Source: an uncultured bacterium (GTDB taxonomy: Bacteria; Cyanobacteriota; Vampirovibrionia; Gastranaerophilales; Gastranaerophilaceae). Taken from it: 64,000 nt of DNA. Positions 1-64,000 of this stretch are shown one piece after another. Numbering within the stretch: position 1 is the stretch's first letter; every line of letters starts with the position of its first letter. The stretch is taken from assembly GCA_902783835.1 (NCBI GenBank), contig CACZSN010000014.1, positions 1 through 64,000 of the forward strand, given 5' to 3'. The position numbers and the translations under genes were made by a program. The notes beneath the pieces are model-generated. The model was not told where the DNA came from. It saw only the letters and a program-made list of their open reading frames with translations, and did no database searches.

Positions 1-40
1 GGGATTATCAGAGATTTTTATAAAGTTCATGTCATAAAAA

Positions 41-71
41 CAAAAAGACGAATATAAATTTCGTCTTTTTG
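41..71. terminator. Bidirectional Rho-independent terminator after fcl
   Basis: An 11-bp perfect inverted repeat (42-52 with 60-70) has GACGAA as its core and a 7-nt loop. An A-run on one side and a T-run on the other let it work in both directions. It lies 34 bp past the stop of the minus-strand fcl gene and could also end a plus-strand gene entering from outside the window. Confidence 0.8.
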
Positions 72-104
72 ATTGAATTTTTAAATTAAAAAACTAAAAG
101 TATT

Positions 105-1160
105 TTATAACGAAAGATAGATTTTATAAAAGTCCTCAATAGCTGATTCAAGTGAAATTTTCGGTTTCCAATCCAATGAGTTTAGGCGAGTTGCATCCAT
201 TAATTTTCGTTGAACACCGTTTGGTTTTGTTTTATCGTAAACGATTTCACCCTGATAGCCGACAATATTTTTTACAATTTGAACAATATTTTTGACTTGG
301 ATATCTTTGCCGGAAGTAATATTCACAAAATTATTAATGTCTTTAGCATCAATATTTTTCAAGAAATACAAGCAAGCATCGGCGACATCGTTGCTGTACA
401 TCAATTCCCGATACACCGAACCGTCACCCCAAACGGTAACTTTACCTTTTTCTATGCCTATTTTTTTCAAAAGTTCCGAAATTGGGGTATTTGAAATTTT
501 TTCATCCAAATTCCAACCCAAAGGATTTTTTGAAAAATCATTTTTAATGCCGTCAATATCGTTATTTTCATACAATTTTGCCAAATGAAAACGTCTGAGC
601 AGCATCGGCAACAAGTGGGCGGTTTGCATATTAAAGTTATCATTTTCGCCAAACAAATTGGGAGGCATAAGAGAAATATAATTAGTGCCGTATTCTCTGT
701 TATAAAACTCACAAAGCTTTATTGCCGTAGCTTTTGAAAGAGCATAAGCTTCATTTGTCTTTTCAAATTCAGACGAAAGCAAATATTCTTCTTTAAGCGG
801 ATTTGGAGCATTTTTGGGATATATGCAGCTTGAACCGAGATTAATTAATTTTTTCACTCCGAAAAGATAACAAGAATGAATTAAATTTGTTGAAATCATC
901 AAATTTTGATAAATAAACTCAGCGGGATAGGTATTATTAGCGACAATTCCTCCGACTTTTGCAGCAGCATTTATAACAAAATCCGGTTTTTCACGTTCAA
1001 AGAAATTTTCAACTTCATTTTGTCTGATTAAATCGAGTTCGGAAGAAGTTTTATATATTAAATTAGAATAACCTTCTTTTTGAAATTTACGCAAAATCGC
1101 CGAACCGACCATTCCTCTATGACCCGCTATATAGATTTTGCTGTCTTTATTCAAGTCCAT
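105..1160 (-). CDS. fcl: GDP-L-fucose synthase
   Basis: This bifunctional epimerase/reductase converts GDP-4-keto-6-deoxy-mannose to GDP-L-fucose in the cytoplasm, for surface glycans. It is an extended short-chain dehydrogenase: a Rossmann motif GHRGMVGS near the N terminus, the SSCIYP segment, and the catalytic YALSK (Tyr-x-x-x-Lys). About 351 aa is slightly longer than typical Fcl because of an insertion near residues 200-235. The frame is open back to an ATG at 1184. I prefer the ATG at 1160 because it overlaps the gmd stop as TAATG, has a GAGAAG ribosome site just upstream, and starts close to the Rossmann strand as in homologues. The gene is translationally coupled to gmd, which makes its substrate. 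Identity is firm; the start is likely. Confidence 0.93.
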   Translation of the reverse strand: MDLNKDSKIYIAGHRGMVGSAILRKFQKEGYSNLIYKTSSELDLIRQNEVENFFEREKPDFVINAAAKVGGIVANNTYPAEFIYQNLMISTNLIHSCYLFGVKKLINLGSSCIYPKNAPNPLKEEYLLSSEFEKTNEAYALSKATAIKLCEFYNREYGTNYISLMPPNLFGENDNFNMQTAHLLPMLLRRFHLAKLYENNDIDGIKNDFSKNPLGWNLDEKISNTPISELLKKIGIEKGKVTVWGDGSVYRELMYSNDVADACLYFLKNIDAKDINNFVNITSGKDIQVKNIVQIVKNIVGYQGEIVYDKTKPNGVQRKLMDATRLNSLDWKPKISLESAIEDFYKIYLSL

Positions 1161-2251
1161 TATTCTTCTCTTTCCGACAGACATTTATATCCGCCTTCTG
1201 CCAAAAATTTTTCTTTTTTCGCCTGATTTAAATCATATTCAATCATTTCATCAATTAATGAAATAATATCATATTTCGGTTTCCAACCTAATTCTTTTCT
1301 TGCAAGAGACGCATCTCCGCACAAATAGGAAACTTCAGTAGGTCTGAAATATGCAGGGTCAATTTCAATAACAACTTTGCCCGTTGATTTATCAATTCCT
1401 TTTTCATCTAATCCAGAGCCGACAAATTCAATATCAATCCCTGCTTTTTTAAAGGCTATCAAACAAAATTCGCGGATAGAAATATTTTTTCCCGTAGCAA
1501 TTACATAATCTTTCGGAACATCATTTTGCAACATTAACCACATCGCGTAAACATAATCTTTTGAATGTCCCCAATCCCTTTTGCTATCGAGATTTCCGAT
1601 ATACAATTTTTCATCAAGACCATATTTAATTCTTGCGGCGGCACGGGTAATTTTTTTCGTTACAAAAGTTGCACCGCGGCGAGGACTTTCGTGGTTGAAT
1701 AAAATTCCGTTAACCGCAAACATATCATAGGCTTCTCTGTAATTTACCGTTGTCCAATATGCAAACAATTTTGCACAAGCATACGGAGAACGCGGTTTGA
1801 AAGGTGTTTGTTCATTTTGCATAACTTCTTTTGTATCGCCAAACAATTCAGATGTTGATGCCTGATAGAATTTCACATCTTTGCACATACCTAACAATCT
1901 TATTGCTTCCAATATACGCAAATTGCCTAAAGCATCTGTTTCCGCAGTATATTCGGGAGAATCAAACGAAAGTCTTACATGACTTTGTGCCGCCAAATTA
2001 TATATTTCATCAGGCTTAATTTCACGGATTAAACTCGTCAAAGACGTACCGTCTGTCAAATCACCGTAATGCAGTCTGAATTTTGATTCTTTATTGTGAA
2101 AATCTTGATAAAGATGATTAATTCTTTCGGTATTAAAACTTGAAGATTTTCTCTTCAAACCGTGAACCATATAGCCTTTTTCAAGCAATAATTCCGCAAG
2201 ATAGCTTCCGTCTTGTCCGGTGATACCTGTAATTAACGCAGTTTTACCCAT
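1160..2251 (-). CDS. gmd: GDP-mannose 4,6-dehydratase
   Basis: Gmd catalyses the first committed step from GDP-mannose towards GDP-L-fucose and related deoxysugars, using bound NADP. The N terminus has the canonical [12 protein letters not shown] nucleotide-binding loop followed by [12 protein letters not shown]. The catalytic set is STSELFGD with [10 protein letters not shown], and [11 protein letters not shown] and [10 protein letters not shown] are family hallmarks. At 363 aa it is full length. It is the first gene of a two-gene minus-strand operon with fcl. The roughly 105 bp upstream is shared with the divergent glycosyltransferase at 2358 and probably holds promoters for both. Confidence 0.97.
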
Positions 2252-2357
2252 TATATCCTCACAATTTTCTTCATTTTAACATATTTTCTCTCAGATTTCA
2301 CTTAATTCTTTACAAATTAAATTCTAATGAATACAATAAATAAAAGAAAGATTTATT

Positions 2358-3125
2358 ATGAAACGGCAATTGCCCAATTATACAAGTGAATATTTTTTCG
2401 AAAAGAAAAATAAATATGCCCTCTTAATTCCTACTTTGAATGAGGGCGAAAGAATTCAATCTCAATTAAAAAAAATCAAAAATTTGGCAATTGAAAATGT
2501 TGCGGACATTTTTATTTCGGATTCAAATTCAACAGACAAATCACTAAAATACGATTTTTTGCAAACTTGCTCCGTTCGTGCAAAATTGAACGTCCTCGAA
2601 GGCAGACAGGGAAGTGCATTTATTGCGGGGATAAATGAAATTCTTAATCAAGGTTACGAAGGAATAATCACTGTCGACGGCAACGACAAAGACAGTATGC
2701 AATCAATTTTTGAATTTGTAAAAAAATTAGACGAAAACTACGATTTTGTTCAGGGATCAAGATTTATGAAAGGTGCAAAGCACGAAAACACCCCGATATT
2801 AAGACTTTTAGCGATGAAAACAATCCTTATTCCTTGGATAAACATTCTTTCAAACTACCGCTATACAGAAGTTGCATCAGCGTTTAGAGCATATTCAAGA
2901 AATTTATTGGAAAAAGCAAATGTATTAAACAAAAACTTTATATCATATGAATTTCTTTGGTATATGTCAGTTTTTGCTCCTAAAAACAATTTCAGAATAA
3001 CAGAAATACCGACGGAAAGATGTTATCCCAAAACAAACAAAATTCCCACTAAAATCTCTCTATCAGGCTGTTTTGAAATAATATTGCAACTTTTTTATCT
3101 TTCTATCGGGAAATATGATAAATAA
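2358..3125 (+). CDS. Glycosyltransferase family 2 (DPM1/GtrB-like)
   Basis: This 255-aa protein is a GT-A fold glycosyltransferase. It starts with the family-2 strand-loop YALLIPTLNEGE, followed by FISDSNSTD (nucleotide-binding Asp) and TVDGNDKDS, where the DGND element sits at the usual DxD metal site. QGSRFMKG and a C-terminal TEIPTERCYP resemble polyprenyl-phosphate mannosyl- or glucosyltransferases. There is no C-terminal transmembrane tail, so it is probably cytoplasmic or peripheral on the inner membrane face. It is divergent from gmd-fcl, which suggests a role in the same surface glycan. Donor and acceptor cannot be read from the sequence. Confidence 0.82.
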   Translation: MKRQLPNYTSEYFFEKKNKYALLIPTLNEGERIQSQLKKIKNLAIENVADIFISDSNSTDKSLKYDFLQTCSVRAKLNVLEGRQGSAFIAGINEILNQGYEGIITVDGNDKDSMQSIFEFVKKLDENYDFVQGSRFMKGAKHENTPILRLLAMKTILIPWINILSNYRYTEVASAFRAYSRNLLEKANVLNKNFISYEFLWYMSVFAPKNNFRITEIPTERCYPKTNKIPTKISLSGCFEIILQLFYLSIGKYDK

Positions 3126-3152
3126 AATTAGCCCGCAATAAAATCATTTTGG

Positions 3153-3182
3153 CACAAACAAACTTTTCGTTTGTGTTATAAT
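3153..3182 (+). promoter_or_regulatory. Hairpin and extended -10 promoter before cysS
   Basis: A CACAAAC/GTTTGTG hairpin (3153-3175) is followed by TGTTATAAT (3174-3182), a TGn-extended -10 box. It sits 23 bp before the cysS start. No good -35 is visible, as expected for an extended -10. The hairpin could also end transcription from the glycosyltransferase, although its T-run is poor. Confidence 0.5.
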
Positions 3183-3204
3183 TATCGCAAATTGTGAGGT
3201 TAAA

Positions 3205-4644
3205 ATGCTAAAATTACAAAATACTTTATCAAATACAATAGAAGAATTCAAACCGTTGAACGGAAACACAGTGACTATGTACGTTTGCGGCCCTACTGTT
3301 TACGACTATCCGCACCTTGGTCACGCAAGATGCTATATCACATGGGATATCCTTTACAGATACCTGAAATTCTTGGGTTACGACGTAAAATATTGCAGAA
3401 ACGTCACCGATGTTGATGATAAAATTTTGGCAAAAGCTCACAACGAAAATACCACTGCTGAAGCAATTTCAAGCAAATATTATCAAATTTTTGCAGATGC
3501 CATGAAAGCACTCAATAATTTGCAGCCCGATTTTGAACCTCGTGCAACAAAAACAATCGGAGAAATGATTGCCCTCGTAAAACTCTTGATTTCAAAGGGT
3601 TACGCTTACGAAGCAGACGGCGATGTTTATTTCAGAGTGAAAAAATTTGACGGTTACGGCAAACTCAGCAAACAACCGATTGACGACCTCGAAGCAGGTG
3701 CAAGAGTAGAAACTTCGAGCAAAAAAGAAGACGCTTTAGACTTTGCACTTTGGAAAAAAGATGAAGAAAACGGTTACAAATCGCCTTGGGGAATTGGTCG
3801 TCCGGGTTGGCACATCGAGTGTTCAGCTATGTCTAAAAAATATTTGGGCGAACAAATCGACATTCACGCAGGCGGTGCGGACTTGATTTTCCCTCACCAC
3901 GAAAACGAAATTGCTCAATCCGAAGCAGCAAGCGGAAAAGACTTCGTCAAATACTGGCTTCACAACGGTTTTGTAACAATTAACAAAGAAAAAATGTCAA
4001 AATCGCTCAAAAATTTCGTCACAATCAACGCACTTTTGGAACATTATGACGCTGATACAATCAGATTTTTCATTTTGACAAACCATTACAGAATGCCTGT
4101 TGAATTCAACGATGAAGCACTTTTGAGTGCAAAAACAGGTTTTAAACGTTTACAAACCGCACTCGATGAAGTTTCGTCTTTTGCCGGAAAAGAAAATATT
4201 GTTGAGGATAAAAACGCAGAAGAAGTCGAAAAGTTCAAAAATGCGATGGACAATGACCTTAACACCTCTGTTGCACTTTCTGTGTTATTTGACCTTGCAA
4301 GCAAAGCGAACTCTGCAAAAGCTAACGGCGACAAGGTTCTCGCCGGCAAATATGTAGGCACTCTCAAAATGTTAATGAGTGTTTTGGGTTTCACTTGCAA
4401 AAAATCTCAAATGAGCGAAGACGAACTCAATAACAGACTTGAAACGATTAAAGATAAACTCGATTTTGTTGAAGACAAATCGATTAGAGGATATGCATTG
4501 ATTGACAAAGTTATCGAAATCCGTGCAAACGCAAGAGCCGCAAAGAATTGGGACTTGGCAGACAAAATCAGAAATACATTCGACGAAATCGGCATCATTT
4601 TCAAAGACGGAAAAGACAAAACGATTTGGCTTGAAAAAGAATAA
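3205..4644 (+). CDS. cysS: Cysteinyl-tRNA synthetase
   Basis: CysS charges tRNA-Cys with cysteine. It is a class I synthetase with Cys28 (zinc ligand) in MYVCGPTVYD, the HIGH-type signature HLGH at residues 37-40, GWHIECSAMS and HHENEIAQSE (zinc and cysteine recognition), and KMSKS at 263-267. The C-terminal helical anticodon domain ends in the usual DKIRNTFDEIGI region. At 479 aa it has the normal bacterial length. A GTGAGG ribosome site precedes the ATG. It appears to be a single-gene unit with an extended -10 promoter upstream and repeat-rich DNA downstream. Confidence 0.98.
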   Translation: MLKLQNTLSNTIEEFKPLNGNTVTMYVCGPTVYDYPHLGHARCYITWDILYRYLKFLGYDVKYCRNVTDVDDKILAKAHNENTTAEAISSKYYQIFADAMKALNNLQPDFEPRATKTIGEMIALVKLLISKGYAYEADGDVYFRVKKFDGYGKLSKQPIDDLEAGARVETSSKKEDALDFALWKKDEENGYKSPWGIGRPGWHIECSAMSKKYLGEQIDIHAGGADLIFPHHENEIAQSEAASGKDFVKYWLHNGFVTINKEKMSKSLKNFVTINALLEHYDADTIRFFILTNHYRMPVEFNDEALLSAKTGFKRLQTALDEVSSFAGKENIVEDKNAEEVEKFKNAMDNDLNTSVALSVLFDLASKANSAKANGDKVLAGKYVGTLKMLMSVLGFTCKKSQMSEDELNNRLETIKDKLDFVEDKSIRGYALIDKVIEIRANARAAKNWDLADKIRNTFDEIGIIFKDGKDKTIWLEKE

Positions 4645-4839
4645 TAATGAGTTCGGATTTATTTTGTTATTGCCGCACTTTTGAAATGAGCTCAGAATGA
4701 CATATCTGGTTCATCGTAATTGTAAGGACGAACGAAGTGAGGACATGGCAATCCGATTTTCCGTCGACTAAAGTCGACCCTACTTCCTGTTTATATTTGC
4801 AAAGATGAAATAAAAGAAGCACAAGGCAAAGAAAAAAAT

Positions 4840-5046
4840 ATGTTAGATAGTTTTAATAATTGTGATTTGTATGAATTAGGCTCACAAATTAAACTGAACG
4901 AAAAACAAATCAACGCCTTGAAAAACAGAATACCATATAACCGTTTTTGGATGATAGGAAAAACGGCTTCTATTGGCAAAACGACATACAAAAAATTATT
5001 TCAACATTTTTATAATGAATCTTCAAAACAAATTAAATTGTTTTGA
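4840..5046 (+). CDS. Uncertain 68-aa ORF, possible gene remnant
   Basis: A 68-codon frame runs from ATG to TGA. The same frame stays open further upstream, through the GTCGAC palindrome, without a clear start or ribosome site. That suggests the 3' remnant of a larger gene rather than an intact small gene. The C-terminal part (around NRIPYNRFWMIGKTASIGK) has a helix-hairpin-like feel but matches no family I recognise. It lies in repeat-rich intergenic DNA. It may be spurious. Confidence 0.25.
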   Translation: MLDSFNNCDLYELGSQIKLNEKQINALKNRIPYNRFWMIGKTASIGKTTYKKLFQHFYNESSKQIKLF

Positions 5047-5096
5047 AAATGATTTGTAAGTTGGATTTTAACCCAACAACTCATCGTTTCCGTGCC

Positions 5097-5139
5097 CCTC
5101 TCGAAAAACAATTCAACGGATTGTTTTTTTCGGCAGAGT
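5097..5139. repeat. 43-bp palindromic element, copy 1
   Basis: The element starts CCTCTCG and ends CGGCAGAGT, and its core can fold into a hairpin (AAAAACAAT with ATTGTTTTT). The second copy at 56375-56417 has the same length. Its stem differs by matched changes on both arms, so base pairing is kept. Confidence 0.7.
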
Positions 5140-5415
5140 ACAAAAATCTTGTCTTGACCACCTCGCATTAAACGTGCCTACAAATTAGAAAATCTATTTT
5201 TTCACACTTGAATTGATTTTTGTTTCATGCCTTCAAGCCGTTCGCTTCATTTTGCTATTCGCAAAATATTCGCTCTCTTTTTCGGCATTACTTCGGACTG
5301 GGTTCGCTTCGCTCACACGGCGTCCTACACAAAAATCAAAAAAAAACCGACTTTTGAGAGCCGGCAGATAATTGGTAAGAAATGTAAGTGTGTAAGATAA
5401 ATTTTAAAACTTTTA

Positions 5416-6276
5416 TTATGCAAATGTTTTGAATGTTGATTCAACGTTTTTATCGATAACTTTTTGAACTGCATCCATTTCTGTTGAAATTGCGTTTTGT
5501 TCAGTATCCAATTGGTTCAATCTCAATTCCAATGTCTTATCTTGTTGTTGAATAACTTCTGTCTTAGCGTTGATTTGTGACATTGTTTTTTCATAATCGT
5601 TGTAATCTTTGTTGTATTGGTTCATTGCTTGTTGGTACAAGTCATCGTTTGCAACGTTGTTTGTTGAAACTGCGATTTTGTCACCTGAGTTTGCAAGTTG
5701 TAATGATGAGAAGTTACCTGTTGAATCAAATTCAAATGCTACACCTTGAAAATCTTTTGTGTTTACAACGGGAGTTGAAACATACTTGTAGTATTGACCG
5801 TCAACACCACCTACGTTGTAGTAGATGTCTGAACCGCTTGTGAATCTTGATGCGTGAGTTTCTTGAGTATCGCCTACAACTTTTGCTAAGTTTTCAACTT
5901 GGCTGAGTGCAACTTTACCTGCTGTTCCGTTAACGATTGATGATGTATCGATACCTTCCAAATCTTTAACTCTTTCATATTTTGAGTTCATACCTGAGTA
6001 TGAAGCAACAAATGAATAAGTACCGTCTTCTGTCATTCTCGGAAGTTGAGTCATTGTGTAAGTTGTTCCGTCCATTGTGAATGTATATTCTGTTGAATAG
6101 TATTGGTTGATATCCGGGGGAGTCGGAACTGACAAATTAGTAAGTTGGCTATAAAGGCTTGCTGATTCGTTTGCCAATGCAGTTCTTTGTTGGTTAACTT
6201 GTTGACCTTCATATTCAGTGTTTGACTTTCTTGCTGTCAATCCTAAAAATCTTGCTTGAGATGCTGCTAAACCCAT
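5416..6276 (-). CDS. MGLAA-family protein, paralogue B
   Basis: This 286-aa protein of unknown function has no signal peptide. Its first ~45 residues (MGLAASQARFLGLTARK, then EGQQVNQQRTALAN) and last ~45 (LELRLNQLDTEQ to the terminal FKTFA) are helical and nearly shared with the paralogue at 7327-8256. The middle (about residues 55-200) is Thr/Tyr/Ser-rich, predicted beta, and divergent. An AAGGAG ribosome site precedes the ATG. I associate this N terminus with Melainabacteria, often in several copies. Conserved helical ends around a variable core recall flagellar axial proteins, but that is analogy only. A terminator-like hairpin at 6431-6470 separates it from the upstream Gly/Ala-rich gene. 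Confidence 0.8.
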   Translation of the reverse strand: MGLAASQARFLGLTARKSNTEYEGQQVNQQRTALANESASLYSQLTNLSVPTPPDINQYYSTEYTFTMDGTTYTMTQLPRMTEDGTYSFVASYSGMNSKYERVKDLEGIDTSSIVNGTAGKVALSQVENLAKVVGDTQETHASRFTSGSDIYYNVGGVDGQYYKYVSTPVVNTKDFQGVAFEFDSTGNFSSLQLANSGDKIAVSTNNVANDDLYQQAMNQYNKDYNDYEKTMSQINAKTEVIQQQDKTLELRLNQLDTEQNAISTEMDAVQKVIDKNVESTFKTFA

Positions 6277-6429
6277 TTTGGGGCTCCTTACTTTTTCTTA
6301 CCTTACTCTATTCTTATCGGCACAATTGAATGAAAACTTTAATTTTTTGATTAGTTTTTTATGAATTTTGTTATATTTCTTAACATGCCATAAACCAATG
6401 CCTGATTGCAATTGCATGCTTATGCAAAA

Positions 6430-6470
6430 AAATAAACAGGTTTCTTGTAGACCAAAAAACCTGCTTATTT
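6430..6470 (-). terminator. Terminator after the Gly/Ala-rich gene
   Basis: AATAAACAGGTTT (6431-6443) pairs with AAACCTGCTTATT (6457-6469), with one mismatch and a 13-nt loop. A-rich DNA on the plus strand gives a T-run on the minus strand. It ends the operon of the 8256-6485 genes about 15 bp past the stop. Confidence 0.7.
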
Positions 6471-6484
6471 CGTTACAAAACTTA

Positions 6485-7309
6485 TTATGAATCAGTAATG
6501 TTATCGACGGATTTTTTAGCGCCTTCTAATTCTTCTTTCAACATTTTGTTAACAACATCGCTTTGAACACCGAGCATTTTTACGACTGATTCAATGTTTT
6601 TAACTTTGTTTTCAAGAATAGTATCGGCATTAGCCTGAATTTTAGCAGTTACGTTTTGGTAAGCTGAAAGTGCCGCACTTCCCGTACCTTGCATCAAGTT
6701 ACCGACGATAGTACCTGCAATACCGTAAATACCGGCATAAGGAGAAATGGCTTGCAAAATACCACCCAAACCTGAAACGATACCTGCTGCGGGGAGAACC
6801 AAGCTGTTTGCATAACCATAACCTGATGCCATACCTGAAGCATAAGCGGCAGCATTAATACCCGCAACACCTGCGAGATCGGAAGCTGATGCGATAGAAG
6901 CCGCAGCACCTGTTATATATCCTGAATTTGAGGAACCAAATCCTGACATAACAGAAGCAGCACCGCTCGGAAATCCGGGGAATGAACCTAAATCACTGAT
7001 ACCGAATGCAGAGTTACCGCCATCTACTGTAGAAGTTCCGCCTTGCATAGCATTCCAATATGAAGTACCGGGAATATTAATTTGTGAACTTCCGCCCATT
7101 ACGTTCATAAATGAACTCGGAGCAATAAATCTTGCGATATTCCACAACCAAGTACCTGCCGTACCGAAACCTGCACCGTCAGTAGCAGAACCGCTGACAA
7201 TCATGTCTCTTAATTGGTCGTATGTTTGGAACAACATCGCCTTAGCGTCACCGCTTGCACCGCCGTATTTGTTTGAAATTACCAGTAAACTGTCGTTTTT
7301 GTAAGACAT
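6485..7309 (-). CDS. Gly/Ala-rich protein between MGLAA paralogues
   Basis: A 274-aa protein of unknown function. The region around residues 90-220 is rich in Gly, Ala and Ser, with stretches hydrophobic enough to insert into a membrane (SDLAGVAGINAAAYASGMAS and the following segment). The last ~65 residues form a charged, probably coiled-coil tail. There is no N-terminal signal peptide. It starts 17 bp after the upstream MGLAA paralogue stops, with a GGGGAGAGAAAG ribosome site, so the two are cotranscribed. The context suggests it works with the MGLAA proteins, perhaps as a partner or secreted substrate; this is inference. Confidence 0.72.
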   Translation of the reverse strand: MSYKNDSLLVISNKYGGASGDAKAMLFQTYDQLRDMIVSGSATDGAGFGTAGTWLWNIARFIAPSSFMNVMGGSSQINIPGTSYWNAMQGGTSTVDGGNSAFGISDLGSFPGFPSGAASVMSGFGSSNSGYITGAAASIASASDLAGVAGINAAAYASGMASGYGYANSLVLPAAGIVSGLGGILQAISPYAGIYGIAGTIVGNLMQGTGSAALSAYQNVTAKIQANADTILENKVKNIESVVKMLGVQSDVVNKMLKEELEGAKKSVDNITDS

Positions 7310-7326
7310 CTTTCTCTCCCCGTCTT

Positions 7327-8256
7327 CTATGCAAATACTTTAAATACTTTTTCAATGTTTTTATCAAGAACTGATTTCAATGAATCCATTTCAGTCATCA
7401 ATGCTTGTTGTTCCGTATCAAGCTGTCTGAGTCTCAATTCAAGAGATCTGTCTTGTGCCTGAATTTGTTCTGTTTGTGAGTTAATATCGGCAATTGATTT
7501 TTCATAAACAGCTTTGTCATGAGTATAATCATTCATCGCTTTGTTATAAGAATCGGTATCCTGAACAGTCGATGCGGTACAAGTTACAGGAGTTTCCGTA
7601 ATTGACGGGTCAACAACCGTTTCAATGTAGCCGTTTTGGTCGAAAGATAATTGACAATTTTTTCTTGTTTCTTCTTTAGAATCAAGTTCTTTAGAAATAT
7701 AATATCTGTTCAAAGTACCTTGATAGTCTGCATCTTGTGCTTCTAACCACTCAGTATCAAAATAATATGTCATATTATTTTCTGTATCTTTATAAGAAAC
7801 ATATTTGCCGGGGGTTTCTCTTTTTTGAGCTAAATCGAGTGCTGAATTTTCTTCCGCAGTCGCAGTATCAAGAAGATATGATTCTGTTGAAGAATTGGTT
7901 TGAACCCAATAAGTTCCGTCGCCGTTACTTCTCAAACTACCTGTAACAAAAGATTTCGAACCCACGTCTTTATAATCGGTATATGAAACTTTTATGGTGT
8001 AAGTTCCGTCATCTTCTTTGTTATAGTCTTCAATTTTGTATGAAGTACCTGCGATACTGTAATTATATTCAGTTGTGTAATAATCTGTTACACTTGGAGG
8101 AGTCGGAACTTTAAGTGCATAAAGTTGATTGTAAAGATTGGCGGAATGGTTCGCCAACGCTGTTCTTTGTTGGTTTACCTGTTGACCTTCGAATTCAACG
8201 TTGGTCTTTCTTGCAGTTAGTCCCAAGTACCTTGCTTGTGTTGCTGCTAAACCCAT
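7327..8256 (-). CDS. MGLAA-family protein, paralogue A
   Basis: This 309-aa paralogue of the 5416-6276 product begins MGLAATQARYLGLTARK and ends in a coiled-coil tail with LELRLRQLDTEQQALMTEMD and terminal FKVFA. The centre (residues about 60-215) is longer and divergent, rich in Tyr, Thr and Asp. No signal peptide or membrane segment is visible. It is the first gene of a minus-strand operon with the Gly/Ala-rich gene. A GGAGGAAAGAGAG ribosome site precedes the ATG. A perfect 10-bp inverted repeat at 8281-8309 lies in its leader and could be an operator. Function unknown. Confidence 0.8.
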   Translation of the reverse strand: MGLAATQARYLGLTARKTNVEFEGQQVNQQRTALANHSANLYNQLYALKVPTPPSVTDYYTTEYNYSIAGTSYKIEDYNKEDDGTYTIKVSYTDYKDVGSKSFVTGSLRSNGDGTYWVQTNSSTESYLLDTATAEENSALDLAQKRETPGKYVSYKDTENNMTYYFDTEWLEAQDADYQGTLNRYYISKELDSKEETRKNCQLSFDQNGYIETVVDPSITETPVTCTASTVQDTDSYNKAMNDYTHDKAVYEKSIADINSQTEQIQAQDRSLELRLRQLDTEQQALMTEMDSLKSVLDKNIEKVFKVFA

Positions 8257-8280
8257 TTCTCTCTTTCCTCCGATTTGTTT

Positions 8281-8309
8281 GTTTTGTTAAGTTACATTAT
8301 TAACAAAAC
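8281..8309. promoter_or_regulatory. Perfect 10-bp inverted repeat in the MGLAA operon leader
   Basis: GTTTTGTTAA (8281-8290) and TTAACAAAAC (8300-8309) form a perfect inverted repeat around a 9-bp spacer, about 25 bp upstream of the paralogue A start. It could be an operator or a leader hairpin. The rest of the 8310-8612 gap is AT-rich and holds only the presumed divergent promoters of this operon and nifU. Confidence 0.5.
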
Positions 8310-8612
8310 TTAATAGCCGTACCGTTTTCAGTCTGATTTAGAATTTGCCTTTTCGGCATTACCACTTGTTTTCGAGCCTATATTCAGCCTCACAATATTT
8401 ATATAATGATTTTGTGTTTTAAATCAATACTGAGAATAGAGGATATTGAAAAAAGTGCCGTTAAAATCAAATTCCGTAAGGCAGTTACAGAAGGTTTTTA
8501 ATGATTTTTGAAAAAAAATCAAGAAATTTTGAGAAAAAATTAATTAAAAATTAAAAAAAATAATCATCGATTTATTTTCATTATAAAATATAGGTATAAG
8601 ATTGGAGAAATT

Positions 8613-9416
8613 ATGTGGGAATACACGGATAAAGTAACAGATTTATATAAAAACCCGAAAAATGCGGGAATGATTGACGATGCGGATGCCGTTGGCGAAG
8701 CGGGTTCGTTAACTTGCGGAGATATGTTAAAACTTTATTTGAAGGTTGATGAAAACGGAATTATTACGGATGCAAAATTTCAAACCTTCGGTTGCGGTTC
8801 TGCAGTTGCAAGTTCGAGCATTTTGACGGAAATGATTATCGGCATGCACATTGACGAAGCAAGAAAGATTACAAATAAGGATATCGTTGATGAATTAGGC
8901 GGTTTACCTCCCGCAAAGATGCACTGCTCGGTAATGGGTCATGAAGCACTTGAAGCAGCGATTGCTGATTATTACGGTGAAACTTGCGTTGCAGAAAAGA
9001 AAGAAAAAATCGTTTGCCAATGTTTCAACGTAACAGAAGATACTATTAAGGAACAAATCAGAACGAACAACTTAAAAACAGTTGAAGAAGTTACTGAATT
9101 CACAAAAGCAGGCGGTGGATGCGGACATTGTAAATCAGCAATTGAAGCGATTTTGAAGGAAATCAGAAGCGAAAAACCTGCACTTACAAAAACGCAAGAA
9201 ATTTTGAAAGTCAGCAAAGTTATCGAAAAATACGTTGCACCGGAACTCAGAAAAGACAATGGCGACGTTGAACTTGTTGATATCGACGGAAACAAAATTT
9301 ACATCAAATTCGCAGGCAAATGCAGTGCTTGCCAAAAGTCACAATTAACAAAGAATTATGTTGAAAAAATTCTCAAAAAACATATTTCTGAAGATATTGA
9401 GGTTATATTAGTATAA
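8613..9416 (+). CDS. nifU: Fe-S cluster scaffold NifU (three-domain)
   Basis: NifU assembles Fe-S clusters from sulfur supplied by NifS. All three classical domains are present: an IscU-like scaffold (residues 1-125) with Cys35, Cys61 and Cys105; a central Bfd-like [2Fe-2S] domain (about 133-180) with CQC and CGHC; and a C-terminal Nfu domain (about 190-267) with the CSAC pair. At 267 aa it is slightly short but complete. A GGAGAA ribosome site precedes the ATG. nifS starts one base after the stop. No nitrogenase genes are visible, so this pair probably serves general Fe-S supply in an anaerobe. Confidence 0.96.
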   Translation: MWEYTDKVTDLYKNPKNAGMIDDADAVGEAGSLTCGDMLKLYLKVDENGIITDAKFQTFGCGSAVASSSILTEMIIGMHIDEARKITNKDIVDELGGLPPAKMHCSVMGHEALEAAIADYYGETCVAEKKEKIVCQCFNVTEDTIKEQIRTNNLKTVEEVTEFTKAGGGCGHCKSAIEAILKEIRSEKPALTKTQEILKVSKVIEKYVAPELRKDNGDVELVDIDGNKIYIKFAGKCSACQKSQLTKNYVEKILKKHISEDIEVILV

Positions 9417-9417
9417 A

Positions 9418-10626
9418 ATGGCAGACAGATTAATTTATTTGGATAACAATGCAACGACAAAGGTCGATGAAAAAGTCCTCGAAGAAATGTTGCCCTATTT
9501 TTCCGAAAATTACGCAAACCCTGGTGGGATGTATGATTTTGCGGGAAAAGTAGGAAGAAAAATTGCAGATGCAAGAGAAGCCGTAAAAGAATTTATGGGA
9601 GCAAATGACCAGAAGGAAATTTACTTCACAGGTTCAGGCTCGGAAGGTGCAAACACGGCTATTCGTGGAGTCGTCAACCAAGGTTACGGCAAAAAACACA
9701 TTATCACGACAAAGGTCGAACACCCTTGTGTTTTGAACACATACAAAGACCTTGAAAAACAAGGACACAAGGTGACTTACCTCGGAGTTGACGCTGACGG
9801 AAACTTAAATATGAAAGAATTAGAAGAATCTATCCGTCCCGAAACGGCATTGGTTTCTTTGATGGCGGCAAATAACGAAACGGGTATTATTTTCCCGTAC
9901 GAAAAAGTTGCTGAAATAGTTAAGCAAAAAAATCCTGACACAAAAGTTTTTGTTGACGCTGTTCAGGCTGCCGGCAAAATAAAAATGGATTTTAAAAACA
10001 CAAAAGTAGACTTTGCTTCTATATCAGGACACAAATTCCACGCACCGAAAGGTATCGGAGCTTTGTATGTCAAAGCGGGAACTTCGTTTGCACCGTTAAT
10101 TACAGGCGGTCATCAGGAACGTGGAAAACGTGCGGGCACAGAAAATACAGCAAGCATTATTGCTATCGGTAAAGCAGCCGAATTGGCTTATGATTCACTC
10201 GGCGAAGAACTTACGAGAGTAAAAAAATTGCGTGATAAATTAGAAAGAAATATTTTGCACAATATTTTCAACGCAAGATTGAACTCCTCGACAGGAAACA
10301 GAGTTCCGAACACAACAAACATCGGCTTTGAATATATCGAAGGTGAATTGATTTTGTTGTACCTCAATGAACTCGGCATTTGTGCAAGTTCAGGCAGTGC
10401 TTGCACATCGGGAAGTTTAGACCCGAGCCATGTTTTACGTGCGATGGGTGTACCGTTCACGGCACTTCACGGCAGTATCAGATTGAGTTTGAGCAGATTT
10501 ACGACGGAAGAGGAAATCGACTTCGCTTGCGAAAAATTCCCCGAAGTTATCAAAAAAATCAACAAACTTTCTCCGTTCCAAAAAGAACTTGCGGAACTCG
10601 AATCAATCAGAAGTCACCAAAATTAA
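9418..10626 (+). CDS. nifS: Cysteine desulfurase NifS
   Basis: A PLP-dependent desulfurase that takes sulfur from cysteine and passes it to NifU. The N terminus has YLDNNATTKVDE. The PLP lysine is in SGHKFHAPKG, and the persulfide cysteine is in SSGSACTSGSLDPSHVL, giving the short active-site loop of the NifS/IscS group. At 402 aa it has normal length, with a short helical C-terminal extension. The ATG lies one base after the nifU stop, so translation is coupled. A strong terminator follows at 10642-10668. Confidence 0.97.
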   Translation: MADRLIYLDNNATTKVDEKVLEEMLPYFSENYANPGGMYDFAGKVGRKIADAREAVKEFMGANDQKEIYFTGSGSEGANTAIRGVVNQGYGKKHIITTKVEHPCVLNTYKDLEKQGHKVTYLGVDADGNLNMKELEESIRPETALVSLMAANNETGIIFPYEKVAEIVKQKNPDTKVFVDAVQAAGKIKMDFKNTKVDFASISGHKFHAPKGIGALYVKAGTSFAPLITGGHQERGKRAGTENTASIIAIGKAAELAYDSLGEELTRVKKLRDKLERNILHNIFNARLNSSTGNRVPNTTNIGFEYIEGELILLYLNELGICASSGSACTSGSLDPSHVLRAMGVPFTALHGSIRLSLSRFTTEEEIDFACEKFPEVIKKINKLSPFQKELAELESIRSHQN

Positions 10627-10641
10627 TTCAAAAAATAAAAC

Positions 10642-10668
10642 AAAAGCCCTCTGTTGAGGGCTTTTTTT
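10642..10668. terminator. Terminator after nifUS
   Basis: AAAAGCCCTC (10642-10651) pairs perfectly with GAGGGCTTTT (10656-10665) around a TGTT loop, followed by more T. The flanking A-run lets it also serve the convergent minus-strand gene ending at 10682. Confidence 0.9.
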
Positions 10669-10681
10669 AGTACGATAGAGA

Positions 10682-11605
10682 TTAGATAGAAAAATTTTTT
10701 GTAACGGAAAAATCATCTTTGTTATGATATTTTTCGACAGGTTGTTTGGGCATTTTTTGCGAGGATTTTTTGATTTTTTCCGGTTTAGGTTCTTTTTGAG
10801 TTTTTGAAAAAATATTTTTGACCTCAAGATTTTCAAAAAATTTCGGTACTTCAGCCATTAAAAATAAAATTCCAAAAACCGAAATACAAAAAATCACGAT
10901 AACGGTCAAAACTCTCTGCATGAAAGTTTTTTGAGGTTTTTCGTTAAAATCATCTGATTTTTCTCGGGATTTCTTATGTTTTTTATGATTTTTATGATTT
11001 TTTGATGATTTTTGCTCAAAATTGTTCGATGATGAAGATTTTTTGTGTTTTTTCGAAAAATCTTCATCATTTTTTTCTTCAATGTCGTTCAAAAACTCTT
11101 CGTCATCATCGGGCAGATTTTCATTCCGCTCAAGTTCGGTTCGATATTGTGCTTGAAGGTTCTGATTTTTTTCACCCAAAACAAGAAGTTTTTCATCAAA
11201 AATAAGCCTGTTTAGCGTATCATCATTTGTTTTTGAGTATGCAAAATTTATGCAGGCTTCAAAAGCATGTTCAAGACAATCGAGTGCGACTTCGCCGCTA
11301 TTTTCGATTTTTTCACCGTGAGTTGCGAGGTTGCCCTGTTTCTTCAAAAAATACATATCGCTTATAAATTCTTGTTCACGCATAGTATTTTTCGAGACGG
11401 TTTTTAACTTGTATAGCATATCATCGAAACTATCTTCAACGGTGGCGGAATTGCCCAAAACGTTCCTGATTATCCGTTCCGCAAGTTTTCTTGTTTGAGT
11501 GATACATTGTTCAAAATACTCGTCACGAAAGAGTTTCTCGGCCGTTTTTGCGAGATTAAAAATTTCGTTATCAACTTTTTGAAGAAAATCAAAATTGCTG
11601 CTCAT
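10682..11605 (-). CDS. DUF4145-like domain protein with one membrane segment
   Basis: A 307-aa protein in three parts. Residues ~1-150 form a helical domain resembling DUF4145/HsdR-N-like helices (an Arg-Lys-x-x-Glu segment, then KKQGNLATHGEK, the typical GN-x-x-H element). Residues ~150-230 are a highly charged Asp/Glu-, then Lys/His-rich linker (KNHKNHKKHKKSREK). A single hydrophobic helix (about 232-252, VLTVIVIFCISVFGILFLM) is followed by a Lys-rich tail. It has no signal peptide. Similar N domains occur in restriction enzymes, but no nuclease or ATPase is attached here. Function unknown; probably membrane-anchored. Confidence 0.65.
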   Translation of the reverse strand: MSSNFDFLQKVDNEIFNLAKTAEKLFRDEYFEQCITQTRKLAERIIRNVLGNSATVEDSFDDMLYKLKTVSKNTMREQEFISDMYFLKKQGNLATHGEKIENSGEVALDCLEHAFEACINFAYSKTNDDTLNRLIFDEKLLVLGEKNQNLQAQYRTELERNENLPDDDEEFLNDIEEKNDEDFSKKHKKSSSSNNFEQKSSKNHKNHKKHKKSREKSDDFNEKPQKTFMQRVLTVIVIFCISVFGILFLMAEVPKFFENLEVKNIFSKTQKEPKPEKIKKSSQKMPKQPVEKYHNKDDFSVTKNFSI

Positions 11606-11723
11606 AGAAAAATTTTAGCAATAACATTTGAAAAATACATACTACACAATCAGTAGAAAGACTGTGAAAAAATCTGAGAATATGTTAAAATAAAGCGTGG
11701 TTGTTAAAAAAGAAGGGATATTT

Positions 11724-12614
11724 ATGGGCAAACTGAATTTTAAGGTTGATAAAAACAAGTGTATTGGTTGCGGTCGTTGCATTTCAGACTGTTCGTGCGA
11801 TGTTTTGGAACGTGATGAAAACGGTTTGCCAAAAGTAGTTGACGATGCAGAAGAAAGATGTATGAAATGCCAACACTGTTTTGCAATTTGCCCGACAGGA
11901 GCGATTTCGATTTTCGGGAAAAATCCGGATAAATCTTTAAAAACCTTCAAAATTCAATCACCGGAAGCGGTTTTGAACCTTATGCAGTCAAGAAAAAGCA
12001 TAAGAAAATTCAAACAAGAAAATTTGAACAGAAATACATTGAATGAGTTAAAAAATATGCTTCCTTGGATTCCGACAGGTTGCAACAATCATTCGCTTGC
12101 ATTCACATTCATTGAAGATATTGAATCAATGAAAAAATTTAAAAATGAAACTTACAAAAAAATTGCGGAAATGATTAATGAAAATCCAAATACGGAAACC
12201 GCACAACAGATGAAAGTTTTGCTCGACTCTTATAATTCAGGAAGGGACAGGGTTTTCAGAAATGCTCCTCACGCACTTATTGTTTCATCACCGGTTGATG
12301 CACCTTGTGCGGACATTGACCCTGTAATTGCATTAAGTTATTTTGAACTTTACGCTCAATCGTTAGGCGTCGGAACGCTTTGGTGCGGTCTGCTTTACAG
12401 ATGCTGGAAATCTACCCCCGCAATCGTTGATGAATTAAAACTTCCAAACGGCTATAAACCTGTATATGCTATGCTTTTCGGTGTTCCGGATGTTAAATAC
12501 GAAAGAATTACTCAACCTGAAAAATACAAAATTATGAGTTACGGAACAGTTTTTACAAAATTAAAATCCTTCGTAAAAGATTGCGAAAAATCATTAATAA
12601 ATTTTGTAAAATAA
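11724..12614 (+). CDS. Ferredoxin-nitroreductase fusion
   Basis: A 296-aa redox enzyme with an N-terminal 2[4Fe-4S] ferredoxin domain (CIGCGRCISDC and CMKCQHCFAICP) joined to an FMN nitroreductase domain (RKSIRKFKQENL, then GTLWCGLLYR near the C terminus). Such fusions reduce quinone-like or nitro substrates with electrons from clusters and are common in anaerobes. The frame is open from a GTG at 11697, but the ATG at 11724 has an AGAAGGGA ribosome site and starts next to the ferredoxin fold. The next gene is the flavodiiron protein, 72 bp on, so the two may share a redox defence role. Confidence 0.9.
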   Translation: MGKLNFKVDKNKCIGCGRCISDCSCDVLERDENGLPKVVDDAEERCMKCQHCFAICPTGAISIFGKNPDKSLKTFKIQSPEAVLNLMQSRKSIRKFKQENLNRNTLNELKNMLPWIPTGCNNHSLAFTFIEDIESMKKFKNETYKKIAEMINENPNTETAQQMKVLLDSYNSGRDRVFRNAPHALIVSSPVDAPCADIDPVIALSYFELYAQSLGVGTLWCGLLYRCWKSTPAIVDELKLPNGYKPVYAMLFGVPDVKYERITQPEKYKIMSYGTVFTKLKSFVKDCEKSLINFVK

Positions 12615-12686
12615 CCAAAATGAGCAGTTATTTATCTCTTGTGTTTGTGAAAAAATAGTTTTGAAACACTAACGAAAGAGGTAGCT

Positions 12687-14501
12687 ATGCACTGCACTAA
12701 AAAAATTAACGAAGATATAACTTGGGTAGGCGGAAACGACAGACGACTCGCGTTGTTTGAAAATGTCTATCCGATTGAACGCGGAACTTCTTATAACTCA
12801 TATTTGGTCAAGGACGAAAAAACCGTCTTGATTGATACGGTGGACAAAAATGTTTCAATGCAATTTTTTGAAAACCTTGAATATGCACTCGACGGAAGAA
12901 AATTGGATTACATCATCGTAAATCACATGGAACCCGACCACTCTGCAACCTTGCAGGAACTCGTTTTGAGACACCCTGAAGTTACAGTGGTCTGCAACAA
13001 AAAAACCGTCGTGATGATTAAACAATTTTTCAATTTCGACATCGATTCAAGAGTTCAACTCGTCGTCGAAAACGATACCTTGAACACCGGTAAACACACG
13101 TTTACATTCGTCTTCGCCCCTATGGTACATTGGCCGGAAGTTATGGTTACATACGATGTAACGGACAAAATTTTGTTCTCGGCAGATGCTTTCGGAACTT
13201 TCGGAACATTAGACGGAATTATTTTTGCGGACGAAGTTGATTTCGAAAGAGATTGGCTCGACGATGCAAGACGTTATTACACAAATATCGTCGGAAAATA
13301 CGGCCCACAAGTTCAAAATCTTCTTAAAAAAGCCTCAAACATTGATATCAAAATGATTTGCCCGCTTCACGGACCGGTTTGGAGAAAAAATCTTAATTGG
13401 TTTATCGACAAATATCAAAAATGGAGCACTTATACACCGGAAATTGATTCCGTATTGATTTTATCGGGTTCGGTATACGGACATACGGAAAATGCCGCAG
13501 AAGTACTTGCATCAAGACTTTGCGACTTAGGCATAGAAGGTGTAAAAATTTATGATGTATCAAAAACACATCCATCATACATTGTTGCAGATGCTTTCAA
13601 ATACAGTCATATCGTAATCGCAGCCGCTACATACAATGCTGGCATTTTTACTCCGATGGAAACAGTTCTTACGGATTTAAAAGTTCATAACCTCAAAAAC
13701 AGAACTATCGGTTTGATGTATAACGGTTCTTGGGTTCCCGTTACGGAAAAAGTTTTCACTAATATTTTCGAAACAATGAACGGCATAACAATGCTTGAAA
13801 ATTCCGTAAAAATCATGTCAACCTTGAAATCACATCAAGAAGAAGAAATTAACGCATTAGCTCAAGAAATCAGAAACTCTATTCCTGAGAAGAAAACAGA
13901 AACAAATGCGATGTTCAAAATCAACTACGGTTTGTACCTTTTGTCAGCAAAAGACGAAAACAAAGATAACGCCTGCATTATCAATGCGGTTAACCAAATT
14001 ACGGACAATCCGAAAAGAATTGCTATTGCCGTAAATAAACGTAACTTGACCCACGATATGGTTCTTAAAACAGGTAAATTCAGCATTTCCGTTTTGACAG
14101 AAGAAACACCGTTCTCGATTTTCTCAAAATTTGGCTACCACAGCGGAAAAGATGTTGAAAAATTTGCAGACATAAAAGACATCGAAAGATGTTCAAACGG
14201 CACGGCATACTTGCCCGAATATTCAAATGCAATAATTTGTGCAAAAGTAGTCAACACACAAGACTACGACACACACACATTGTTCGTCGGAGAAGTTGAA
14301 TCATCGGAAGTCCTCTCGGACACTCCGTCTTTGACATATGCATACTATTTGGACAATATCAGAAAAAAAACCGCAACGACAAAGAAAAAAGGATTTAAAT
14401 GTAAGATTTGCGGATACGTATACGAAGGAGAAACTTTACCCGCAGACTATGTTTGTCCCGTATGCAAACACGGTGCAATTGATTTTGAACCGATTGTTTA
14501 A
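12687..14501 (+). CDS. Flavodiiron protein with flavin reductase and rubredoxin domains
   Basis: A 604-aa oxygen and/or NO reductase. The metallo-beta-lactamase-like diiron domain (1-250) has H80-x-E82-x-D84-H85, a later His in APMVHWPE, Asp in SADAFGTFG and His in CPLHGPVW, so the diiron site is complete. A flavodoxin domain (~254-395) starts SGSVYGHTENAAEV. A flavin-reductase-like domain (~405-550) follows, and a C-terminal rubredoxin has Cys572, Cys575, Cys590 and Cys593. Combining both a flavin reductase and a rubredoxin on one chain lets it pass NAD(P)H electrons internally. A GAGGTAGC ribosome site precedes the ATG. It probably scavenges oxygen in the cytoplasm of this anaerobe. Confidence 0.94.
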   Translation: MHCTKKINEDITWVGGNDRRLALFENVYPIERGTSYNSYLVKDEKTVLIDTVDKNVSMQFFENLEYALDGRKLDYIIVNHMEPDHSATLQELVLRHPEVTVVCNKKTVVMIKQFFNFDIDSRVQLVVENDTLNTGKHTFTFVFAPMVHWPEVMVTYDVTDKILFSADAFGTFGTLDGIIFADEVDFERDWLDDARRYYTNIVGKYGPQVQNLLKKASNIDIKMICPLHGPVWRKNLNWFIDKYQKWSTYTPEIDSVLILSGSVYGHTENAAEVLASRLCDLGIEGVKIYDVSKTHPSYIVADAFKYSHIVIAAATYNAGIFTPMETVLTDLKVHNLKNRTIGLMYNGSWVPVTEKVFTNIFETMNGITMLENSVKIMSTLKSHQEEEINALAQEIRNSIPEKKTETNAMFKINYGLYLLSAKDENKDNACIINAVNQITDNPKRIAIAVNKRNLTHDMVLKTGKFSISVLTEETPFSIFSKFGYHSGKDVEKFADIKDIERCSNGTAYLPEYSNAIICAKVVNTQDYDTHTLFVGEVESSEVLSDTPSLTYAYYLDNIRKKTATTKKKGFKCKICGYVYEGETLPADYVCPVCKHGAIDFEPIV

Positions 14502-14520
14502 GAAAAAATCGATTTGCAGC

Positions 14521-14552
14521 AAAAAGGTTGAGCATCATCTCAACCTTTTTTT
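14521..14552 (+). terminator. Terminator after the flavodiiron gene
   Basis: AAAAAGGTTGAG (14521-14532) pairs perfectly with CTCAACCTTTTT (14539-14550) around CATCAT, followed by T. Confidence 0.9.
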
Positions 14553-14606
14553 ATTTTTTGAAATAAAAATAAGACCCGCCAATCGAGCAGGTCTTAAAAA
14601 GATTTA

Positions 14607-15338
14607 TTATTTTGCAAGTTCTAAATTATCAGAAAGCTGAATAAGAAGTTTATCACCTGCTTTTGCTTTGTAGTGTAAACCTGGAGTACAGTAACCTGCG
14701 ATTGCACCGACAGCGATACCAATCGGCAATCCGATTGCCAAACCGCCCACAACAACAGCACCTGCAGCTACACCAATTCCGCAACCCGCACCAGTTGCCA
14801 CCGCACCGGCTCCGAGAGTCGTACCCAAACCTTTACCCAAAGCATTCAATTTTCCTCTTGAAAGGTAAGTTTTATTTGAATAAACTTTTGCATCAAACGG
14901 AATTGATGAACCGTCCGGCAAAATAACCTTATCAAAAGTCATTGTAACCTTTCCGCTTCGATTGAAAGATTTAGGCTGAATAACTTCCGTGATTTCCGCC
15001 TGAACCATTGAACCGTCAGGCAACAAGGCCGTACCTTCTTCCGTTTGCAAACCGCCCGTAATCAAAAAATCAACCTTATCACCGACTTTACAATTTTTTG
15101 TCGAAAAATCTCTTGCAAAAGAAACCTCAATAATATTATACTGAACAACTGTATTTAACGTAGGTGTCGTAACTACAATATTTGTCGGAGCTTTTTTCTT
15201 TGCAACCGCTTTTGTAACTTTCAAATGTTCCGTTTTCGAAGATTTTTTATAAACCGCTGATTGCTCATTAGCAAAAACCATTCCGCAATTTGTTAACACA
15301 AAAAGACCCAATAAAAATGCACTGATTTGTTTTTTCAT
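14607..15338 (-). CDS. Exported protein with glycine-zipper segment
   Basis: This 243-aa protein has a clear signal peptide (Lys-Lys start, hydrophobic core, cut near VFANEQ). Residues ~60-175 are beta-rich (VGDKVDFLITGG, LPDGSMVQAEITEV, KVTMTFDKVILPDGSSIPF). A Gly/Ala-rich hydrophobic segment with glycine-zipper character (about 180-225) follows, and it ends KAGDKLLIQLSDNLELAK. The same order of elements appears in the C-terminal third of the SLH protein at 27896, so this is a shared export-associated module. It is probably periplasmic or outer-membrane associated. Function unknown. The AAGGAGT ribosome site supports the start. Confidence 0.75.
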   Translation of the reverse strand: MKKQISAFLLGLFVLTNCGMVFANEQSAVYKKSSKTEHLKVTKAVAKKKAPTNIVVTTPTLNTVVQYNIIEVSFARDFSTKNCKVGDKVDFLITGGLQTEEGTALLPDGSMVQAEITEVIQPKSFNRSGKVTMTFDKVILPDGSSIPFDAKVYSNKTYLSRGKLNALGKGLGTTLGAGAVATGAGCGIGVAAGAVVVGGLAIGLPIGIAVGAIAGYCTPGLHYKAKAGDKLLIQLSDNLELAK

Positions 15339-15466
15339 AACTACTCCTTCTTTCCCACAATTCTACCATATTTCACAAAAAAATAAAGATAACGTACTTG
15401 TTGACTAATCAAAAAATAGAATATTCGGATTATTTACTTTTCAGGCAAAATTATTATTATGTTAGT

Positions 15467-16042
15467 ATGAAGAAAATTTTGTTATTAACAGTTTCAATAT
15501 ATTTGACACTTGCCCCCTGTTTTGCGGAAGGCGGGCTTGAAGATATTGATATGACTGATTATTCTCATACTACGCAAAATTTAAAATATTTTTCCGAAAA
15601 AGAATATCAAAATGCAATAAATCAGTACAAAAACCACGGACAAAAACCCAAAAAACAAAAAGCAAAAGATAAAAAAGTTACGACTTCTGTTGACATTGAA
15701 AACGGAGATATAAGCAAAAACCCAGAATTCAGTGCACTTCAAGACATTGTAAACCACAAGGGGACAATTATGATTCCAACTTATTGCATTACGGATGCAG
15801 GAGAGGAGATTGCTCCCGGTCACTACACAATGGAATACATAGTTGATTCAACAGGAACAGATTGGCTTGTTCTCTCTCAAGGTTCACATCAGGTTGCAAA
15901 AATTGCACCACACCAATCGGATGCCGCTGAAGATGAAACAACAATTAATTATGCATATGCGGTAGGAAAAAATAACCGTATTACGCTTCTTTACGGAAAT
16001 ATGGATATCGCCGTCGAAGCTACTTTGTACGTTGAAGAATAG
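15467..16042 (+). CDS. Exported protein of unknown function
   Basis: A 191-aa protein with a signal peptide (MKKILLLTVSIYLTLAPCFAEG). A Lys-rich linker (about 50-70, QKPKKQKAKDKK) leads to a compact, mostly beta C-terminal domain. The frame is open from a TTG at 15398, but the ATG at 15467 begins the signal peptide. No ribosome site precedes it. A TATTAT box lies only 7-8 bp upstream, so the mRNA may be nearly leaderless. The 3' end overlaps the convergent membrane gene by 23 bp. I do not recognise the family. Confidence 0.65.
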   Translation: MKKILLLTVSIYLTLAPCFAEGGLEDIDMTDYSHTTQNLKYFSEKEYQNAINQYKNHGQKPKKQKAKDKKVTTSVDIENGDISKNPEFSALQDIVNHKGTIMIPTYCITDAGEEIAPGHYTMEYIVDSTGTDWLVLSQGSHQVAKIAPHQSDAAEDETTINYAYAVGKNNRITLLYGNMDIAVEATLYVEE

Positions 16043-17825
16043 TTTGCTTTTTTTTCCAAACAACTAACTTACAATATTGAGAACTGAAAGTTTCAATTCT
16101 ATCATAATTTCTTTCAATGTAATTATTTAAATTTTTTCCGTAATCAATGCCGAAAAAGCCTACATACGGGTAATAATTATCAGTCACAAAGAAATAATCA
16201 ATAGGATTTTTTTCAAAATACTCAATGATTTTTTCCTCTCCCTCAGCTTCTATCATATGAGGAATTAATGCGTAATGTTTTAAATCAAGTGATTTTCCTG
16301 TAAACCAATTAAAAATTAATCCTTCATTTACAACAATCACTTTCGAACCGTCCGGAACGGATTTATCAAGATAATTAACAGCATCGGAAATAACGGAAGC
16401 TTTCTTTTCGGGAAGATAAATAATTCCCTTTTCTGTCTGAATTTTTTCCGTGAAATTCTCCAATTCCGATAAATAATTTACTGAAATCGAACAACAAAAT
16501 AACAGAAATGAAAAAATGAAGATTTTTTTAAGAAAAATTTTGTCGAAAAAATTGATATATTCAGGCAAAAGTTCAACAAACAAAAGCATAAATGCAATAA
16601 AATAAGGAATTATCGTAAAATTCCCCACCGAAGATAATTTGACTTCCGCAAAACTTCTAAACATCAACAACAACCCCGTCAAAGCAAGCATCACAAAAAT
16701 CTTTTCACTCTCGGTGAAATTTTCTTTTCTTATTTTTCGGACAGCAAAAATCCCAAAAGCAGAAAACCACACTAAATACGGAACAAATACAAGATTTTTA
16801 TTTGTTCCGACAGCTTGAAATGCTTCAAACGAAAACAAAGAAAAACAGGGGACGCAAACAAAATAAACAAATACAATTAACAAAATAAATTGCAAAATTT
16901 TGTTTTTGAAAACTTTCGGAATAAACGTGAAGAACAAGAAAAAAAGAGCGGTAAAACTACCAAAAGTTTTAAAAAATATTTTTAAAGAAGAAAAAATATT
17001 TTCTGCAACATCAGCAGTAATAACTTGGGGTAATGAATTTCTGTTAAAATCAATAACAGACGGAGCTTTTGAAAAATCGATAAGGAAATTAATCCAATTG
17101 CAAAAATCAAAAATTGAGCCTCCGCACAATAGCCATCCCGCAAAACTCAATATACCCGGTAATATCATTAATCCGAAAAAGGTACAAAAATCCTTAAATG
17201 AACGGCTTTTTATCGCCTCAAAAACAGGAATTATACAAACCATAAGGAAATCCCATTTAAAAGCAAGAGAAATGCCTGTCAATAAAGAAATTATACACAT
17301 TCTTTCAAAAAATTTTTGAGGATTATCCTTTGCATCTTTTTTTGATATTAAATACAAACAAATTGAAAAAAATGCAAACGTAAAAGCATACAAAAATGAA
17401 TAAGAATACGGGAAAATCCACGATGACAAATTATTCACACTAATCCTGAAAGTAAATAGCCCCATCGCACACAATGTAACAATAAATGCCGTAAAATCAG
17501 AAAAATATACCCTTAAAGTTTTATTCATTGTATACAAAATTGCCAAGCCGCAAACTATTCCGCACCCGTATAATACGGAAAGTTTGCACCCGAAAATTTT
17601 AAATAATATCGAATTTATTTGATACGCAAACGGAGGATATAAATTCAAAATATCCCGATAAAGAATTTTTCCCCCCAACATAGCTTGAGGAATAACAGCT
17701 TCCCGAAAACAATCATAAAAAACATGCCCGTGTTTTCCCCACGTAAAAGCAGCAAACACAATATATAACACTAATAGTGTTATTAAATAAATGTAATTTT
17801 TATAATTTTTTAAAAATTTTATCAT
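16020..17825 (-). CDS. Polytopic membrane protein, GT-C glycosyltransferase-like (copy 2)
   Basis: A 601-aa inner-membrane protein with roughly 10-12 hydrophobic helices. An early periplasmic loop contains Asp-x-x-Arg-Glu and LYRDILNLYPPFAY, which resembles PMT/ArnT-like GT-C enzymes that use polyprenyl-phosphate sugars. The C terminus is a soluble periplasmic domain with FFVTDNYYPYVGFFGIDYG. It is a clear paralogue of the gene just upstream. The ATG follows that gene's TAG with no gap, so the pair is coupled. An ATAACACTA-A-TAGTGTTAT palindrome is embedded in its fifteenth to twenty-first codons. Acceptor and donor are unknown. Confidence 0.78.
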   Translation of the reverse strand: MIKFLKNYKNYIYLITLLVLYIVFAAFTWGKHGHVFYDCFREAVIPQAMLGGKILYRDILNLYPPFAYQINSILFKIFGCKLSVLYGCGIVCGLAILYTMNKTLRVYFSDFTAFIVTLCAMGLFTFRISVNNLSSWIFPYSYSFLYAFTFAFFSICLYLISKKDAKDNPQKFFERMCIISLLTGISLAFKWDFLMVCIIPVFEAIKSRSFKDFCTFFGLMILPGILSFAGWLLCGGSIFDFCNWINFLIDFSKAPSVIDFNRNSLPQVITADVAENIFSSLKIFFKTFGSFTALFFLFFTFIPKVFKNKILQFILLIVFVYFVCVPCFSLFSFEAFQAVGTNKNLVFVPYLVWFSAFGIFAVRKIRKENFTESEKIFVMLALTGLLLMFRSFAEVKLSSVGNFTIIPYFIAFMLLFVELLPEYINFFDKIFLKKIFIFSFLLFCCSISVNYLSELENFTEKIQTEKGIIYLPEKKASVISDAVNYLDKSVPDGSKVIVVNEGLIFNWFTGKSLDLKHYALIPHMIEAEGEEKIIEYFEKNPIDYFFVTDNYYPYVGFFGIDYGKNLNNYIERNYDRIETFSSQYCKLVVWKKKQTILQRTK

Positions 17826-19646
17826 CTATTTTGCAACACCGATTTGAGCCTGTTCTTTTTTCTTGAAAACAGTAATTTCCAAAGATTTTTTCAACTCAGG
17901 ATGAATAATAGACTTAACGCAATAATAATTATCGAAAACGAATTGAATTATTCCTTGAGCATAATGAATTCCGAAATAGCCGACTAAAGGATAATTATTA
18001 TTTGTAATGAAAATATAATCAGGCATATCAGAAGCCAAATCCCCGATAATTTTTTGTTCACCGATTGTATCAATCATATGCGGAATTAACGCATAATATT
18101 TCATATTAGTTTTTCTGTCCGAAAACCAATTCAAAAGCAAACATTCATCCATAACGACAATTGTTTTATCTTTCGGAATATTATCGTTGATATAAGCCAA
18201 AGTATCATTTAATGCCGGAGCATGAGCCAATCCTGTATAAAAAGTATCCTTTTCACTATTAATTTTATATTTCATATTTGGAACGTAATAGCAAAAATAT
18301 ACGGACGAAATTAAAGTACCGAAAATAATAAAAGAACAAGCAACCGTTTTATTAAAAATCGAGTTTTTAAATTTTGAAAAATAATCCGGTAAAACAACCA
18401 TACAAAAGTAAACAAAAGCACACCAATAAGGAATAATCGTAAAATTACCGATGTAGGCAATTTTTACTTCCGCATATTGTCTAAATGTAATTAAAAATCC
18501 GATGAAAACTAAAGCGATACAGAATTTTTCAGAATTTAAAAGATTTTGAAATCTGAAACGTTTGTGACATAAAATACATATAGCCCAAATCATCAAAACA
18601 TAAGGAATAAAAACAATATTTTCATCAATACCTAACTTGTTAAACTGTGCAACAGAAAAAGGATGAATTAAAAATATCCAGCAGATTAACAAAGCAAATA
18701 TTCCAATAAAAACGTTTAAAATGCGATTTTTTTGATTTTTTTCAAACAACCAAAATACTGCATAAGAATACAGAATAATAATAGTAACCTGTTCCAAAAA
18801 GAATTTTGAAGATAAAATCAAATCTTTTATAACATCGGGATAAATTGCCTGAGGCATAACATACTTGTTAAACTCAACTACAGAACGAGCCTTTGAAAAT
18901 TCAATTAAAAAGTTATACTCATTAATCAAATCACCGATAGAACCACCTGCAAGCAAATATGCCCCGTAAGTCAATAAATTAGGAATTAGTATCAATCCTA
19001 AACATATAAAAAATTGTTTAAATGATTTATTTTTAATCGTTTCAAATAAAGGAAGAAAAATAAACAAAAAGAAATCCAATTTAAAAGCAATTGAAAAACC
19101 AATAAAAAGAGAAATAATATATAAAAATTTATCGGATTTTTGTTCATTGTTATCAAAATTTTTATACAAAAGATAAAAAACTATTGCAGCAAAACAACAG
19201 GTAAATGAATATAAAAACGAATATGAATACGGAAAGAACCACGATGCCGAATTATTTATACAAATTCTGAAGGTTAACAATTCCATAACCGTTATAGTTG
19301 AAACGAAAGCAACAACATCAGAGGAATATCGTTTGATAAGAATATACAAAAGCGACAGATTAATTGCACCGCAAATAATTCCCGCCAAATATAAAACTGA
19401 AAGATGACAACCGAAAATTTTGAATAAAATTGCATTCAATTGATACGCAAGAGGAGGATACAAATTCAGAATATCTTTATAAAGAATTTTTCCGTCCAAC
19501 ATCGCCTGAGGGATAATAGCTTCTCTGAAACTGTCTGACATAACATGTCCCCATTTACCCCATGTAATCACAATAAACGCAAGGTATAACACTATTAGTG
19601 TCAACGGTAAAAAATTCCTTTTTATTTTTTCAACAACTTCCAACAT
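17826..19646 (-). CDS. Polytopic membrane protein, GT-C glycosyltransferase-like (copy 1)
   Basis: This 606-aa paralogue of the 16020-17825 product has the same layout: many membrane helices, an early periplasmic loop with DSFREAIIP and LYKDILNLYPPLAY, and a soluble tail with FITNNNYPLVGYFGIHYA. The open frame reaches 19700, but the ATG at 19646 has a GAGGT ribosome site and aligns with the paralogue's N terminus. It is the first gene of a tandem pair and is divergent from UDP-xylose synthase, so the three genes may build one pentose- or uronate-containing surface glycan. A TATAACACTATTAGTGT-type palindrome lies inside codons near 19590. Confidence 0.78.
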   Translation of the reverse strand: MLEVVEKIKRNFLPLTLIVLYLAFIVITWGKWGHVMSDSFREAIIPQAMLDGKILYKDILNLYPPLAYQLNAILFKIFGCHLSVLYLAGIICGAINLSLLYILIKRYSSDVVAFVSTITVMELLTFRICINNSASWFFPYSYSFLYSFTCCFAAIVFYLLYKNFDNNEQKSDKFLYIISLFIGFSIAFKLDFFLFIFLPLFETIKNKSFKQFFICLGLILIPNLLTYGAYLLAGGSIGDLINEYNFLIEFSKARSVVEFNKYVMPQAIYPDVIKDLILSSKFFLEQVTIIILYSYAVFWLFEKNQKNRILNVFIGIFALLICWIFLIHPFSVAQFNKLGIDENIVFIPYVLMIWAICILCHKRFRFQNLLNSEKFCIALVFIGFLITFRQYAEVKIAYIGNFTIIPYWCAFVYFCMVVLPDYFSKFKNSIFNKTVACSFIIFGTLISSVYFCYYVPNMKYKINSEKDTFYTGLAHAPALNDTLAYINDNIPKDKTIVVMDECLLLNWFSDRKTNMKYYALIPHMIDTIGEQKIIGDLASDMPDYIFITNNNYPLVGYFGIHYAQGIIQFVFDNYYCVKSIIHPELKKSLEITVFKKKEQAQIGVAK

Positions 19647-19712
19647 ATAAACCTCGATTTTTACAACGATTTTAGCACAAATAACAAAATTATTTTGCAA
19701 AAAGATTAAAAG

Positions 19713-19718
19713 TATAAT
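19713..19718 (+). promoter_or_regulatory. Consensus -10 box before UDP-xylose synthase
   Basis: TATAAT at 19713-19718 lies 33 bp before the start at 19751. No convincing -35 is seen at the right spacing. The divergent membrane gene pair starts about 70 bp away. Confidence 0.4.
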
Positions 19719-19750
19719 ATTATTAAGGAAAGCAAAATGAGGGATTAAAA

Positions 19751-20695
19751 ATGAACCGAATAATTGTAACAGGCGGTGCGGGATTTATAGGAAGCAATTT
19801 ATGCGAACGTCTTGTAAAAGAAGGAAATGACGTTATTTGCGTAGATAATTTTTTCACGGGTTCAAAAGACAACATCAGACATTTAATCGGAAATGATCAC
19901 TTTGAACTTGTCAGACATGATGTCACGAAAGAATTTTACGCTGAAGCGGATCAGATTTACAATCTTGCGTGTCCGGCAAGTCCGCCGAGTTACCAATACA
20001 ATCCCATTAAAACAATAAAAACCTCCATTATGGGAACAATAAATATGCTTGGACTTGCCAAACGCTGTAAGGCAAGAATATTGCAAGCATCGACAAGTGA
20101 AATATACGGAGATCCGAAAATCCATCCGCAAACGGAAGATTATTGGGGAAACGTTAATCCAATCGGAATAAGAAGTTGTTACGACGAAGGAAAACGTTGT
20201 GCGGAAACTCTTATGATGGATTATCACAGACAAAATAATGTCGATATCAGAATTGTACGTATTTTCAATACGTATGGCCCCAAAATGGATAAAAACGACG
20301 GCAGAGTTGTATCCAATTTTATCGTACAAGCACTTCAAAACAAAGATATAACAATTTACGGAGACGGAAGCCAAACCCGTTCATTCTGTTACGTTTCTGA
20401 TCTTGTCGAAGCTCTTATCAGAATGCAAAATAACGAAAAGAACTTTATCGGTCCCGTAAACCTCGGAAATCCTTCAGAAAGAACTATTTTAGAATTTGCG
20501 GAAAGAATCATCAGATTAACGAACTCAAATTCTAAAATCATACATAAGCCGTTACCCTCAGATGATCCGACAAGAAGACGTCCCGATATTACACTTGCAA
20601 AAGAAAAATTAGGATGGGAACCGAAAGTTGACATCGATGAAGGACTTATGAAAACGATAGAATATTTCGATAAACTCTTAAAGTCTGAAAAATAG
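19751..20695 (+). CDS. UDP-glucuronate decarboxylase (UDP-xylose synthase)
   Basis: A 314-aa extended SDR enzyme. The N terminus [14 protein letters not shown] binds [15 protein letters not shown] is characteristic of the UXS group rather than epimerases in general. STSEIYGDP, the catalytic [15 protein letters not shown] and [16 protein letters not shown] are also present. It would make UDP-xylose (or the 4-keto-pentose intermediate) from UDP-glucuronate, for surface polysaccharide. It lacks the N-terminal membrane anchor of eukaryotic enzymes, which is normal for bacteria. A GAGGGA ribosome site precedes the ATG. Confidence 0.92.
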
Positions 20696-20763
20696 ATGAC
20701 ATTTTGCTATGTTTGGTGTTAAATTAAAACAAAAAAACTCACGACACAATAAAGGATAAAAAA

Positions 20764-21423
20764 ATGTTAGCAAGAAGAGCAGCGAGAGAAATCGCACTTA
20801 TATTATTTTCACAGTTGGAAGAAGACGTAAAAAAATACGCAACGACCGACTTTGACAAAATTATCGTAAATTCTGTAAGAACACTTACGAATAACGCATA
20901 TGAAGAATTAAAACTTCAATCAACAGCAGTTGTCGATATGATTCAGTACATTGACGAATACGAAGCAAATCATCCGACAAACCTTGCAAGACCGATTGAA
21001 AGTAATGATATTCCTGTTCCGATTCCGCTTACATCTGATATGACAGGAAGATTGACGGCGATTGCAGACGTTTGCGAAAAAGCTTTTTCAGCACTCGAAA
21101 TCGCAGAAATGACGGCACTTGAAGAAAATTCAGAAACTAAAAAATACGTAAGAAAAATTACAAAAGCTTACGTTGACAAAAAAGATATCATCGATGAAAC
21201 AATCAAAAGACTTGCTGTAGGCTGGGATTTTTCAAGATTGGTCAAAACGGATAAAGATATCTTAAGAATTGCAATCACGGAGCTTCTCTTTGTTAAAGAA
21301 CCTCCCGTAAAAGTAATAATTGATGAAGCGGTTGAACTTGCAAAACGTTATTCTACCGAAGACAGTGCATCATTTATTAACGCAATTTTGGCAAAAGTTG
21401 TAAAAGAAAACGATTTGGATTAA
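20764..21423 (+). CDS. nusB: Transcription antitermination factor NusB (long type)
   Basis: NusB with NusE/S10 binds boxA and prevents premature termination of rRNA transcription. The N terminus ARRAAREIALILFSQ is typical. The conserved second half (DKDILRIAITELLF, PVKVIIDEAVELAKRYS, FINAILAKV) fits NusB well. At 219 aa it is far longer than the ~140 aa of E. coli, with an insertion at about residues 55-130, as in cyanobacterial NusB. ftsY starts 3 bp after its stop. The nusB-ftsY adjacency is one I recall from Cyanobacteria. Confidence 0.93.
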   Translation: MLARRAAREIALILFSQLEEDVKKYATTDFDKIIVNSVRTLTNNAYEELKLQSTAVVDMIQYIDEYEANHPTNLARPIESNDIPVPIPLTSDMTGRLTAIADVCEKAFSALEIAEMTALEENSETKKYVRKITKAYVDKKDIIDETIKRLAVGWDFSRLVKTDKDILRIAITELLFVKEPPVKVIIDEAVELAKRYSTEDSASFINAILAKVVKENDLD

Positions 21424-21426
21424 TAA

Positions 21427-22410
21427 ATGTTTGAATTTTTTAAGAAAAAAGAAGAAAAATCACCCGAAATACAATCAGACCAACAGGTTTCAGAGGAAAG
21501 TTCGGGCTTTTCTTTTTCGTTTGAAAAATTAAAATCTACGGTTGCAAATACGGCTAAATCACTTGTTCAAAGTGTAACAGGAAACCTTGAAGACAAAGAA
21601 GAATTTGATGAATTTGCTCTTGACGATACGGAAGAATTGCTCATCAAAGCTGATATCGGTGTAAATACAGCCGCAGAAATCACGGATAAATTAAGAGAAA
21701 AGAATTCTAAAATCAAGCCTTCTGAAATAAAAGCGTTTTTGAAAAACGAATTTGACACAATTCTTCAATCAGCAGGCAGCGAAAAGCTTAATGTCAAAGA
21801 CGGCTTAAATATATACCTTATAACAGGTGTTAACGGAGCAGGAAAGACAACGTTGATTGCAAAACTTGCATATCAGTTCAAAAATCAAGGTAAAAAAGTT
21901 CTTGTGGCAGCAGGTGATACATTCCGTGCCGCAGCGGAAGAACAATTGAACATTTGGTCTGAGCGTGCAGGAGCTGATATTGTCCGAAAAGACGGTATTG
22001 ATGCTGCCGCCGTTGCCTTTGATGCGATTAAAAAAGCAAAAGAAGAAAATTACGACATTTTGTTAATTGATACAGCCGGAAGATTGCAGAACAAACACAA
22101 TCTTATGGAAGAACTCGGTAAAATGACGGCGGTAATTAATAAATTGGCTGCGGATTGTTTTACGGAAAGCCTTTTGGTCATTGATGCAAATACCGGACAA
22201 AACGGTTTACAACAGGCTAAAATTTTTAAAGAAGCCGCAAATCTTACGGGTATTGCACTTACAAAACTTGACGGCAGTGCAAAAGGCGGTATCATTATTG
22301 CAATTGCAAAAGAACTTTCTCTTCCTGTTAAATTAATCGGTGTCGGCGAAAAAATTACGGATATAAAATATTTCAACGCACAAGATTTTACGAAAGCTCT
22401 TTTTGAATAA
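21427..22410 (+). CDS. ftsY: Signal recognition particle receptor FtsY
   Basis: FtsY is the SRP receptor GTPase that delivers ribosomes to SecYEG. A short acidic N-terminal region (1-45) is followed by the N helical domain and the G domain: P-loop GVNGAGKTTL, DTFRAAAEEQL, DTAGRLQNKH and TKLDGSAKGG. It ends with IGVGEKITDIKYFNAQDF, which is typical of FtsY. At 327 aa it is normal, with a short acidic A region. It is cotranscribed with nusB. A terminator-like hairpin follows. Confidence 0.97.
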   Translation: MFEFFKKKEEKSPEIQSDQQVSEESSGFSFSFEKLKSTVANTAKSLVQSVTGNLEDKEEFDEFALDDTEELLIKADIGVNTAAEITDKLREKNSKIKPSEIKAFLKNEFDTILQSAGSEKLNVKDGLNIYLITGVNGAGKTTLIAKLAYQFKNQGKKVLVAAGDTFRAAAEEQLNIWSERAGADIVRKDGIDAAAVAFDAIKKAKEENYDILLIDTAGRLQNKHNLMEELGKMTAVINKLAADCFTESLLVIDANTGQNGLQQAKIFKEAANLTGIALTKLDGSAKGGIIIAIAKELSLPVKLIGVGEKITDIKYFNAQDFTKALFE

Positions 22411-22420
22411 AAACAAATAA

Positions 22421-22450
22421 AAAAAATCCGCTTTTAAAGCGGAATTTTTG
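22421..22450. terminator. Terminator between ftsY and the cyclase gene
   Basis: A CCGCTTT/AAAGCGG hairpin with AT flanks and a bulge (22423-22448) has T-runs on both strands. It separates the convergent ftsY and the diguanylate cyclase gene. Confidence 0.75.
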
Positions 22451-22469
22451 TTTTACGAAAATTTCAATT

Positions 22470-24368
22470 TTAGCCGATTTTAACTTTTCCGACTTGGTTT
22501 CTTCCGTTTTCTTTTGCGGCATAAAGTCCTTTATCAGCAAATTCAATCATTTCTTGAGGTTCAACACCGCACTCAGGGAATGTAGCAACACCCAAACTGA
22601 TTGTAACTTGTTTTTCCGTATTCGGTGCAATCTTGAAAGGTTTAGCAGCAATTGTTTTACAAATTTTTTCAGCAATAGCGGTAGCTTCATCGAAACCTGT
22701 ATCCTTAAGGATAATAACCATTTCTTCACCACCGTAACGACAAACGATATCAGAACTTCTCACACATCTTTTTAATGTATGAGCAACCCCTCTCAAAACG
22801 GCATCACCGGCTTGGTGACCGTATGTATCATTGAATTTTTTGAAGAAATCAATATCAATCATAATCAACGAGAAGTGTCTGTCATATCTTCTGCAATCGG
22901 CGATGCAAAGTCTGACTTGGTCTTGGAAAAATCTGTGATTATACAAATCGGTCAAACCGTCAGTTGTTGCAAGTTTATAGGTCAATTCAAAATCTCTTGA
23001 TTTCAAAACATATTTGATAATATAAACACAAATTATTGCAATAACGGAAAGAGCAATCGGTAAAACGAGCCAAATCCATACATTAAACCACTGCATTACC
23101 AATGTCGAAACAATAGAATATCCGATTAAAATCAATGCGGATAAAGCAAGCGAAGCAACGACAGATGTGCAATAGAATGCAACAAAAGCAATTACCGCCG
23201 CAACTGCAACGGAAATTAAAATATTACCCAATGTTGAAACAGGTTTGATAAAAGAATTATCAATGAAGTTGTTAAACAACGTTGCGTGAATTTCAACACC
23301 CGGCATATATTTTGCCGTCGGAACACTCTTAATATCAGAAAGTGCAAATACACTTGTTCCGACAAAAACAGCCTTATTTTTGAAGGTATCGGCAGGAAGT
23401 TGATTTTTTCCGCCCGTCATAGACTCAACAACTTTCCACATAGGAACATACTTGAAGTTTTTGCTATCCTCAAGCCCTGTGTCCCCATACCAATTCAATA
23501 CAACTTTTGCATCGTTTGAAACAGCAAATTTGTTTTTACCGTTTAAAGTAAACTTACCGTTTTCAATTTTTGAATTATTCAAAAATTCATCAACGGAAAC
23601 CCCGTCTTTTGCAGCGAGGTATTTAACAGCCATTTTATAAGTCATATAAGGATAATACTTAATATCCTTATCTTCATAAACAAAATTACCTTTTTCATCC
23701 TGAGAATAAGTCGGATAAGCAACAAACAAAGGAACGGAACGAGTAATTCCATCGTTGTCTTTTGCAGTGTTAATATGACCGATATTTTCCGTAGCCGCCA
23801 TAAGTTTAGGGAAAATAGAACGGCAATTTGTCATAAGCTGAGGTGTAAATTTTTTGTCCTCAATTTTGACTTTTGAAGCCAAACCATCAGCCAAAACAAC
23901 CGGCTTTCTGACTGTAAAATCTCTGTCATCAAAGTTTATCGCAGTATATGCGTTATCATATTTTGCCATTGTTTTTGCAAGCTTCGCATCACTGTTCGGA
24001 TTGTTTCTTAAAGAATGAACAAAAAGTAAATCGAAACCGACAACAGCAGGATTTTGAGACTCAACATAATTCAAAATGTCCGCATAAATCGCTCTCGGAA
24101 TAGGCCATTCCCCGTATTTGTTAATCAAATACTCATAACTTTCATCATCAACCGTCAAAATAACCACATCATCCGAAACATGTTTTTTGTCCGAAATTAT
24201 AGATTGCCTGAGGTCAAAAGATTTTAATTCGATAGACTTAAAAAAGTTTCCCGAATTTCCCTTCGCAATTACGACAGAAAGTACAAACATCGTAACCGCA
24301 ACTAATACCGTACAAAGTAAAATAATTTTGTTGTTTTCAAAAAATTCTTTAAGTCTGTTAATATTCAC
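22470..24368 (-). CDS. CHASE2-GGDEF diguanylate cyclase
   Basis: A 632-aa membrane sensor that would make cyclic di-GMP. An N-terminal helix (about 15-35) leads to an extracytoplasmic CHASE2 domain (about 40-375, with VGFDLLFVHS and KAVFVGTSVFALSD). Three membrane helices (about 380-455) follow, then a C-terminal GGDEF domain. The active loop reads GGEEM (546-550) instead of GGDEF/GGEEF. The inhibitory RxxD site (Arg537-Ser-Ser-Asp540) is intact five residues before it. Catalytic Glu residues remain, so it is probably active. A 47-codon ORF ends 17 bp upstream and may be cotranscribed. Confidence 0.92.
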   Translation of the reverse strand: MNINRLKEFFENNKIILLCTVLVAVTMFVLSVVIAKGNSGNFFKSIELKSFDLRQSIISDKKHVSDDVVILTVDDESYEYLINKYGEWPIPRAIYADILNYVESQNPAVVGFDLLFVHSLRNNPNSDAKLAKTMAKYDNAYTAINFDDRDFTVRKPVVLADGLASKVKIEDKKFTPQLMTNCRSIFPKLMAATENIGHINTAKDNDGITRSVPLFVAYPTYSQDEKGNFVYEDKDIKYYPYMTYKMAVKYLAAKDGVSVDEFLNNSKIENGKFTLNGKNKFAVSNDAKVVLNWYGDTGLEDSKNFKYVPMWKVVESMTGGKNQLPADTFKNKAVFVGTSVFALSDIKSVPTAKYMPGVEIHATLFNNFIDNSFIKPVSTLGNILISVAVAAVIAFVAFYCTSVVASLALSALILIGYSIVSTLVMQWFNVWIWLVLPIALSVIAIICVYIIKYVLKSRDFELTYKLATTDGLTDLYNHRFFQDQVRLCIADCRRYDRHFSLIMIDIDFFKKFNDTYGHQAGDAVLRGVAHTLKRCVRSSDIVCRYGGEEMVIILKDTGFDEATAIAEKICKTIAAKPFKIAPNTEKQVTISLGVATFPECGVEPQEMIEFADKGLYAAKENGRNQVGKVKIG

Positions 24369-24385
24369 CTATTGTCCTACCTGTA

Positions 24386-24529
24386 TTATGTAAATAGCCA
24401 TGCTACTTCATTATACTCGGGACAATCAAAAATTTCACTACCAAACCCATAATCCATAACAAAACTTGACGAACCGTTCGGGTTAGCCAAGTATTGCAAT
24501 AAACATTCCTCGTTTAAATTCACTTTCAC
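24386..24529 (-). CDS. Small 47-aa ORF upstream of the cyclase gene
   Basis: A GTG-started frame of 47 codons begins Met-Lys-Val-Asn-Leu-Asn-Glu-Glu-Cys and ends Ala-Trp-Leu-Phe-Thr. A GGAG ribosome site lies 5 nt before the GTG. A second GTG two codons on is also possible. It stops 17 bp before the CHASE2-GGDEF start, as expected for a two-gene operon. It is acidic and soluble, with two Cys. I know no family for it. The rest of the gap (24530-24641) is AT-rich and shows nothing further. Confidence 0.45.
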   Translation of the reverse strand: MKVNLNEECLLQYLANPNGSSSFVMDYGFGSEIFDCPEYNEVAWLFT

Positions 24530-24641
24530 TTATCTCCGTTGCCTGACGAGATAATTATTACAAATTATTAAGATTTATTAATCAATCGAAATAATTATTT
24601 TTTGAAAGATTTATAGAACTATGGGTTTATATTAAGTTTTT

Positions 24642-25139
24642 TTAAGTTAATTGAAAATCACCATATTTTTTAATATGTTCGATTAAACCGCCGTCTTGTT
24701 GAAGTTTAATCATAACTTCGGGTAGCGGTTTAAATTTTATTTCGGTATTTTTTGTTAAATTTTTAATAACACCTTCACGAACGTCGACTTCCAATTCATC
24801 TTGAGCGTCTATTCCATCGGTATCACATTCAAGGAGAAGCAAACCGATATTAATAGCATTTCTGTAAAAAATTCTTGCGAAAGATTTAGCAATAACAGCA
24901 CTTACGCCCGAGAGTTTAATAATTTGAGGAGCGTGTTCACGGGAAGAGCCGAGTCCGAAATTAGAACCGGCAACAACGAAATCGCCTTTTTGGACTTTTG
25001 ATGCGAACTCGGGGTCGGCATCTTCAAGCACGTGTTTAGCGAACTCCGGAAGATTTGAACGCAAATGGAACAAACGACCGGGAGCAATATGGTCAGTTGA
25101 TATATTATCAGGGAATTTCCAAGCCTTACCTTTTAACAT
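24642..25139 (-). CDS. leuD: 3-isopropylmalate/homoaconitate dehydratase small subunit
   Basis: This 165-aa swivelling subunit pairs with the LeuC-type large subunit. It shows DNISTDHIAPGR, the active-site loop GSNFGLGSSREHAP and AVIAKSFARIFYRNAIN. It is the short archaeal/thermophile LeuD type (about 165 aa, against about 200 in E. coli), matching the short LeuC beside it. The start lies 9 bp after the leuC stop, with a GGAG ribosome site. Whether the pair handles isopropylmalate, citramalate or homocitrate derivatives cannot be settled from sequence alone. Confidence 0.93.
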   Translation of the reverse strand: MLKGKAWKFPDNISTDHIAPGRLFHLRSNLPEFAKHVLEDADPEFASKVQKGDFVVAGSNFGLGSSREHAPQIIKLSGVSAVIAKSFARIFYRNAINIGLLLLECDTDGIDAQDELEVDVREGVIKNLTKNTEIKFKPLPEVMIKLQQDGGLIEHIKKYGDFQLT

Positions 25140-25148
25140 TTTTTCTCC

Positions 25149-26402
25149 TTATAAAATTTCCGAAGGGTCTGCAATATAGCCGCAAACCGCTGAATATGCC
25201 GCAACTGCGGGTGACGAGAGGTAAATTTTACCTTCAGGATTACCCATTCTTCCTTTGAAGTTTCTGTTTTGAGTTGAGAGACAAACTTCTCCGTCGCCCA
25301 AAATTCCTGCGTGAACACCAACGCAAGGACCGCATCCGGGAGGAATTACCGATGCTCCGACATATGTCAAAATTTCAATAATACCTTCTCTTAACGCTTG
25401 CATCATAACGTCTCTTGAGGCAGGTGCAACAATTAATCTTACATCAGGATGAACCTTTTGTTTTTTAAGAATTTTCGCAGCAATTCTCAAATCCTCAATT
25501 CTTCCGTTTGTACAACTTCCGATAAAGACTTGATTAATTTTTACATCGCTCAAATCCTTTGCCGGTTTGACATTATCAACCGTATGAGGACAAGATACCA
25601 TCGGTACAACCAAAGAAGCATCAATATTGATAACTCTTTCGTATTCGGCATCTTCATCAAATTGGATTTTTTTGAATGCATATTCTCTGTGACGAGATTG
25701 CAAGAATGCAAATGTTTTTTCATCAGTAGCAAAAAGTCCGCATTTTGCACCGGCTTCGACCGCCATATTTGCCAATGTGAAACGTTCCGACATAGACATA
25801 TTGTCAATTGTAGAACCGGTAAATTCCAAAGCCTTGTAAGTTGCACCGTCTGCACCGATTAAGCCGATTAAATATAACATCAAATCTTTTGCATAAACTC
25901 CGTGACGAAGAGCACCATCAACAACAATTTTGTATGATTGAGGAACTTTTAGCCAAGTTTTCCCCAAGGCGGAAGCGACAGCAACGTCTGTACTTCCCAT
26001 GCCCGTAGCGAAAGCACCTAAAGCACCTGAAGTGCAAGTATGAGAATCTGCGCCGCAAAGAATTTCACCGGGGTTCACATATTGCTCAACCAATCTTTGG
26101 TGGCAAACCCCCGTACCGCCTTCAGATAAAACGGCACCCGTTTCTTTTGCAAATTGTCTCATAACCATATGGGAATTTGAAAGTTCTTTTCTTGGAGACG
26201 GAGTTGCGTGGTCAATAAAAAGAATCATTCTTTCGGGATTTGCGGGTTTTGCAATACCCAATTTTCTGAATTCACTGATGGTCAAAGGTCCGGTACCGTC
26301 TTGAACGGCGGTAACATCAACTTTTGCAATACATAAATCGCCTGCTTTTACAGGTCCGTCGGTATGAGCCGAGATAATTTTTTCTGCTAATGTTTGTCCC
26401 AT
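25149..26402 (-). CDS. leuC: 3-isopropylmalate/homoaconitate dehydratase large subunit
   Basis: A 417-aa [4Fe-4S] aconitase-family subunit. The N terminus MGQTLAEKIISAHT is typical of the LeuC2/HacA group. The cluster cysteines are in GSCTNGR and the later PGCGPCVG. LCGADSHTCTSGALGAFA and STDVAVASALGKTWLKVP are conserved substrate and cluster regions. The length fits the short, archaeal-type branch. It forms an operon with the LeuA/homocitrate-synthase-like gene (8 bp gap, AGGAGA ribosome site) and leuD. leuB is absent from the window. Confidence 0.94.
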   Translation of the reverse strand: MGQTLAEKIISAHTDGPVKAGDLCIAKVDVTAVQDGTGPLTISEFRKLGIAKPANPERMILFIDHATPSPRKELSNSHMVMRQFAKETGAVLSEGGTGVCHQRLVEQYVNPGEILCGADSHTCTSGALGAFATGMGSTDVAVASALGKTWLKVPQSYKIVVDGALRHGVYAKDLMLYLIGLIGADGATYKALEFTGSTIDNMSMSERFTLANMAVEAGAKCGLFATDEKTFAFLQSRHREYAFKKIQFDEDAEYERVINIDASLVVPMVSCPHTVDNVKPAKDLSDVKINQVFIGSCTNGRIEDLRIAAKILKKQKVHPDVRLIVAPASRDVMMQALREGIIEILTYVGASVIPPGCGPCVGVHAGILGDGEVCLSTQNRNFKGRMGNPEGKIYLSSPAVAAYSAVCGYIADPSEIL

Positions 26403-26410
26403 AAATTCTC

Positions 26411-27709
26411 CTATACTACAAGAATCGGATTGGCGGTTGTTCTTAAACGTTTCAACAATTCGCCTTTCGGTTCATAATAAGGTGTTACCGTCATAACTTT
26501 AGCGGCAACATCCGGATAATAGTAAATAAATCTTAATTCGCTTGCTGTTAAAGGTTGTTGAGTATGAACGTTTGCGTATCTTGCAAGTTCCAAAATGGTT
26601 CTTGCTTCATCTTCGTCTTTAAATTCCAATTCAAGATTGAGATAAACATTTCTAAAACCTTTAATACCGCCGTATTCGCCAACAGTAATTTGTCTGCCTG
26701 TTTCAACGATTTCCGGTTCTCCGCGGCCCAATTCTTCAAAATCGTAAAGTTCATAGTTTCTTCTGTCTTTCAAAGCACCGTCAGCGTGAATACCGGATTC
26801 ATGAGCAAATGCATTGTCTCCGACCGCGGGTTGATTTATCGGAATAGGTACACCAAAAGCTTTTGAAGTATATTTAGCCAATTTCCAGCATTTTGAAAGG
26901 TCAATATTTTCGTCTAATTTGTATTTTTTCGAGAAACCGCTTGATTTCATAATTGCCAAAATGCAAGAAACCAAATCGGCATTTCCGGCTCTTTCGCCCA
27001 TTCCGTTGATTGCAGTATTGATATAAGTATCGACACCCGCATCAATAGCGGCTTTGGCACCCATTACCGAACAAGCTACCCCCATTCCCAAATCGTTGTG
27101 AAAATGTGTTTCTATAGGTATTTGAAGTTCTTTGCCCAGTGCGTATATTCTGTCATAAGCAGTTTTAGGGTCATCATAACCCAAAGTGTCACAATATCTT
27201 AATCTGTGAGCACCTGCTTTTTTAACTTCATGACCAAATTTTAACAAAAAGTCCATATCGGTTCTTGAGGCATCTTCGGCATTTACCCCGATAGTAATAG
27301 CACCGCATGAAAGAGCCGCTTCAACAGCTTCACAGGTGGATTTTATAATATCATCGGGAGATTTTTTGCCTTGATATTTTCCTTCAATCATTTGTTTTGA
27401 TGTTGATTGAGAAAGGTTTACGTGCTTCAATCTCGGGACATTTTGAAAAGATAACATAACATCCGAAGATAAAGCTCTTATCCATCCGGAAAGAATTGTT
27501 TTATCAATAACACCTCTGTCCACCAATTCAAGGTTTCCGTTGAGGTAATTAAGTTCGTGTCGGGTTGTCGGGAAACCAAATTCAGAACGGGTTATTCCCA
27601 TATTGTTCAACATCAAATTGATAATAGTTTTTTGTAATTTAGCAAGACCTAAGCGTGAAGTTTGAACACCGTCACGATTGGTCACATCCGTAACATATAT
27701 TGTAGGCAT
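26411..27709 (-). CDS. Isopropylmalate/homocitrate synthase family protein
   Basis: A 432-aa Claisen-condensing HMGL-like TIM-barrel enzyme. DVTNRDGVQTSR carries the catalytic Arg and Asp, THFHNDLGM holds the metal-binding His pair, and INGMGERAGNADL is the family signature. HESGIHADG follows. It lacks the ~120-residue LeuA feedback-regulatory domain. Substrate could be 2-ketoisovalerate, pyruvate or 2-oxoglutarate. The adjacent short-type LeuCD would process any of the products. The frame is open from a GTG at 27769, but the ATG at 27709 starts just before the first barrel strand. Confidence 0.85.
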   Translation of the reverse strand: MPTIYVTDVTNRDGVQTSRLGLAKLQKTIINLMLNNMGITRSEFGFPTTRHELNYLNGNLELVDRGVIDKTILSGWIRALSSDVMLSFQNVPRLKHVNLSQSTSKQMIEGKYQGKKSPDDIIKSTCEAVEAALSCGAITIGVNAEDASRTDMDFLLKFGHEVKKAGAHRLRYCDTLGYDDPKTAYDRIYALGKELQIPIETHFHNDLGMGVACSVMGAKAAIDAGVDTYINTAINGMGERAGNADLVSCILAIMKSSGFSKKYKLDENIDLSKCWKLAKYTSKAFGVPIPINQPAVGDNAFAHESGIHADGALKDRRNYELYDFEELGRGEPEIVETGRQITVGEYGGIKGFRNVYLNLELEFKDEDEARTILELARYANVHTQQPLTASELRFIYYYPDVAAKVMTVTPYYEPKGELLKRLRTTANPILVV

Positions 27710-27895
27710 GATATCGTCTCTATTTCTGTGTACGAACTCTATTATACAACTTTTTATAAATTTTTCCACATTTTACAAATAGCCTGAGTGAATAAGAAGT
27801 TTCGGTAATGATATTGTTCCCTGTTAAACGGCATAATTCAAAGGTAAAGAAAAAACAGTGAAAGGTCACATAAAAAATTCTCATAAGGAGGTAGA

Positions 27896-29893
27896 ATGAA
27901 ATTTAACAAATTAACAGTTGCACTCGTTGTATCAGCAATCGCGATGAACACAGTTTACGCTGAAGATATTTCTTTTGCTCCGACAACGACAACAAACAGT
28001 GAATATCAATTGATTGCAGCTTGCCCAACGGAAGATTGTCCGCAAGTTGTAACACCGAAAACAAAAAAATGTCCGAAATGCCACAAGAAACACAACAAAT
28101 GCAAATGTAATAAAGAAGCGAATACTTGTGAAGCTCCGACGCAAACTTGTGAAACTCCGGAACCGGTTTGTGAAACACCGAAACCGACCTGCGAAGCATT
28201 AGCACCTTGCGAAAAGGAAAAAGTTTCAACTTGTTCCGCATGTCCGCAACCGGATTCTGACCAAAAAGCACATATGATGCAATCTTACGCATATCCTAAT
28301 GCCGTTTACGGTGCAAATAACCTTATCGGTGAAAAAGATGCGGGAGTTTACCTCGGACAAGCGATTGACGGCGAAAAAACAGGTATACCTGTTGCAAGAG
28401 AAACCGATGCAATTACCGGTGCGGCAGCAGCTTGTCCCTGTATTGAAGACACTACTCCGAAAGTAACGGTTGAAACAAACGATAACTGCGGTTGCCAAAT
28501 CAGTATGCAAACGGAAGACAGTATCGAAGTTACAAAAAAATCATTACAACCGTTTGAAATTTCAACTCCGACAGGTGCGGCAGCTCCTTTGGTAAGTGCA
28601 TTTGAAGATGTACCGAACGGATACTGGGCAGGATGCGAAATCAATAAATTGACGGAAAATAACATCATAGCCGGTTACCCTGACAGAACTTTCAAACCCA
28701 ATTTACCTGTATCAAGAGCTGAAATGGCAGCTATGACGGTAAAAGGATATAACCTTTTAAACTCTGATACAGCACCTTGCCACAAATCATTCAAAGATGT
28801 TCCGAGAAACTTCTGGGGCAGCAAAATGATTAACAAAGCTGTTGCAAACGGTTTGATGGAAGGCTATCCGAACAATACATTTAAGCCTAATAAACCCGTA
28901 ACAAGAGCTGAAGCATTCTCTATTTTGGCTAAAGGTATTAACTGCCCGATGGATTTATGCCAAGCAAATGAGATTTTAAGCAAATATTGTGACGCAGACA
29001 CAGTTCCTGAATGGGCAAAAATTTCAGTAGCTAAAGCTATTCAATCAGGTGCATTGAATGATGCTCCGAAACCCGATATGATTAACGCAAATAAAGATGC
29101 AAGCCGTGCGGAAATTGCCTCAATGCTCGAAAATATCAGAGTTTCATTGGGTTACTCAAATGTTGATAAAGTAACAATGGATGATTGCGGTTGCACAGGT
29201 GCTGCTGCTTACATCGAACATGAAGAAAATATTCAACTTCCGACAATCGCGATGAACTTCAATGATGAAATTAACGCAAAATCATCAAACGTAGGTGACA
29301 GATTTGCCGCAACAACAACAGAAGAAGTTACAATCAACGGTGAAACATTCCCCTGCGGTTCAACTGTCAGAGGTAAAATCCTTGAAGTACAACGTTCTTC
29401 CGGAAAATGTGCTGGCGGTTTGAAATTGTCATTTGATTCAATCGAAAACGGCGACTGCAAGGCTGATTTGCCTCAACAAGTTTTGGCAGCACAAGTTGAC
29501 AAAACAAAAACTCAAAACCCCGTCGCAAGATTGGTAACAATGCCTTTCACTTGGACAGGAAGCTTGCTCGGTATTGTCGGCAGAACAGTAGGCGGTGCCG
29601 TTGTTAATGCAGGTAACGCAGTCGAAAACGTAGTAGGCGGCGTCGGTATCGGTACAGGCGAAGTCTTCCAAGGTCAATTCAAAGCTGCAGGAAGAAGCTA
29701 CGGCGATTCAATCAAAAACCTCGTCAAAGCTCCTATCGATACAACCAGAACCGCATTGTCTGGTACAATGGGCTTATTCCAAACAACAGGAGACGAACTC
29801 ACTTACCTCGTAGATGCAAAAGGCTCAAGAATTTCTTCAATCAATCCGAAAGAAAAAGTTACTGTTGCCTTCGGTTGCAATCCTCAAAATTAA
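27896..29893 (+). CDS. Exported SLH-domain protein with Cys-rich N terminus
   Basis: A 665-aa envelope protein. A signal peptide (1-22, cut after VYA) is followed by a Cys-rich region (about 40-120) with Cys-Pro-Lys-Cys-type pairs and degenerate TCETPEPVCETPKPTCE repeats. Three SLH motifs follow (about 233-280, 295-345 and 360-415), two with near-consensus ITxAEF-like SRAEMAA and TRAEAFS. SLH domains anchor cell-envelope proteins to peptidoglycan or its polymers. The C-terminal third (about 445-665) repeats the module of the exported protein at 14607, including a glycine-rich zipper-like stretch. It has no porin barrel like cyanobacterial SLH porins. A perfect AAGGAGG ribosome site suggests high expression. 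Confidence 0.88.
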   Translation: MKFNKLTVALVVSAIAMNTVYAEDISFAPTTTTNSEYQLIAACPTEDCPQVVTPKTKKCPKCHKKHNKCKCNKEANTCEAPTQTCETPEPVCETPKPTCEALAPCEKEKVSTCSACPQPDSDQKAHMMQSYAYPNAVYGANNLIGEKDAGVYLGQAIDGEKTGIPVARETDAITGAAAACPCIEDTTPKVTVETNDNCGCQISMQTEDSIEVTKKSLQPFEISTPTGAAAPLVSAFEDVPNGYWAGCEINKLTENNIIAGYPDRTFKPNLPVSRAEMAAMTVKGYNLLNSDTAPCHKSFKDVPRNFWGSKMINKAVANGLMEGYPNNTFKPNKPVTRAEAFSILAKGINCPMDLCQANEILSKYCDADTVPEWAKISVAKAIQSGALNDAPKPDMINANKDASRAEIASMLENIRVSLGYSNVDKVTMDDCGCTGAAAYIEHEENIQLPTIAMNFNDEINAKSSNVGDRFAATTTEEVTINGETFPCGSTVRGKILEVQRSSGKCAGGLKLSFDSIENGDCKADLPQQVLAAQVDKTKTQNPVARLVTMPFTWTGSLLGIVGRTVGGAVVNAGNAVENVVGGVGIGTGEVFQGQFKAAGRSYGDSIKNLVKAPIDTTRTALSGTMGLFQTTGDELTYLVDAKGSRISSINPKEKVTVAFGCNPQN

Positions 29894-29917
29894 TAAATTG
29901 CCTCAGTAAAATCAATG

Positions 29918-29953
29918 GCGGCGATTGGATTAAATTCCAATCGCCGCTTTTTT
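29918..29953 (+). terminator. Terminator after the SLH gene
   Basis: A 12-bp perfect stem (29918-29929 with 29936-29947, core GGCGATTGG) is followed by TTTTTT. It is a very strong intrinsic terminator. Confidence 0.93.
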
Positions 29954-29990
29954 ACTCATAATTGTTTATACTCTTACAACAAGGTTTTTA

Positions 29991-30098
29991 ATAACACTAA
30001 TAGTGGCTTTGACAGAAGAAAAAGATTTTCCGAGATAACACCATTTGTGTTATTAACCAAAAACAAACAATACTGAATAAATAACACTATTTGTGTTT
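29991..30098. repeat. Cluster of three ATAACAC-N5-GTGTTAT-type palindromes
   Basis: Three related sequences lie within 110 bp: ATAACACTAATAGTG (29991-30005, one arm truncated), ATAACACCATTTGTGTTAT (30035-30053) and ATAACACTATTTGTGTTTA (30081-30099). The last overlaps the stop of the minus-strand membrane gene. Further copies are embedded in coding DNA at 17765-17783, 19586-19604 and 30491-30509. Confidence 0.7.
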
Positions 30099-31628
30099 AC
30101 CGTTAAAAGAAGTATTAATTTCCGCAATAAAAAGTTTATCGTCTTCATCGAAAGAATAAAAATTGACCACTTTTACATTATTATCCGATGACATCAAGAA
30201 GTCTCGAATATCACGATTATAAGAGGAACTCATACGTCTGAACGGCAAATAAACGTAGTAAGTATCATTAGACATAGAAGAAAGCATTTTTTTAAATTTA
30301 TATTTATCAAAATTCTGCCAAATATCCAAATCATATACAACATCTTTTCCGCCGTATGAAATAAAGCAACTTTTTATCCCTATTACGTTTTTCAATTCAG
30401 GATTAATTTCTTGCAATTTTTGGAACACATCACGTATACAAGTTTCGTGAGTAAGATATTCATTTATCGGAGTTTTGAGGCAAAACAGCGTTGACACAAA
30501 TAGTGTTATGACAACAAATGTCGAGACATATTTATTTTTAATAAACAGAAAAGATTGCAAGTACAACACGGAAAAAATCGGTAACAGGAACAATATTAAT
30601 CGCGCCTCATAAGGATATATGTTTAAAAATCCCGCCAATACCGTCAGACCCAATATTCCCAAAAACATTACGATTAACTTTTTATTTTTCAAAATTAAAA
30701 ACAAAATAAAATTACCCCAGAAGAACACACCCCAATGAGGATAATCAATTCCGCAAAATTCTCTCAAGAAAAATTCCGTTTTAACCGTAAAGAGCAAATA
30801 AAAGTTTTCGAATGTAAACATTGAAGGATTTGTATCAATCCAATAATTGGCCATAAACCCGTACAACGCATCGTGAACAGGTTTATAAAATAAAGCGGTA
30901 TATAAAATTGTACCGATAAAAATCGGAATTAAATAGACGACGGCATAAAAAACACTTTTTTTATTTTGGAAAATATTCCACAATACAATCAAGGACCCTA
31001 TTGCAACTATAAAAAATGCGGATGAGGAGCACAGAGGCAGAAAAGAAATTATTATTCCCGCCAAAAATAATTTTATTTTCGAAAAATTTTTAACGTCAAA
31101 AAAATAGAAAAACATCATCAAAAGAATTGCTATTAAAAGTTCGAAAGAATATTGTTTTACTTCATTTGCATAATTAACAACGTTCGGAGTAAATGCCGTG
31201 ATAAAAGCAACCCCCGAAGTTACACAAATATTTCTATATACCTTATGCACAAAAATCGGAAGCATAATCAGCGACAAAATTGAACATATACAAGGAAAAA
31301 TTCTCAAAGCAATTTCGACTGAAAAATACTTCGACAGAGAAACATATGAAAATTTTTCCGCAACAAGAAATACAGGCGGTGCAACCTGATAAAAATCAAG
31401 TGGTTTGAATAATTCCGAATAATTTTTCAATATGATGTTTGAAGTCAATGCACATTCATCAAACCCAAATGATTGATTTGAAAAAAGCAACTTCAATCGC
31501 AAATAAATTCCCGCCAAAATGACAAAAGTAAGAACGAAAATCATTCCGTATCTTTCAATGAAATCACAGAATCTTGAAAATTTATTTTTGAATATTAAAA
31601 AAAAATTATTCATAATATCATCATACAT
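30087..31628 (-). CDS. Polytopic membrane protein, GT-C glycosyltransferase-like
   Basis: A protein of about 513 aa with around 10 membrane helices, from the PMT/ArnT-like superfamily. After the first helix a periplasmic loop has FGFDECALTSN (an Asp-Glu pair at the usual catalytic site), then YQVAPPVFLV. A second loop, NYANEVKQYSFELL, is also typical. It lacks the tandem genes' C-terminal pattern and is only distantly related to them. Several starts are possible: GTG 31640, ATG 31628 and ATG 31613, none with a clear ribosome site. I use 31628 with modest confidence. The gene contains one ATAACAC-type palindrome and its stop codon lies in another. Confidence 0.72.
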   Translation of the reverse strand: MYDDIMNNFFLIFKNKFSRFCDFIERYGMIFVLTFVILAGIYLRLKLLFSNQSFGFDECALTSNIILKNYSELFKPLDFYQVAPPVFLVAEKFSYVSLSKYFSVEIALRIFPCICSILSLIMLPIFVHKVYRNICVTSGVAFITAFTPNVVNYANEVKQYSFELLIAILLMMFFYFFDVKNFSKIKLFLAGIIISFLPLCSSSAFFIVAIGSLIVLWNIFQNKKSVFYAVVYLIPIFIGTILYTALFYKPVHDALYGFMANYWIDTNPSMFTFENFYLLFTVKTEFFLREFCGIDYPHWGVFFWGNFILFLILKNKKLIVMFLGILGLTVLAGFLNIYPYEARLILFLLPIFSVLYLQSFLFIKNKYVSTFVVITLFVSTLFCLKTPINEYLTHETCIRDVFQKLQEINPELKNVIGIKSCFISYGGKDVVYDLDIWQNFDKYKFKKMLSSMSNDTYYVYLPFRRMSSSYNRDIRDFLMSSDNNVKVVNFYSFDEDDKLFIAEINTSFNGKHK

Positions 31629-31705
31629 TAAAAAATCCACTAAATAAATGATAAAGAAAAAAATGATTTTTCATAAACTTAAAATACTTAAGGTGAGGAT
31701 TTGGA

Positions 31706-31849
31706 ATGAATACAATAAAGTCTGCTATGAATAAGATTAAAACTATTCCCGCAAAACCGGAAACACCATATCCGCAAGTTATTTCTTGGATTTTTTCATT
31801 GTGTATTATGTTCACATTCATCTATGTTTGCGAAATGACAGGGATGTAA
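31706..31849 (+). CDS. 47-aa single-pass membrane protein
   Basis: A 47-codon gene with an AAGGTGAGGA ribosome site a few nt before the ATG. The first ~23 residues are polar and basic with Pro-rich KPETPYPQ. Residues ~25-42 form one membrane helix (SWIFSLCIMFTFIYV), and it ends CEMTGM. A terminator (31852-31878) follows within 3 bp of the stop. The good ribosome site, single helix and immediate terminator argue that it is real. Function unknown. Confidence 0.65.
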   Translation: MNTIKSAMNKIKTIPAKPETPYPQVISWIFSLCIMFTFIYVCEMTGM

Positions 31850-31851
31850 AA

Positions 31852-31882
31852 AAGGCTACGACATAAAATCATAGCCTTAAAA
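31852..31882. terminator. Terminator after the 47-aa membrane protein
   Basis: AAGGCTA (31852-31858) pairs with TAGCCTT (31872-31878), with A- and T-rich flanks. It probably ends the small plus-strand gene and may also serve the minus-strand glycosyltransferase ending at 31910. Confidence 0.6.
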
Positions 31883-31909
31883 ATCATTTTAATTTCCAAA
31901 CGGAATAAA

Positions 31910-32635
31910 CTAATTTTTCCAATATTTATCAAGCCATTTTGTCGGTTTAACATAACGGAAACCGCCTTTACCCCAAAAGCCTTTGTATGCTTGTTCCGGA
32001 GTCGGACGTCCGTGGAAAATTACGATTTTGGCTTCTTCCGGGTCACGAGCCATTTGGAAATAATTAATCGGGAACGGTCTCAAGCAGCTACGTTTGAAGC
32101 TTACGCACCATTTTTTGTCCCAATATTTCAAAATGCCTTTATCGTACATTTGGTGAGAAAGGAAAGCCTGTTCGTTTTTATAACGTTTTCTGATATCTTT
32201 ACCCTCTTTGTAGAAGTTTTCAATAATGTCAGGATACTTGTTAACTTCAAATCTGAAAACAGAAGAATTTCCGATAATATCTTTTTCAAAATCCCAATCT
32301 TTAATGATTAAAAAATCACCTTCAACTTCAAAAAACGCATCAATATTATCTCTAATAACAATATCCAAATCCATAAACAAAGCTTGACCTTGTAAATCTG
32401 CCAATTTATCAGTAAAGAGACCAAGTTTTTTCCAAGCTTTTTCGGGCAAACCGTCATCATTAAGCTCAGGTAACGGGCGAACTTCAATGCCTTCGAGCAA
32501 ACCTTCTGAATTATCCGTAAAACATACAAAGCGGTGAGGAATAGTCAAATTTCTTTCAACCATTTTATAGAGTCTGTTGACATATTCAGGACCAAATTTG
32601 GTACCCCATTTTATACAAATTACGTTCTTATCCAT
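31910..32635 (-). CDS. Putative GT-A glycosyltransferase
   Basis: A 241-aa soluble protein. NVICIKWGTKFGPEYVNRL at the N terminus and ALFMDLDIVIRDNID, where DLD is a DxD-type metal site, suggest a GT8-like or related GT-A fold. Near the C terminus IVIFHGRPTPEQAY carries a conserved His-Gly-x-Pro of the same group. It probably acts in the cytoplasm on envelope glycans together with the nearby membrane glycosyltransferase. A CAGGAGAACAG ribosome site lies upstream. The exact family and substrate are uncertain. Confidence 0.7.
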   Translation of the reverse strand: MDKNVICIKWGTKFGPEYVNRLYKMVERNLTIPHRFVCFTDNSEGLLEGIEVRPLPELNDDGLPEKAWKKLGLFTDKLADLQGQALFMDLDIVIRDNIDAFFEVEGDFLIIKDWDFEKDIIGNSSVFRFEVNKYPDIIENFYKEGKDIRKRYKNEQAFLSHQMYDKGILKYWDKKWCVSFKRSCLRPFPINYFQMARDPEEAKIVIFHGRPTPEQAYKGFWGKGGFRYVKPTKWLDKYWKN

Positions 32636-32725
32636 TCTGTTCTCCTGTCTGCATTTGGATGTTTATTAGCTTTACGATGTGCGTATCATTATAATCAAGA
32701 AAAATTATAAAAGCAACCGAAAAGA

Positions 32726-33409
32726 TTATTTATCATTAAATAATAATCTCATTTGCGGTGATTTTGATTTTTGAAGTAATTTTTGAGTTTTATCATCTGG
32801 TTTTGCACCTGCATTGAGTAAAATTTCAACAATATCCGCACGTTTTTGTTCAATTGCATAATTTAACGGTATTTTTCCGTAAACAGACTGATTTACATCT
32901 GCCTTATAATTGACCAAAAGTTTTACCATATCAGGATTTTGTTTGCGGATTGCTTCTCTGAGTAAACTGTCACCATCCACCTCAGAATTAACTTTTGCAC
33001 CATATTTCAAAAGCAAATTCAAGGCTTCAATATTTTCTTTTAAGACTGCAAACATCGCAACAGGCTCTGACATGTATGTCACATTGGGATTTGCACCGTT
33101 TGCAAGCAATAATTCCAAAACTTCATTTTGATTTTGCTGAACCGCCAAAAAGACTACAGGAACAGAAGCATGTTTGGTATTTACGTCATAACCGAGATTG
33201 ATAAAAGACTCTACAAGTCTTATATCGCCGTTGATTACGGCATTTGCAAAACAAGAATTTCTGTATTTTGCATTTTGAAATTTATCTTGTGAATCTTGCG
33301 TTTGAGATTGGTTGGGCAAATTTATTGCATTACTTGTATTGCCTTCGGCCAAAACAGGTGCAGTCATTGACATTGTCATAAAAACAACTAAACACAAAAT
33401 CTTTTTCAT
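32726..33409 (-). CDS. Exported ankyrin-repeat protein (227 aa)
   Basis: A signal peptide (MKKILCLVVFMTMSMTAPVLAEG) is followed by a short linker and about five ankyrin repeats, including VFLAVQQNQNEVLELLLANGANPNV and REAIRKQNPDMVKLLVNYKADVN. Ankyrin repeats bind proteins. The signal peptide places it in the periplasm or outside. A second exported ankyrin protein is encoded at 44149. The partner is unknown. The 33430-33466 hairpin lies just upstream and separates it from yebC. Confidence 0.85.
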   Translation of the reverse strand: MKKILCLVVFMTMSMTAPVLAEGNTSNAINLPNQSQTQDSQDKFQNAKYRNSCFANAVINGDIRLVESFINLGYDVNTKHASVPVVFLAVQQNQNEVLELLLANGANPNVTYMSEPVAMFAVLKENIEALNLLLKYGAKVNSEVDGDSLLREAIRKQNPDMVKLLVNYKADVNQSVYGKIPLNYAIEQKRADIVEILLNAGAKPDDKTQKLLQKSKSPQMRLLFNDK

Positions 33410-33429
33410 TTAAAAATCTCCGTCTTATC

Positions 33430-33466
33430 TAAAAAGCGAAACCGCCCGATATCAGGCGGTTTCTGC
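33430..33466 (-). terminator. Terminator after yebC
   Basis: GAAACCGCC (33438-33446) pairs perfectly with GGCGGTTTC (33455-33463). On the minus strand it is followed by GCTTTTTAG, giving a modest T-run after the yebC stop. Confidence 0.8.
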
Positions 33467-33472
33467 AAATAA

Positions 33473-34225
33473 TTACACTTCAACCTGAGCCATTAACTCA
33501 TCGGAAATATCGAAGTTTGAATAAACATTTTGAACATCATCGTGATCTTCAAGTTTTTCCATCAATCTCAAAATATTTTGAGCAACTTTAACGTCCGTAA
33601 TTTCGATTGAATTTTCAGGAATTCTTGTGAATTCTGCTGATTTTGGTTTAAATCCTGCTGTTTCAAGACCTTCCGAGCATGCTTGTAAGTTTTCGAAAGT
33701 AGTAACAACTTGATATTCGTCTTCTTCTTCCTTAACATCATCAGCATTACATTCAATAGCAGCTTCAAAAAGTTTTTCAAAATCTACATCGTCTTTATCA
33801 AAAACGACAAGTCCGACCGGTTTGAACATCCAGCCTACACAACCTGTTTCACCCAAGTTGCCGTTGAATTTTGAGAAATAACTTCTGATATCGCCGGCTG
33901 TTCTGTTGCGGTTGTCAGTCATAGCTTCGATGAAAATCGCTGCACCGCCTGCACCGTATCCTTCGTAAGTGATTTCTTCGAAGTTATCTCCGCCTTGACC
34001 GCCGCCGCCTTTTTCGATTGCACGTTTGATGTTATCGTTCGGCAAACCAGCAGCTTTTGCTCTGTCGATGGCAGTTCTTAATCTGAAGTTGCCGGCAGGA
34101 TCAGTACCGCCAAGTCTTGCAGCAGTAATAATTTCTCTTGAAAATTTTTGAAAAGCAACGCCTCTTTGTGCGTCAACTTTTGCTTTTTTGTTCTTAATAT
34201 TTGCCCATTTTGAGTGTCCTGACAT
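33473..34225 (-). CDS. yebC: YebC/PmpR family regulator
   Basis: A 250-aa YebC/TACO1 protein. The N terminus GHSKWANIKNKKAKVDAQRG is the family signature. GGTDPAGNFRLRTAIDRAKAAGLPNDNIKRAI and YEGYGAGGAAIFIEAMTDNRNRT follow in order. Family members act as transcription regulators or, as shown for some bacterial and mitochondrial members, help translation through polyproline or difficult stretches. Length is normal. It is a single-gene unit and divergent from the TPR gene. Confidence 0.95.
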   Translation of the reverse strand: MSGHSKWANIKNKKAKVDAQRGVAFQKFSREIITAARLGGTDPAGNFRLRTAIDRAKAAGLPNDNIKRAIEKGGGGQGGDNFEEITYEGYGAGGAAIFIEAMTDNRNRTAGDIRSYFSKFNGNLGETGCVGWMFKPVGLVVFDKDDVDFEKLFEAAIECNADDVKEEEDEYQVVTTFENLQACSEGLETAGFKPKSAEFTRIPENSIEITDVKVAQNILRLMEKLEDHDDVQNVYSNFDISDELMAQVEV

Positions 34226-34243
34226 AAAATTCTCCGATTTATA

Positions 34244-34271
34244 TTGATATTTACATAATTTATTGTAATAT
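34244..34271 (+). promoter_or_regulatory. Promoter placed for a leaderless TPR mRNA
   Basis: TTGATA (34244-34249), a 16-bp spacer and TAATAT (34266-34271) place the expected start site at or next to the ATG at 34278. No ribosome site lies between the -10 and the ATG, so the transcript may be leaderless. Confidence 0.4.
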
Positions 34272-34277
34272 AAAATT

Positions 34278-35045
34278 ATGGAAAATAAAGATTTTATAAC
34301 AAATGCTCTTAAATTTTTTAAAGAAGGTGACTATAAAAGTTCACTGAATGAGTTTCTCGCAGCGTTAGGAGAAAATCCTGACGATAATGCGATTATGAAC
34401 AATATCGGTCTTTGCTACACAAAACTTTCAAATGATGAAAAGGCTGAAGAATATTTCACAATGGCACTTAAAGACCATTCAGAATCTGTTGAAACATATA
34501 TAAATTTGGCAGATTTGTATTACAGACAAAGAAGGCTTGAAGAAGGTGCAAATCTCTTGGAAACAGCCGTTACACTCATGCCCGATAACATTGTTCTTAT
34601 GCATTATTTAGCAAGAATTTATATTGCGGATGTTAAATATGACCTTGCGTTTGACATGCTCAACAGAATTTTGGAAATTTCTCCGGAGAACATCGATGCA
34701 TATTGGGATTTAGGCAATTTATGTTTTGAAACGGGAGATTATGAAAATGCTGCGGCAGCATTTGAGCATGTACTTGAAAAACGCGATGATAACGCAATAT
34801 TCTTCTTTAGAACAGGTCAAGCCTATGAAATGAGTGATAATATTGATAAGGCCTTGTCAAATTATCTTAAAGCGATTGCCGCTGACAGATTTATGCATCA
34901 ACCATACAAAAAAGCAGCTGTTATGTTCCTTGCACAAGATGATAAAGAAAGTGCAAAAGAATATCTTGAAGATTATCTCAAGTTTGATTTACCCGATGAA
35001 GAAAAAGAAAATATTAAATCAATAATTGAGAATATCAGTAAGTAA
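34278..35045 (+). CDS. TPR-repeat protein
   Basis: A 255-aa protein made almost wholly of tetratricopeptide repeats, about six to seven motifs of 34 residues (for example YINLADLYYRQRRLEEGANLLETAV and YWDLGNLCFETGDYENAAAAFEHV). It has no signal peptide or membrane segment, so it is probably a cytoplasmic scaffold. There is no visible ribosome site; see the promoter entry. The partner is unknown. The next gene, grx, follows after 71 bp. Confidence 0.85.
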   Translation: MENKDFITNALKFFKEGDYKSSLNEFLAALGENPDDNAIMNNIGLCYTKLSNDEKAEEYFTMALKDHSESVETYINLADLYYRQRRLEEGANLLETAVTLMPDNIVLMHYLARIYIADVKYDLAFDMLNRILEISPENIDAYWDLGNLCFETGDYENAAAAFEHVLEKRDDNAIFFFRTGQAYEMSDNIDKALSNYLKAIAADRFMHQPYKKAAVMFLAQDDKESAKEYLEDYLKFDLPDEEKENIKSIIENISK

Positions 35046-35116
35046 CGATACCTGACTGACTGATTTATTTTAACCTCGTAATTTCGATAATCAATAAAGA
35101 AATGCGAGGTTATTTT

Positions 35117-35383
35117 ATGCAGGTAAAAATTTACACTTTACGTTATTGTCCGTTTTGCAAAAAGGCAAAAAGCATTTTGCGAGAGAAAAACGTCAGTTTT
35201 GATGAAATTGACGTAACTGACAATGAGGATAATTTTTCTAATTTATTAGCGGAAAAATACAACATAAAAGGAGAAGTAACATTTCCGCAAATCATTATCA
35301 ACGGCAATCGAATCGGAGGTTGCTCGGATTTAGAAAAACTTATTGAAACAAAAAAATTTGACGAACTATTAAAAGAGGAATAA
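35117..35383 (+). CDS. Glutaredoxin
   Basis: An 88-aa dithiol glutaredoxin (GrxC type). CPFC is the redox site, followed by the TFPQIIINGNRIGGCSDL segment with the cis-Pro and GG glutathione-binding motif. It reduces disulfides or mixed disulfides in the cytoplasm. The frame is open from 35102, but the ATG at 35117 has a GCGAGG ribosome site and starts at the first beta strand. The next gene, a hybrid-cluster-protein-like gene, starts 2 bp after its stop, so the two are coupled. Confidence 0.92.
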   Translation: MQVKIYTLRYCPFCKKAKSILREKNVSFDEIDVTDNEDNFSNLLAEKYNIKGEVTFPQIIINGNRIGGCSDLEKLIETKKFDELLKEE

Positions 35384-35385
35384 AA

Positions 35386-36990
35386 ATGGGACTATTTTTT
35401 AACTATGACAACCCTGTTTGTAACGAGGGTGCAACCCCCGTTGTTTTTTCTTATGATCCGTCGATAATTTCTCTCAAAGAACTTCTGTTTTATGAATTGA
35501 GCCAAATGGCTTATTATGAAGAAAAAATGAGAGCTATCGGTTGTGATACGGGAAAAATTGCGGACTTAATAATAAACTATGTCAATCTGACAGTCGTTAA
35601 TCTTGATTTTCAAAAAGATGTATTTTTGAACATCATCAAAAATCTTTACGACGAAGTTCAAAAACTCACATTAACATACAAAGAAGAATGCAAACTTAAA
35701 AACGAACCTTTTGAACCGGTTGAAGGCGAAAAGTTGTCTTTTGAAACCAAAAGTGAAGGCATTCAAGCACTAAAATTCGGTGAAAAACAATCAGTAAAAA
35801 AGAATACAACAATTTCTAAATTCAAAAAAACAGCTACCGATATTGCAGTTTTGCTTATCAGTAACGCTTGTCTTTGTATTACGGAAATAGAAAACTACGA
35901 AGAGGAAATCGGTGATGAAAAATTCAAAATTCCCGAACTTTTAAAAACTCTTAACTACGATAATTTAACGGAAAAAGAACTTAAAGAAAAAATTTATGAT
36001 TTTGCAAAAACAAATCGCGAAATTATGACAAAATTAAACAAAATAATTGCAAAAAAATACGGTCCGATTGAAGAAACAGATGTAAAATTGGATATCAAAA
36101 AAGGGAAATGTATTCTTGTTACCGGACATTATTACAAGAACTTAGAAATGTTGCTTGACGCACTCAAAGATGAAGACATTAATGTTTACACTCACAATGA
36201 CATGCTTTTTGCACATTCATTTTCCTATTTTCACAAATATAAAAATTTAGCGGGACATTACCAACGTTCACTGAACAATGTTCAACTCGATTTTGCGTCT
36301 TTTCCCGGAGCGGTACTAATTACAAAAAATTCTCATTTTCACTTTGATTTTATAAGAGGAAGAGTTTTCACCCCCGATAACAATCCTGCTTACGGCATCG
36401 GCAAAATCAGCGAAAAGGATTTTTCACCGCTGATTGAAGCTGCAAAAAAAGAAAAAGGATTCACAAAAAATCTTCCAATCGGAGAAATCACAGTCGGTTA
36501 CGACAAAAATTTCATAGACAGAAAAATTAACATAATAACGGAATGCTTCGACTGCGGAACATATAAACATTTAATAATTATTGGTACAAATAACTACAAT
36601 GTTCCGCAAACGGAATATTTCGAAAAACTATTCGATATTGTACCGGATGATTGTTTTATAATTTCATTTTCTTACAACAGAAAACAGAAAAATATTTGGC
36701 ATATAGGCTCTTTTTACGACATGTCTCTGATTTACGGTGTTTTCGATAAACTTAAAGAACATAAAAATATTTTACAGGAAAAAACCACGGCATTTATTAC
36801 ACAATGTCACTTGCAAACTATATCGCATGCTTTTAACCTGAAAATATTAGGAATTAAAAATATTTATTTGAGTGAATGTTGTCCTAATGTCTTAAATCCG
36901 TCAATTTTCGACGGAATGAAGGATATTTTCAATATCAAAAAAATCAGTAATTCCCCCGAAACAGACCTGAATGAAATTCTCTCAAAATAA
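35386..36990 (+). CDS. Degenerate hybrid-cluster-protein (Hcp) homologue
   Basis: This 534-aa protein aligns along its length with hybrid cluster protein (class I NO/hydroxylamine reductase). Landmarks include GKCILVTGHYYKNLEMLLDAL, INVYTHNDMLFAHSFSYF, FPGAVLITKNS, DFSPLIEAAKK and VPDDCFI. Compared with E. coli Hcp as I remember it, almost all cluster ligands are gone. His248 is kept, and the Glu is Asp272. The cysteines become Ser316, Asn402, Tyr (in SFSYNRK) and Phe (in IGSFYDM), and the later Glu becomes His. The N-terminal CxxC cluster motif is missing too. It probably binds no hybrid cluster. Role unknown; its coupling to glutaredoxin suggests a thiol or nitrosative-stress link. Confidence 0.85.
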   Translation: MGLFFNYDNPVCNEGATPVVFSYDPSIISLKELLFYELSQMAYYEEKMRAIGCDTGKIADLIINYVNLTVVNLDFQKDVFLNIIKNLYDEVQKLTLTYKEECKLKNEPFEPVEGEKLSFETKSEGIQALKFGEKQSVKKNTTISKFKKTATDIAVLLISNACLCITEIENYEEEIGDEKFKIPELLKTLNYDNLTEKELKEKIYDFAKTNREIMTKLNKIIAKKYGPIEETDVKLDIKKGKCILVTGHYYKNLEMLLDALKDEDINVYTHNDMLFAHSFSYFHKYKNLAGHYQRSLNNVQLDFASFPGAVLITKNSHFHFDFIRGRVFTPDNNPAYGIGKISEKDFSPLIEAAKKEKGFTKNLPIGEITVGYDKNFIDRKINIITECFDCGTYKHLIIIGTNNYNVPQTEYFEKLFDIVPDDCFIISFSYNRKQKNIWHIGSFYDMSLIYGVFDKLKEHKNILQEKTTAFITQCHLQTISHAFNLKILGIKNIYLSECCPNVLNPSIFDGMKDIFNIKKISNSPETDLNEILSK

Positions 36991-37001
36991 AACTCACACA
37001 A

Positions 37002-37030
37002 AAAAAGAGCCTTTTTCAAGGCTCTTTTAT
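37002..37030. terminator. Bidirectional terminator after the Hcp-like gene
   Basis: AAAAGAGCCTT (37003-37013) pairs perfectly with AAGGCTCTTTT (37018-37028) around TTTC. It lies between convergent genes and can serve both. Confidence 0.9.
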
Positions 37031-37048
37031 CTTAATAAGATTTTATGA

Positions 37049-38404
37049 TTATTCTAAAATTTCTTTATATTCTTCTACATTATTGAATAAATCATAATCA
37101 ATTTCATTTTCATTATCCGCAATAACTGCCGCAACAGCAGCATCTGAAGTAACGTTCAAAACAGTTCTGAACATTTCCAAAATTCTGTCCAAAGCGAATA
37201 AGAACGCGAAACCTTCAACCAATTGTTGAGGAGTCAAGCCCAATCCGTTAAGGATTAATGCGATAGTGATAAGACCTGCACCCGGAACACCCGCACAAGT
37301 ACTTGATGCAACAAATGCAAAGAATGCAACTTGAATAATTTGAATAGGTTCAAGAGTAACACCGTATGCTTGAGTCAAGAAAAGAACTGCAACTGTTTGG
37401 AACATAGCCGTACCATCCATATTCAAAGTAGCACCCAAAGGAATTACAAATGAACAAACTTTGTGAGAAATACCTCTTTTTTCGCAACAAGCAATTGTTA
37501 AAGGTAATGTAGCGGAACTGCTTGCAGTACCGAAAGCAACCATCATAGCTTCAGTAATTGAAGAGAAGAAAATTGCAACGGGGACTTTACTGAAAACAGA
37601 AATGAATACGGGGTAAACGATGCAAAGTTGAATGAGCAAACCTACGAATAAAACCATAAAGTAAGTTGAAATGCCCGAGAAAACACCTGAACCGAATGAT
37701 GAAACCGCAACTGCCGACAATGCAAATACACCGGGAGCAGCAAGGAACATAATCCAATCGGTAACTTTCATCGTTGCCGCAAATACTGATTCAAAGAAAC
37801 CAACAATCGGTCTTGCAACTTCACCGACTTTAGCCAAAGCAACGGCAAAGATGAGAGTGAAGATTAAGACAGGAATCATATCACCCATAGCGATTGCCGA
37901 AATCGGATTTTGAGGAATCATATTAAGGAATATTTGAGAAATGTTTCCTTGTTGTTCCAAAATAACTTCTTGAACTTGAGCTTGTGCAGACATGGCGGAA
38001 GCTTGGCTGATAAATGATTGAACACCCAATCCCGGTTTAAAGATACAAGCAAGAACAGCACCGATGGTAACAGCAGTGAATGAAATGAATGCGTAATAAA
38101 AAATCATTTTCTTACCGAATTTACCGAGCTGATTGCTGTCTCCGATGCTTGAAATACCGACGATGATAGCAGAACAAACCAAAGGAATAACAACCATTTG
38201 AATAAGTCTGATAAACATTTGACCGATAAAATCAAGAGCTCCGATGATTGAAGCAACCGTCAAATTAACATCACCTGATGAAGTGAATTTGTAATTATGG
38301 AGAATGAACCCCAAAATAATACCTGCAATAAGTCCTAAGAAAATATGACCGTTTCGTTTAATTCCAAGACCTAAGGCGATTAAAATTTGCATGTGTAGTT
38401 TCAT
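37049..38404 (-). CDS. Sodium/proton:dicarboxylate (glutamate) symporter, DAACS family
   Basis: A 451-aa inner-membrane transporter with eight helices and two re-entrant loops. The hallmark segments are FGTASSSATLPLTIACCEK (HP1) and the NMDGTAMFQTVAVLFLTQAYG segment (TM7), with the later ASSTCAGVPGAG (HP2). It imports C4-dicarboxylates or glutamate/aspartate with cations. Substrate choice cannot be read from these motifs. It is a single gene, convergent with the Hcp-like gene and sharing its terminator. Confidence 0.93.
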   Translation of the reverse strand: MKLHMQILIALGLGIKRNGHIFLGLIAGIILGFILHNYKFTSSGDVNLTVASIIGALDFIGQMFIRLIQMVVIPLVCSAIIVGISSIGDSNQLGKFGKKMIFYYAFISFTAVTIGAVLACIFKPGLGVQSFISQASAMSAQAQVQEVILEQQGNISQIFLNMIPQNPISAIAMGDMIPVLIFTLIFAVALAKVGEVARPIVGFFESVFAATMKVTDWIMFLAAPGVFALSAVAVSSFGSGVFSGISTYFMVLFVGLLIQLCIVYPVFISVFSKVPVAIFFSSITEAMMVAFGTASSSATLPLTIACCEKRGISHKVCSFVIPLGATLNMDGTAMFQTVAVLFLTQAYGVTLEPIQIIQVAFFAFVASSTCAGVPGAGLITIALILNGLGLTPQQLVEGFAFLFALDRILEMFRTVLNVTSDAAVAAVIADNENEIDYDLFNNVEEYKEILE

Positions 38405-38574
38405 GAAACATAGTCCTTTTAATTATACTGTCATTGTGATAAATATTGTAGCCTGTTTCTCATTAAATATCAAGAACGAATTATTTTTTTGTAAAAAATG
38501 CGAAGATTTTTAAATATTTTGCCCCAAAATATTATTTGTAATAGGATAAAAATAAAGAAAAACAGGATAAAAAA

Positions 38575-39963
38575 ATGGCATTAAAAGATAAGCAATTTCA
38601 CTTTATAGCAGCAGGCGGAGTAGGAATGAGTGCATTGGCGAAGTTTCTGCTCGAAAAAGGCTGCACTGTTACAGGCTCTGATATTTCCGAAAGCAAATAT
38701 GTAAAAATGTTAAAAAATATGGGAGCCGACATAAAAATCGGACAAAAAGCCGAAAATATAACACCTGATATGACGGTAGTAATAAGTTCGGCCATTTCCG
38801 AAGAAAACCCCGAATTAAAAGAAGCAAGACGGCTTAACCTCGAAGTTTTACACCGTTCGGACATGCTTAAATTAATATCGGATGATTTTTCTGATGATAA
38901 AGATGCTCTTTTCTTCGGATTTTCAGGTACTCACGGCAAAACAACGACAAGCGGACTTTGCTCGTATGTATTGAGTAAAGCGGGAAAACATCCGTCATAT
39001 GCAGTCGGAGGGTTTATTCCTGAAATCGGAGATAATTCAAAGTTTGATTCAGACAAAATATTTATTGCCGAATTAGACGAATCGGACGGAACAATCGTAA
39101 AATACAGACCGGATGTTAACGTTATTAACAATTTGTCATATGATCATCCTGATTTTTATAAAAACGGAATGTCCGATATTTATAAAACTTTCAAGAAATA
39201 TATTGATAATACGGAGAAAGATGCATTATTAATCATAAATAATGACAGTGAAGGTTGCAGAGAATTTATAAAATACATGCCCGAAAGAACTTTTGTAACA
39301 TTTGGGGTAAACGATGCGAATTACACTGCAAAAAATATTGAATTTGACGGTTTTTCTTCAAAATTTGATATTTATTACAAAGGTGAGTTTAAGGCACAAA
39401 TGGAAATGTCTATTCCGGGAATTCACAATGTTTACAATGCTTTAGCAGTATTTGCCGCATTGGATTTGAAAGGTTTTCATCCTGAAAATATGCTTGAGCA
39501 TTTCAAAACTTTTTCGGGAATGGGAAGAAGATTTCAAAAAGTTACGGAATTCAACGGAATAAAGGTTTACGACGATTATGCCCACCATCCGGAAGAAATA
39601 GGAACAACCTTGAAAAGTTTATCGGCATACAAAGGCGGACGGATTGTCGCGGTATTTCAACCACACAGATTTTCAAGATTACAAAGCCTTTGGAGTGATT
39701 TTTTGAAAGTTTTTGATACTGTGGACAAAATTTTTGTAACAGATGTTTTCCATGCCTGTGAAGAACCTATTGACGGAGTAAATTCAGAACGATTTGTTAA
39801 AGAATTGAAACACAAAGATAAAACTTATGTCGGCGGAGATATGCAAGCGGTTGCGGAAAAAATTTATCCCGAACTCAAATCTGGCGACCTTGTAATCACA
39901 CTTGGAGCAGGTACTGTTACACAAGTTGGCGGAATTTTAAAGAAAATAAGCGAGAATAACTAA
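38575..39963 (+). CDS. murC: UDP-N-acetylmuramate-L-alanine ligase
   Basis: MurC adds L-Ala to UDP-MurNAc, the first amino acid of the peptidoglycan stem. The N-terminal Rossmann domain has GGVGMSALAKFL and GSDISES. The ATP site is FSGTHGKTTTSG. HHPEEI and the C-terminal FQPHRFSRL domain follow. At 462 aa it is normal. It opens the operon murC-murB-ddl-ftsQ-nadE. The spacing to murB is 2 bp. Confidence 0.97.
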   Translation: MALKDKQFHFIAAGGVGMSALAKFLLEKGCTVTGSDISESKYVKMLKNMGADIKIGQKAENITPDMTVVISSAISEENPELKEARRLNLEVLHRSDMLKLISDDFSDDKDALFFGFSGTHGKTTTSGLCSYVLSKAGKHPSYAVGGFIPEIGDNSKFDSDKIFIAELDESDGTIVKYRPDVNVINNLSYDHPDFYKNGMSDIYKTFKKYIDNTEKDALLIINNDSEGCREFIKYMPERTFVTFGVNDANYTAKNIEFDGFSSKFDIYYKGEFKAQMEMSIPGIHNVYNALAVFAALDLKGFHPENMLEHFKTFSGMGRRFQKVTEFNGIKVYDDYAHHPEEIGTTLKSLSAYKGGRIVAVFQPHRFSRLQSLWSDFLKVFDTVDKIFVTDVFHACEEPIDGVNSERFVKELKHKDKTYVGGDMQAVAEKIYPELKSGDLVITLGAGTVTQVGGILKKISENN

Positions 39964-39965
39964 CA

Positions 39966-40871
39966 ATGAAGATTGAAAAAGATTACGAATTAAAAAAACA
40001 CACAACCTTCCAAATCGGAGGAAAAGCAAAAACTGTTTATTTTCCTGAAACAGTTGAAGAACTTGAACAAACATTAAAAGAAAATCCGAATGCAATTATT
40101 CTCGGAAACGGTTCCGACGTACTTATTTCATCCGACGGAATAGACGGAGACGTAATAATTACAACGGAAATTAATGATTTTGAAATTAACGGAACAAAAG
40201 TTTATGCAACCTGCGGTGTTAAAGCACCTGTTTTATCAAGAGAAGTTTCGGAAAATGGACTTTCGGGAATGGAATTTATGTTCTGTATTCCGGGGACAAT
40301 CGGCGGAATGGTTTATATGAACGCATCCGCACACAGTCAGTCGATTGCGGATATTTTTACATCATGTAAAGTTTATGATGTCGAAAATCAAAAAGTTTTA
40401 ACGCTTAACAAAGATGACATGCTTTTTGAATACAGAAAAACCGTACTTTCCGAAAAGAAATATGTTGTTTTGAGTGCAGAATTTGAACTTAAACCGTCAA
40501 CGGTTGAAGAAGTAAAAGCATTAATGCAAAGAAATGCGGAATTTCGCAAACAAAAACAACCGTCACTTGCTCTTCCGAATGCAGGAAGTATTTTCAAAAA
40601 CCCTGAAAACGACTCGGCAGGAAGACTTCTTGAAAAGTCAGGAGTAAAATCCAAAATTGTAGGCGGAGCAAAAGTTTGGGAAAATCACGCTAATTTCATT
40701 GTAAACATCGGCTATGCAACCTCAAGCGATGTTTTAAACTTGATGTATAAAATGTATAATGAAGTCAAAGTGCGTTACACGATTGAACTTCAACCCGAAG
40801 TAAAATTCATCGGTATCGCAAATGAGGAAGAAAAAGAAAAATGGCAAACAATGACAACGAACAACAATTAA
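39966..40871 (+). CDS. murB: UDP-N-acetylenolpyruvoylglucosamine reductase
   Basis: MurB reduces UDP-GlcNAc-enolpyruvate to UDP-MurNAc with FAD and NADPH. It shows KKHTTFQIGGKA, ILGNGSDVLISSDG (FAD loop), EFMFCIPGTIGGMVYMNA and PNAGSIFKNP with the catalytic Ser. At 301 aa it is of the shorter (type II) class. The 3' end overlaps ddl by 31 bp in another frame, indicating coupling. Confidence 0.97.
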   Translation: MKIEKDYELKKHTTFQIGGKAKTVYFPETVEELEQTLKENPNAIILGNGSDVLISSDGIDGDVIITTEINDFEINGTKVYATCGVKAPVLSREVSENGLSGMEFMFCIPGTIGGMVYMNASAHSQSIADIFTSCKVYDVENQKVLTLNKDDMLFEYRKTVLSEKKYVVLSAEFELKPSTVEEVKALMQRNAEFRKQKQPSLALPNAGSIFKNPENDSAGRLLEKSGVKSKIVGGAKVWENHANFIVNIGYATSSDVLNLMYKMYNEVKVRYTIELQPEVKFIGIANEEEKEKWQTMTTNNN

Positions 40872-41803
40872 AATATTCTTTAGATACAAGAATTGCAGTA
40901 CTTTGCGGCGGAATGTCAAACGAAAGAGAAGTTTCTCTCCGCTCGGGCAAAAACGTATTTGAAGCATTACAAAGGTTAGGTTACGAAAATTCAATCCTAA
41001 TTGACGTGGATGAAGATATTGCCGAAACTTTGCACGAAAACGAAGTTACGGTTGCATATAACGCTTTGCACGGAAAATACGGTGAAGACGGTTGCATCCA
41101 AGGTTTGTTGGAAATTTTGGGAATTGAATATACAGGATGCGGGGTTTTTGCAAGTGCCGCTTGTATGAACAAAGCAACAACAAAAAACATCCTGAAAAAT
41201 TTTGATTATGTTCCGTTAATTAAATCTGTTTTGATTAAAGCAGGTGACGATGCGGAAGAAAAAATTAAGGATTTGAAGTTCCCTGTAATGCTTAAACCCG
41301 TAAGCGAAGGCTCAAGCATTGGTATGTATAAAGTTAATACAAAAGAAGAATTTACCGAAAATTATAAAAAATCAGCCGAAATCGGACAAGATGTAATGGT
41401 GGAAGAATTTTTGGTCGGAAAGTCTTTGACAGTTGGTGTTTTAGACAACGGAGACGAAACTTTCGCAACGGAAATTCTTGAACTTCGTCCAAAAACCGAA
41501 TGGTATGATTACGAAGCGAAATATACAAAGGGAATGACGGAATTCATTCTTCCTGCGGAACTTTCACCGGAAATGACGGCAAAAGTTAAAGATATTGCGG
41601 TAAAAGCTTGTAAAGCATGCGGCTGTAAAGGAGTCAGCAGAATAGACTTTTTGGTTTCGGATGAAGTTCCGTACGTTTTGGAAATCAACACAAGTCCAGG
41701 AATGACTGATGTCAGTGATTTGCCGGCACAAGCTAATGCGATGGGCATTTCTTATGACGAATTAGTTTTAATGATATTAAATAATGCCGGATTAAACAGA
41801 TAA
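40841..41803 (+). CDS. ddl: D-alanine-D-alanine ligase
   Basis: This ATP-grasp enzyme makes D-Ala-D-Ala for the peptidoglycan stem. Key segments are LCGGMSNEREVSLRSG, LHGKYGEDGCIQGLLE, MLKPVSEGSSIGMYKV (ATP loop), SRIDFLV and LEINTSPGMTDVSDLP with the metal ligands. A terminal LV-type specificity pattern is not obvious, so ordinary D-Ala specificity is assumed. At 320 aa it is normal. It overlaps murB upstream and ftsQ downstream (TAATG). Confidence 0.96.
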   Translation: MANNDNEQQLKYSLDTRIAVLCGGMSNEREVSLRSGKNVFEALQRLGYENSILIDVDEDIAETLHENEVTVAYNALHGKYGEDGCIQGLLEILGIEYTGCGVFASAACMNKATTKNILKNFDYVPLIKSVLIKAGDDAEEKIKDLKFPVMLKPVSEGSSIGMYKVNTKEEFTENYKKSAEIGQDVMVEEFLVGKSLTVGVLDNGDETFATEILELRPKTEWYDYEAKYTKGMTEFILPAELSPEMTAKVKDIAVKACKACGCKGVSRIDFLVSDEVPYVLEINTSPGMTDVSDLPAQANAMGISYDELVLMILNNAGLNR

Positions 41804-42675
41804 TGACAGAACATCATTTTGAAAAAGACAAAGAAAAACATAAAAGGAAGCCCGTTCGTTCGAGCAAAATGCTCTTATGCCTTCGAGCACTTATGATTGC
41901 ACTGATAATTTTCAGCAGTTATAAAATTCTTTGTTCTTCAAAATGGTACTATCCGCAGAAAATGTTCACATCCGCAAAGAACAAAAACGTAGCAATAGTC
42001 GGTACATATATAACTTCACCCGATAAAGTTCTGAACATTATGAAAAAGGTTGAAATTCCGAAACGACCGTTGTATATGTTAGACGTAAAAGGTTTTGAGG
42101 ACAAAATTTCCGAAATCAAAACCGTAAAATCGGTACATATCAGAAGATATTGGTTTCCTGCAAGAATGCAAATCGTAATTGAGGACAAAATGCCCGTATT
42201 GATGATAGCACCGAATGAAAAGGCAAAGCCGGCAGCATTTTTTGTCGAAGACGGAACATTGTTGAGTGCGGATCTTTTGCCGAAAAATGAAAAATTATAT
42301 CCGTTAAAAGTCTTATCGACAGGAGAACAGGATAATTTTATTCACTGGAAAGAAGAAAAGATAAATTATCTGCTTGAACTTGCAGACAAAGCAAGACAAT
42401 ATTCCGGCGAAGAAGTAGAATATATCGATTACAGACAACCACACAATATTTTTATCAAAATTCAATCAGTCCTGATTGACCTCGGAGAGCCTGATGCAAA
42501 GGCTTATACAAGATTAAAATCAATAAAAACCGTACTTGAAAATTTGGATAAAGTTGACAAAAAAATAGAGTATGTGGATTTAAGATGGGAAGTTACAAAA
42601 TACATAAAAATTAAAGGAAAAGGGCAGCAGTACAATGAAAGCAACAATAATCCAACTGAACACGAAATCGGCTGA
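41803..42675 (+). CDS. ftsQ: Cell-division protein FtsQ (POTRA)
   Basis: A 290-aa bitopic division protein. A Lys-rich cytoplasmic start (1-22) is followed by one membrane helix (about 23-45) and a POTRA domain (about 60-130, including LYMLDVKGFEDKISEIKTVKSVHIRRYW), then the beta domain. It links early and late divisome parts in the periplasm. Its sequence is weakly conserved, but the topology and position after murC-murB-ddl are diagnostic. ftsA and ftsZ do not follow; nadE does, overlapping the 3' end by 41 bp. Confidence 0.85.
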   Translation: MTEHHFEKDKEKHKRKPVRSSKMLLCLRALMIALIIFSSYKILCSSKWYYPQKMFTSAKNKNVAIVGTYITSPDKVLNIMKKVEIPKRPLYMLDVKGFEDKISEIKTVKSVHIRRYWFPARMQIVIEDKMPVLMIAPNEKAKPAAFFVEDGTLLSADLLPKNEKLYPLKVLSTGEQDNFIHWKEEKINYLLELADKARQYSGEEVEYIDYRQPHNIFIKIQSVLIDLGEPDAKAYTRLKSIKTVLENLDKVDKKIEYVDLRWEVTKYIKIKGKGQQYNESNNNPTEHEIG

Positions 42676-44131
42676 CGTTGAAGATAACAGCGAAAAAATT
42701 AAACAATATATAAATGAAGGTAATGCGGAAGAATTAATCATTTTCCCGATGTTGTCAATTACGGGGATAAATTGCTGTGATTATTTTAAAAATCCTGAAT
42801 TTATCGAAAAACAAAATTCCGCGCTTGAAGAAATAACGGAGCTTTCAAAACAACGAGATATCATTTTGGGAATTGCAGAAAAAACCGAAGATGGTTTGTA
42901 TAACTCAATTGCACTTCTTTCAAACGGAAAGAAAAAAATACTTTGCCGTAAAAAAGATTTAACACTTCAAGAACAAAAATATTTCAAATCAGGCGAAGGT
43001 CCTGCGGATATCGAATATCACGGAAGATTGATGACCGTTACTTTGGATAAGGTTAAGGACTGCAAGACGGACATTTTGTTAAACTTGCACGCTGAAAATT
43101 TCCAAATGGATAATTTTTTCAAACGCACGGCGAAAAAAGCTTTCCCTGAAATCCGCGTAAATCCTGTATGTTTGACAGGTTCGTTGCTTTTTGACGGAAG
43201 AAGTTATTTTTCAACAAAAAATGGACTCAAAATCGTTGAAGCTCCTGCTTTTGAAGAAGCAAAAATTTGCTATGACGAAGATGTTGAATACAAAGGCATT
43301 GAAGAAAAAGATGTAAATATTTACGACGAAACCGTTGATGCAATTACGTTTGCGATAAGAGATTTTTGTAAGAAAAACGGTTTCAAAAAAATCGTCCTCG
43401 GACTTTCAGGAGGTATCGATTCTGCACTTACCGCCGCAATCGCTTGCCGTGCAATCGGTAGCGAAAATGTTACAGGTATAACAATGCCGAGCGAATATTC
43501 AAGTTCTGGAAGTGTCGATGACAGCGTTGAACTTGCAAAAAACTTGAGTATGGAATGTAAAAATATCCCGATTAAGCCTTTGTTTGAGACTTTTGTGGAT
43601 AAAGTTCAAGGTCAAAAATATAACGACCTTGCGGAAGAAAATTTGCAATCACGTTTGCGTGGCATAATTTTGATGAATTATTCAAACCGCTACAATGCCC
43701 TTTTGATGGCAACAGGAAACAAATCCGAAGTTGCAACTGGTTATTGCACACTTTATGGCGATACTTGCGGCGGTTTTTGTGTTCTTTCGGACATTTATAA
43801 AACAGATGTTTATAAGGTTGCGGAAAGAATTAACAAGGACAGAATCATTATTCCGACAAGCACAATGACAAAACCGCCGTCAGCAGAACTTCGTCCGGGA
43901 CAAAAAGATACGGACAGTTTGCCTGAATACGACGTTTTGGACAAAGTTATCAAATTGTATTTCGAGGAAAACATCGATGAGGAAGAAATTTGCTATATGC
44001 TTCCGAATAAACCCGTAAAACAAATCATCAGAACGATTTTGAGGGCAGAATTTAAACGTAAACAAATGACATCCGGTGTGAAACTTTCCGATTGCTCATT
44101 TGTTTGTGACATCGATTATCCCACAATTTAG
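42635..44131 (+). CDS. nadE: NAD+ synthetase with degenerate glutaminase domain
   Basis: A 498-aa two-domain NadE. The C-terminal synthetase domain is intact: LGLSGGIDSALTAAIA (P-loop at about 258-263), LLMATGNKSEVATGY and KPPSAELRPGQKDTDSLP. The N-terminal nitrilase-like domain should free ammonia from glutamine, but the catalytic Glu of FPE is Met39 (IIFPMLSITG). The nucleophile Cys of the ICED motif aligns with Asp138 (VTLDKV). The Lys region (RKKDLTLQEQKYF) is kept. The enzyme therefore probably uses free ammonia. It overlaps ftsQ by 41 bp. Confidence 0.93.
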   Translation: MKATIIQLNTKSADVEDNSEKIKQYINEGNAEELIIFPMLSITGINCCDYFKNPEFIEKQNSALEEITELSKQRDIILGIAEKTEDGLYNSIALLSNGKKKILCRKKDLTLQEQKYFKSGEGPADIEYHGRLMTVTLDKVKDCKTDILLNLHAENFQMDNFFKRTAKKAFPEIRVNPVCLTGSLLFDGRSYFSTKNGLKIVEAPAFEEAKICYDEDVEYKGIEEKDVNIYDETVDAITFAIRDFCKKNGFKKIVLGLSGGIDSALTAAIACRAIGSENVTGITMPSEYSSSGSVDDSVELAKNLSMECKNIPIKPLFETFVDKVQGQKYNDLAEENLQSRLRGIILMNYSNRYNALLMATGNKSEVATGYCTLYGDTCGGFCVLSDIYKTDVYKVAERINKDRIIIPTSTMTKPPSAELRPGQKDTDSLPEYDVLDKVIKLYFEENIDEEEICYMLPNKPVKQIIRTILRAEFKRKQMTSGVKLSDCSFVCDIDYPTI

Positions 44132-44148
44132 TCAGCAAGGATTAAAAA

Positions 44149-44976
44149 ATGACAAAAAATAAAATCAAAACTTTAATAACAACTGCACTTATTTTATCGT
44201 CAATGTCAGGAACATATGATTTTGCAGGCAATTTCGCCTATGCGTCATTGATTTTGCCAAGTTCTACCGCAAGCCAAATTACTGCAGCCGGTTATGAACC
44301 TTCCGAAATCGGATTTTATAAAGCGGCAAAAGATGGAAATATCAAGGTTTTGAGCCTTTTTACAGAGGCAAGTGTTTTTGTCAACATGAAAGATGCAACG
44401 AGAAAAACTCCCGTATATGTTGCAGCAGCTGCAGGACAGGCAAAAGCGGTAAGATTTTTCCTTCTTTGCGGAGCGGATATTAATGCTCGGGATGAAAATA
44501 TGACATCACCTTTGATGGCAGCGATTAAGGCGAAATCTTATGAAACGGCACAAATATTAATCGATGCAAACGCAAACTTAAAAGTCGCTGATGACAATGG
44601 TTATACACCTTTACACTATGCGGTTATGTATAATCAAATCGGAATAACTCAACTGATTGCGACACATTGGTGCGACATAGATGCCCCCGATAATGAAGGA
44701 AATACTCCATTGTTTTATGCTGCAGCAAAAGATATGGCAATTTTGCAAACATTAATCAATGCAGGTGCCGATATAAACGGATTAAACGGTAAAAACCGCA
44801 CTGCTCTTCACAATGCGGTTTTGAAAAACAATATTACAAATGTCAGATTGCTTCTGGATAATGGTGTTAATGTAAATATCGAGGATATTTACGGAAAAAC
44901 ACCTATTTTTTATGCCCAAAAAGGAAGTGACATATATAAAATGCTTTTGGAATCAGGAGCAAGGATTTCCGGCTAA
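44149..44976 (+). CDS. Exported ankyrin-repeat protein (275 aa)
   Basis: A signal peptide (about 1-32, ending near FAYA) is followed by about seven ankyrin repeats covering residues 60-275, for example TPVYVAAAAGQAKAVRFFLL and NGYTPLHYAVMYNQIGITQL. It is probably periplasmic or secreted and would bind a protein partner. It follows nadE by 17 bp, perhaps in the same operon. The stop overlaps the convergent transporter gene by 4 bp. Confidence 0.87.
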   Translation: MTKNKIKTLITTALILSSMSGTYDFAGNFAYASLILPSSTASQITAAGYEPSEIGFYKAAKDGNIKVLSLFTEASVFVNMKDATRKTPVYVAAAAGQAKAVRFFLLCGADINARDENMTSPLMAAIKAKSYETAQILIDANANLKVADDNGYTPLHYAVMYNQIGITQLIATHWCDIDAPDNEGNTPLFYAAAKDMAILQTLINAGADINGLNGKNRTALHNAVLKNNITNVRLLLDNGVNVNIEDIYGKTPIFYAQKGSDIYKMLLESGARISG

Positions 44977-46352
44977 ACACCTTTTCTCCAAACAGGAATG
45001 AGGATTAACATACAACTGATTGCTGCTGCAATCCAGAAGTACAATGCACCGGACCATCCGAAATTATCTACAAAATATCCGGTTCCGATTCCCGAAAGGA
45101 TTGCACCGAGATATCCGAATAATCCGCAAAATCCCGTTGCAGCAGATGCAACTTTCTTTGAACCTGATTCTACTGCACAAATACCACCGACAAACATTTG
45201 CGGGCCCGCTGTGAAGAAGCCGATTCCGCCGATACAAAGGTAATCGATTGCAGTGTGAAGCAAGTCAGAACCTTTGTTTTCCAATAATCCGAATACGCAA
45301 AGAGCAAAACCGATTAAGAACAACATCGTAACAGGCATTCTTTTGCCTTTGAATATCTTGTCCGAAAATACCCCGGCAAGCAAGGTACCCGCTATCCCAA
45401 ACAACGGAAGGAACGTTTGTTTTTGTGTTGCAATTTCAAGCGGATTTCCTTTAACATTGTGCAAATATTTGATAATCCAATCTTCAGTTCCGCAACGGCA
45501 AATATAAACGAACGTAAAAGCAAATGCCAAAAGCCACATTGTCGGATTAAGAAATACATATTTTTTCAAAATTTCGAAGAACGAAAGTTTAGCTTCTTCA
45601 TCTTCTTCTTCGGGAGTTTCGTCTTTTTGACCTTCTTTATATAGTTCAACATCAGGCAAACCGATTGTTGTAGGCTTATCATGCATGTGTGTTGCAAGAT
45701 AAATGCAAACAATCAAATTTACAATACCCGGAACAATAAATGCAGATTGCCAACCATAATGAGCAATTAACCAACCGGCGAGCAAGAAAGCAATTGTCGT
45801 TCCTAATTGGTGAGAAGTTGTCCAAAGCGACCAAACAGTTCCTCTTTCTTTGTTAGACCACCAAAAAGCCAAAGATTTTGCAATTCCCGGAAATCCCATT
45901 GATTGGAACCATCCGTTTACCCCCCAGAAAAATGCCATCGCAATTAACAAAATCGGTTGACCGTGAATTGCCACATTTTTCGGAATACAAACAGGACAAA
46001 GGGCAAATAAAATATTTGCAATAGAGGAACAAAATAACGCGGTTGTGATGAATTTTCGAGCATCAGCCTTGTCCGCAAGAACTCCGTTTATGAATTTGCC
46101 GAACATGTAGGCAAAATATAAAGCACTGCCAAGCAAACCGAGCTGAAGGTTCGAATATCCCAAATCCGTTTCAAGAGCCGGAAGTGCAGTTGCAATATTT
46201 TTTCTCGTCAAGTGAAAAACCGTATAACCGATAAAGCAAGAACTGAATATGTCAATTCTGCCCTTTTTATAAGCCTTTGCGACATCTTCGTCATTCATGG
46301 TAACAGGAATATCCGAAGGTGCTTTAAAATAATCTACAATTTTTTTAAACAT
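44973..46352 (-). CDS. OPA-family phosphate ester antiporter-like MFS transporter, copy 2
   Basis: A 459-aa 12-helix major facilitator of the organophosphate:phosphate antiporter family (GlpT/UhpT-like). Family features are FIGYTVFHLTRKNIATALP, the YSNLQLGLLGSALYFAYMFGK region and GLFGYLGAILSG near the C terminus. It is closely similar to the gene just upstream. The frame reaches 46370, but the ATG at 46352 has a GGAG ribosome site. The likely substrates are sugar phosphates or glycerol-3-phosphate; the exact one is not readable. A terminator between the two copies suggests partly separate expression. Confidence 0.87.
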   Translation of the reverse strand: MFKKIVDYFKAPSDIPVTMNDEDVAKAYKKGRIDIFSSCFIGYTVFHLTRKNIATALPALETDLGYSNLQLGLLGSALYFAYMFGKFINGVLADKADARKFITTALFCSSIANILFALCPVCIPKNVAIHGQPILLIAMAFFWGVNGWFQSMGFPGIAKSLAFWWSNKERGTVWSLWTTSHQLGTTIAFLLAGWLIAHYGWQSAFIVPGIVNLIVCIYLATHMHDKPTTIGLPDVELYKEGQKDETPEEEDEEAKLSFFEILKKYVFLNPTMWLLAFAFTFVYICRCGTEDWIIKYLHNVKGNPLEIATQKQTFLPLFGIAGTLLAGVFSDKIFKGKRMPVTMLFLIGFALCVFGLLENKGSDLLHTAIDYLCIGGIGFFTAGPQMFVGGICAVESGSKKVASAATGFCGLFGYLGAILSGIGTGYFVDNFGWSGALYFWIAAAISCMLILIPVWRKGV

Positions 46353-46397
46353 AAATAAAACTCCACACAAATTTGAAAAATATAAATAAAATTATCA

Positions 46398-46430
46398 CAA
46401 AAAAGCCCCCGACTGTCGAGGGCTTTTAAG
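46398..46430 (-). terminator. Terminator between tandem OPA transporter genes
   Basis: AAAAGCCC (46401-46408) pairs with GGGCTTTT (46419-46426), with further pairing of CGA and TCG around a small loop. T-runs are present on both strands. Confidence 0.75.
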
Positions 46431-46450
46431 TCTTTATTAAGATACTTAAA

Positions 46451-47824
46451 TTAAACACCTTTTTTAATCAAAGGCAAAAGTATCAACATACAAGCAATTG
46501 CTGATGCAATCCAGAATAAGAACGCACCGTTCCATCCGAATTGGTCAATAAAGTAACCTGTACCCGCACCGGAAACGATAGCTCCGATATAACCGGATAA
46601 TCCGCAGAAACCAGTTGCGGCAGATGCAACTTTCTTAGAGCCTGATTCAACGGCACAAATACCGCCAACAAGCATTTGAGGTCCGGCAACAAAGAATCCC
46701 ATGCCCGCCAAGCAAGCAACATCAATGATATCTCCGATAATGCCGGAGAAGTGATTGTGCATAATAACAAATACGCTTACCGCAATACCAGCCAAGAATA
46801 TAAGGTTTACGGGAGTTCTGTGACCTTTAAATAATTTATCAGAGAAGAAACCAGCAGAAATAGCACCCAAAATTCCAAAGAATGCCAATGAACCAAATTT
46901 CGTAGTCGCTTCACCCATATCATCTCCACGTTCAACGAGGAATTTGATAATCCAATCTTCCGTACCGTATCTGCAAATGTAAACAAACACATAAGCAAAT
47001 GCCAAAATCCACATTGTTTTATTGAAGAAAATATATTTTTTCAAAATATCAAAATAAGAAAGTTTTGCTTCTTCGTCTTCTTCTTCGGGAACGGGAACAG
47101 CACCTTCTCTGTATTCTTCAACTTCGGGAAGCCCCATTGTTTGAGGCTTATCATGCATTTTTGCATAAGTAAAAATACACATTATAAGGTTGATAACCCC
47201 GGGAATAATGAAACCGGCTCTCCAACCGAATTTAACAATTACAAAACCTGCAAGCAAAGCACCTAACATTGTACCGAATTGGTGAGAAGTTGACCATAAT
47301 GCCCATTTTGTACCTCTTTCGGTATTTGAGAACCAAAAAGCAAGAGCCTTTGCAATACCGGGAAATCCCATTGATTGGAACCAACCGTTAATACCCCAGC
47401 AAAGAGCCATGAACAAAAGCAATACGGGTTGTCCTGCCGCCATCAAATCTTTATCAATGAAATATGGTCCCAAACCCAACAGAATGTTAGATAAAGCAGA
47501 CATTAAAAGTGCAAATGTCATGAACTTTTTCGCATCCGCTTTGTCCGCAATAATACCGTTTAAGAATTTACCAAATGCATATGTAAAATAAAGCGAACTG
47601 CCCAATAAACCCAATTGAAGGTTACTGTAACCCAAATCGTTTTGGATGGCGGGAAGTGCCGGCCCTATGTTTTTCTTCGTAAGGTGAAAAACGGTATACC
47701 CGATAAAGCATGCCGAAAATACATCAATTCTGTATTTTTTGTACTGCTTATCAATGACCTCTTTCGGTTCTGTAACAGGCAAAATCGGAGGTGCTTTAAA
47801 ATAATTTAAAAATCCTTTTATCAT
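46451..47824 (-). CDS. OPA-family phosphate ester antiporter-like MFS transporter, copy 1
   Basis: A 457-aa 12-helix transporter, highly similar over its whole length to the next gene. It has FIGYTVFHLTKKNIGPALP, YSNLQLGLLGSSLYFTYAFGK, and a charged central loop with PEEEDEEAKLS shared by the two. The tandem arrangement points to a gene duplication, perhaps with divergence in substrate. An AGGA ribosome site precedes the ATG. The divergent side (47825-48124) carries the rpsE leader. Confidence 0.87.
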   Translation of the reverse strand: MIKGFLNYFKAPPILPVTEPKEVIDKQYKKYRIDVFSACFIGYTVFHLTKKNIGPALPAIQNDLGYSNLQLGLLGSSLYFTYAFGKFLNGIIADKADAKKFMTFALLMSALSNILLGLGPYFIDKDLMAAGQPVLLLFMALCWGINGWFQSMGFPGIAKALAFWFSNTERGTKWALWSTSHQFGTMLGALLAGFVIVKFGWRAGFIIPGVINLIMCIFTYAKMHDKPQTMGLPEVEEYREGAVPVPEEEDEEAKLSYFDILKKYIFFNKTMWILAFAYVFVYICRYGTEDWIIKFLVERGDDMGEATTKFGSLAFFGILGAISAGFFSDKLFKGHRTPVNLIFLAGIAVSVFVIMHNHFSGIIGDIIDVACLAGMGFFVAGPQMLVGGICAVESGSKKVASAATGFCGLSGYIGAIVSGAGTGYFIDQFGWNGAFLFWIASAIACMLILLPLIKKGV

Positions 47825-47976
47825 TTACACAATTCCTAATTTTAATACCACTATATAGAGTTTATTATGTCACAAAATAAAATTTATATCAAACTCAAAT
47901 TTTAATAATAAATAATATTAAGAGGAAAAGAAATAAAAAAGCTATAAATATATGTAAAATATTGTCAACAAGGCTA

Positions 47977-48004
47977 TTGCAATAAAAAGTTTATATAGTA
48001 TTAT
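47977..48004 (+). promoter_or_regulatory. Promoter upstream of rpsE
   Basis: TTGCAA (47977-47982), a 16-bp spacer and TATTAT (47999-48004) resemble a sigma-70 promoter. It lies about 120 bp before the rpsE start and upstream of the hairpin at 48038-48089, so the hairpin would be in the transcript. Confidence 0.5.
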
Positions 48005-48037
48005 GAAATAGTCAGAAAAACTCATAAACCCCACGAT

Positions 48038-48089
48038 AAACATGAACTTGAAGATTCGCTAAAATCTTCGGTAAAATTCATGTTTTTTT
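48038..48089 (+). promoter_or_regulatory. Terminator-like leader hairpin before rpsE
   Basis: AAACATGAA (48038-48046) pairs perfectly with TTCATGTTT (48077-48085), with an inner GAAGAT/ATCTTC stem, followed by a T-run to 48089. It lies between the presumed promoter and rpsE. It could be an attenuator or ribosomal-protein leader, or the end of a short RNA of about 80 nt. The rest of the gap (47825-47976) is AT-rich with no visible gene. Confidence 0.55.
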
Positions 48090-48124
48090 AATTGTTTAAA
48101 ATTTAACAAATGAAAGGTAAACCA

Positions 48125-48685
48125 GTGGAAGAAGTTAAAGAAACAAAGGAACTCAATTCCGAACCAAAAAGAAGAAGAATCGAAAGAAAAGAAGAAGTTC
48201 CCGCACAAAGCGAATGGAAAGAACAAGTAATTCAAATCCGTCGTGTAACAAAAGTTGTAAAAGGCGGTAAGAAATTATCATTCAGAGCAATCGTAATTGT
48301 GGGCAACAAAAAAGGACAAGTCGGCGTAGGCTGTTCAAAAGCTGCTGAAGTTATCACAGCAATTCAAAAAGCAGTAGCAGACGGCAGAAAGAACTTAGTA
48401 GACGTACGTTTGTTCAATACAACAATTCCTCACCCTGTAACAGGACGTTCAGGAGCAGGCAGCGTAATGCTCAGACCGGCATCACAAGGTACAGGTGTTA
48501 TCGCAGGCGGTGCAGTTCGTGCTGTACTCGAACTTGCAGGTATCGAAAACATTTTGAGTAAATCATTAGGTTCAAAATCACCTCTTAACGCAGCAAACGC
48601 TACAATCAATGCACTTAAATCATTGAGAAACTTCAAAGAAGTTGCTGACAAAAGAGGCATTTCACTCAAAGACATGCTCAATTAG
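48125..48685 (+). CDS. rpsE: 30S ribosomal protein S5
   Basis: S5 of the small subunit, involved in decoding fidelity. It has [27 protein letters not shown] and the later [15 protein letters not shown]. The frame is open from ATG 48110, but an AAAGG ribosome site sits inside those codons, 7 nt before GTG 48125. I therefore prefer GTG, giving a charged N-terminal extension of about 30 residues. S5 normally follows L18 (rplR); here no r-protein gene lies upstream, so the cluster starts at rpsE. Confidence 0.95.
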
Positions 48686-48703
48686 TAGAAGGGATTAAAG
48701 ACA

Positions 48704-48892
48704 ATGGCTAATAAATCAGAAAAAGTAAAAATTAAACTTGTAAGAAGCCTTATCGGTGCAACAAAGACTCAAATCAAAGTTGTAAAAGCATTAGGCTTGA
48801 ACAAAACAAATGATGTTGTTGAACATGCTCCTTCTGCAACAGTAATGGGTATGGTAAACAAAATTTCTCACATGGTAGAAATTGTTGACTAA
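48704..48892 (+). CDS. rpmD: 50S ribosomal protein L30
   Basis: A 62-aa L30 with KIKLVRSLIGATKTQIKVVKALGL, the typical first strand and helix. It lies in canonical order after rpsE. From memory, photosynthetic Cyanobacteria and plastids lack L30, so its presence is worth noting for this lineage. The ribosome site is a weak AGGG about 11 nt upstream. Confidence 0.95.
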   Translation: MANKSEKVKIKLVRSLIGATKTQIKVVKALGLNKTNDVVEHAPSATVMGMVNKISHMVEIVD

Positions 48893-48915
48893 TTGAAACA
48901 CGAAAGGTACATAAA

Positions 48916-49368
48916 ATGGCAGAACAAATAACATTGGAAACATTGGCACCGCAAGAAGGTGCAACTTCCAAATCAAAAAGAGTCGGCAGAGGCAGAGCAT
49001 CAGGACACGGAAAAACTTCTTGCCGTGGTAACAACGGTGAAGGACAACGTTCAGGACGTTCTTCAAAAAGAGGTTTTGAAGGCGGTCAAATGCCCGGATA
49101 CAGACAAATGCCGAAATTAAAGGGCTTTAAGAACTTTAACGCTCTTAATTACGCAGAAATCAATGTAAGCGATCTCGAAAAATTGGGATTGGAAGAAGTT
49201 GATTTAACAGTACTCAAAGCAAGCAAGAAAGCTGCAGCAAACGCAGATGAACTCAGAGTTTTGGGTAACGGAGAAATTTCAAAAGCAGTTGTGGTAAAAG
49301 CAAGATACTTTACTGCATCAGCAAAAGAAAAAATTGAAAAAGCAGGCGGAAAGGCTGAATTAGTATAA
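48916..49368 (+). CDS. rplO: 50S ribosomal protein L15
   Basis: A 150-aa L15 with the Gly/Arg-rich loop (RVGRGRASGHGKTSCRG), RSGRSSKRGFEGGQMPGY and a globular C-terminal domain. The stop overlaps the secY start as TAATG, so the two are coupled. An AAAGG site precedes its ATG. Confidence 0.96.
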   Translation: MAEQITLETLAPQEGATSKSKRVGRGRASGHGKTSCRGNNGEGQRSGRSSKRGFEGGQMPGYRQMPKLKGFKNFNALNYAEINVSDLEKLGLEEVDLTVLKASKKAAANADELRVLGNGEISKAVVVKARYFTASAKEKIEKAGGKAELV

Positions 49369-50717
49369 TGCAACAACCGAAAATACAACCGCCGAGCGTT
49401 GACGACTTGAAAGCAATGTTTCAAGTATCGGGTTTAAAACAGAAATTAATCTTCACATTTTTAATGATGATTGTATTCCGTTTTTGCACGCAGTTACCGC
49501 TCTTTGGTATCAACAATGAAGTATTTGCAAATATTGCGGCCGGTAATAACATTGTCGGATTTTTAGATATGTTCTCAGGCGGAGCTTTGGGCAACGTATC
49601 AATTATCGCATTGGGTATCGGACCTTACATCACGTCATCAATTGTAATGCAATTGTTGGCGGTTGTAATTCCGCAACTTGAAAAACTTCAAAAAGAAGAA
49701 GGCGAAGCCGGAAGAAGGAAGATTGCACAATATACACGGGTATTTACAGTTGTAATTGCAATATTCCAAGCACTTGTATTTGTTTTATTCTTAATGCACA
49801 GTGCAACTGCGGCGATTATGCCTAATGTAAATCATTTCTTGTTTGTTGTTGGTTCGGTAGGTATTTTAACGGCAGGTGCGGTATTTACGATGTGGCTTGC
49901 TGAACTTATGACGGAAAGAGGAATCGGAAACGGAGCTTCAATGATAATTTTTTGGGGTATTTTGTCACGTATTCCTGTTTACGTAAAAAGCACGGCAAAA
50001 ATCGTTATGAACGATGTAAGATTACAATGGGGCTTAATAGCATTATTAATAATCTTTTTTGCCACAATGATTTTGATTGTAATTATGCATGAAGCGGCAA
50101 GAAAAATCATCATTGTAAATCCGAGACGCCAAGTAGGGAATAAGGTATACGGCGGAATGAATACATATATTCCGTTCAAACTTAACCCAGGTGGTGTAAT
50201 GCCAATCATCTTTGCGATTGCTATTTTAATGTTCCCGACGACAATTTTGAGTCTTGTAGGACAAACAAATTTTCCGGAAGGAATGTTAAAAGATATTATG
50301 TTGCAGTTGAATGCGGTATTTAATCCATCAACGATTAGTTATAATGTTATATACTTCTTGTTGATTGTATTATTGACATTCTTCTACGCATCAATCATTC
50401 CGAACATGCAACCAAAAGAAATTGCAAATAACTTAAAGAAATACGGATCTTCAATTCCGGGTATCAAGCCGGGCAGACCGACAGCGGAAGCTCTTGACAG
50501 AATTTTGAGCAGAGTAACGTTGTTAGGTGCGTTAGGTTTGGGTGTTGTAGCATTGATTCCTTCATTTGCATCAACTGTTACAAACATTACTACATTGCAA
50601 GGTTTGGGAGCAACTTCGTTAATCATCATGGTAGGTGTTGCGTTAGACTTTATAAATCAAGTTAAAACTCAACTCCTTTCAAAAAATTACGAAAGTTTCT
50701 TAAAAGACAAACCTTAA
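49368..50717 (+). CDS. secY: Protein translocase subunit SecY
   Basis: The 449-aa pore subunit of SecYEG with 10 membrane helices. FGINNEVFANIAAGNNIVGFLDMFSGGALGNVSIIALGIGPYI covers the plug/TM2 area. The sequence GIGNGASMIIFWGILSRIP and the LNPGGVMPIIFAIA region are conserved. It starts at the rplO stop overlap. A strong terminator at 50740-50773 ends this transcript before adk. Confidence 0.97.
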   Translation: MQQPKIQPPSVDDLKAMFQVSGLKQKLIFTFLMMIVFRFCTQLPLFGINNEVFANIAAGNNIVGFLDMFSGGALGNVSIIALGIGPYITSSIVMQLLAVVIPQLEKLQKEEGEAGRRKIAQYTRVFTVVIAIFQALVFVLFLMHSATAAIMPNVNHFLFVVGSVGILTAGAVFTMWLAELMTERGIGNGASMIIFWGILSRIPVYVKSTAKIVMNDVRLQWGLIALLIIFFATMILIVIMHEAARKIIIVNPRRQVGNKVYGGMNTYIPFKLNPGGVMPIIFAIAILMFPTTILSLVGQTNFPEGMLKDIMLQLNAVFNPSTISYNVIYFLLIVLLTFFYASIIPNMQPKEIANNLKKYGSSIPGIKPGRPTAEALDRILSRVTLLGALGLGVVALIPSFASTVTNITTLQGLGATSLIIMVGVALDFINQVKTQLLSKNYESFLKDKP

Positions 50718-50739
50718 CGGAATAAAGAAACAAAAATCA

Positions 50740-50773
50740 AAAAGAGATAAGCATGAAAATGTTTATCTCTTTT
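50740..50773 (+). terminator. Terminator after secY
   Basis: A 15-bp stem (50740-50754 with 50759-50773, one G-U pair) is closed by a GAAA tetraloop and has T-rich ends. It separates rpsE-secY from adk-map. Confidence 0.9.
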
Positions 50774-50779
50774 GTTTTG

Positions 50780-50788
50780 TGATATAAT
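50780..50788 (+). promoter_or_regulatory. Extended -10 promoter for adk-map
   Basis: TGATATAAT (50780-50788) is a TGn-extended -10 box just after the secY terminator and 27 bp before adk. The same element appears at 63662-63670 and a TGT variant at 3174. Confidence 0.65.
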
Positions 50789-50815
50789 TTCGCTATAAAC
50801 AGGAAAGGGTTAATA

Positions 50816-51472
50816 ATGAAAAAAGAACTTATTATGGTAGGACCTCCGGCAAGCGGAAAAGGTACACAAACAAAGAAATTGGTTGCGGAAACGGGTTTAA
50901 AACACGTTGATACAGGTTCAATGCTCAGAGAAGCGGTAGCTGCAAAGACTGAAGCCGGTGTTATTGCAAAAGAATATATGGATAAGGGACAACTCGTTCC
51001 TGTAGAAATCGTCGGAAGAATTATCAAAGACAGACTTTCTAAAGATGATTGCAAAAAAGGCTTTATTTTAGACGGATTTCCGAGAAGTTTGGAACAGGCT
51101 GAAATTTTAGACAACATTCTTGCGGAATTAGACAAAGATGAAGATGTTGATATGAAGGTTGTATATTTTGATATGCCTATTGACAATCTTATCGAAAGAA
51201 TTGTCAACAGACGTTCTTGTCCTGCTTGCGGAGCAATTTTCAACGTAAAAACAATGACATTGAAAAAAGACGGAAAATGTGATTTTTGCGAAACGGAACT
51301 TGTTCAAAGAGCAGATGACAACGAAGAAACTGCAAAATCAAGATTTAACACATATTTTGAACAAACAGCACCTCTTATTGATTTATATGAAAAAAGAGGT
51401 AATTTGGTAAAAGTAAACGCAGCCGGAACGATTGATGAAGTTTTTGCTGCACTTAAGGAAGTAATAGGATAA
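50816..51472 (+). CDS. adk: Adenylate kinase (zinc-LID type)
   Basis: A 218-aa kinase interconverting ATP, ADP and AMP. The P-loop is GPPASGKGTQT, the AMP site FILDGFPRS, and the long LID carries a zinc motif with CPAC and CDFC. This LID is of the zinc-binding type found in many Gram-positives and others. It starts its own transcript, and the stop overlaps the map start as TAATG. Confidence 0.96.
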   Translation: MKKELIMVGPPASGKGTQTKKLVAETGLKHVDTGSMLREAVAAKTEAGVIAKEYMDKGQLVPVEIVGRIIKDRLSKDDCKKGFILDGFPRSLEQAEILDNILAELDKDEDVDMKVVYFDMPIDNLIERIVNRRSCPACGAIFNVKTMTLKKDGKCDFCETELVQRADDNEETAKSRFNTYFEQTAPLIDLYEKRGNLVKVNAAGTIDEVFAALKEVIG

Positions 51473-52221
51473 TGTCAGTATCAAGAAAATCAGGTTACGA
51501 AATAAAATTAATGCGAGAAGCAGGCAGAGTTGTTGCACTGGTTCATCAAGAGATGAAAAACATCATTAAACCGGGAGTAACAACGAAGCATTTGGATGAT
51601 GTTGCATACCAAGTTATAAAAGATAACCATTGTGACCCGTCTTGTTTGGGATACAACGGTTTTCCGTACACAATTTGTGCATCTGTAAACGAAGAAGTCG
51701 TTCATGGATTCCCTTCCGACAGAGTGCTTAAAGAAGGCGATATCATTACCGTAGACGTTTGTGCAACATTCAGAGGTTACGTAGGAGATTCTGCTTGGAC
51801 TTATGGAGTCGGAGAAATTTCAGACGAAAACAAAAGACTTTTGGAATTGACAGAAAAAGCTTTATATGCAGGTCTTTCAAAGTTCAAGACAGGAGCGATG
51901 TTAAACGATGTTTCTGGAGCAATTGAAGATGTTGCAAATGAAAATCACCTCGGAATTATCCGTCAATACGGAGGACACGGAGTCGGAAAAGACATGCACG
52001 AAGAACCGTTTGTTTTCAATTACAGAGTACCGAACGGAAACTTTGAATTAAAAAGAGGCATGACAATTGCGATTGAGCCGATGTTAACGTTAGGCGGAGA
52101 CGATGTTGAAGTTATGGACGATGAATGGACGGTTGTGACGAAGGATAAATCTTATGCGGCACACTTTGAACACACATGTCTTGTAACAGACGACGGTGCG
52201 GATATTTTGACAAAATTATAG
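51472..52221 (+). CDS. map: Methionine aminopeptidase type I
   Basis: A 249-aa metalloprotease that removes N-terminal Met. NEEVVHGFPSDRVL, DVCATFRGYVGDSAWTY (metal Asp residues), YGGHGVGKDMHEEPF (metal His) and AIEPMLTLGG (metal Glu) give the full set. It is translationally coupled to adk, as in many bacterial spc operons. Here infA, rpmJ and rpsM do not follow. Confidence 0.97.
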   Translation: MSVSRKSGYEIKLMREAGRVVALVHQEMKNIIKPGVTTKHLDDVAYQVIKDNHCDPSCLGYNGFPYTICASVNEEVVHGFPSDRVLKEGDIITVDVCATFRGYVGDSAWTYGVGEISDENKRLLELTEKALYAGLSKFKTGAMLNDVSGAIEDVANENHLGIIRQYGGHGVGKDMHEEPFVFNYRVPNGNFELKRGMTIAIEPMLTLGGDDVEVMDDEWTVVTKDKSYAAHFEHTCLVTDDGADILTKL

Positions 52222-52239
52222 GCTTTAAGAGGAAAAGAT

Positions 52240-52749
52240 ATGATTCAAATGCGAGTTATGGGAATAGCGATAGACACAAGAACGGGAAATCCGATTGTTG
52301 TCTTGAACGATTTGGACAACAGAAAGGCTTTGCCTATCTGGATTGGCTCGGCGGAAGCAAGTTCCATCATCAGAAAAATTGAAAATATCAAAGTTATGAG
52401 ACCGATGACACATGATTTGACGATTAATTTCATCAAAGCTGCAGGTTACGACATTGAAAAAGTCGAAATTAATGATGTTGAGAATGAAACATATTTTTCT
52501 ACCGTATATTTGTCAAATAGCGAAGGAAAAGTTCTCGAAGTCGATGCAAGACCGTCTGATGCAATTGCACTTGCAATCAGAGCTGATGCACCGATTTACG
52601 TAACGGAAAATGTTCTTATGGATGGTTCCGTTTCAACGGATGAACAAAAAGACGAAGAAGAAGCACAAGAATTTCGTAATTTTGTTCAAACCATTAAACC
52701 GTCAGATTTTGAACGATTACTCAAAGAGAACGGAGACTCGGACAGTTAA
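52240..52749 (+). CDS. Bifunctional nuclease-domain (BFN/DUF151) protein
   Basis: A 169-aa protein of the bifunctional nuclease family. MRVMGIAIDTRTGNPIVVLND, ALPIWIGSAEASSI and LEVDARPSDAIALAIRADAPIYV are typical. Some members have DNase/RNase activity in vitro; the cellular role is unclear. It follows map by 18 bp with an AAGAGGAAAAG ribosome site, so it probably shares the operon. Its acidic tail (DEQKDEEEAQE) is common in the family. Confidence 0.9.
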   Translation: MIQMRVMGIAIDTRTGNPIVVLNDLDNRKALPIWIGSAEASSIIRKIENIKVMRPMTHDLTINFIKAAGYDIEKVEINDVENETYFSTVYLSNSEGKVLEVDARPSDAIALAIRADAPIYVTENVLMDGSVSTDEQKDEEEAQEFRNFVQTIKPSDFERLLKENGDSDS

Positions 52750-52919
52750 ATTCCAACCGGAGCAACTTTATCAAATTTGAAAAAAGTCGGATAAACCTTA
52801 CGTTTATTCGATTTTTTTTGGGAATCGCATTGAGATTTTCTGCTCAACCCCATAGCGGCAAGACCGATAGGCATTGAATTTTGCAATTTTTTGAACAAAT
52901 TTGATTTTTCAAACTCCAT
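52746..52919 (-). CDS. Small 57-aa basic protein
   Basis: A 57-codon gene with a strong AAAGGAGAG ribosome site 4 nt before the ATG. The product begins MEFEKSNLFKKLQNSMPIGL and has a Lys-rich stretch (SQKKSNKRKVYP) before the end. It has one Cys and no membrane segment. It is convergent with the BFN gene, sharing 3 bp at the stops, and divergent from the DUF1858 gene. The start region overlaps the promoter of that gene. Function unknown. Confidence 0.6.
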   Translation of the reverse strand: MEFEKSNLFKKLQNSMPIGLAAMGLSRKSQCDSQKKSNKRKVYPTFFKFDKVAPVGI

Positions 52920-52930
52920 TTTACTCTCCT

Positions 52931-52959
52931 TTGTAGTATAATGTTGTGGTGATTATAAT
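52931..52959 (+). promoter_or_regulatory. Promoter of the DUF1858 gene
   Basis: TTGTAG (52931-52936), a 17-bp spacer and TATAAT (52954-52959) give a good sigma-70 promoter 38 bp before the start. A second TATAAT lies at 52937-52942. Confidence 0.6.
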
Positions 52960-52997
52960 TTAATGAGATTTTGAAAAAAATCAAGAAAGAGGACGAA

Positions 52998-53198
52998 ATG
53001 GCAAAAGTTACAAAAGAAATGAGCATTATCGATATCGTACAAAACCACCCCGAAACTCTTGAAGTATTTGCAAAATACGGCATGGGCTGTATCGGATGTG
53101 CAGCAGCAAGATTTGAAAATCTTGAAGCAGGTGCAAAAGTTCACGGATTTGACGCAGATGCAATGGTAGCAGAAATCAACGCACTTATCGGTGAATAA
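52998..53198 (+). CDS. DUF1858 small redox-disulfide protein
   Basis: A 66-aa protein with the DUF1858 fold. MSIIDIVQNHPETLEVFAKYG is followed by a CIGC motif and a helix. Members are described as hybrid-cluster-protein-associated redox disulfide domains, so it may pass electrons or thiols to an Hcp-type protein. The frame is open from 52971, but ATG 52998 has an AGAGGACG ribosome site. A clear terminator at 53220-53250 closes this single-gene unit. Confidence 0.9.
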   Translation: MAKVTKEMSIIDIVQNHPETLEVFAKYGMGCIGCAAARFENLEAGAKVHGFDADAMVAEINALIGE

Positions 53199-53219
53199 TT
53201 ATAAGTTTTAAGAAAACAT

Positions 53220-53250
53220 AAGACGGAGAATAAAACTCCGTCTTTTTTTG
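53220..53250 (+). terminator. Terminator after the DUF1858 gene
   Basis: AAGACGGAG (53220-53228) pairs perfectly with CTCCGTCTT (53236-53244), followed by TTTTT. Confidence 0.92.
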
Positions 53251-53476
53251 TTGATTTAGGTAATAACAAAACAGCAAAATATCACAATTATGAGACTTTG
53301 AAAAAAGATTTTCACACCTGTCTTTTTAAAATGATGGACTTTACTCAACGAAAATAATATTTTTAGGTTCATTAAAAATAATCAAGCATACACTTTAAAA
53401 CCTTATAAAAATTTGTTACATTGAAAATGAACTTTTTAATTTTGACTTCGTTTTTATTATTGGAGGCAAATATAAA

Positions 53477-55081
53477 ATGAAAAAGTTTTTTTTATGTGTA
53501 GTATTTTTATTTCTTTTTCTTTTTCTTTTTGGAACACCGATACAAACACAAGCACAAGATTCAGAAGAAAAAATAATTCCTAATTCGTGGTTAGTTTTTC
53601 AACCCAAAAAAATACCGTTTGTTCCTTTTAAAAATATTGACTATAAAAAAATGTATGAAACACCCGTTGATGTTTCTAAATATGCCGGAGCCGGCAGAGC
53701 CTTTAATGCCAATTATAAACCTTATTATCCGGAAAAATATTTATACGTTACTGACTATTCTTTTAATAATTTTTTAAAATATAGCAAAACAAAAAAATGT
53801 CAAAACGAATATTATAATAAGCAGTCTTATATAAATGACTTGGAAAATGAATACAATAAATGGCTTTGGAATAAAATCCGTTCGGATTTTAAACGTACAC
53901 ATGGTATGTACAATGCAACCGTTACTGATTTTAGAGGTATAAAACACAAGATAACTTGGGAAGACGGAGGCATTGTTTCTATTTATGAACAAAGAAAACT
54001 ATATTACGAATACGCAAAATTTTCCTATTTAAAAGAAAAAAATGAACCTTATAAATTCTTTCAAAATTTCAGAATGCCATATAAGGATGTAAGAGTAAAT
54101 AATCCTTTTATTGAATTTGAGGACCCTATGGATTCTTATAAAAATAACGGATTAAAAATACAATTGTATTCGAAAAGACATGATTATAATATAAATGTAC
54201 CATATGAGGATAAATATCAAACACAAGAACATAATGGTGGCATATTAGAATACGAAAAATTATCGTATAACTATCCTGAGCCGCTAATGTGCCCTGATGG
54301 AATAGTTTATTATTTTAATCAAATACAACCTTATGAAAAACAAGGAGAATATAAAGATGTTGTAACTACAAACAATTGGAATGATTATCTTAATAAATTA
54401 ATTCAACAAAAAGAGGAAATAAAAGCAAAACAAGATAAAAAAAATGTATTTTTGTATTATGAAATTTATGATGCTTTTTGTAGGAAATACGGCTATAAGT
54501 ATTCAGATGGAGAATATAAAACAGTAGTCCCTTCTACCGTAACCGTGGTGGAAAAAAGTTCTGATGTCAGTTTCCAAAGAAAATATCAAGATTTTTACAA
54601 TAAATACTATGATTACATAACAAATAAAAAAACACCGTCAGCTGAATTTATTCAAGCCTCAAAAACTTTGAACAGATCACAATTTGAAGTAAAAATTACA
54701 CCGGAAGAAACCAAAACGAATTTTTACGTTTATTTAGATGTAAATGCACCTAAAAATGCAAAAGAAAAAGAAGTTAATAGTGTATATATGGCAAAATACG
54801 GGAAAGTAAATCCGAAACCTTATTCTGTTGTTGATACTGTTAATAAGTATAAAACATTGAAAAAAGATGATGTTAAAATGATATTAGAAAATTTGCAAAA
54901 TAGATTGAATACAGCATCAATCGCGGAAGATTGTAATGGAGGTTCACTTGGCTCTACGATTATATCGGATGGAGAAATTAAAGAAATCTATTTTATTTAT
55001 GAACACCAACCCGAAAAATTCAGGGAGTATGCACATGTTTTAGATGAAAAATATAAAAAGTATTATCCACAAAATTTATGA
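53477..55081 (+). CDS. Large exported protein of unknown function
   Basis: A 534-aa protein with a signal peptide (1-27, Phe/Leu-rich core, cut near TQAQ). The rest is rich in Tyr, Lys and Asn, with no recognised domain. A predicted alpha/beta C-terminal region (about 395-534) contains SVVDTVNKYKTLKKDDVKMI and SLGSTIISDGEIKEIYF, which could be a small TonB-C-like or Gly-Ser fold; I am not sure. A GGAGGC ribosome site precedes the ATG. Codon use is more A/T-rich than the neighbours, which may hint at transfer or weak constraint. The 230 bp before it holds only a terminator and AT-rich DNA. Confidence 0.68.
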   Translation: MKKFFLCVVFLFLFLFLFGTPIQTQAQDSEEKIIPNSWLVFQPKKIPFVPFKNIDYKKMYETPVDVSKYAGAGRAFNANYKPYYPEKYLYVTDYSFNNFLKYSKTKKCQNEYYNKQSYINDLENEYNKWLWNKIRSDFKRTHGMYNATVTDFRGIKHKITWEDGGIVSIYEQRKLYYEYAKFSYLKEKNEPYKFFQNFRMPYKDVRVNNPFIEFEDPMDSYKNNGLKIQLYSKRHDYNINVPYEDKYQTQEHNGGILEYEKLSYNYPEPLMCPDGIVYYFNQIQPYEKQGEYKDVVTTNNWNDYLNKLIQQKEEIKAKQDKKNVFLYYEIYDAFCRKYGYKYSDGEYKTVVPSTVTVVEKSSDVSFQRKYQDFYNKYYDYITNKKTPSAEFIQASKTLNRSQFEVKITPEETKTNFYVYLDVNAPKNAKEKEVNSVYMAKYGKVNPKPYSVVDTVNKYKTLKKDDVKMILENLQNRLNTASIAEDCNGGSLGSTIISDGEIKEIYFIYEHQPEKFREYAHVLDEKYKKYYPQNL

Positions 55082-55112
55082 ATATAATTGTTTTTTGAAT
55101 TTGGTTTATGAT

Positions 55113-55135
55113 AATGGGCGACTTCTATTGTCGCC
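55113..55135 (+). terminator. Hairpin after the 534-aa exported protein
   Basis: GGGCGAC (55115-55121) and GTCGCCC (55129-55135) form a 7-bp stem with a TTCTATT loop. The T-run is poor, so it is a weak terminator candidate. Confidence 0.5.
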
Positions 55136-55247
55136 CAATAATTTATATATTCAAGTTGTAGTCCATTAGCTTACAGTCGACTAAAATAACTTTTTCACTG
55201 AGAATAAATGCGTCATAAACAAATTGCCGCATACTCAACATTTTTAC

Positions 55248-55284
55248 ACAAAAACCCCCGGCAAATTAATACCGAGGGTTTTAC
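55248..55284 (-). terminator. Terminator after the 107-aa gene
   Basis: AAAACCC and CGG (about 55251-55261) pair with CCG and GGGTTTT (about 55272-55282), with one unpaired segment. On the minus strand it lies a few bases past the stop at 55289 and ends in a T-run. Confidence 0.65.
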
Positions 55285-55288
55285 CTTC

Positions 55289-55612
55289 TTAAAAATACAA
55301 ATCATATTCTTTAGTTTTAAGGCTTTCAATAACATCATGACAATATAAATATAATTCATCCCAAAGTTTTTCTCTTTTATTTGATTCTTGTGGAAATAAG
55401 TATTTATTTTTTATTCTTAGAATTTCATCTTGTGAAAGAACCTCCGACATCCAATTTAGAATATTTTGGCTTGTTTTATAAAAAGAAATTCCCATTACGA
55501 ATGGTTTAAAATCTTTTTTAAATTCATCATAATTAGTTAGCTCTGAAAACAGTTTGTTAATATTTTTGATTTCGTTTTCGATTTTAATTTGTTTTTTTTG
55601 TTTTTCGTTCAT
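55289..55612 (-). CDS. 107-aa hypothetical protein
   Basis: A small, charged, helical protein. The first 20 residues are Lys/Glu/Ile-rich, followed by a helical core (KPFVMGISFYKTSQNILNWM and WDELYLYCHDVIESL). It has no signal peptide or motif I recognise. A strong AAAGGAGAAAAT ribosome site precedes the ATG, and a terminator follows its stop. It probably forms a single-gene unit next to the repeat cluster. Confidence 0.6.
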   Translation of the reverse strand: MNEKQKKQIKIENEIKNINKLFSELTNYDEFKKDFKPFVMGISFYKTSQNILNWMSEVLSQDEILRIKNKYLFPQESNKREKLWDELYLYCHDVIESLKTKEYDLYF

Positions 55613-55889
55613 AATTTTCTCCTTTTTTTTTGTGTAAAATACCTACATAATAAATTATGTAAGATTTAAAAAATACAGAAAAACAATTTTTCAAAAATTT
55701 TTCTCAAGTTATTACTGCATTTTTAATCAATTTTCAAAGTTATATTGTTAGTTCGTTTTATCAAAATATGGACGACTTTAGTCGACCACCGAAACCAAAA
55801 TTTTGCCGTCATTTTGGCTGAGTTATCTATGTCATTCTGAGGGGACTTCGTCCCTTTCAGTTTGTGCCTGCTTGGATTTTTTTTATGCT

Positions 55890-55966
55890 GTCATTCTGAG
55901 AGAAACGAAGAATCTTGTATAACCACGTGGTAATAGATTCTTCGGGGACAAGCCCCTCAGAATGAC
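55890..55966. mobile_element. 77-bp MITE-like inverted-repeat element
   Basis: The ends are GTCATTCTGAG (55890-55900) and CTCAGAATGAC (55956-55966), a perfect 11-bp terminal repeat. An inner pair CGAAGAATCT/AGATTCTTCG flanks a CACGTG centre. No ORF is inside. It looks like a non-autonomous or REP-type element. Single arms occur at 4691 and 55831. Confidence 0.7.
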
Positions 55967-56065
55967 TACGAATGCAACGTGTCCGAACTCTCAAAGGACA
56001 AAGTAGTTAACAAACGAAACTGTCACAGCATAAAAAAAGAGGTTATTAAACCTCTTTTCCTTTAA

Positions 56066-56187
56066 TGGTGGGCGATGCGGGACTGTCTTGACTTGTTCGC
56101 ATTAAACGTGTCTGCGGGTTGTCGATTTCAAAGACTTCGTCTTTTCATCGCCAAGCCCTCGCACTCTGCTCACAAGTCGCTCGAACC
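56066..56187 (-). pseudogene. tRNA-Val 3' fragment split by a ~95-bp element
   Basis: 56066-56084 equals the last 19 nt of the intact tRNA-Val (CCA end, acceptor strand, half the T arm). It is preceded on the plus strand by a near-identical terminator copy. The T-loop sequence resumes at 56182 (CGAACC). Between lies a ~95-bp insert (56085-56179) with GACTTGT/ACAAGTC inverted repeats near its ends, flanked by CT on both sides. No full tRNA can be folded. Confidence 0.65.
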
Positions 56188-56225
56188 TTTACCAAACTTC
56201 GTTTGGTGGTTCTCCTCTCCGCATA

Positions 56226-56257
56226 AAAAAAGAGGTCATTAAACCTCTTTTCTTTTA
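56226..56257 (-). terminator. Terminator of tRNA-Val
   Basis: AAAGAGGT (56229-56236) pairs with ACCTCTTT (56243-56250). On the minus strand it follows the CCA end and runs into T. A near copy at 56036-56058 ends the broken tRNA fragment. Confidence 0.8.
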
Positions 56258-56258
56258 A

Positions 56259-56334
56259 TGGTGGGCGATGCGGGACTCGAACCCACGACCCCCACAATGT
56301 CAATGTGATGCGCTACCATCTGCGCCAACCGCCC
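56259..56334 (-). tRNA. tRNA-Val (GAC)
   Basis: A 76-nt tRNA with encoded CCA. The acceptor stem is GGGCGGT with ATCGCCC, the anticodon loop TTGACAT gives anticodon GAC (Val), and the T arm is GTGGG-TTCGAGT-CCCGC. All arms pair. It sits between two broken copies of itself. Confidence 0.93.
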
Positions 56335-56362
56335 ATTATTTATTTAATTGTCCCTTCGGGAG

Positions 56363-56428
56363 GATGCGCTACCACCTCTCGAAAAAACATTCACAGGATG
56401 TTTTTTCTCGGCAGAGTGCCAACCGCCC
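56363..56428 (-). pseudogene. tRNA-Val 5' fragment interrupted by the 43-bp palindrome
   Basis: 56418-56428 equals the first 11 nt of tRNA-Val (GGGCGGTTGGC). 56363-56374 matches the D-arm continuation (TGGTAGCGCATC). The 43-bp palindromic element (56375-56417) sits between them in the D loop. The anticodon arm and 3' half are absent, replaced by unrelated sequence, so it is not functional. Confidence 0.65.
56375..56417. repeat. 43-bp palindromic element, copy 2
   Basis: This has the same ends (CCTCTCG and CGGCAGAGT) and the same length as copy 1 at 5097-5139. Its stem reads AAAAAACAT/ATGTTTTTT. It interrupts the D loop of the broken tRNA-Val. Confidence 0.72.
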
Positions 56429-56512
56429 ATATTTATTCATCTATTTTCTCTGTTGAGTATCAACTCTCAATTTTTTAACAGACTTACATCTCATCAAAAA
56501 ATTTCAGATATT

Positions 56513-56538
56513 AAAAAAGAGTCCTAAGACTCTTTTTA
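56513..56538 (-). terminator. Terminator of tRNA-Asn
   Basis: AAAAAGAGTC (56514-56523) and GACTCTTTTT (56528-56537) form a perfect 10-bp stem with a CTAA loop, six bases past the tRNA CCA end. Confidence 0.9.
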
Positions 56539-56543
56539 AAAAG

Positions 56544-56618
<75 letters not shown>

Positions 56619-56783
56619 ATGCTCACTTTTTTATTATAAACATGAAAAAAATAAAAATCAATCACTTTTTTATAAAATTTTAAAAAATTGTAAATTTTTC
56701 TTAAAGATTAAAAATTGTTTAAGATGTCTTATTTCTTTTTTTATTTATATTATAATATTTTCGACAGAATGTTGGAGAATGAA

Positions 56784-57536
56784 ATGTTACTTGGTGTAAA
56801 TATTGATCATATTGCAACGTTAAGAAATGCTCGCAGAGGAAGTGAACCTGATGTCTATACCGCCGCTCTTTGGGCTTCTAAATGCGGTATTCACGATATC
56901 ACAATGCATTTACGTGAAGACAGACGTCATATTAAAGAAGATGATGTCAGAAAAGTTTGCAGCATTAAGGATTTAAAAGTTACTCTTGAAATGGCTCCGA
57001 CAGATGAAATGCAAGCTTTTGTTCTTAATGTAAAACCCTACGGTTGCTGCATAGTCCCTGAAAAACGTCAGGAAATTACAACTGAATGCGGTTTCGATGT
57101 TGCTGGCGAAAAAATCCCAATGATGGCTGATAATGTTATGCCTCAATGCCAAGAACAATTTATTGCAAAATTTATAAAACCGATTCTTGATGCAGGCATT
57201 GTCGTAAGTCTTTTCATTGATCCCGATAAAAAACAAATTGACTCCGCAAAAGAAACAGGAATAAAGAGAATTGTCCTTAATACGACTCCGTATGCTAATG
57301 CTTTCGGAAAAGAAAATGAAGAAGATGAATTTCAAAAATTAAAATCAGCGGCAGAATATGCACAATCTCTCGGTCTTACCGTAAATGCAGGTCATGGACT
57401 TACTTATCACAACGTCCAAAGAATGCATGAAATTAAAGGTTTAAATGAACTTGATATCGGTCACGCGATTATTGCAAGAGCTATCTTTACGGGACTTGAA
57501 CCCGCAATCATTGAAATGAAACGTTTAATCTTGTAA
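56784..57536 (+). CDS. pdxJ: Pyridoxine 5'-phosphate synthase
   Basis: PdxJ condenses an aminoacetone phosphate with deoxyxylulose phosphate to give pyridoxine phosphate (vitamin B6). The N terminus LGVNIDHIATLRNARRG and the following DITMHLREDRRHI carry the conserved active-site residues. VNAGHGLTYHN and ELDIGHAIIARAIF follow. The frame is open from 56715, but ATG 56784 has a TGGAGAATG ribosome site and aligns with family starts, giving 250 aa. TATAAT at 56751-56756 may be its -10. A Ycf23-like gene follows. Confidence 0.96.
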   Translation: MLLGVNIDHIATLRNARRGSEPDVYTAALWASKCGIHDITMHLREDRRHIKEDDVRKVCSIKDLKVTLEMAPTDEMQAFVLNVKPYGCCIVPEKRQEITTECGFDVAGEKIPMMADNVMPQCQEQFIAKFIKPILDAGIVVSLFIDPDKKQIDSAKETGIKRIVLNTTPYANAFGKENEEDEFQKLKSAAEYAQSLGLTVNAGHGLTYHNVQRMHEIKGLNELDIGHAIIARAIFTGLEPAIIEMKRLIL

Positions 57537-57588
57537 TATATCTTTTTGTGATATGATATTTGTATAAATTTTATAAGGAGAAACATTA

Positions 57589-58362
57589 ATGAATAGAATT
57601 TCAAACTTTAAACTCGCTATGAGCCACAGAAATGCAATTAAAATTATTTCAGGTATTGATAATTTTGATATGGATAGAGTTAGAAACGTTGTTACAGCTG
57701 CAACTGAAGGCGGTGCACATGCCGTTGATATCTGCTGGAACAAAGAAATTTTCGATATGACTCGTTCTATGACAGAACTTCCGATTTTCGTTTCATCAAT
57801 CAACCCTGCAGAATTAGTTTTGGCTGCTGAATGGGGTGCTGATGCAATCGAACTCGGCAACTACGATGCTCTTACTAAATCAGGAAGAAAAGTTACTGCT
57901 GACGAAGTATGGAACTGGGCTAAAGATACTAAATCAATGTTGAACGGCAAAGACGTATTCTTCTGCGTTACTATCCCCGGTCACATCTCAATGAACGAAC
58001 AAATCGAATTGGCTCACAAATTGGAATCTCTCCACATTGACTTAATTCAAACTGAAGGTTCATTAGTTCACGAACACTCATCAAACGGTGCATTAGGATT
58101 GATGGAAACAGCTATGACTTCTATGGCTAACACTATGGAAATTTCATCAAACGTTGAAATCCCCGTTATGACAGCAAGCGGTATCTCAGTTAAAACTGCG
58201 GCTATGGCTCTTGCTTCAGGTGCTTGTGCAGTTGGTGTAGGTTCTGCTGTTAACAAATGTGATTCTTTAATTTCTATGATTGCAACTGTTAGGAGCCTTG
58301 TTGAAGCTACTTCAATGTGGACTTACAACTCTTCTAAAATGCACGAAGAAATTCACGCTTAG
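57589..58362 (+). CDS. DUF561/Ycf23-like protein
   Basis: A 257-aa TIM-barrel-like protein of the DUF561 family, known as Ycf23 in red-algal plastids and found in Cyanobacteria. AIKIISGIDNFDMDRVRNVV at the start and MTASGISVKTAAMALASGACAVGVGSAV near the end resemble phosphate-binding barrel loops. Its biochemical role is not established to my knowledge. It is a lineage marker for the cyanobacterial side. An AAGGAG ribosome site and following terminator (58374-58403) define a single unit, 52 bp after pdxJ. Codon use is less biased than in its neighbours, suggesting high expression. Confidence 0.88.
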   Translation: MNRISNFKLAMSHRNAIKIISGIDNFDMDRVRNVVTAATEGGAHAVDICWNKEIFDMTRSMTELPIFVSSINPAELVLAAEWGADAIELGNYDALTKSGRKVTADEVWNWAKDTKSMLNGKDVFFCVTIPGHISMNEQIELAHKLESLHIDLIQTEGSLVHEHSSNGALGLMETAMTSMANTMEISSNVEIPVMTASGISVKTAAMALASGACAVGVGSAVNKCDSLISMIATVRSLVEATSMWTYNSSKMHEEIHA

Positions 58363-58373
58363 TTTATTTTACA

Positions 58374-58403
58374 GGGATACGCATTCTTGCGTGTCCCTTT
58401 TTT
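58374..58403 (+). terminator. Terminator after the ycf23-like gene
   Basis: GGGATACGCA (58374-58383) pairs with TGCGTGTCCC (58388-58397), with one T-G pair and a TTCT loop, followed by TTTTTT. It ends one base before the next possible start codon at 58405. Confidence 0.88.
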
Positions 58404-58404
58404 A

Positions 58405-59439
58405 ATGCGTATGACAACAATAATCGATAACAAAGCAGAAATTAAATTCAAACTGATGACCTTGCAGGATTTGGTCATTTCCCTTGACAGGCTTACTCGT
58501 TTTAAAAACCCTGAAATTAAGTACAGACGTGTCTTTTACGACATTATTTTGCGTCATCTTATTTCTCCGTCTGTTTCAAAACACAAATTAGATGAACTTC
58601 CTCCGTCGTTTTTGGTTTCTGTTGTTCAGGAAATTTGGAATACATCTGTTAAGTCATTGTTTGATGATTGTAGTTTTGAAAATTCAATCACGCTGCGTGA
58701 TTTGGACAATCAACAATATAATATTTCAGATGATTATACCCTCGAATTGATGAATTCTGATTTGAATTTTTATCCGATTTTAAAAAATATTGACATTAAA
58801 GATATCCCCAAAAATCTTGAGTATTTAAAACTTTTATTTGGAAATTCTGTCACAAAGTCCGATTTTGTGGGCATTTCCGAGCAAATCAGACGTGATTATA
58901 AAACGTTATTTCCCGTAAAAAAATTGATTTTAACAGAAGGAATTACGGAAGAAATTTTATTGCCTAAATTTGCACAAGTTTTTGGGTATGATTTTGACGA
59001 AAATGGAGTTTTTATCCTTGCAACAGGCGGTAAAAGTAAGGTTTTAAGCCTTTATGCCGAATTAAAATACATTTTAAAAATTCCTATGTTTGTTTTACTC
59101 GACAATGATGCAGAGCCCGTTTATAATGATGTTTGTTCTGTTTTGAGACAACAAGACCGTGCTTATTTGATTAAAGCCGGAGAATTTGAAGATATTTTAT
59201 CAAAAGAACTTATTCAAAAAGCTTTTACGGAAATGAATTACGACATAAAGCCCGCTTCCATCGAAGAACTTTCGTCCGACGAAGGAACATGTGAAGCCTT
59301 GGAATTACTTTGGAAATCGAGAGGTCTTGGCGAATTCAGAAAAGCACATCTTGCAAAAGCCGTTCACGACTGTCTTTCAGACAAATCATTCATAACTGAT
59401 GAAATTAACTCAATTTTGAATTACATTATCAATTTATAA
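58405..59439 (+). CDS. OLD-type TOPRIM-domain protein without ATPase
   Basis: A protein of about 344 aa with an unassigned N-terminal helical region (1-165) and a C-terminal TOPRIM domain of the OLD type (about 170-290): KLILTEGITEEILLP (Glu), then ATGGKSKVLSLY and MFVLLDNDAEP (Asp-x-Asp). OLD proteins normally join an ABC ATPase to this nuclease domain; no Walker motifs are present here. Start choice is unclear: ATG 58405 and 58411 follow directly after the terminator T-run with no ribosome site. It may act in DNA repair or defence; this is inference. Confidence 0.75.
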   Translation: MRMTTIIDNKAEIKFKLMTLQDLVISLDRLTRFKNPEIKYRRVFYDIILRHLISPSVSKHKLDELPPSFLVSVVQEIWNTSVKSLFDDCSFENSITLRDLDNQQYNISDDYTLELMNSDLNFYPILKNIDIKDIPKNLEYLKLLFGNSVTKSDFVGISEQIRRDYKTLFPVKKLILTEGITEEILLPKFAQVFGYDFDENGVFILATGGKSKVLSLYAELKYILKIPMFVLLDNDAEPVYNDVCSVLRQQDRAYLIKAGEFEDILSKELIQKAFTEMNYDIKPASIEELSSDEGTCEALELLWKSRGLGEFRKAHLAKAVHDCLSDKSFITDEINSILNYIINL

Positions 59440-59470
59440 AAAAATGCCGACTGACACGTCGGCAGATTTT
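59440..59470. terminator. Terminator between the TOPRIM and GH13 genes
   Basis: TGCCGAC (59445-59451) pairs with GTCGGCA (59458-59464), with A- and T-rich flanks. It lies between convergent genes. Confidence 0.8.
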
Positions 59471-59492
59471 AAATTTGGGATTTTCTGTCTGA

Positions 59493-62030
59493 TTACGAAA
59501 ACTTGGGTTGTCCTTTTTGAACATTACCGTTTTCGTCAACTTTTTCCAAAACGACAAAGCCGTTTGCAGGAATATTCAAGTTTACGCTGCCATTATTGGC
59601 ACAATATGTGCCGTCATTTTGATAAGCACCTGTACCTCCAAATTCTTTATCGTTTGAGTTAATTGTTTCTTTCCAATTTCCGCCGTTATTCAATACAGCC
59701 ATCGGATTATTCAAACCATAGTTTTCAAGCGGTTTATCACCGAAATTATAAAGTGCAACGACTTCATTACCCTCGAGGTCAAATCTCTTAATAGCCATTA
59801 CTTTGCTTTGTTCATCAACAAGCGGTGTCATCGCATCAAGATATTCCATTCCTTGAACATCTTGAAGTGCAGGATTTCTTTTTACCAAGTCAGCCATAGC
59901 TTGAGAAAGTTTGTGAATGCCGTCAATCGTATGGTTTTCAGGGTCAATCTTTGATTTTTCAAAAGACTGTTCAAAATCATAACCCTTTTCCTTTTCAATA
60001 TTGGGTTCATCGACTGCCTGTTCACGAGTAAATCTGAACGGATTGATTTCACCGTAAGCATCACCTTGGAAAATCATTTTTGAGCCGGGGACCATAAACA
60101 ACAAGCCGATTGCTTCTTTGTGTTTATCTTTTGCATGCTCAATTTCAGCAGACATTTGTTCTTTTGAAATTCCGCTCAAACCGTTCTTTTTACAAATTCT
60201 TGAAAATTCTGAATCCCAATTATCACGGTTAAATTCATGAGCTTCAAACATTTCCGTTACGGTATCAACACTTCTAATGTGCTTAGCCGCAGGTGTTTCG
60301 CCTGCTCTGTCGTCGAGGTGGTTTGTAACTTGCAAATCCTTATGAATAATTTTTGTCATAAGTCTTGAGCCTGAATCATTACCGATTTCATCGTGGCTCA
60401 TGAAATATTTCGTACCGCCGATATCCTTGATATTATTAGCTAAAGTTTGCATTGACGGGTAATATCCCATAACTTCTCTATCAAGCATTACCGCTTCAAC
60501 TGCGTGTGAGAACGCAAAATCCCAGTGTTCGTTACCGCCGATATTTTCAAGCGAAGCATTGTTTGCATCCGTTCTTGCAATAGCATCCAAGTGCTTAGCA
60601 ACATCGCCGTACGGTAATTCTTGCTCTGTCAAATTTCTCGTCAAGCCGTCTTGAGTTCTATGGTCTTCCCAGTGAATAACTGTATGAGGGAAGTGGAAAC
60701 GAACTTCTTGTGCAACTTGTTTCATAGCAAAATTTGAACCCATTTCAGGAGTTTGGTCGGCTCTTAAAAAGTCGATGTGATAATTGTCAACCCAGTTCAT
60801 AGGCATATTCACAACGTAATCTCGAACATTCGAGCGTACAGATTGGTCTGTATCTTCAAGGTTAAATTGATTACCTCCCCATTTACCTGGTTTTTCGTAC
60901 GGTGCAAGGTCTGCAAGGTTGTTACCTGACATTTTTTCACCATTTGTTATACCAAATTCTTTTGCATCTGCATCTGACGGACCTGATTTAAAAATGTGGC
61001 TCGGAACCCAATCCATACCTACGTTTAAATTCTTTGAGTGTGCATAGTTGATTAAATCTTTTAAAGAATCGTTTCTAACCGTGGCATCTTCTTTTCCTTC
61101 TTCTGATGAGACACCTCTTGAAACTGCATACTTGTCAACGCCGTCATAGCCCCAGTTTTCGCCATAAGTACCTTCCATAGGCATTAACAAAATACCATTA
61201 TAAATTCCGTCCTCTGCAATTCTGTCAATTTCAGCCTTTGCAGCCTCTAAAGTACCTTCTTTAGTGAATGTCGGAATGTTAACCTGTCTGACAATCAAGT
61301 TTGACGGTTTTTGGAGTGATTTGCCGTCGGCACCTGTTGCAGAAAGTCCTGATTTTCTGAGCAAATCTTGTGGTTGACGTGCCAAATCTGAAACTCTTGC
61401 GGAATTTTTACCGGCAACCCAATCTTGGTCTGTCCATTGGTATTGCTTGTTATCGTAAACTTGTGACCAAGAGAAAATGTGCGGTTGTGCCTTTGCTACG
61501 GGGTCTTTGGTCTTTGAAATCGTGTTACCGTCGGCATCTTGAAGAACGTATCTATACATGCCGTTTGAGTATGGAATGTCTGAATTACCCGAAAATATGC
61601 CGTCTTTGCCACGTTGAAGTTCAACAAATGTGGATTTTCCGTCGTCTGTTTTTGCATCGATGTGCCAGTCTCCTGCCCATTTATCTTTCAAATGTTCAGC
61701 CTTGAATTCATCGTCTGTCAATGAAACTTTATCTTTTGGATCTCGAATTTCAACTAAAACTTTTGCTGCTTTCGGTGCCCAAACTTTAAAATCGATATTT
61801 TGTGAGCCGTCACTGTTAGTTTGCTGAACAGTTGCACCCCAACTTCTGTGTTCTTCGATTTTTCGACCGAAAGACAAATTTTGATTTGGCAAAACGTAAG
61901 CACGCATTCCGTTTGCGGCTTCTTTACTTGCCAATTGACGAGTTTCAAAAGTTTGTGTTTTTACTTCTTTTTCGTCTTTAATTTGTTTAAAACCATTAAT
62001 ATTGCTTATATTTGATGAATTAATTTTCAA
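59493..62030 (-). CDS. GH13 alpha-glucan-active enzyme with E-set/CBM48 domain
   Basis: An 845-aa glycoside hydrolase of family 13. An N-terminal low-complexity region (1-55) leads to a CBM48/E-set domain (about 65-180, IDFKVWAPKAAKVLVEI). The TIM barrel has NWGYDGVDKYAV, the nucleophile Asp425 in FLRADQT, acid/base Glu455 in IHWEDH, and the transition-state Asp547 in MSHDEIGND. A C-terminal beta domain with VVALYNFGDKPL follows. Catalytic residues are complete. The NWGYDG motif resembles branching enzymes and trehalohydrolases; the exact reaction is not assignable. No signal peptide, so it probably acts on cytoplasmic glycogen. Confidence 0.9.
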   Translation of the reverse strand: MKINSSNISNINGFKQIKDEKEVKTQTFETRQLASKEAANGMRAYVLPNQNLSFGRKIEEHRSWGATVQQTNSDGSQNIDFKVWAPKAAKVLVEIRDPKDKVSLTDDEFKAEHLKDKWAGDWHIDAKTDDGKSTFVELQRGKDGIFSGNSDIPYSNGMYRYVLQDADGNTISKTKDPVAKAQPHIFSWSQVYDNKQYQWTDQDWVAGKNSARVSDLARQPQDLLRKSGLSATGADGKSLQKPSNLIVRQVNIPTFTKEGTLEAAKAEIDRIAEDGIYNGILLMPMEGTYGENWGYDGVDKYAVSRGVSSEEGKEDATVRNDSLKDLINYAHSKNLNVGMDWVPSHIFKSGPSDADAKEFGITNGEKMSGNNLADLAPYEKPGKWGGNQFNLEDTDQSVRSNVRDYVVNMPMNWVDNYHIDFLRADQTPEMGSNFAMKQVAQEVRFHFPHTVIHWEDHRTQDGLTRNLTEQELPYGDVAKHLDAIARTDANNASLENIGGNEHWDFAFSHAVEAVMLDREVMGYYPSMQTLANNIKDIGGTKYFMSHDEIGNDSGSRLMTKIIHKDLQVTNHLDDRAGETPAAKHIRSVDTVTEMFEAHEFNRDNWDSEFSRICKKNGLSGISKEQMSAEIEHAKDKHKEAIGLLFMVPGSKMIFQGDAYGEINPFRFTREQAVDEPNIEKEKGYDFEQSFEKSKIDPENHTIDGIHKLSQAMADLVKRNPALQDVQGMEYLDAMTPLVDEQSKVMAIKRFDLEGNEVVALYNFGDKPLENYGLNNPMAVLNNGGNWKETINSNDKEFGGTGAYQNDGTYCANNGSVNLNIPANGFVVLEKVDENGNVQKGQPKFS

Positions 62031-62133
62031 TTTGACACACTCCGCATGGTTAAAGTTCCACGTTTGTTTGAATGCTCGTAAACAAAAAATTTTGTTATTT
62101 TCAGACTTTTTGTAACTGAAAATTTACAAAATA

Positions 62134-62511
62134 TTACATATGTTGTATAAGTTCGATTTCGTTGCCGTCAGGGTCTTTCAAGAATGCAATTTTTGAATTA
62201 ATTTTATCAAGTTCATAAGGTTCATAAAGCCAGTCGATACCCAAATTTTTCATTTTTTGACCGACTTTTTCCAAATCGTCCGCAGCGAAAGCAAAATGGC
62301 CAAATGCATTACCATTTTCATAGTTATCAACTTTTTCGTCGTTATCGGTCAATTCAATTTGGAAATCGCCGCTTTCTTTGCAACCCAAATAATAAAGCGT
62401 GCAATCATCAAGACGAAGTTCTTTCACAACATCAAATCCCAAAATTTCTTTATAAAATTCAAGTGATTTTTTCAAGTTGCTTACTCTTATCATCGCGTGC
62501 AAAAATTTCAT
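62134..62511 (-). CDS. Lactoylglutathione lyase-like glyoxalase I
   Basis: A 125-aa VOC-fold metalloenzyme that would isomerise the hemithioacetal of methylglyoxal. Metal ligand candidates are His5 (FLHAMIRV), Glu in FQIELTDN, His in FGHFAFAADD and Glu in GNEIELIQ, all in the right order. Length is typical of GloA. A GAGGAATTATAT ribosome site precedes the ATG. It is a single gene between GH13 and hydE. Confidence 0.9.
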   Translation of the reverse strand: MKFLHAMIRVSNLKKSLEFYKEILGFDVVKELRLDDCTLYYLGCKESGDFQIELTDNDEKVDNYENGNAFGHFAFAADDLEKVGQKMKNLGIDWLYEPYELDKINSKIAFLKDPDGNEIELIQHM

Positions 62512-62595
62512 ATATAATTCCTCTTTGACTAAAATTAACTAAAATTCACGAAATTATTATAGCAAAAATTTAAGACTTTATGCAATAATAATCAT

Positions 62596-63618
62596 ATGAA
62601 AAATCTTATCAATAAAGCGGTAAAAACAAATCGACTTTCTCATTCGGAAATCGTTGAAATTTTAAAAGATGAAACTTGCAACGAATATTTATTCAAAGCA
62701 GCCGATTACGTCAGAAAATGCAGAGTCGGCGATGCTGTTCATTTGAGAGGGTTGATAGAATTTACAAATGTTTGCGGTCAAAATTGCTTATATTGCGGAA
62801 TAAGACGGGATAATTCACTTGTCGAACGTTACATAATGACACCAGAAGAAATATTTGAAACCGCAAAAAGAGCAGCAGGCTTGGGATATAAGACAGTTGT
62901 TCTTCAATCAGGAGAAACACAAACTTATTCAATCGACACTCTTTGCGAAATCATCAAAAAAATAAAAACTTTAGATATTGCCGTTACTCTTTCAATCGGA
63001 GAAAAAAACGAAGACGAATACAGAGCCTTAAAAGATGCAGGAGCCGACAGGTATTTGCTAAGAATAGAAACAACGAGCCATAAGGTATACAGAGAATTAC
63101 ACCCCGAAATGAGTTTGATGAAAAGAAAAGCTTGTTTGCATTTTTTGAAAAAATTGGGATATGAAGTCGGAACAGGCGATTTAATTGGATTACCGCATCA
63201 AAAAGACGAACATATTGCAGACGATTTGTTATTTTTCCAAGAAATTGATGCCGATATGATAGGTCTCGGACCGTTCATTCCAAACTCCCAAACTCCGCTT
63301 AAGGACGAAATCGGCGGAACGTTTGAAAAAGCTTTAAAGGTTATGGCTCTTGCAAGACTTTTATTGCCGTCTGCAAATATTCCCGCAACAACAGCGATGG
63401 AAACATTAAATCCAAACGGAAGATTGATAGCCCTTCAATCCGGAGCAAATGTAGTAATGCCAAATGTTAACGACACAACATACCGTTCAAAATATCAACT
63501 TTATCCCGGAAAAATATGTCTTGACGACGGAGCCGAAAAATGCAGAAAATGTATTGAAGCAAAAATTCTCTCCATCGGAAGAACCATCGCTACAACAAAA
63601 GGATTTAGAACAAAATAA
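62596..63618 (+). CDS. hydE: [FeFe]-hydrogenase maturase HydE
   Basis: A 340-aa radical SAM enzyme that helps make the diiron part of the H-cluster. The SAM cluster cysteines are Cys60, Cys64 and Cys67 (CGQNCLYC). TVVLQSGETQTYS and GTGDLIGLPHQ are HydE features that separate it from BioB. The C-terminal CRKCIEAK adds cysteines close to the site of a second cluster seen in some HydE proteins. hydF, hydG and the hydrogenase are not in the window. No strong ribosome site is visible. A terminator follows at 63628. Confidence 0.92.
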   Translation: MKNLINKAVKTNRLSHSEIVEILKDETCNEYLFKAADYVRKCRVGDAVHLRGLIEFTNVCGQNCLYCGIRRDNSLVERYIMTPEEIFETAKRAAGLGYKTVVLQSGETQTYSIDTLCEIIKKIKTLDIAVTLSIGEKNEDEYRALKDAGADRYLLRIETTSHKVYRELHPEMSLMKRKACLHFLKKLGYEVGTGDLIGLPHQKDEHIADDLLFFQEIDADMIGLGPFIPNSQTPLKDEIGGTFEKALKVMALARLLLPSANIPATTAMETLNPNGRLIALQSGANVVMPNVNDTTYRSKYQLYPGKICLDDGAEKCRKCIEAKILSIGRTIATTKGFRTK

Positions 63619-63627
63619 ATAATTGAT

Positions 63628-63660
63628 AATAATTGTATATTTTACAATTATTATTTTTTT
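63628..63660 (+). terminator. Terminator after hydE
   Basis: AATAATTGTA (63628-63637) pairs perfectly with TACAATTATT (63643-63652), followed by a run of T. Confidence 0.85.
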
Positions 63661-63670
63661 TTGATATAAT
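63641..63670 (+). promoter_or_regulatory. Promoter of the permease gene
   Basis: TTTACA (63641-63646), an 18-bp spacer and a TGA-extended TATAAT (63662-63670) lie 45 bp before the ATG. The -35 overlaps the right arm of the hydE terminator. Confidence 0.6.
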
Positions 63671-63714
63671 TATTTTGAGCATGAAAATGCAGGACACTAA
63701 TATAAGGGGGATTT

Positions 63715-64000
63715 ATGTTTGAATCTTTAGTAACCAACTACGGTATGGTTATATCAGGTGCAATCCTTTTGATTGCATACATTTTCATAGCAACCGAAAA
63801 AATTCAAAAATCCGTTGTGGCTCTTGTCGGAGCTTCTTTGACCATGTTATTGGGTTTATTGCCTTTTCACGGTTATTTCGACAAAGCTGCAGGCGAATAT
63901 GTTAAAGGAATTTTCGGTTACATTTCTTTTGATGTAATCTTTTTGTTAATCGGTATGATGATTATCGTTAATATTTCGAGCAAAAGCGGCATTTTTAAAT
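63715..64000 (+). CDS. ArsB/NhaD (SLC13-like) permease, 5' part
   Basis: The first 95 codons of an ion-transporter-superfamily permease that runs past the window end. Helices at about residues 10-28, 33-50 and 70-88 are visible, and SFDVIFLLIGMMIIVNISSKSG is a typical ArsB/NhaD first-repeat segment. A strong AAGGGGG ribosome site precedes the ATG. Substrate (arsenite, sodium/proton or dicarboxylate) cannot be decided from this part. Confidence 0.82.
   Translation, partial: MFESLVTNYGMVISGAILLIAYIFIATEKIQKSVVALVGASLTMLLGLLPFHGYFDKAAGEYVKGIFGYISFDVIFLLIGMMIIVNISSKSGIFK

Follow-up and report, generated by a model that had tools for sequence, protein, structure and literature searches.

The window, a stretch of 64,000 nucleotides from an uncultured bacterium of the family Gastranaerophilaceae, carries on its forward strand a gene pair in which a glutaredoxin precedes a homologue of the hybrid cluster protein (Hcp). 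The role of Hcp, a widespread metalloenzyme, has been disputed for three decades (PMC10210160). The glutaredoxin (35117-35383, +; 88 aa) has a CPFC active site and matches PF00462 (E 1.2e-18; 67.5 bits against a cut-off of 22.9). The Hcp homologue (35386-36990, +) is an intact 534-aa ORF with an ATG start, separated from the glutaredoxin stop codon by 2 bp, as the initial annotation had described in calling it an intact gene of normal length. To judge from the spacing, the two genes are probably co-transcribed. Upstream, a perfect 8-bp inverted repeat at 35071-35112 (TAACCTCG ... CGAGGTTA, 26-nt loop) ends 4 bp 5' of the glutaredoxin ATG, with a T-rich stretch after it. It may be an attenuator or else a terminator for the upstream TPR gene.

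The same genome contains a second Hcp gene, on contig C6, which is canonical and retains all ligands. The DUF1858 gene mentioned earlier for this window lies at 52998-53198 (+), 16 kb from the Hcp paralogue. It belongs to TIGR03980 (85.7 bits, GCIGC motif), a family of redox-disulfide proteins named for their association with Hcp, and no other copy was found in the genome. Unlike the partner gene it is not a glutaredoxin and is not adjacent to the paralogue.

An Hcp homologue without the Hcp ligands

The whole-length likeness to Hcp that had first been read from the protein was borne out by profile searches and by its predicted structure. The window protein matches Pfam Prismane (PF03063, E 1.2e-26), NCBIfam TIGR01703 (E 1.5e-58 across residues 22-532) and, in the PDB, E. 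coli Hcp (7de4, E 7e-30). Its TIGR01703 score is 198.7 bits, whereas the equivalog cut-off lies roughly twice as high, at 360.8. An AlphaFold2 model built from 32 paralogues (mean pLDDT 86, pTM 0.88) was compared with solved structures using Foldseek. Hcps ranked first (8cnr, 1e1d, 1gn9, 1e2u, 7de4; E 1e-26 to 1e-23, TM-score 0.73-0.77, with 0.77 for D. vulgaris Hcp). Ni,Fe-CO dehydrogenases, members of the same Prismane/CODH superfamily, came after these with a TM-score of about 0.46; they are much more distant in sequence and their match is not whole-length. By sequence and by model, the window protein is a true Hcp homologue over its whole length, with a predicted Hcp fold. With class I/II Hcps (hydroxylamine reductase, TIGR01703; PDB 1e2u, 7de4, 8cnr) it shares the predicted three-domain architecture and the conserved GH/YTH/FPG core motifs, but it differs from them in its metal ligands, in a shorter loop ahead of the Cys459 position, in new cysteines at 102, 474 and 498, and in having a glutaredoxin partner.

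Ligands were mapped in a MAFFT alignment of the window protein with 25 canonical Hcps. Only one of the seven hybrid-cluster ligands is kept (His244, here H248). The others, encoded like H248 within 36127-36810, are replaced: Glu268 by D272, Cys312 by S316, Cys406 by N402, Cys434 by Y430, Cys459 by F443 and Glu494 by H475. The Cys459-F443 column is uncertain because Hcp has about 12 more residues in the preceding loop; there is no cysteine between residues 424 and 473 of the window protein. None of the four N-terminal [4Fe-4S] cysteines aligns with a cysteine (region 35392-35448; now L3, N6, G15 and F21). These results agree with the initial annotation, which had listed the same replacements, kept His248 as the sole surviving ligand and found the N-terminal CxxC motif gone. 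It had also proposed looking for shifted Cys or Glu residues with a profile alignment; in an alignment to PDB chains, the C-terminal ligand positions were placed as in the MAFFT map.

Among 132 paralogues, 95 keep none of the seven hybrid-cluster ligands, 24 keep one, 11 two and 2 three. Two of the four N-terminal cluster cysteines persist in most of them, and position 475, the Glu494 column, is Asp in 91 of the 132.

Distribution, phylogeny and selection

Of the 170 Gastranaerophilaceae genomes covered by a phylum-wide search with a paralogue profile, about 166 gave a match (counts read off the results table and approximate). Among the matches listed by place, E was at most 1e-133 in roughly 145 genomes of the family, and the best match outside the order was about 4e-88. 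A locus search with the single window protein matched two records of the same genus and no others. Canonical Hcp was found in 68 of 163 genomes of the family (42%).

In a set of 157 sequences, made up of the 25 canonical Hcps with all seven ligands and the 132 paralogues, the 127 Gastranaerophilaceae paralogues formed one clade (SH-aLRT 100). A mixture model run on 33 sequences recovered the same clade (bootstrap/SH-aLRT 100/100). In that tree the paralogues of two sister families (f6 and f7) share one branch with it (100/100), inside the canonical Hcps of the order, and the exact attachment of this branch is poorly supported (85/64). The sister-family proteins are less stripped of ligands than the main clade. 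Two of these (L051, L056) keep two N-terminal cysteines, Glu268 and Cys312, and another two (L047, L055) keep Cys406 and Cys434. A further sister-family paralogue (L035, 803-2446, -) has all four N-terminal cluster cysteines intact and three of the seven hybrid-cluster ligands (Glu268, Cys312, Cys406); its protein possibly holds a [4Fe-4S] cluster only.

Missing ligands are by themselves compatible with a decaying Hcp duplicate or an alignment artefact, and a few relatives have one stop codon within the matched stretch. However, the frames are open and full-length in nearly all genomes, several core positions are invariant in 35 of 35 sequences, and separate alignments agree. The dN/dS ratio, a measurement the initial annotation had recommended, was low in 27 close paralogue pairs with dS of 0.05-2 (median 0.073, maximum 0.15) and similar to that of canonical Hcp (0.10). 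The paralogue is therefore a functional protein under strong purifying selection, as its description as a maintained Hcp homologue had implied. The pseudogene reading is refuted, and decay or artefact is extremely improbable as an account of the family.

The family also varies in copy number and length. Tandem paralogues lie head to tail, three in L033 (3620-8482, G015:C145) and two in L034 (429-3685, G019:C41); one copy in the array of three has lost both N-terminal cysteines. Short forms of about 474-487 aa occur in a few genera (L036, L050, L069, L139, L140). They keep C474 and C498, have no adjoining glutaredoxin and apparently have a reduced third domain.

Another reading is a pseudoenzyme that has no chemistry of its own, acts as a scaffold or regulator of canonical Hcp or another partner, and uses its cysteines as a redox switch. 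The catalytic ligands are absent, and the sequence evolves fast, with a median pairwise identity of 33% versus 68% for canonical Hcp within the same family. However, the paralogue is nearly universal, and 58% of the good genomes in the family have no canonical Hcp. The latter therefore cannot be the partner of the paralogue in general. Regulation of canonical Hcp as a general role was ruled out on these counts, which weakens the regulator that had been suggested at first. A scaffold or regulator of any kind is an improbable reading.

Conserved cysteines and the glutaredoxin partner

Five cysteines are conserved across the 127 Gastranaerophilaceae paralogues: the third and fourth of the old N-terminal cluster positions (115 and 116 members), C102 (35689-35691; 117), C474 (36805-36807; 123) and C498 (123), the last encoded with C499 at 36877-36882. 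All five are present in 102 of the 127. In the 25 canonical Hcps, position 474 is never Cys (Tyr, once Phe), position 498 is never Cys (Thr, Ser or Asn) and position 102 is Cys once. Judging by the alignment, C102, C474 and C498 are new in the paralogue family. In the profile alignment the D. vulgaris Hcp residues at these places are Tyr493 for C474, the immediate neighbour of the hybrid-cluster ligand Glu494, and Thr517 for C498. In the AlphaFold2 model C474 and C498 each lie just past one of two consecutive beta strands (467-471 and 492-495) linked by one helix. The window's own subclade has lost the two N-terminal cysteines and gained C12 (35419-35421; 8 of 8 members) and C499 (7 of 8), both of them confined to this subclade. 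Gastranaerophilaceae thus possess a near-universal, lineage-specific family in which the Hcp ligands are gone and a new set of conserved cysteines is found instead.

Four sequences lack C474 or C498, and each lacks both, through three independent events on the tree. With three events a sign test (p 0.25) cannot reach significance. The replacements at 474 and 498 are Gly and Phe (twice), Ser and Trp, and Phe and Arg; the small-plus-bulky swaps, which are complementary in size, suggest that the two residues are in contact.

The coupling to glutaredoxin noted at the outset extends well beyond the window. A same-strand glutaredoxin lies directly upstream of the paralogue at 81 of 127 loci (median gap 7 bp) versus none of 25 canonical hcp genes, and 41 of the 127 loci have no adjacent glutaredoxin. 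Adjacent glutaredoxins are mostly of the dithiol CPYC/CPFC type, 13 being CPYS. They fall into two deeply separate subfamilies (1.46 changes per site between them, split support 100, from few alignment columns), so the linkage arose, or the partner was swapped, at least twice. Both subfamilies have further members away from the paralogue in other genomes. The window's partner resembles the glutaredoxin 3 type (TIGR02181, 85.0 bits, slightly under the 90-bit cut-off) but is paired with the Hcp paralogue; in most of the clade another subfamily takes this place. Part of the linkage is inherited and not independent, given that neighbourhoods are conserved across genera. Other conserved neighbours include ribosomal protein genes on the downstream side and an epimerase-like gene on the upstream side; these were taken as a matter of position only, as the pair is also found in other contexts.

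Glutaredoxins were sought in some 30 genomes of the family; in about half of these the glutaredoxin adjoins the paralogue, and most of the genomes carry just one or two in total. The window's genome (92% complete) has a single PF00462 match, the glutaredoxin of the pair. Genes of the GCS2 and GshB types lie about 0.3 kb from each other in this genome, so glutathione synthesis is probable. An adjacent dithiol glutaredoxin accompanies about 67 of the 121 sequences that have both C474 and C498 but none of the four that lack them (Fisher p 0.04, kinship ignored). Only one of the four has an adjacent glutaredoxin (L016, G012; glutaredoxin L129, 1046-1309), and the active site of that glutaredoxin is CPYS, not CPYC.

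A proposed change from metal to thiol chemistry

The loss of ligands, the new cysteines in the pocket and the usual upstream glutaredoxin suggest that thiol chemistry took the place of metal chemistry. The proposed explanation, to which we give a probability of roughly one in two, is that a redox dithiol took the place of the metal centre in a duplicated Hcp and is reduced by its glutaredoxin. An Hcp gene would have been duplicated within the order Gastranaerophilales, and the duplicate would have shed its iron-sulfur centres stepwise to become a separate, near-universal protein of Gastranaerophilaceae. If close enough to each other, C474 and C498 would pair as a dithiol/disulfide in the pocket where the hybrid cluster once sat, and the glutaredoxin of the same transcript would reduce them with glutathione. 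Thiols instead of a metal cluster may then serve the protein for a redox step, or for a binding step under redox control. By analogy with Hcp, a first guess at the substrate would be some small, reactive species of nitrogen or sulfur. A centre of two cysteines leaves unexplained the conservation of the third and fourth N-terminal positions in about 90% of members.

These extra cysteines lead to the strongest rival of the thiol model, a re-ligated metalloprotein. The two surviving N-terminal cysteines, C474 and C498 would form a new four-Cys site ([4Fe-4S], [2Fe-2S] or Zn) at the former N-terminal-cluster interface, loaded or protected by the glutaredoxin. The joint presence of all five conserved cysteines in most members is in line with this. 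In the C67Y variant of Mm HCP, which has lost the N-terminal cluster, the loops at Glu434 (equivalent to Glu494) and Trp461 shift; the N-terminal cluster region therefore packs against the Glu494 loop and the one about 27 residues further (PMC10502027). The first corresponds to the loop of C474 and the second to that of C498, about four residues off. The window's subclade gained C12 and C499 as it lost the N-terminal pair, so its number of cysteines stayed constant. However, the two pairs are also lost separately: L032 and L137 keep the N-terminal pair without C474 and C498, and L033_5242 and the window's subclade do the reverse. In both AlphaFold2 models, the second of a member that keeps its N-terminal cysteines, the prediction is poor over roughly the first 20 residues and gives no hint that they pack. 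CPYC glutaredoxins are chiefly disulfide reductases, which also speaks against this reading. A re-ligated site is thus a possible but rather unlikely explanation.

The initial annotation had proposed a cluster-free pseudoenzyme. The Hcp cluster ligands are indeed gone, but both terms exceed the evidence, as the five conserved cysteines may be thiols or a metal site. No precedent was found in the open-licence literature for an Hcp lacking its ligands, for one paired with a glutaredoxin, for such a family, or for anything joining Hcp with Gastranaerophilales, and NCBIfam and Pfam hold no curated family for the paralogue beneath Prismane. The full picture consistent with the thiol model, which we put forward more tentatively than the model itself, is that one bacterial family swapped a complex metal cluster for a pair of cysteines in the same pocket, that a dedicated glutaredoxin supplies the electrons, and that sister families preserve partly stripped intermediates.

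In Gastranaerophilaceae, which are gut bacteria, the ligand-less Hcp scaffold is kept in more genomes than the canonical enzyme. The family would show how a complex metal cluster is shed by a redox enzyme, should thiols have taken over, or how a metal site is rebuilt, should a new one have formed.
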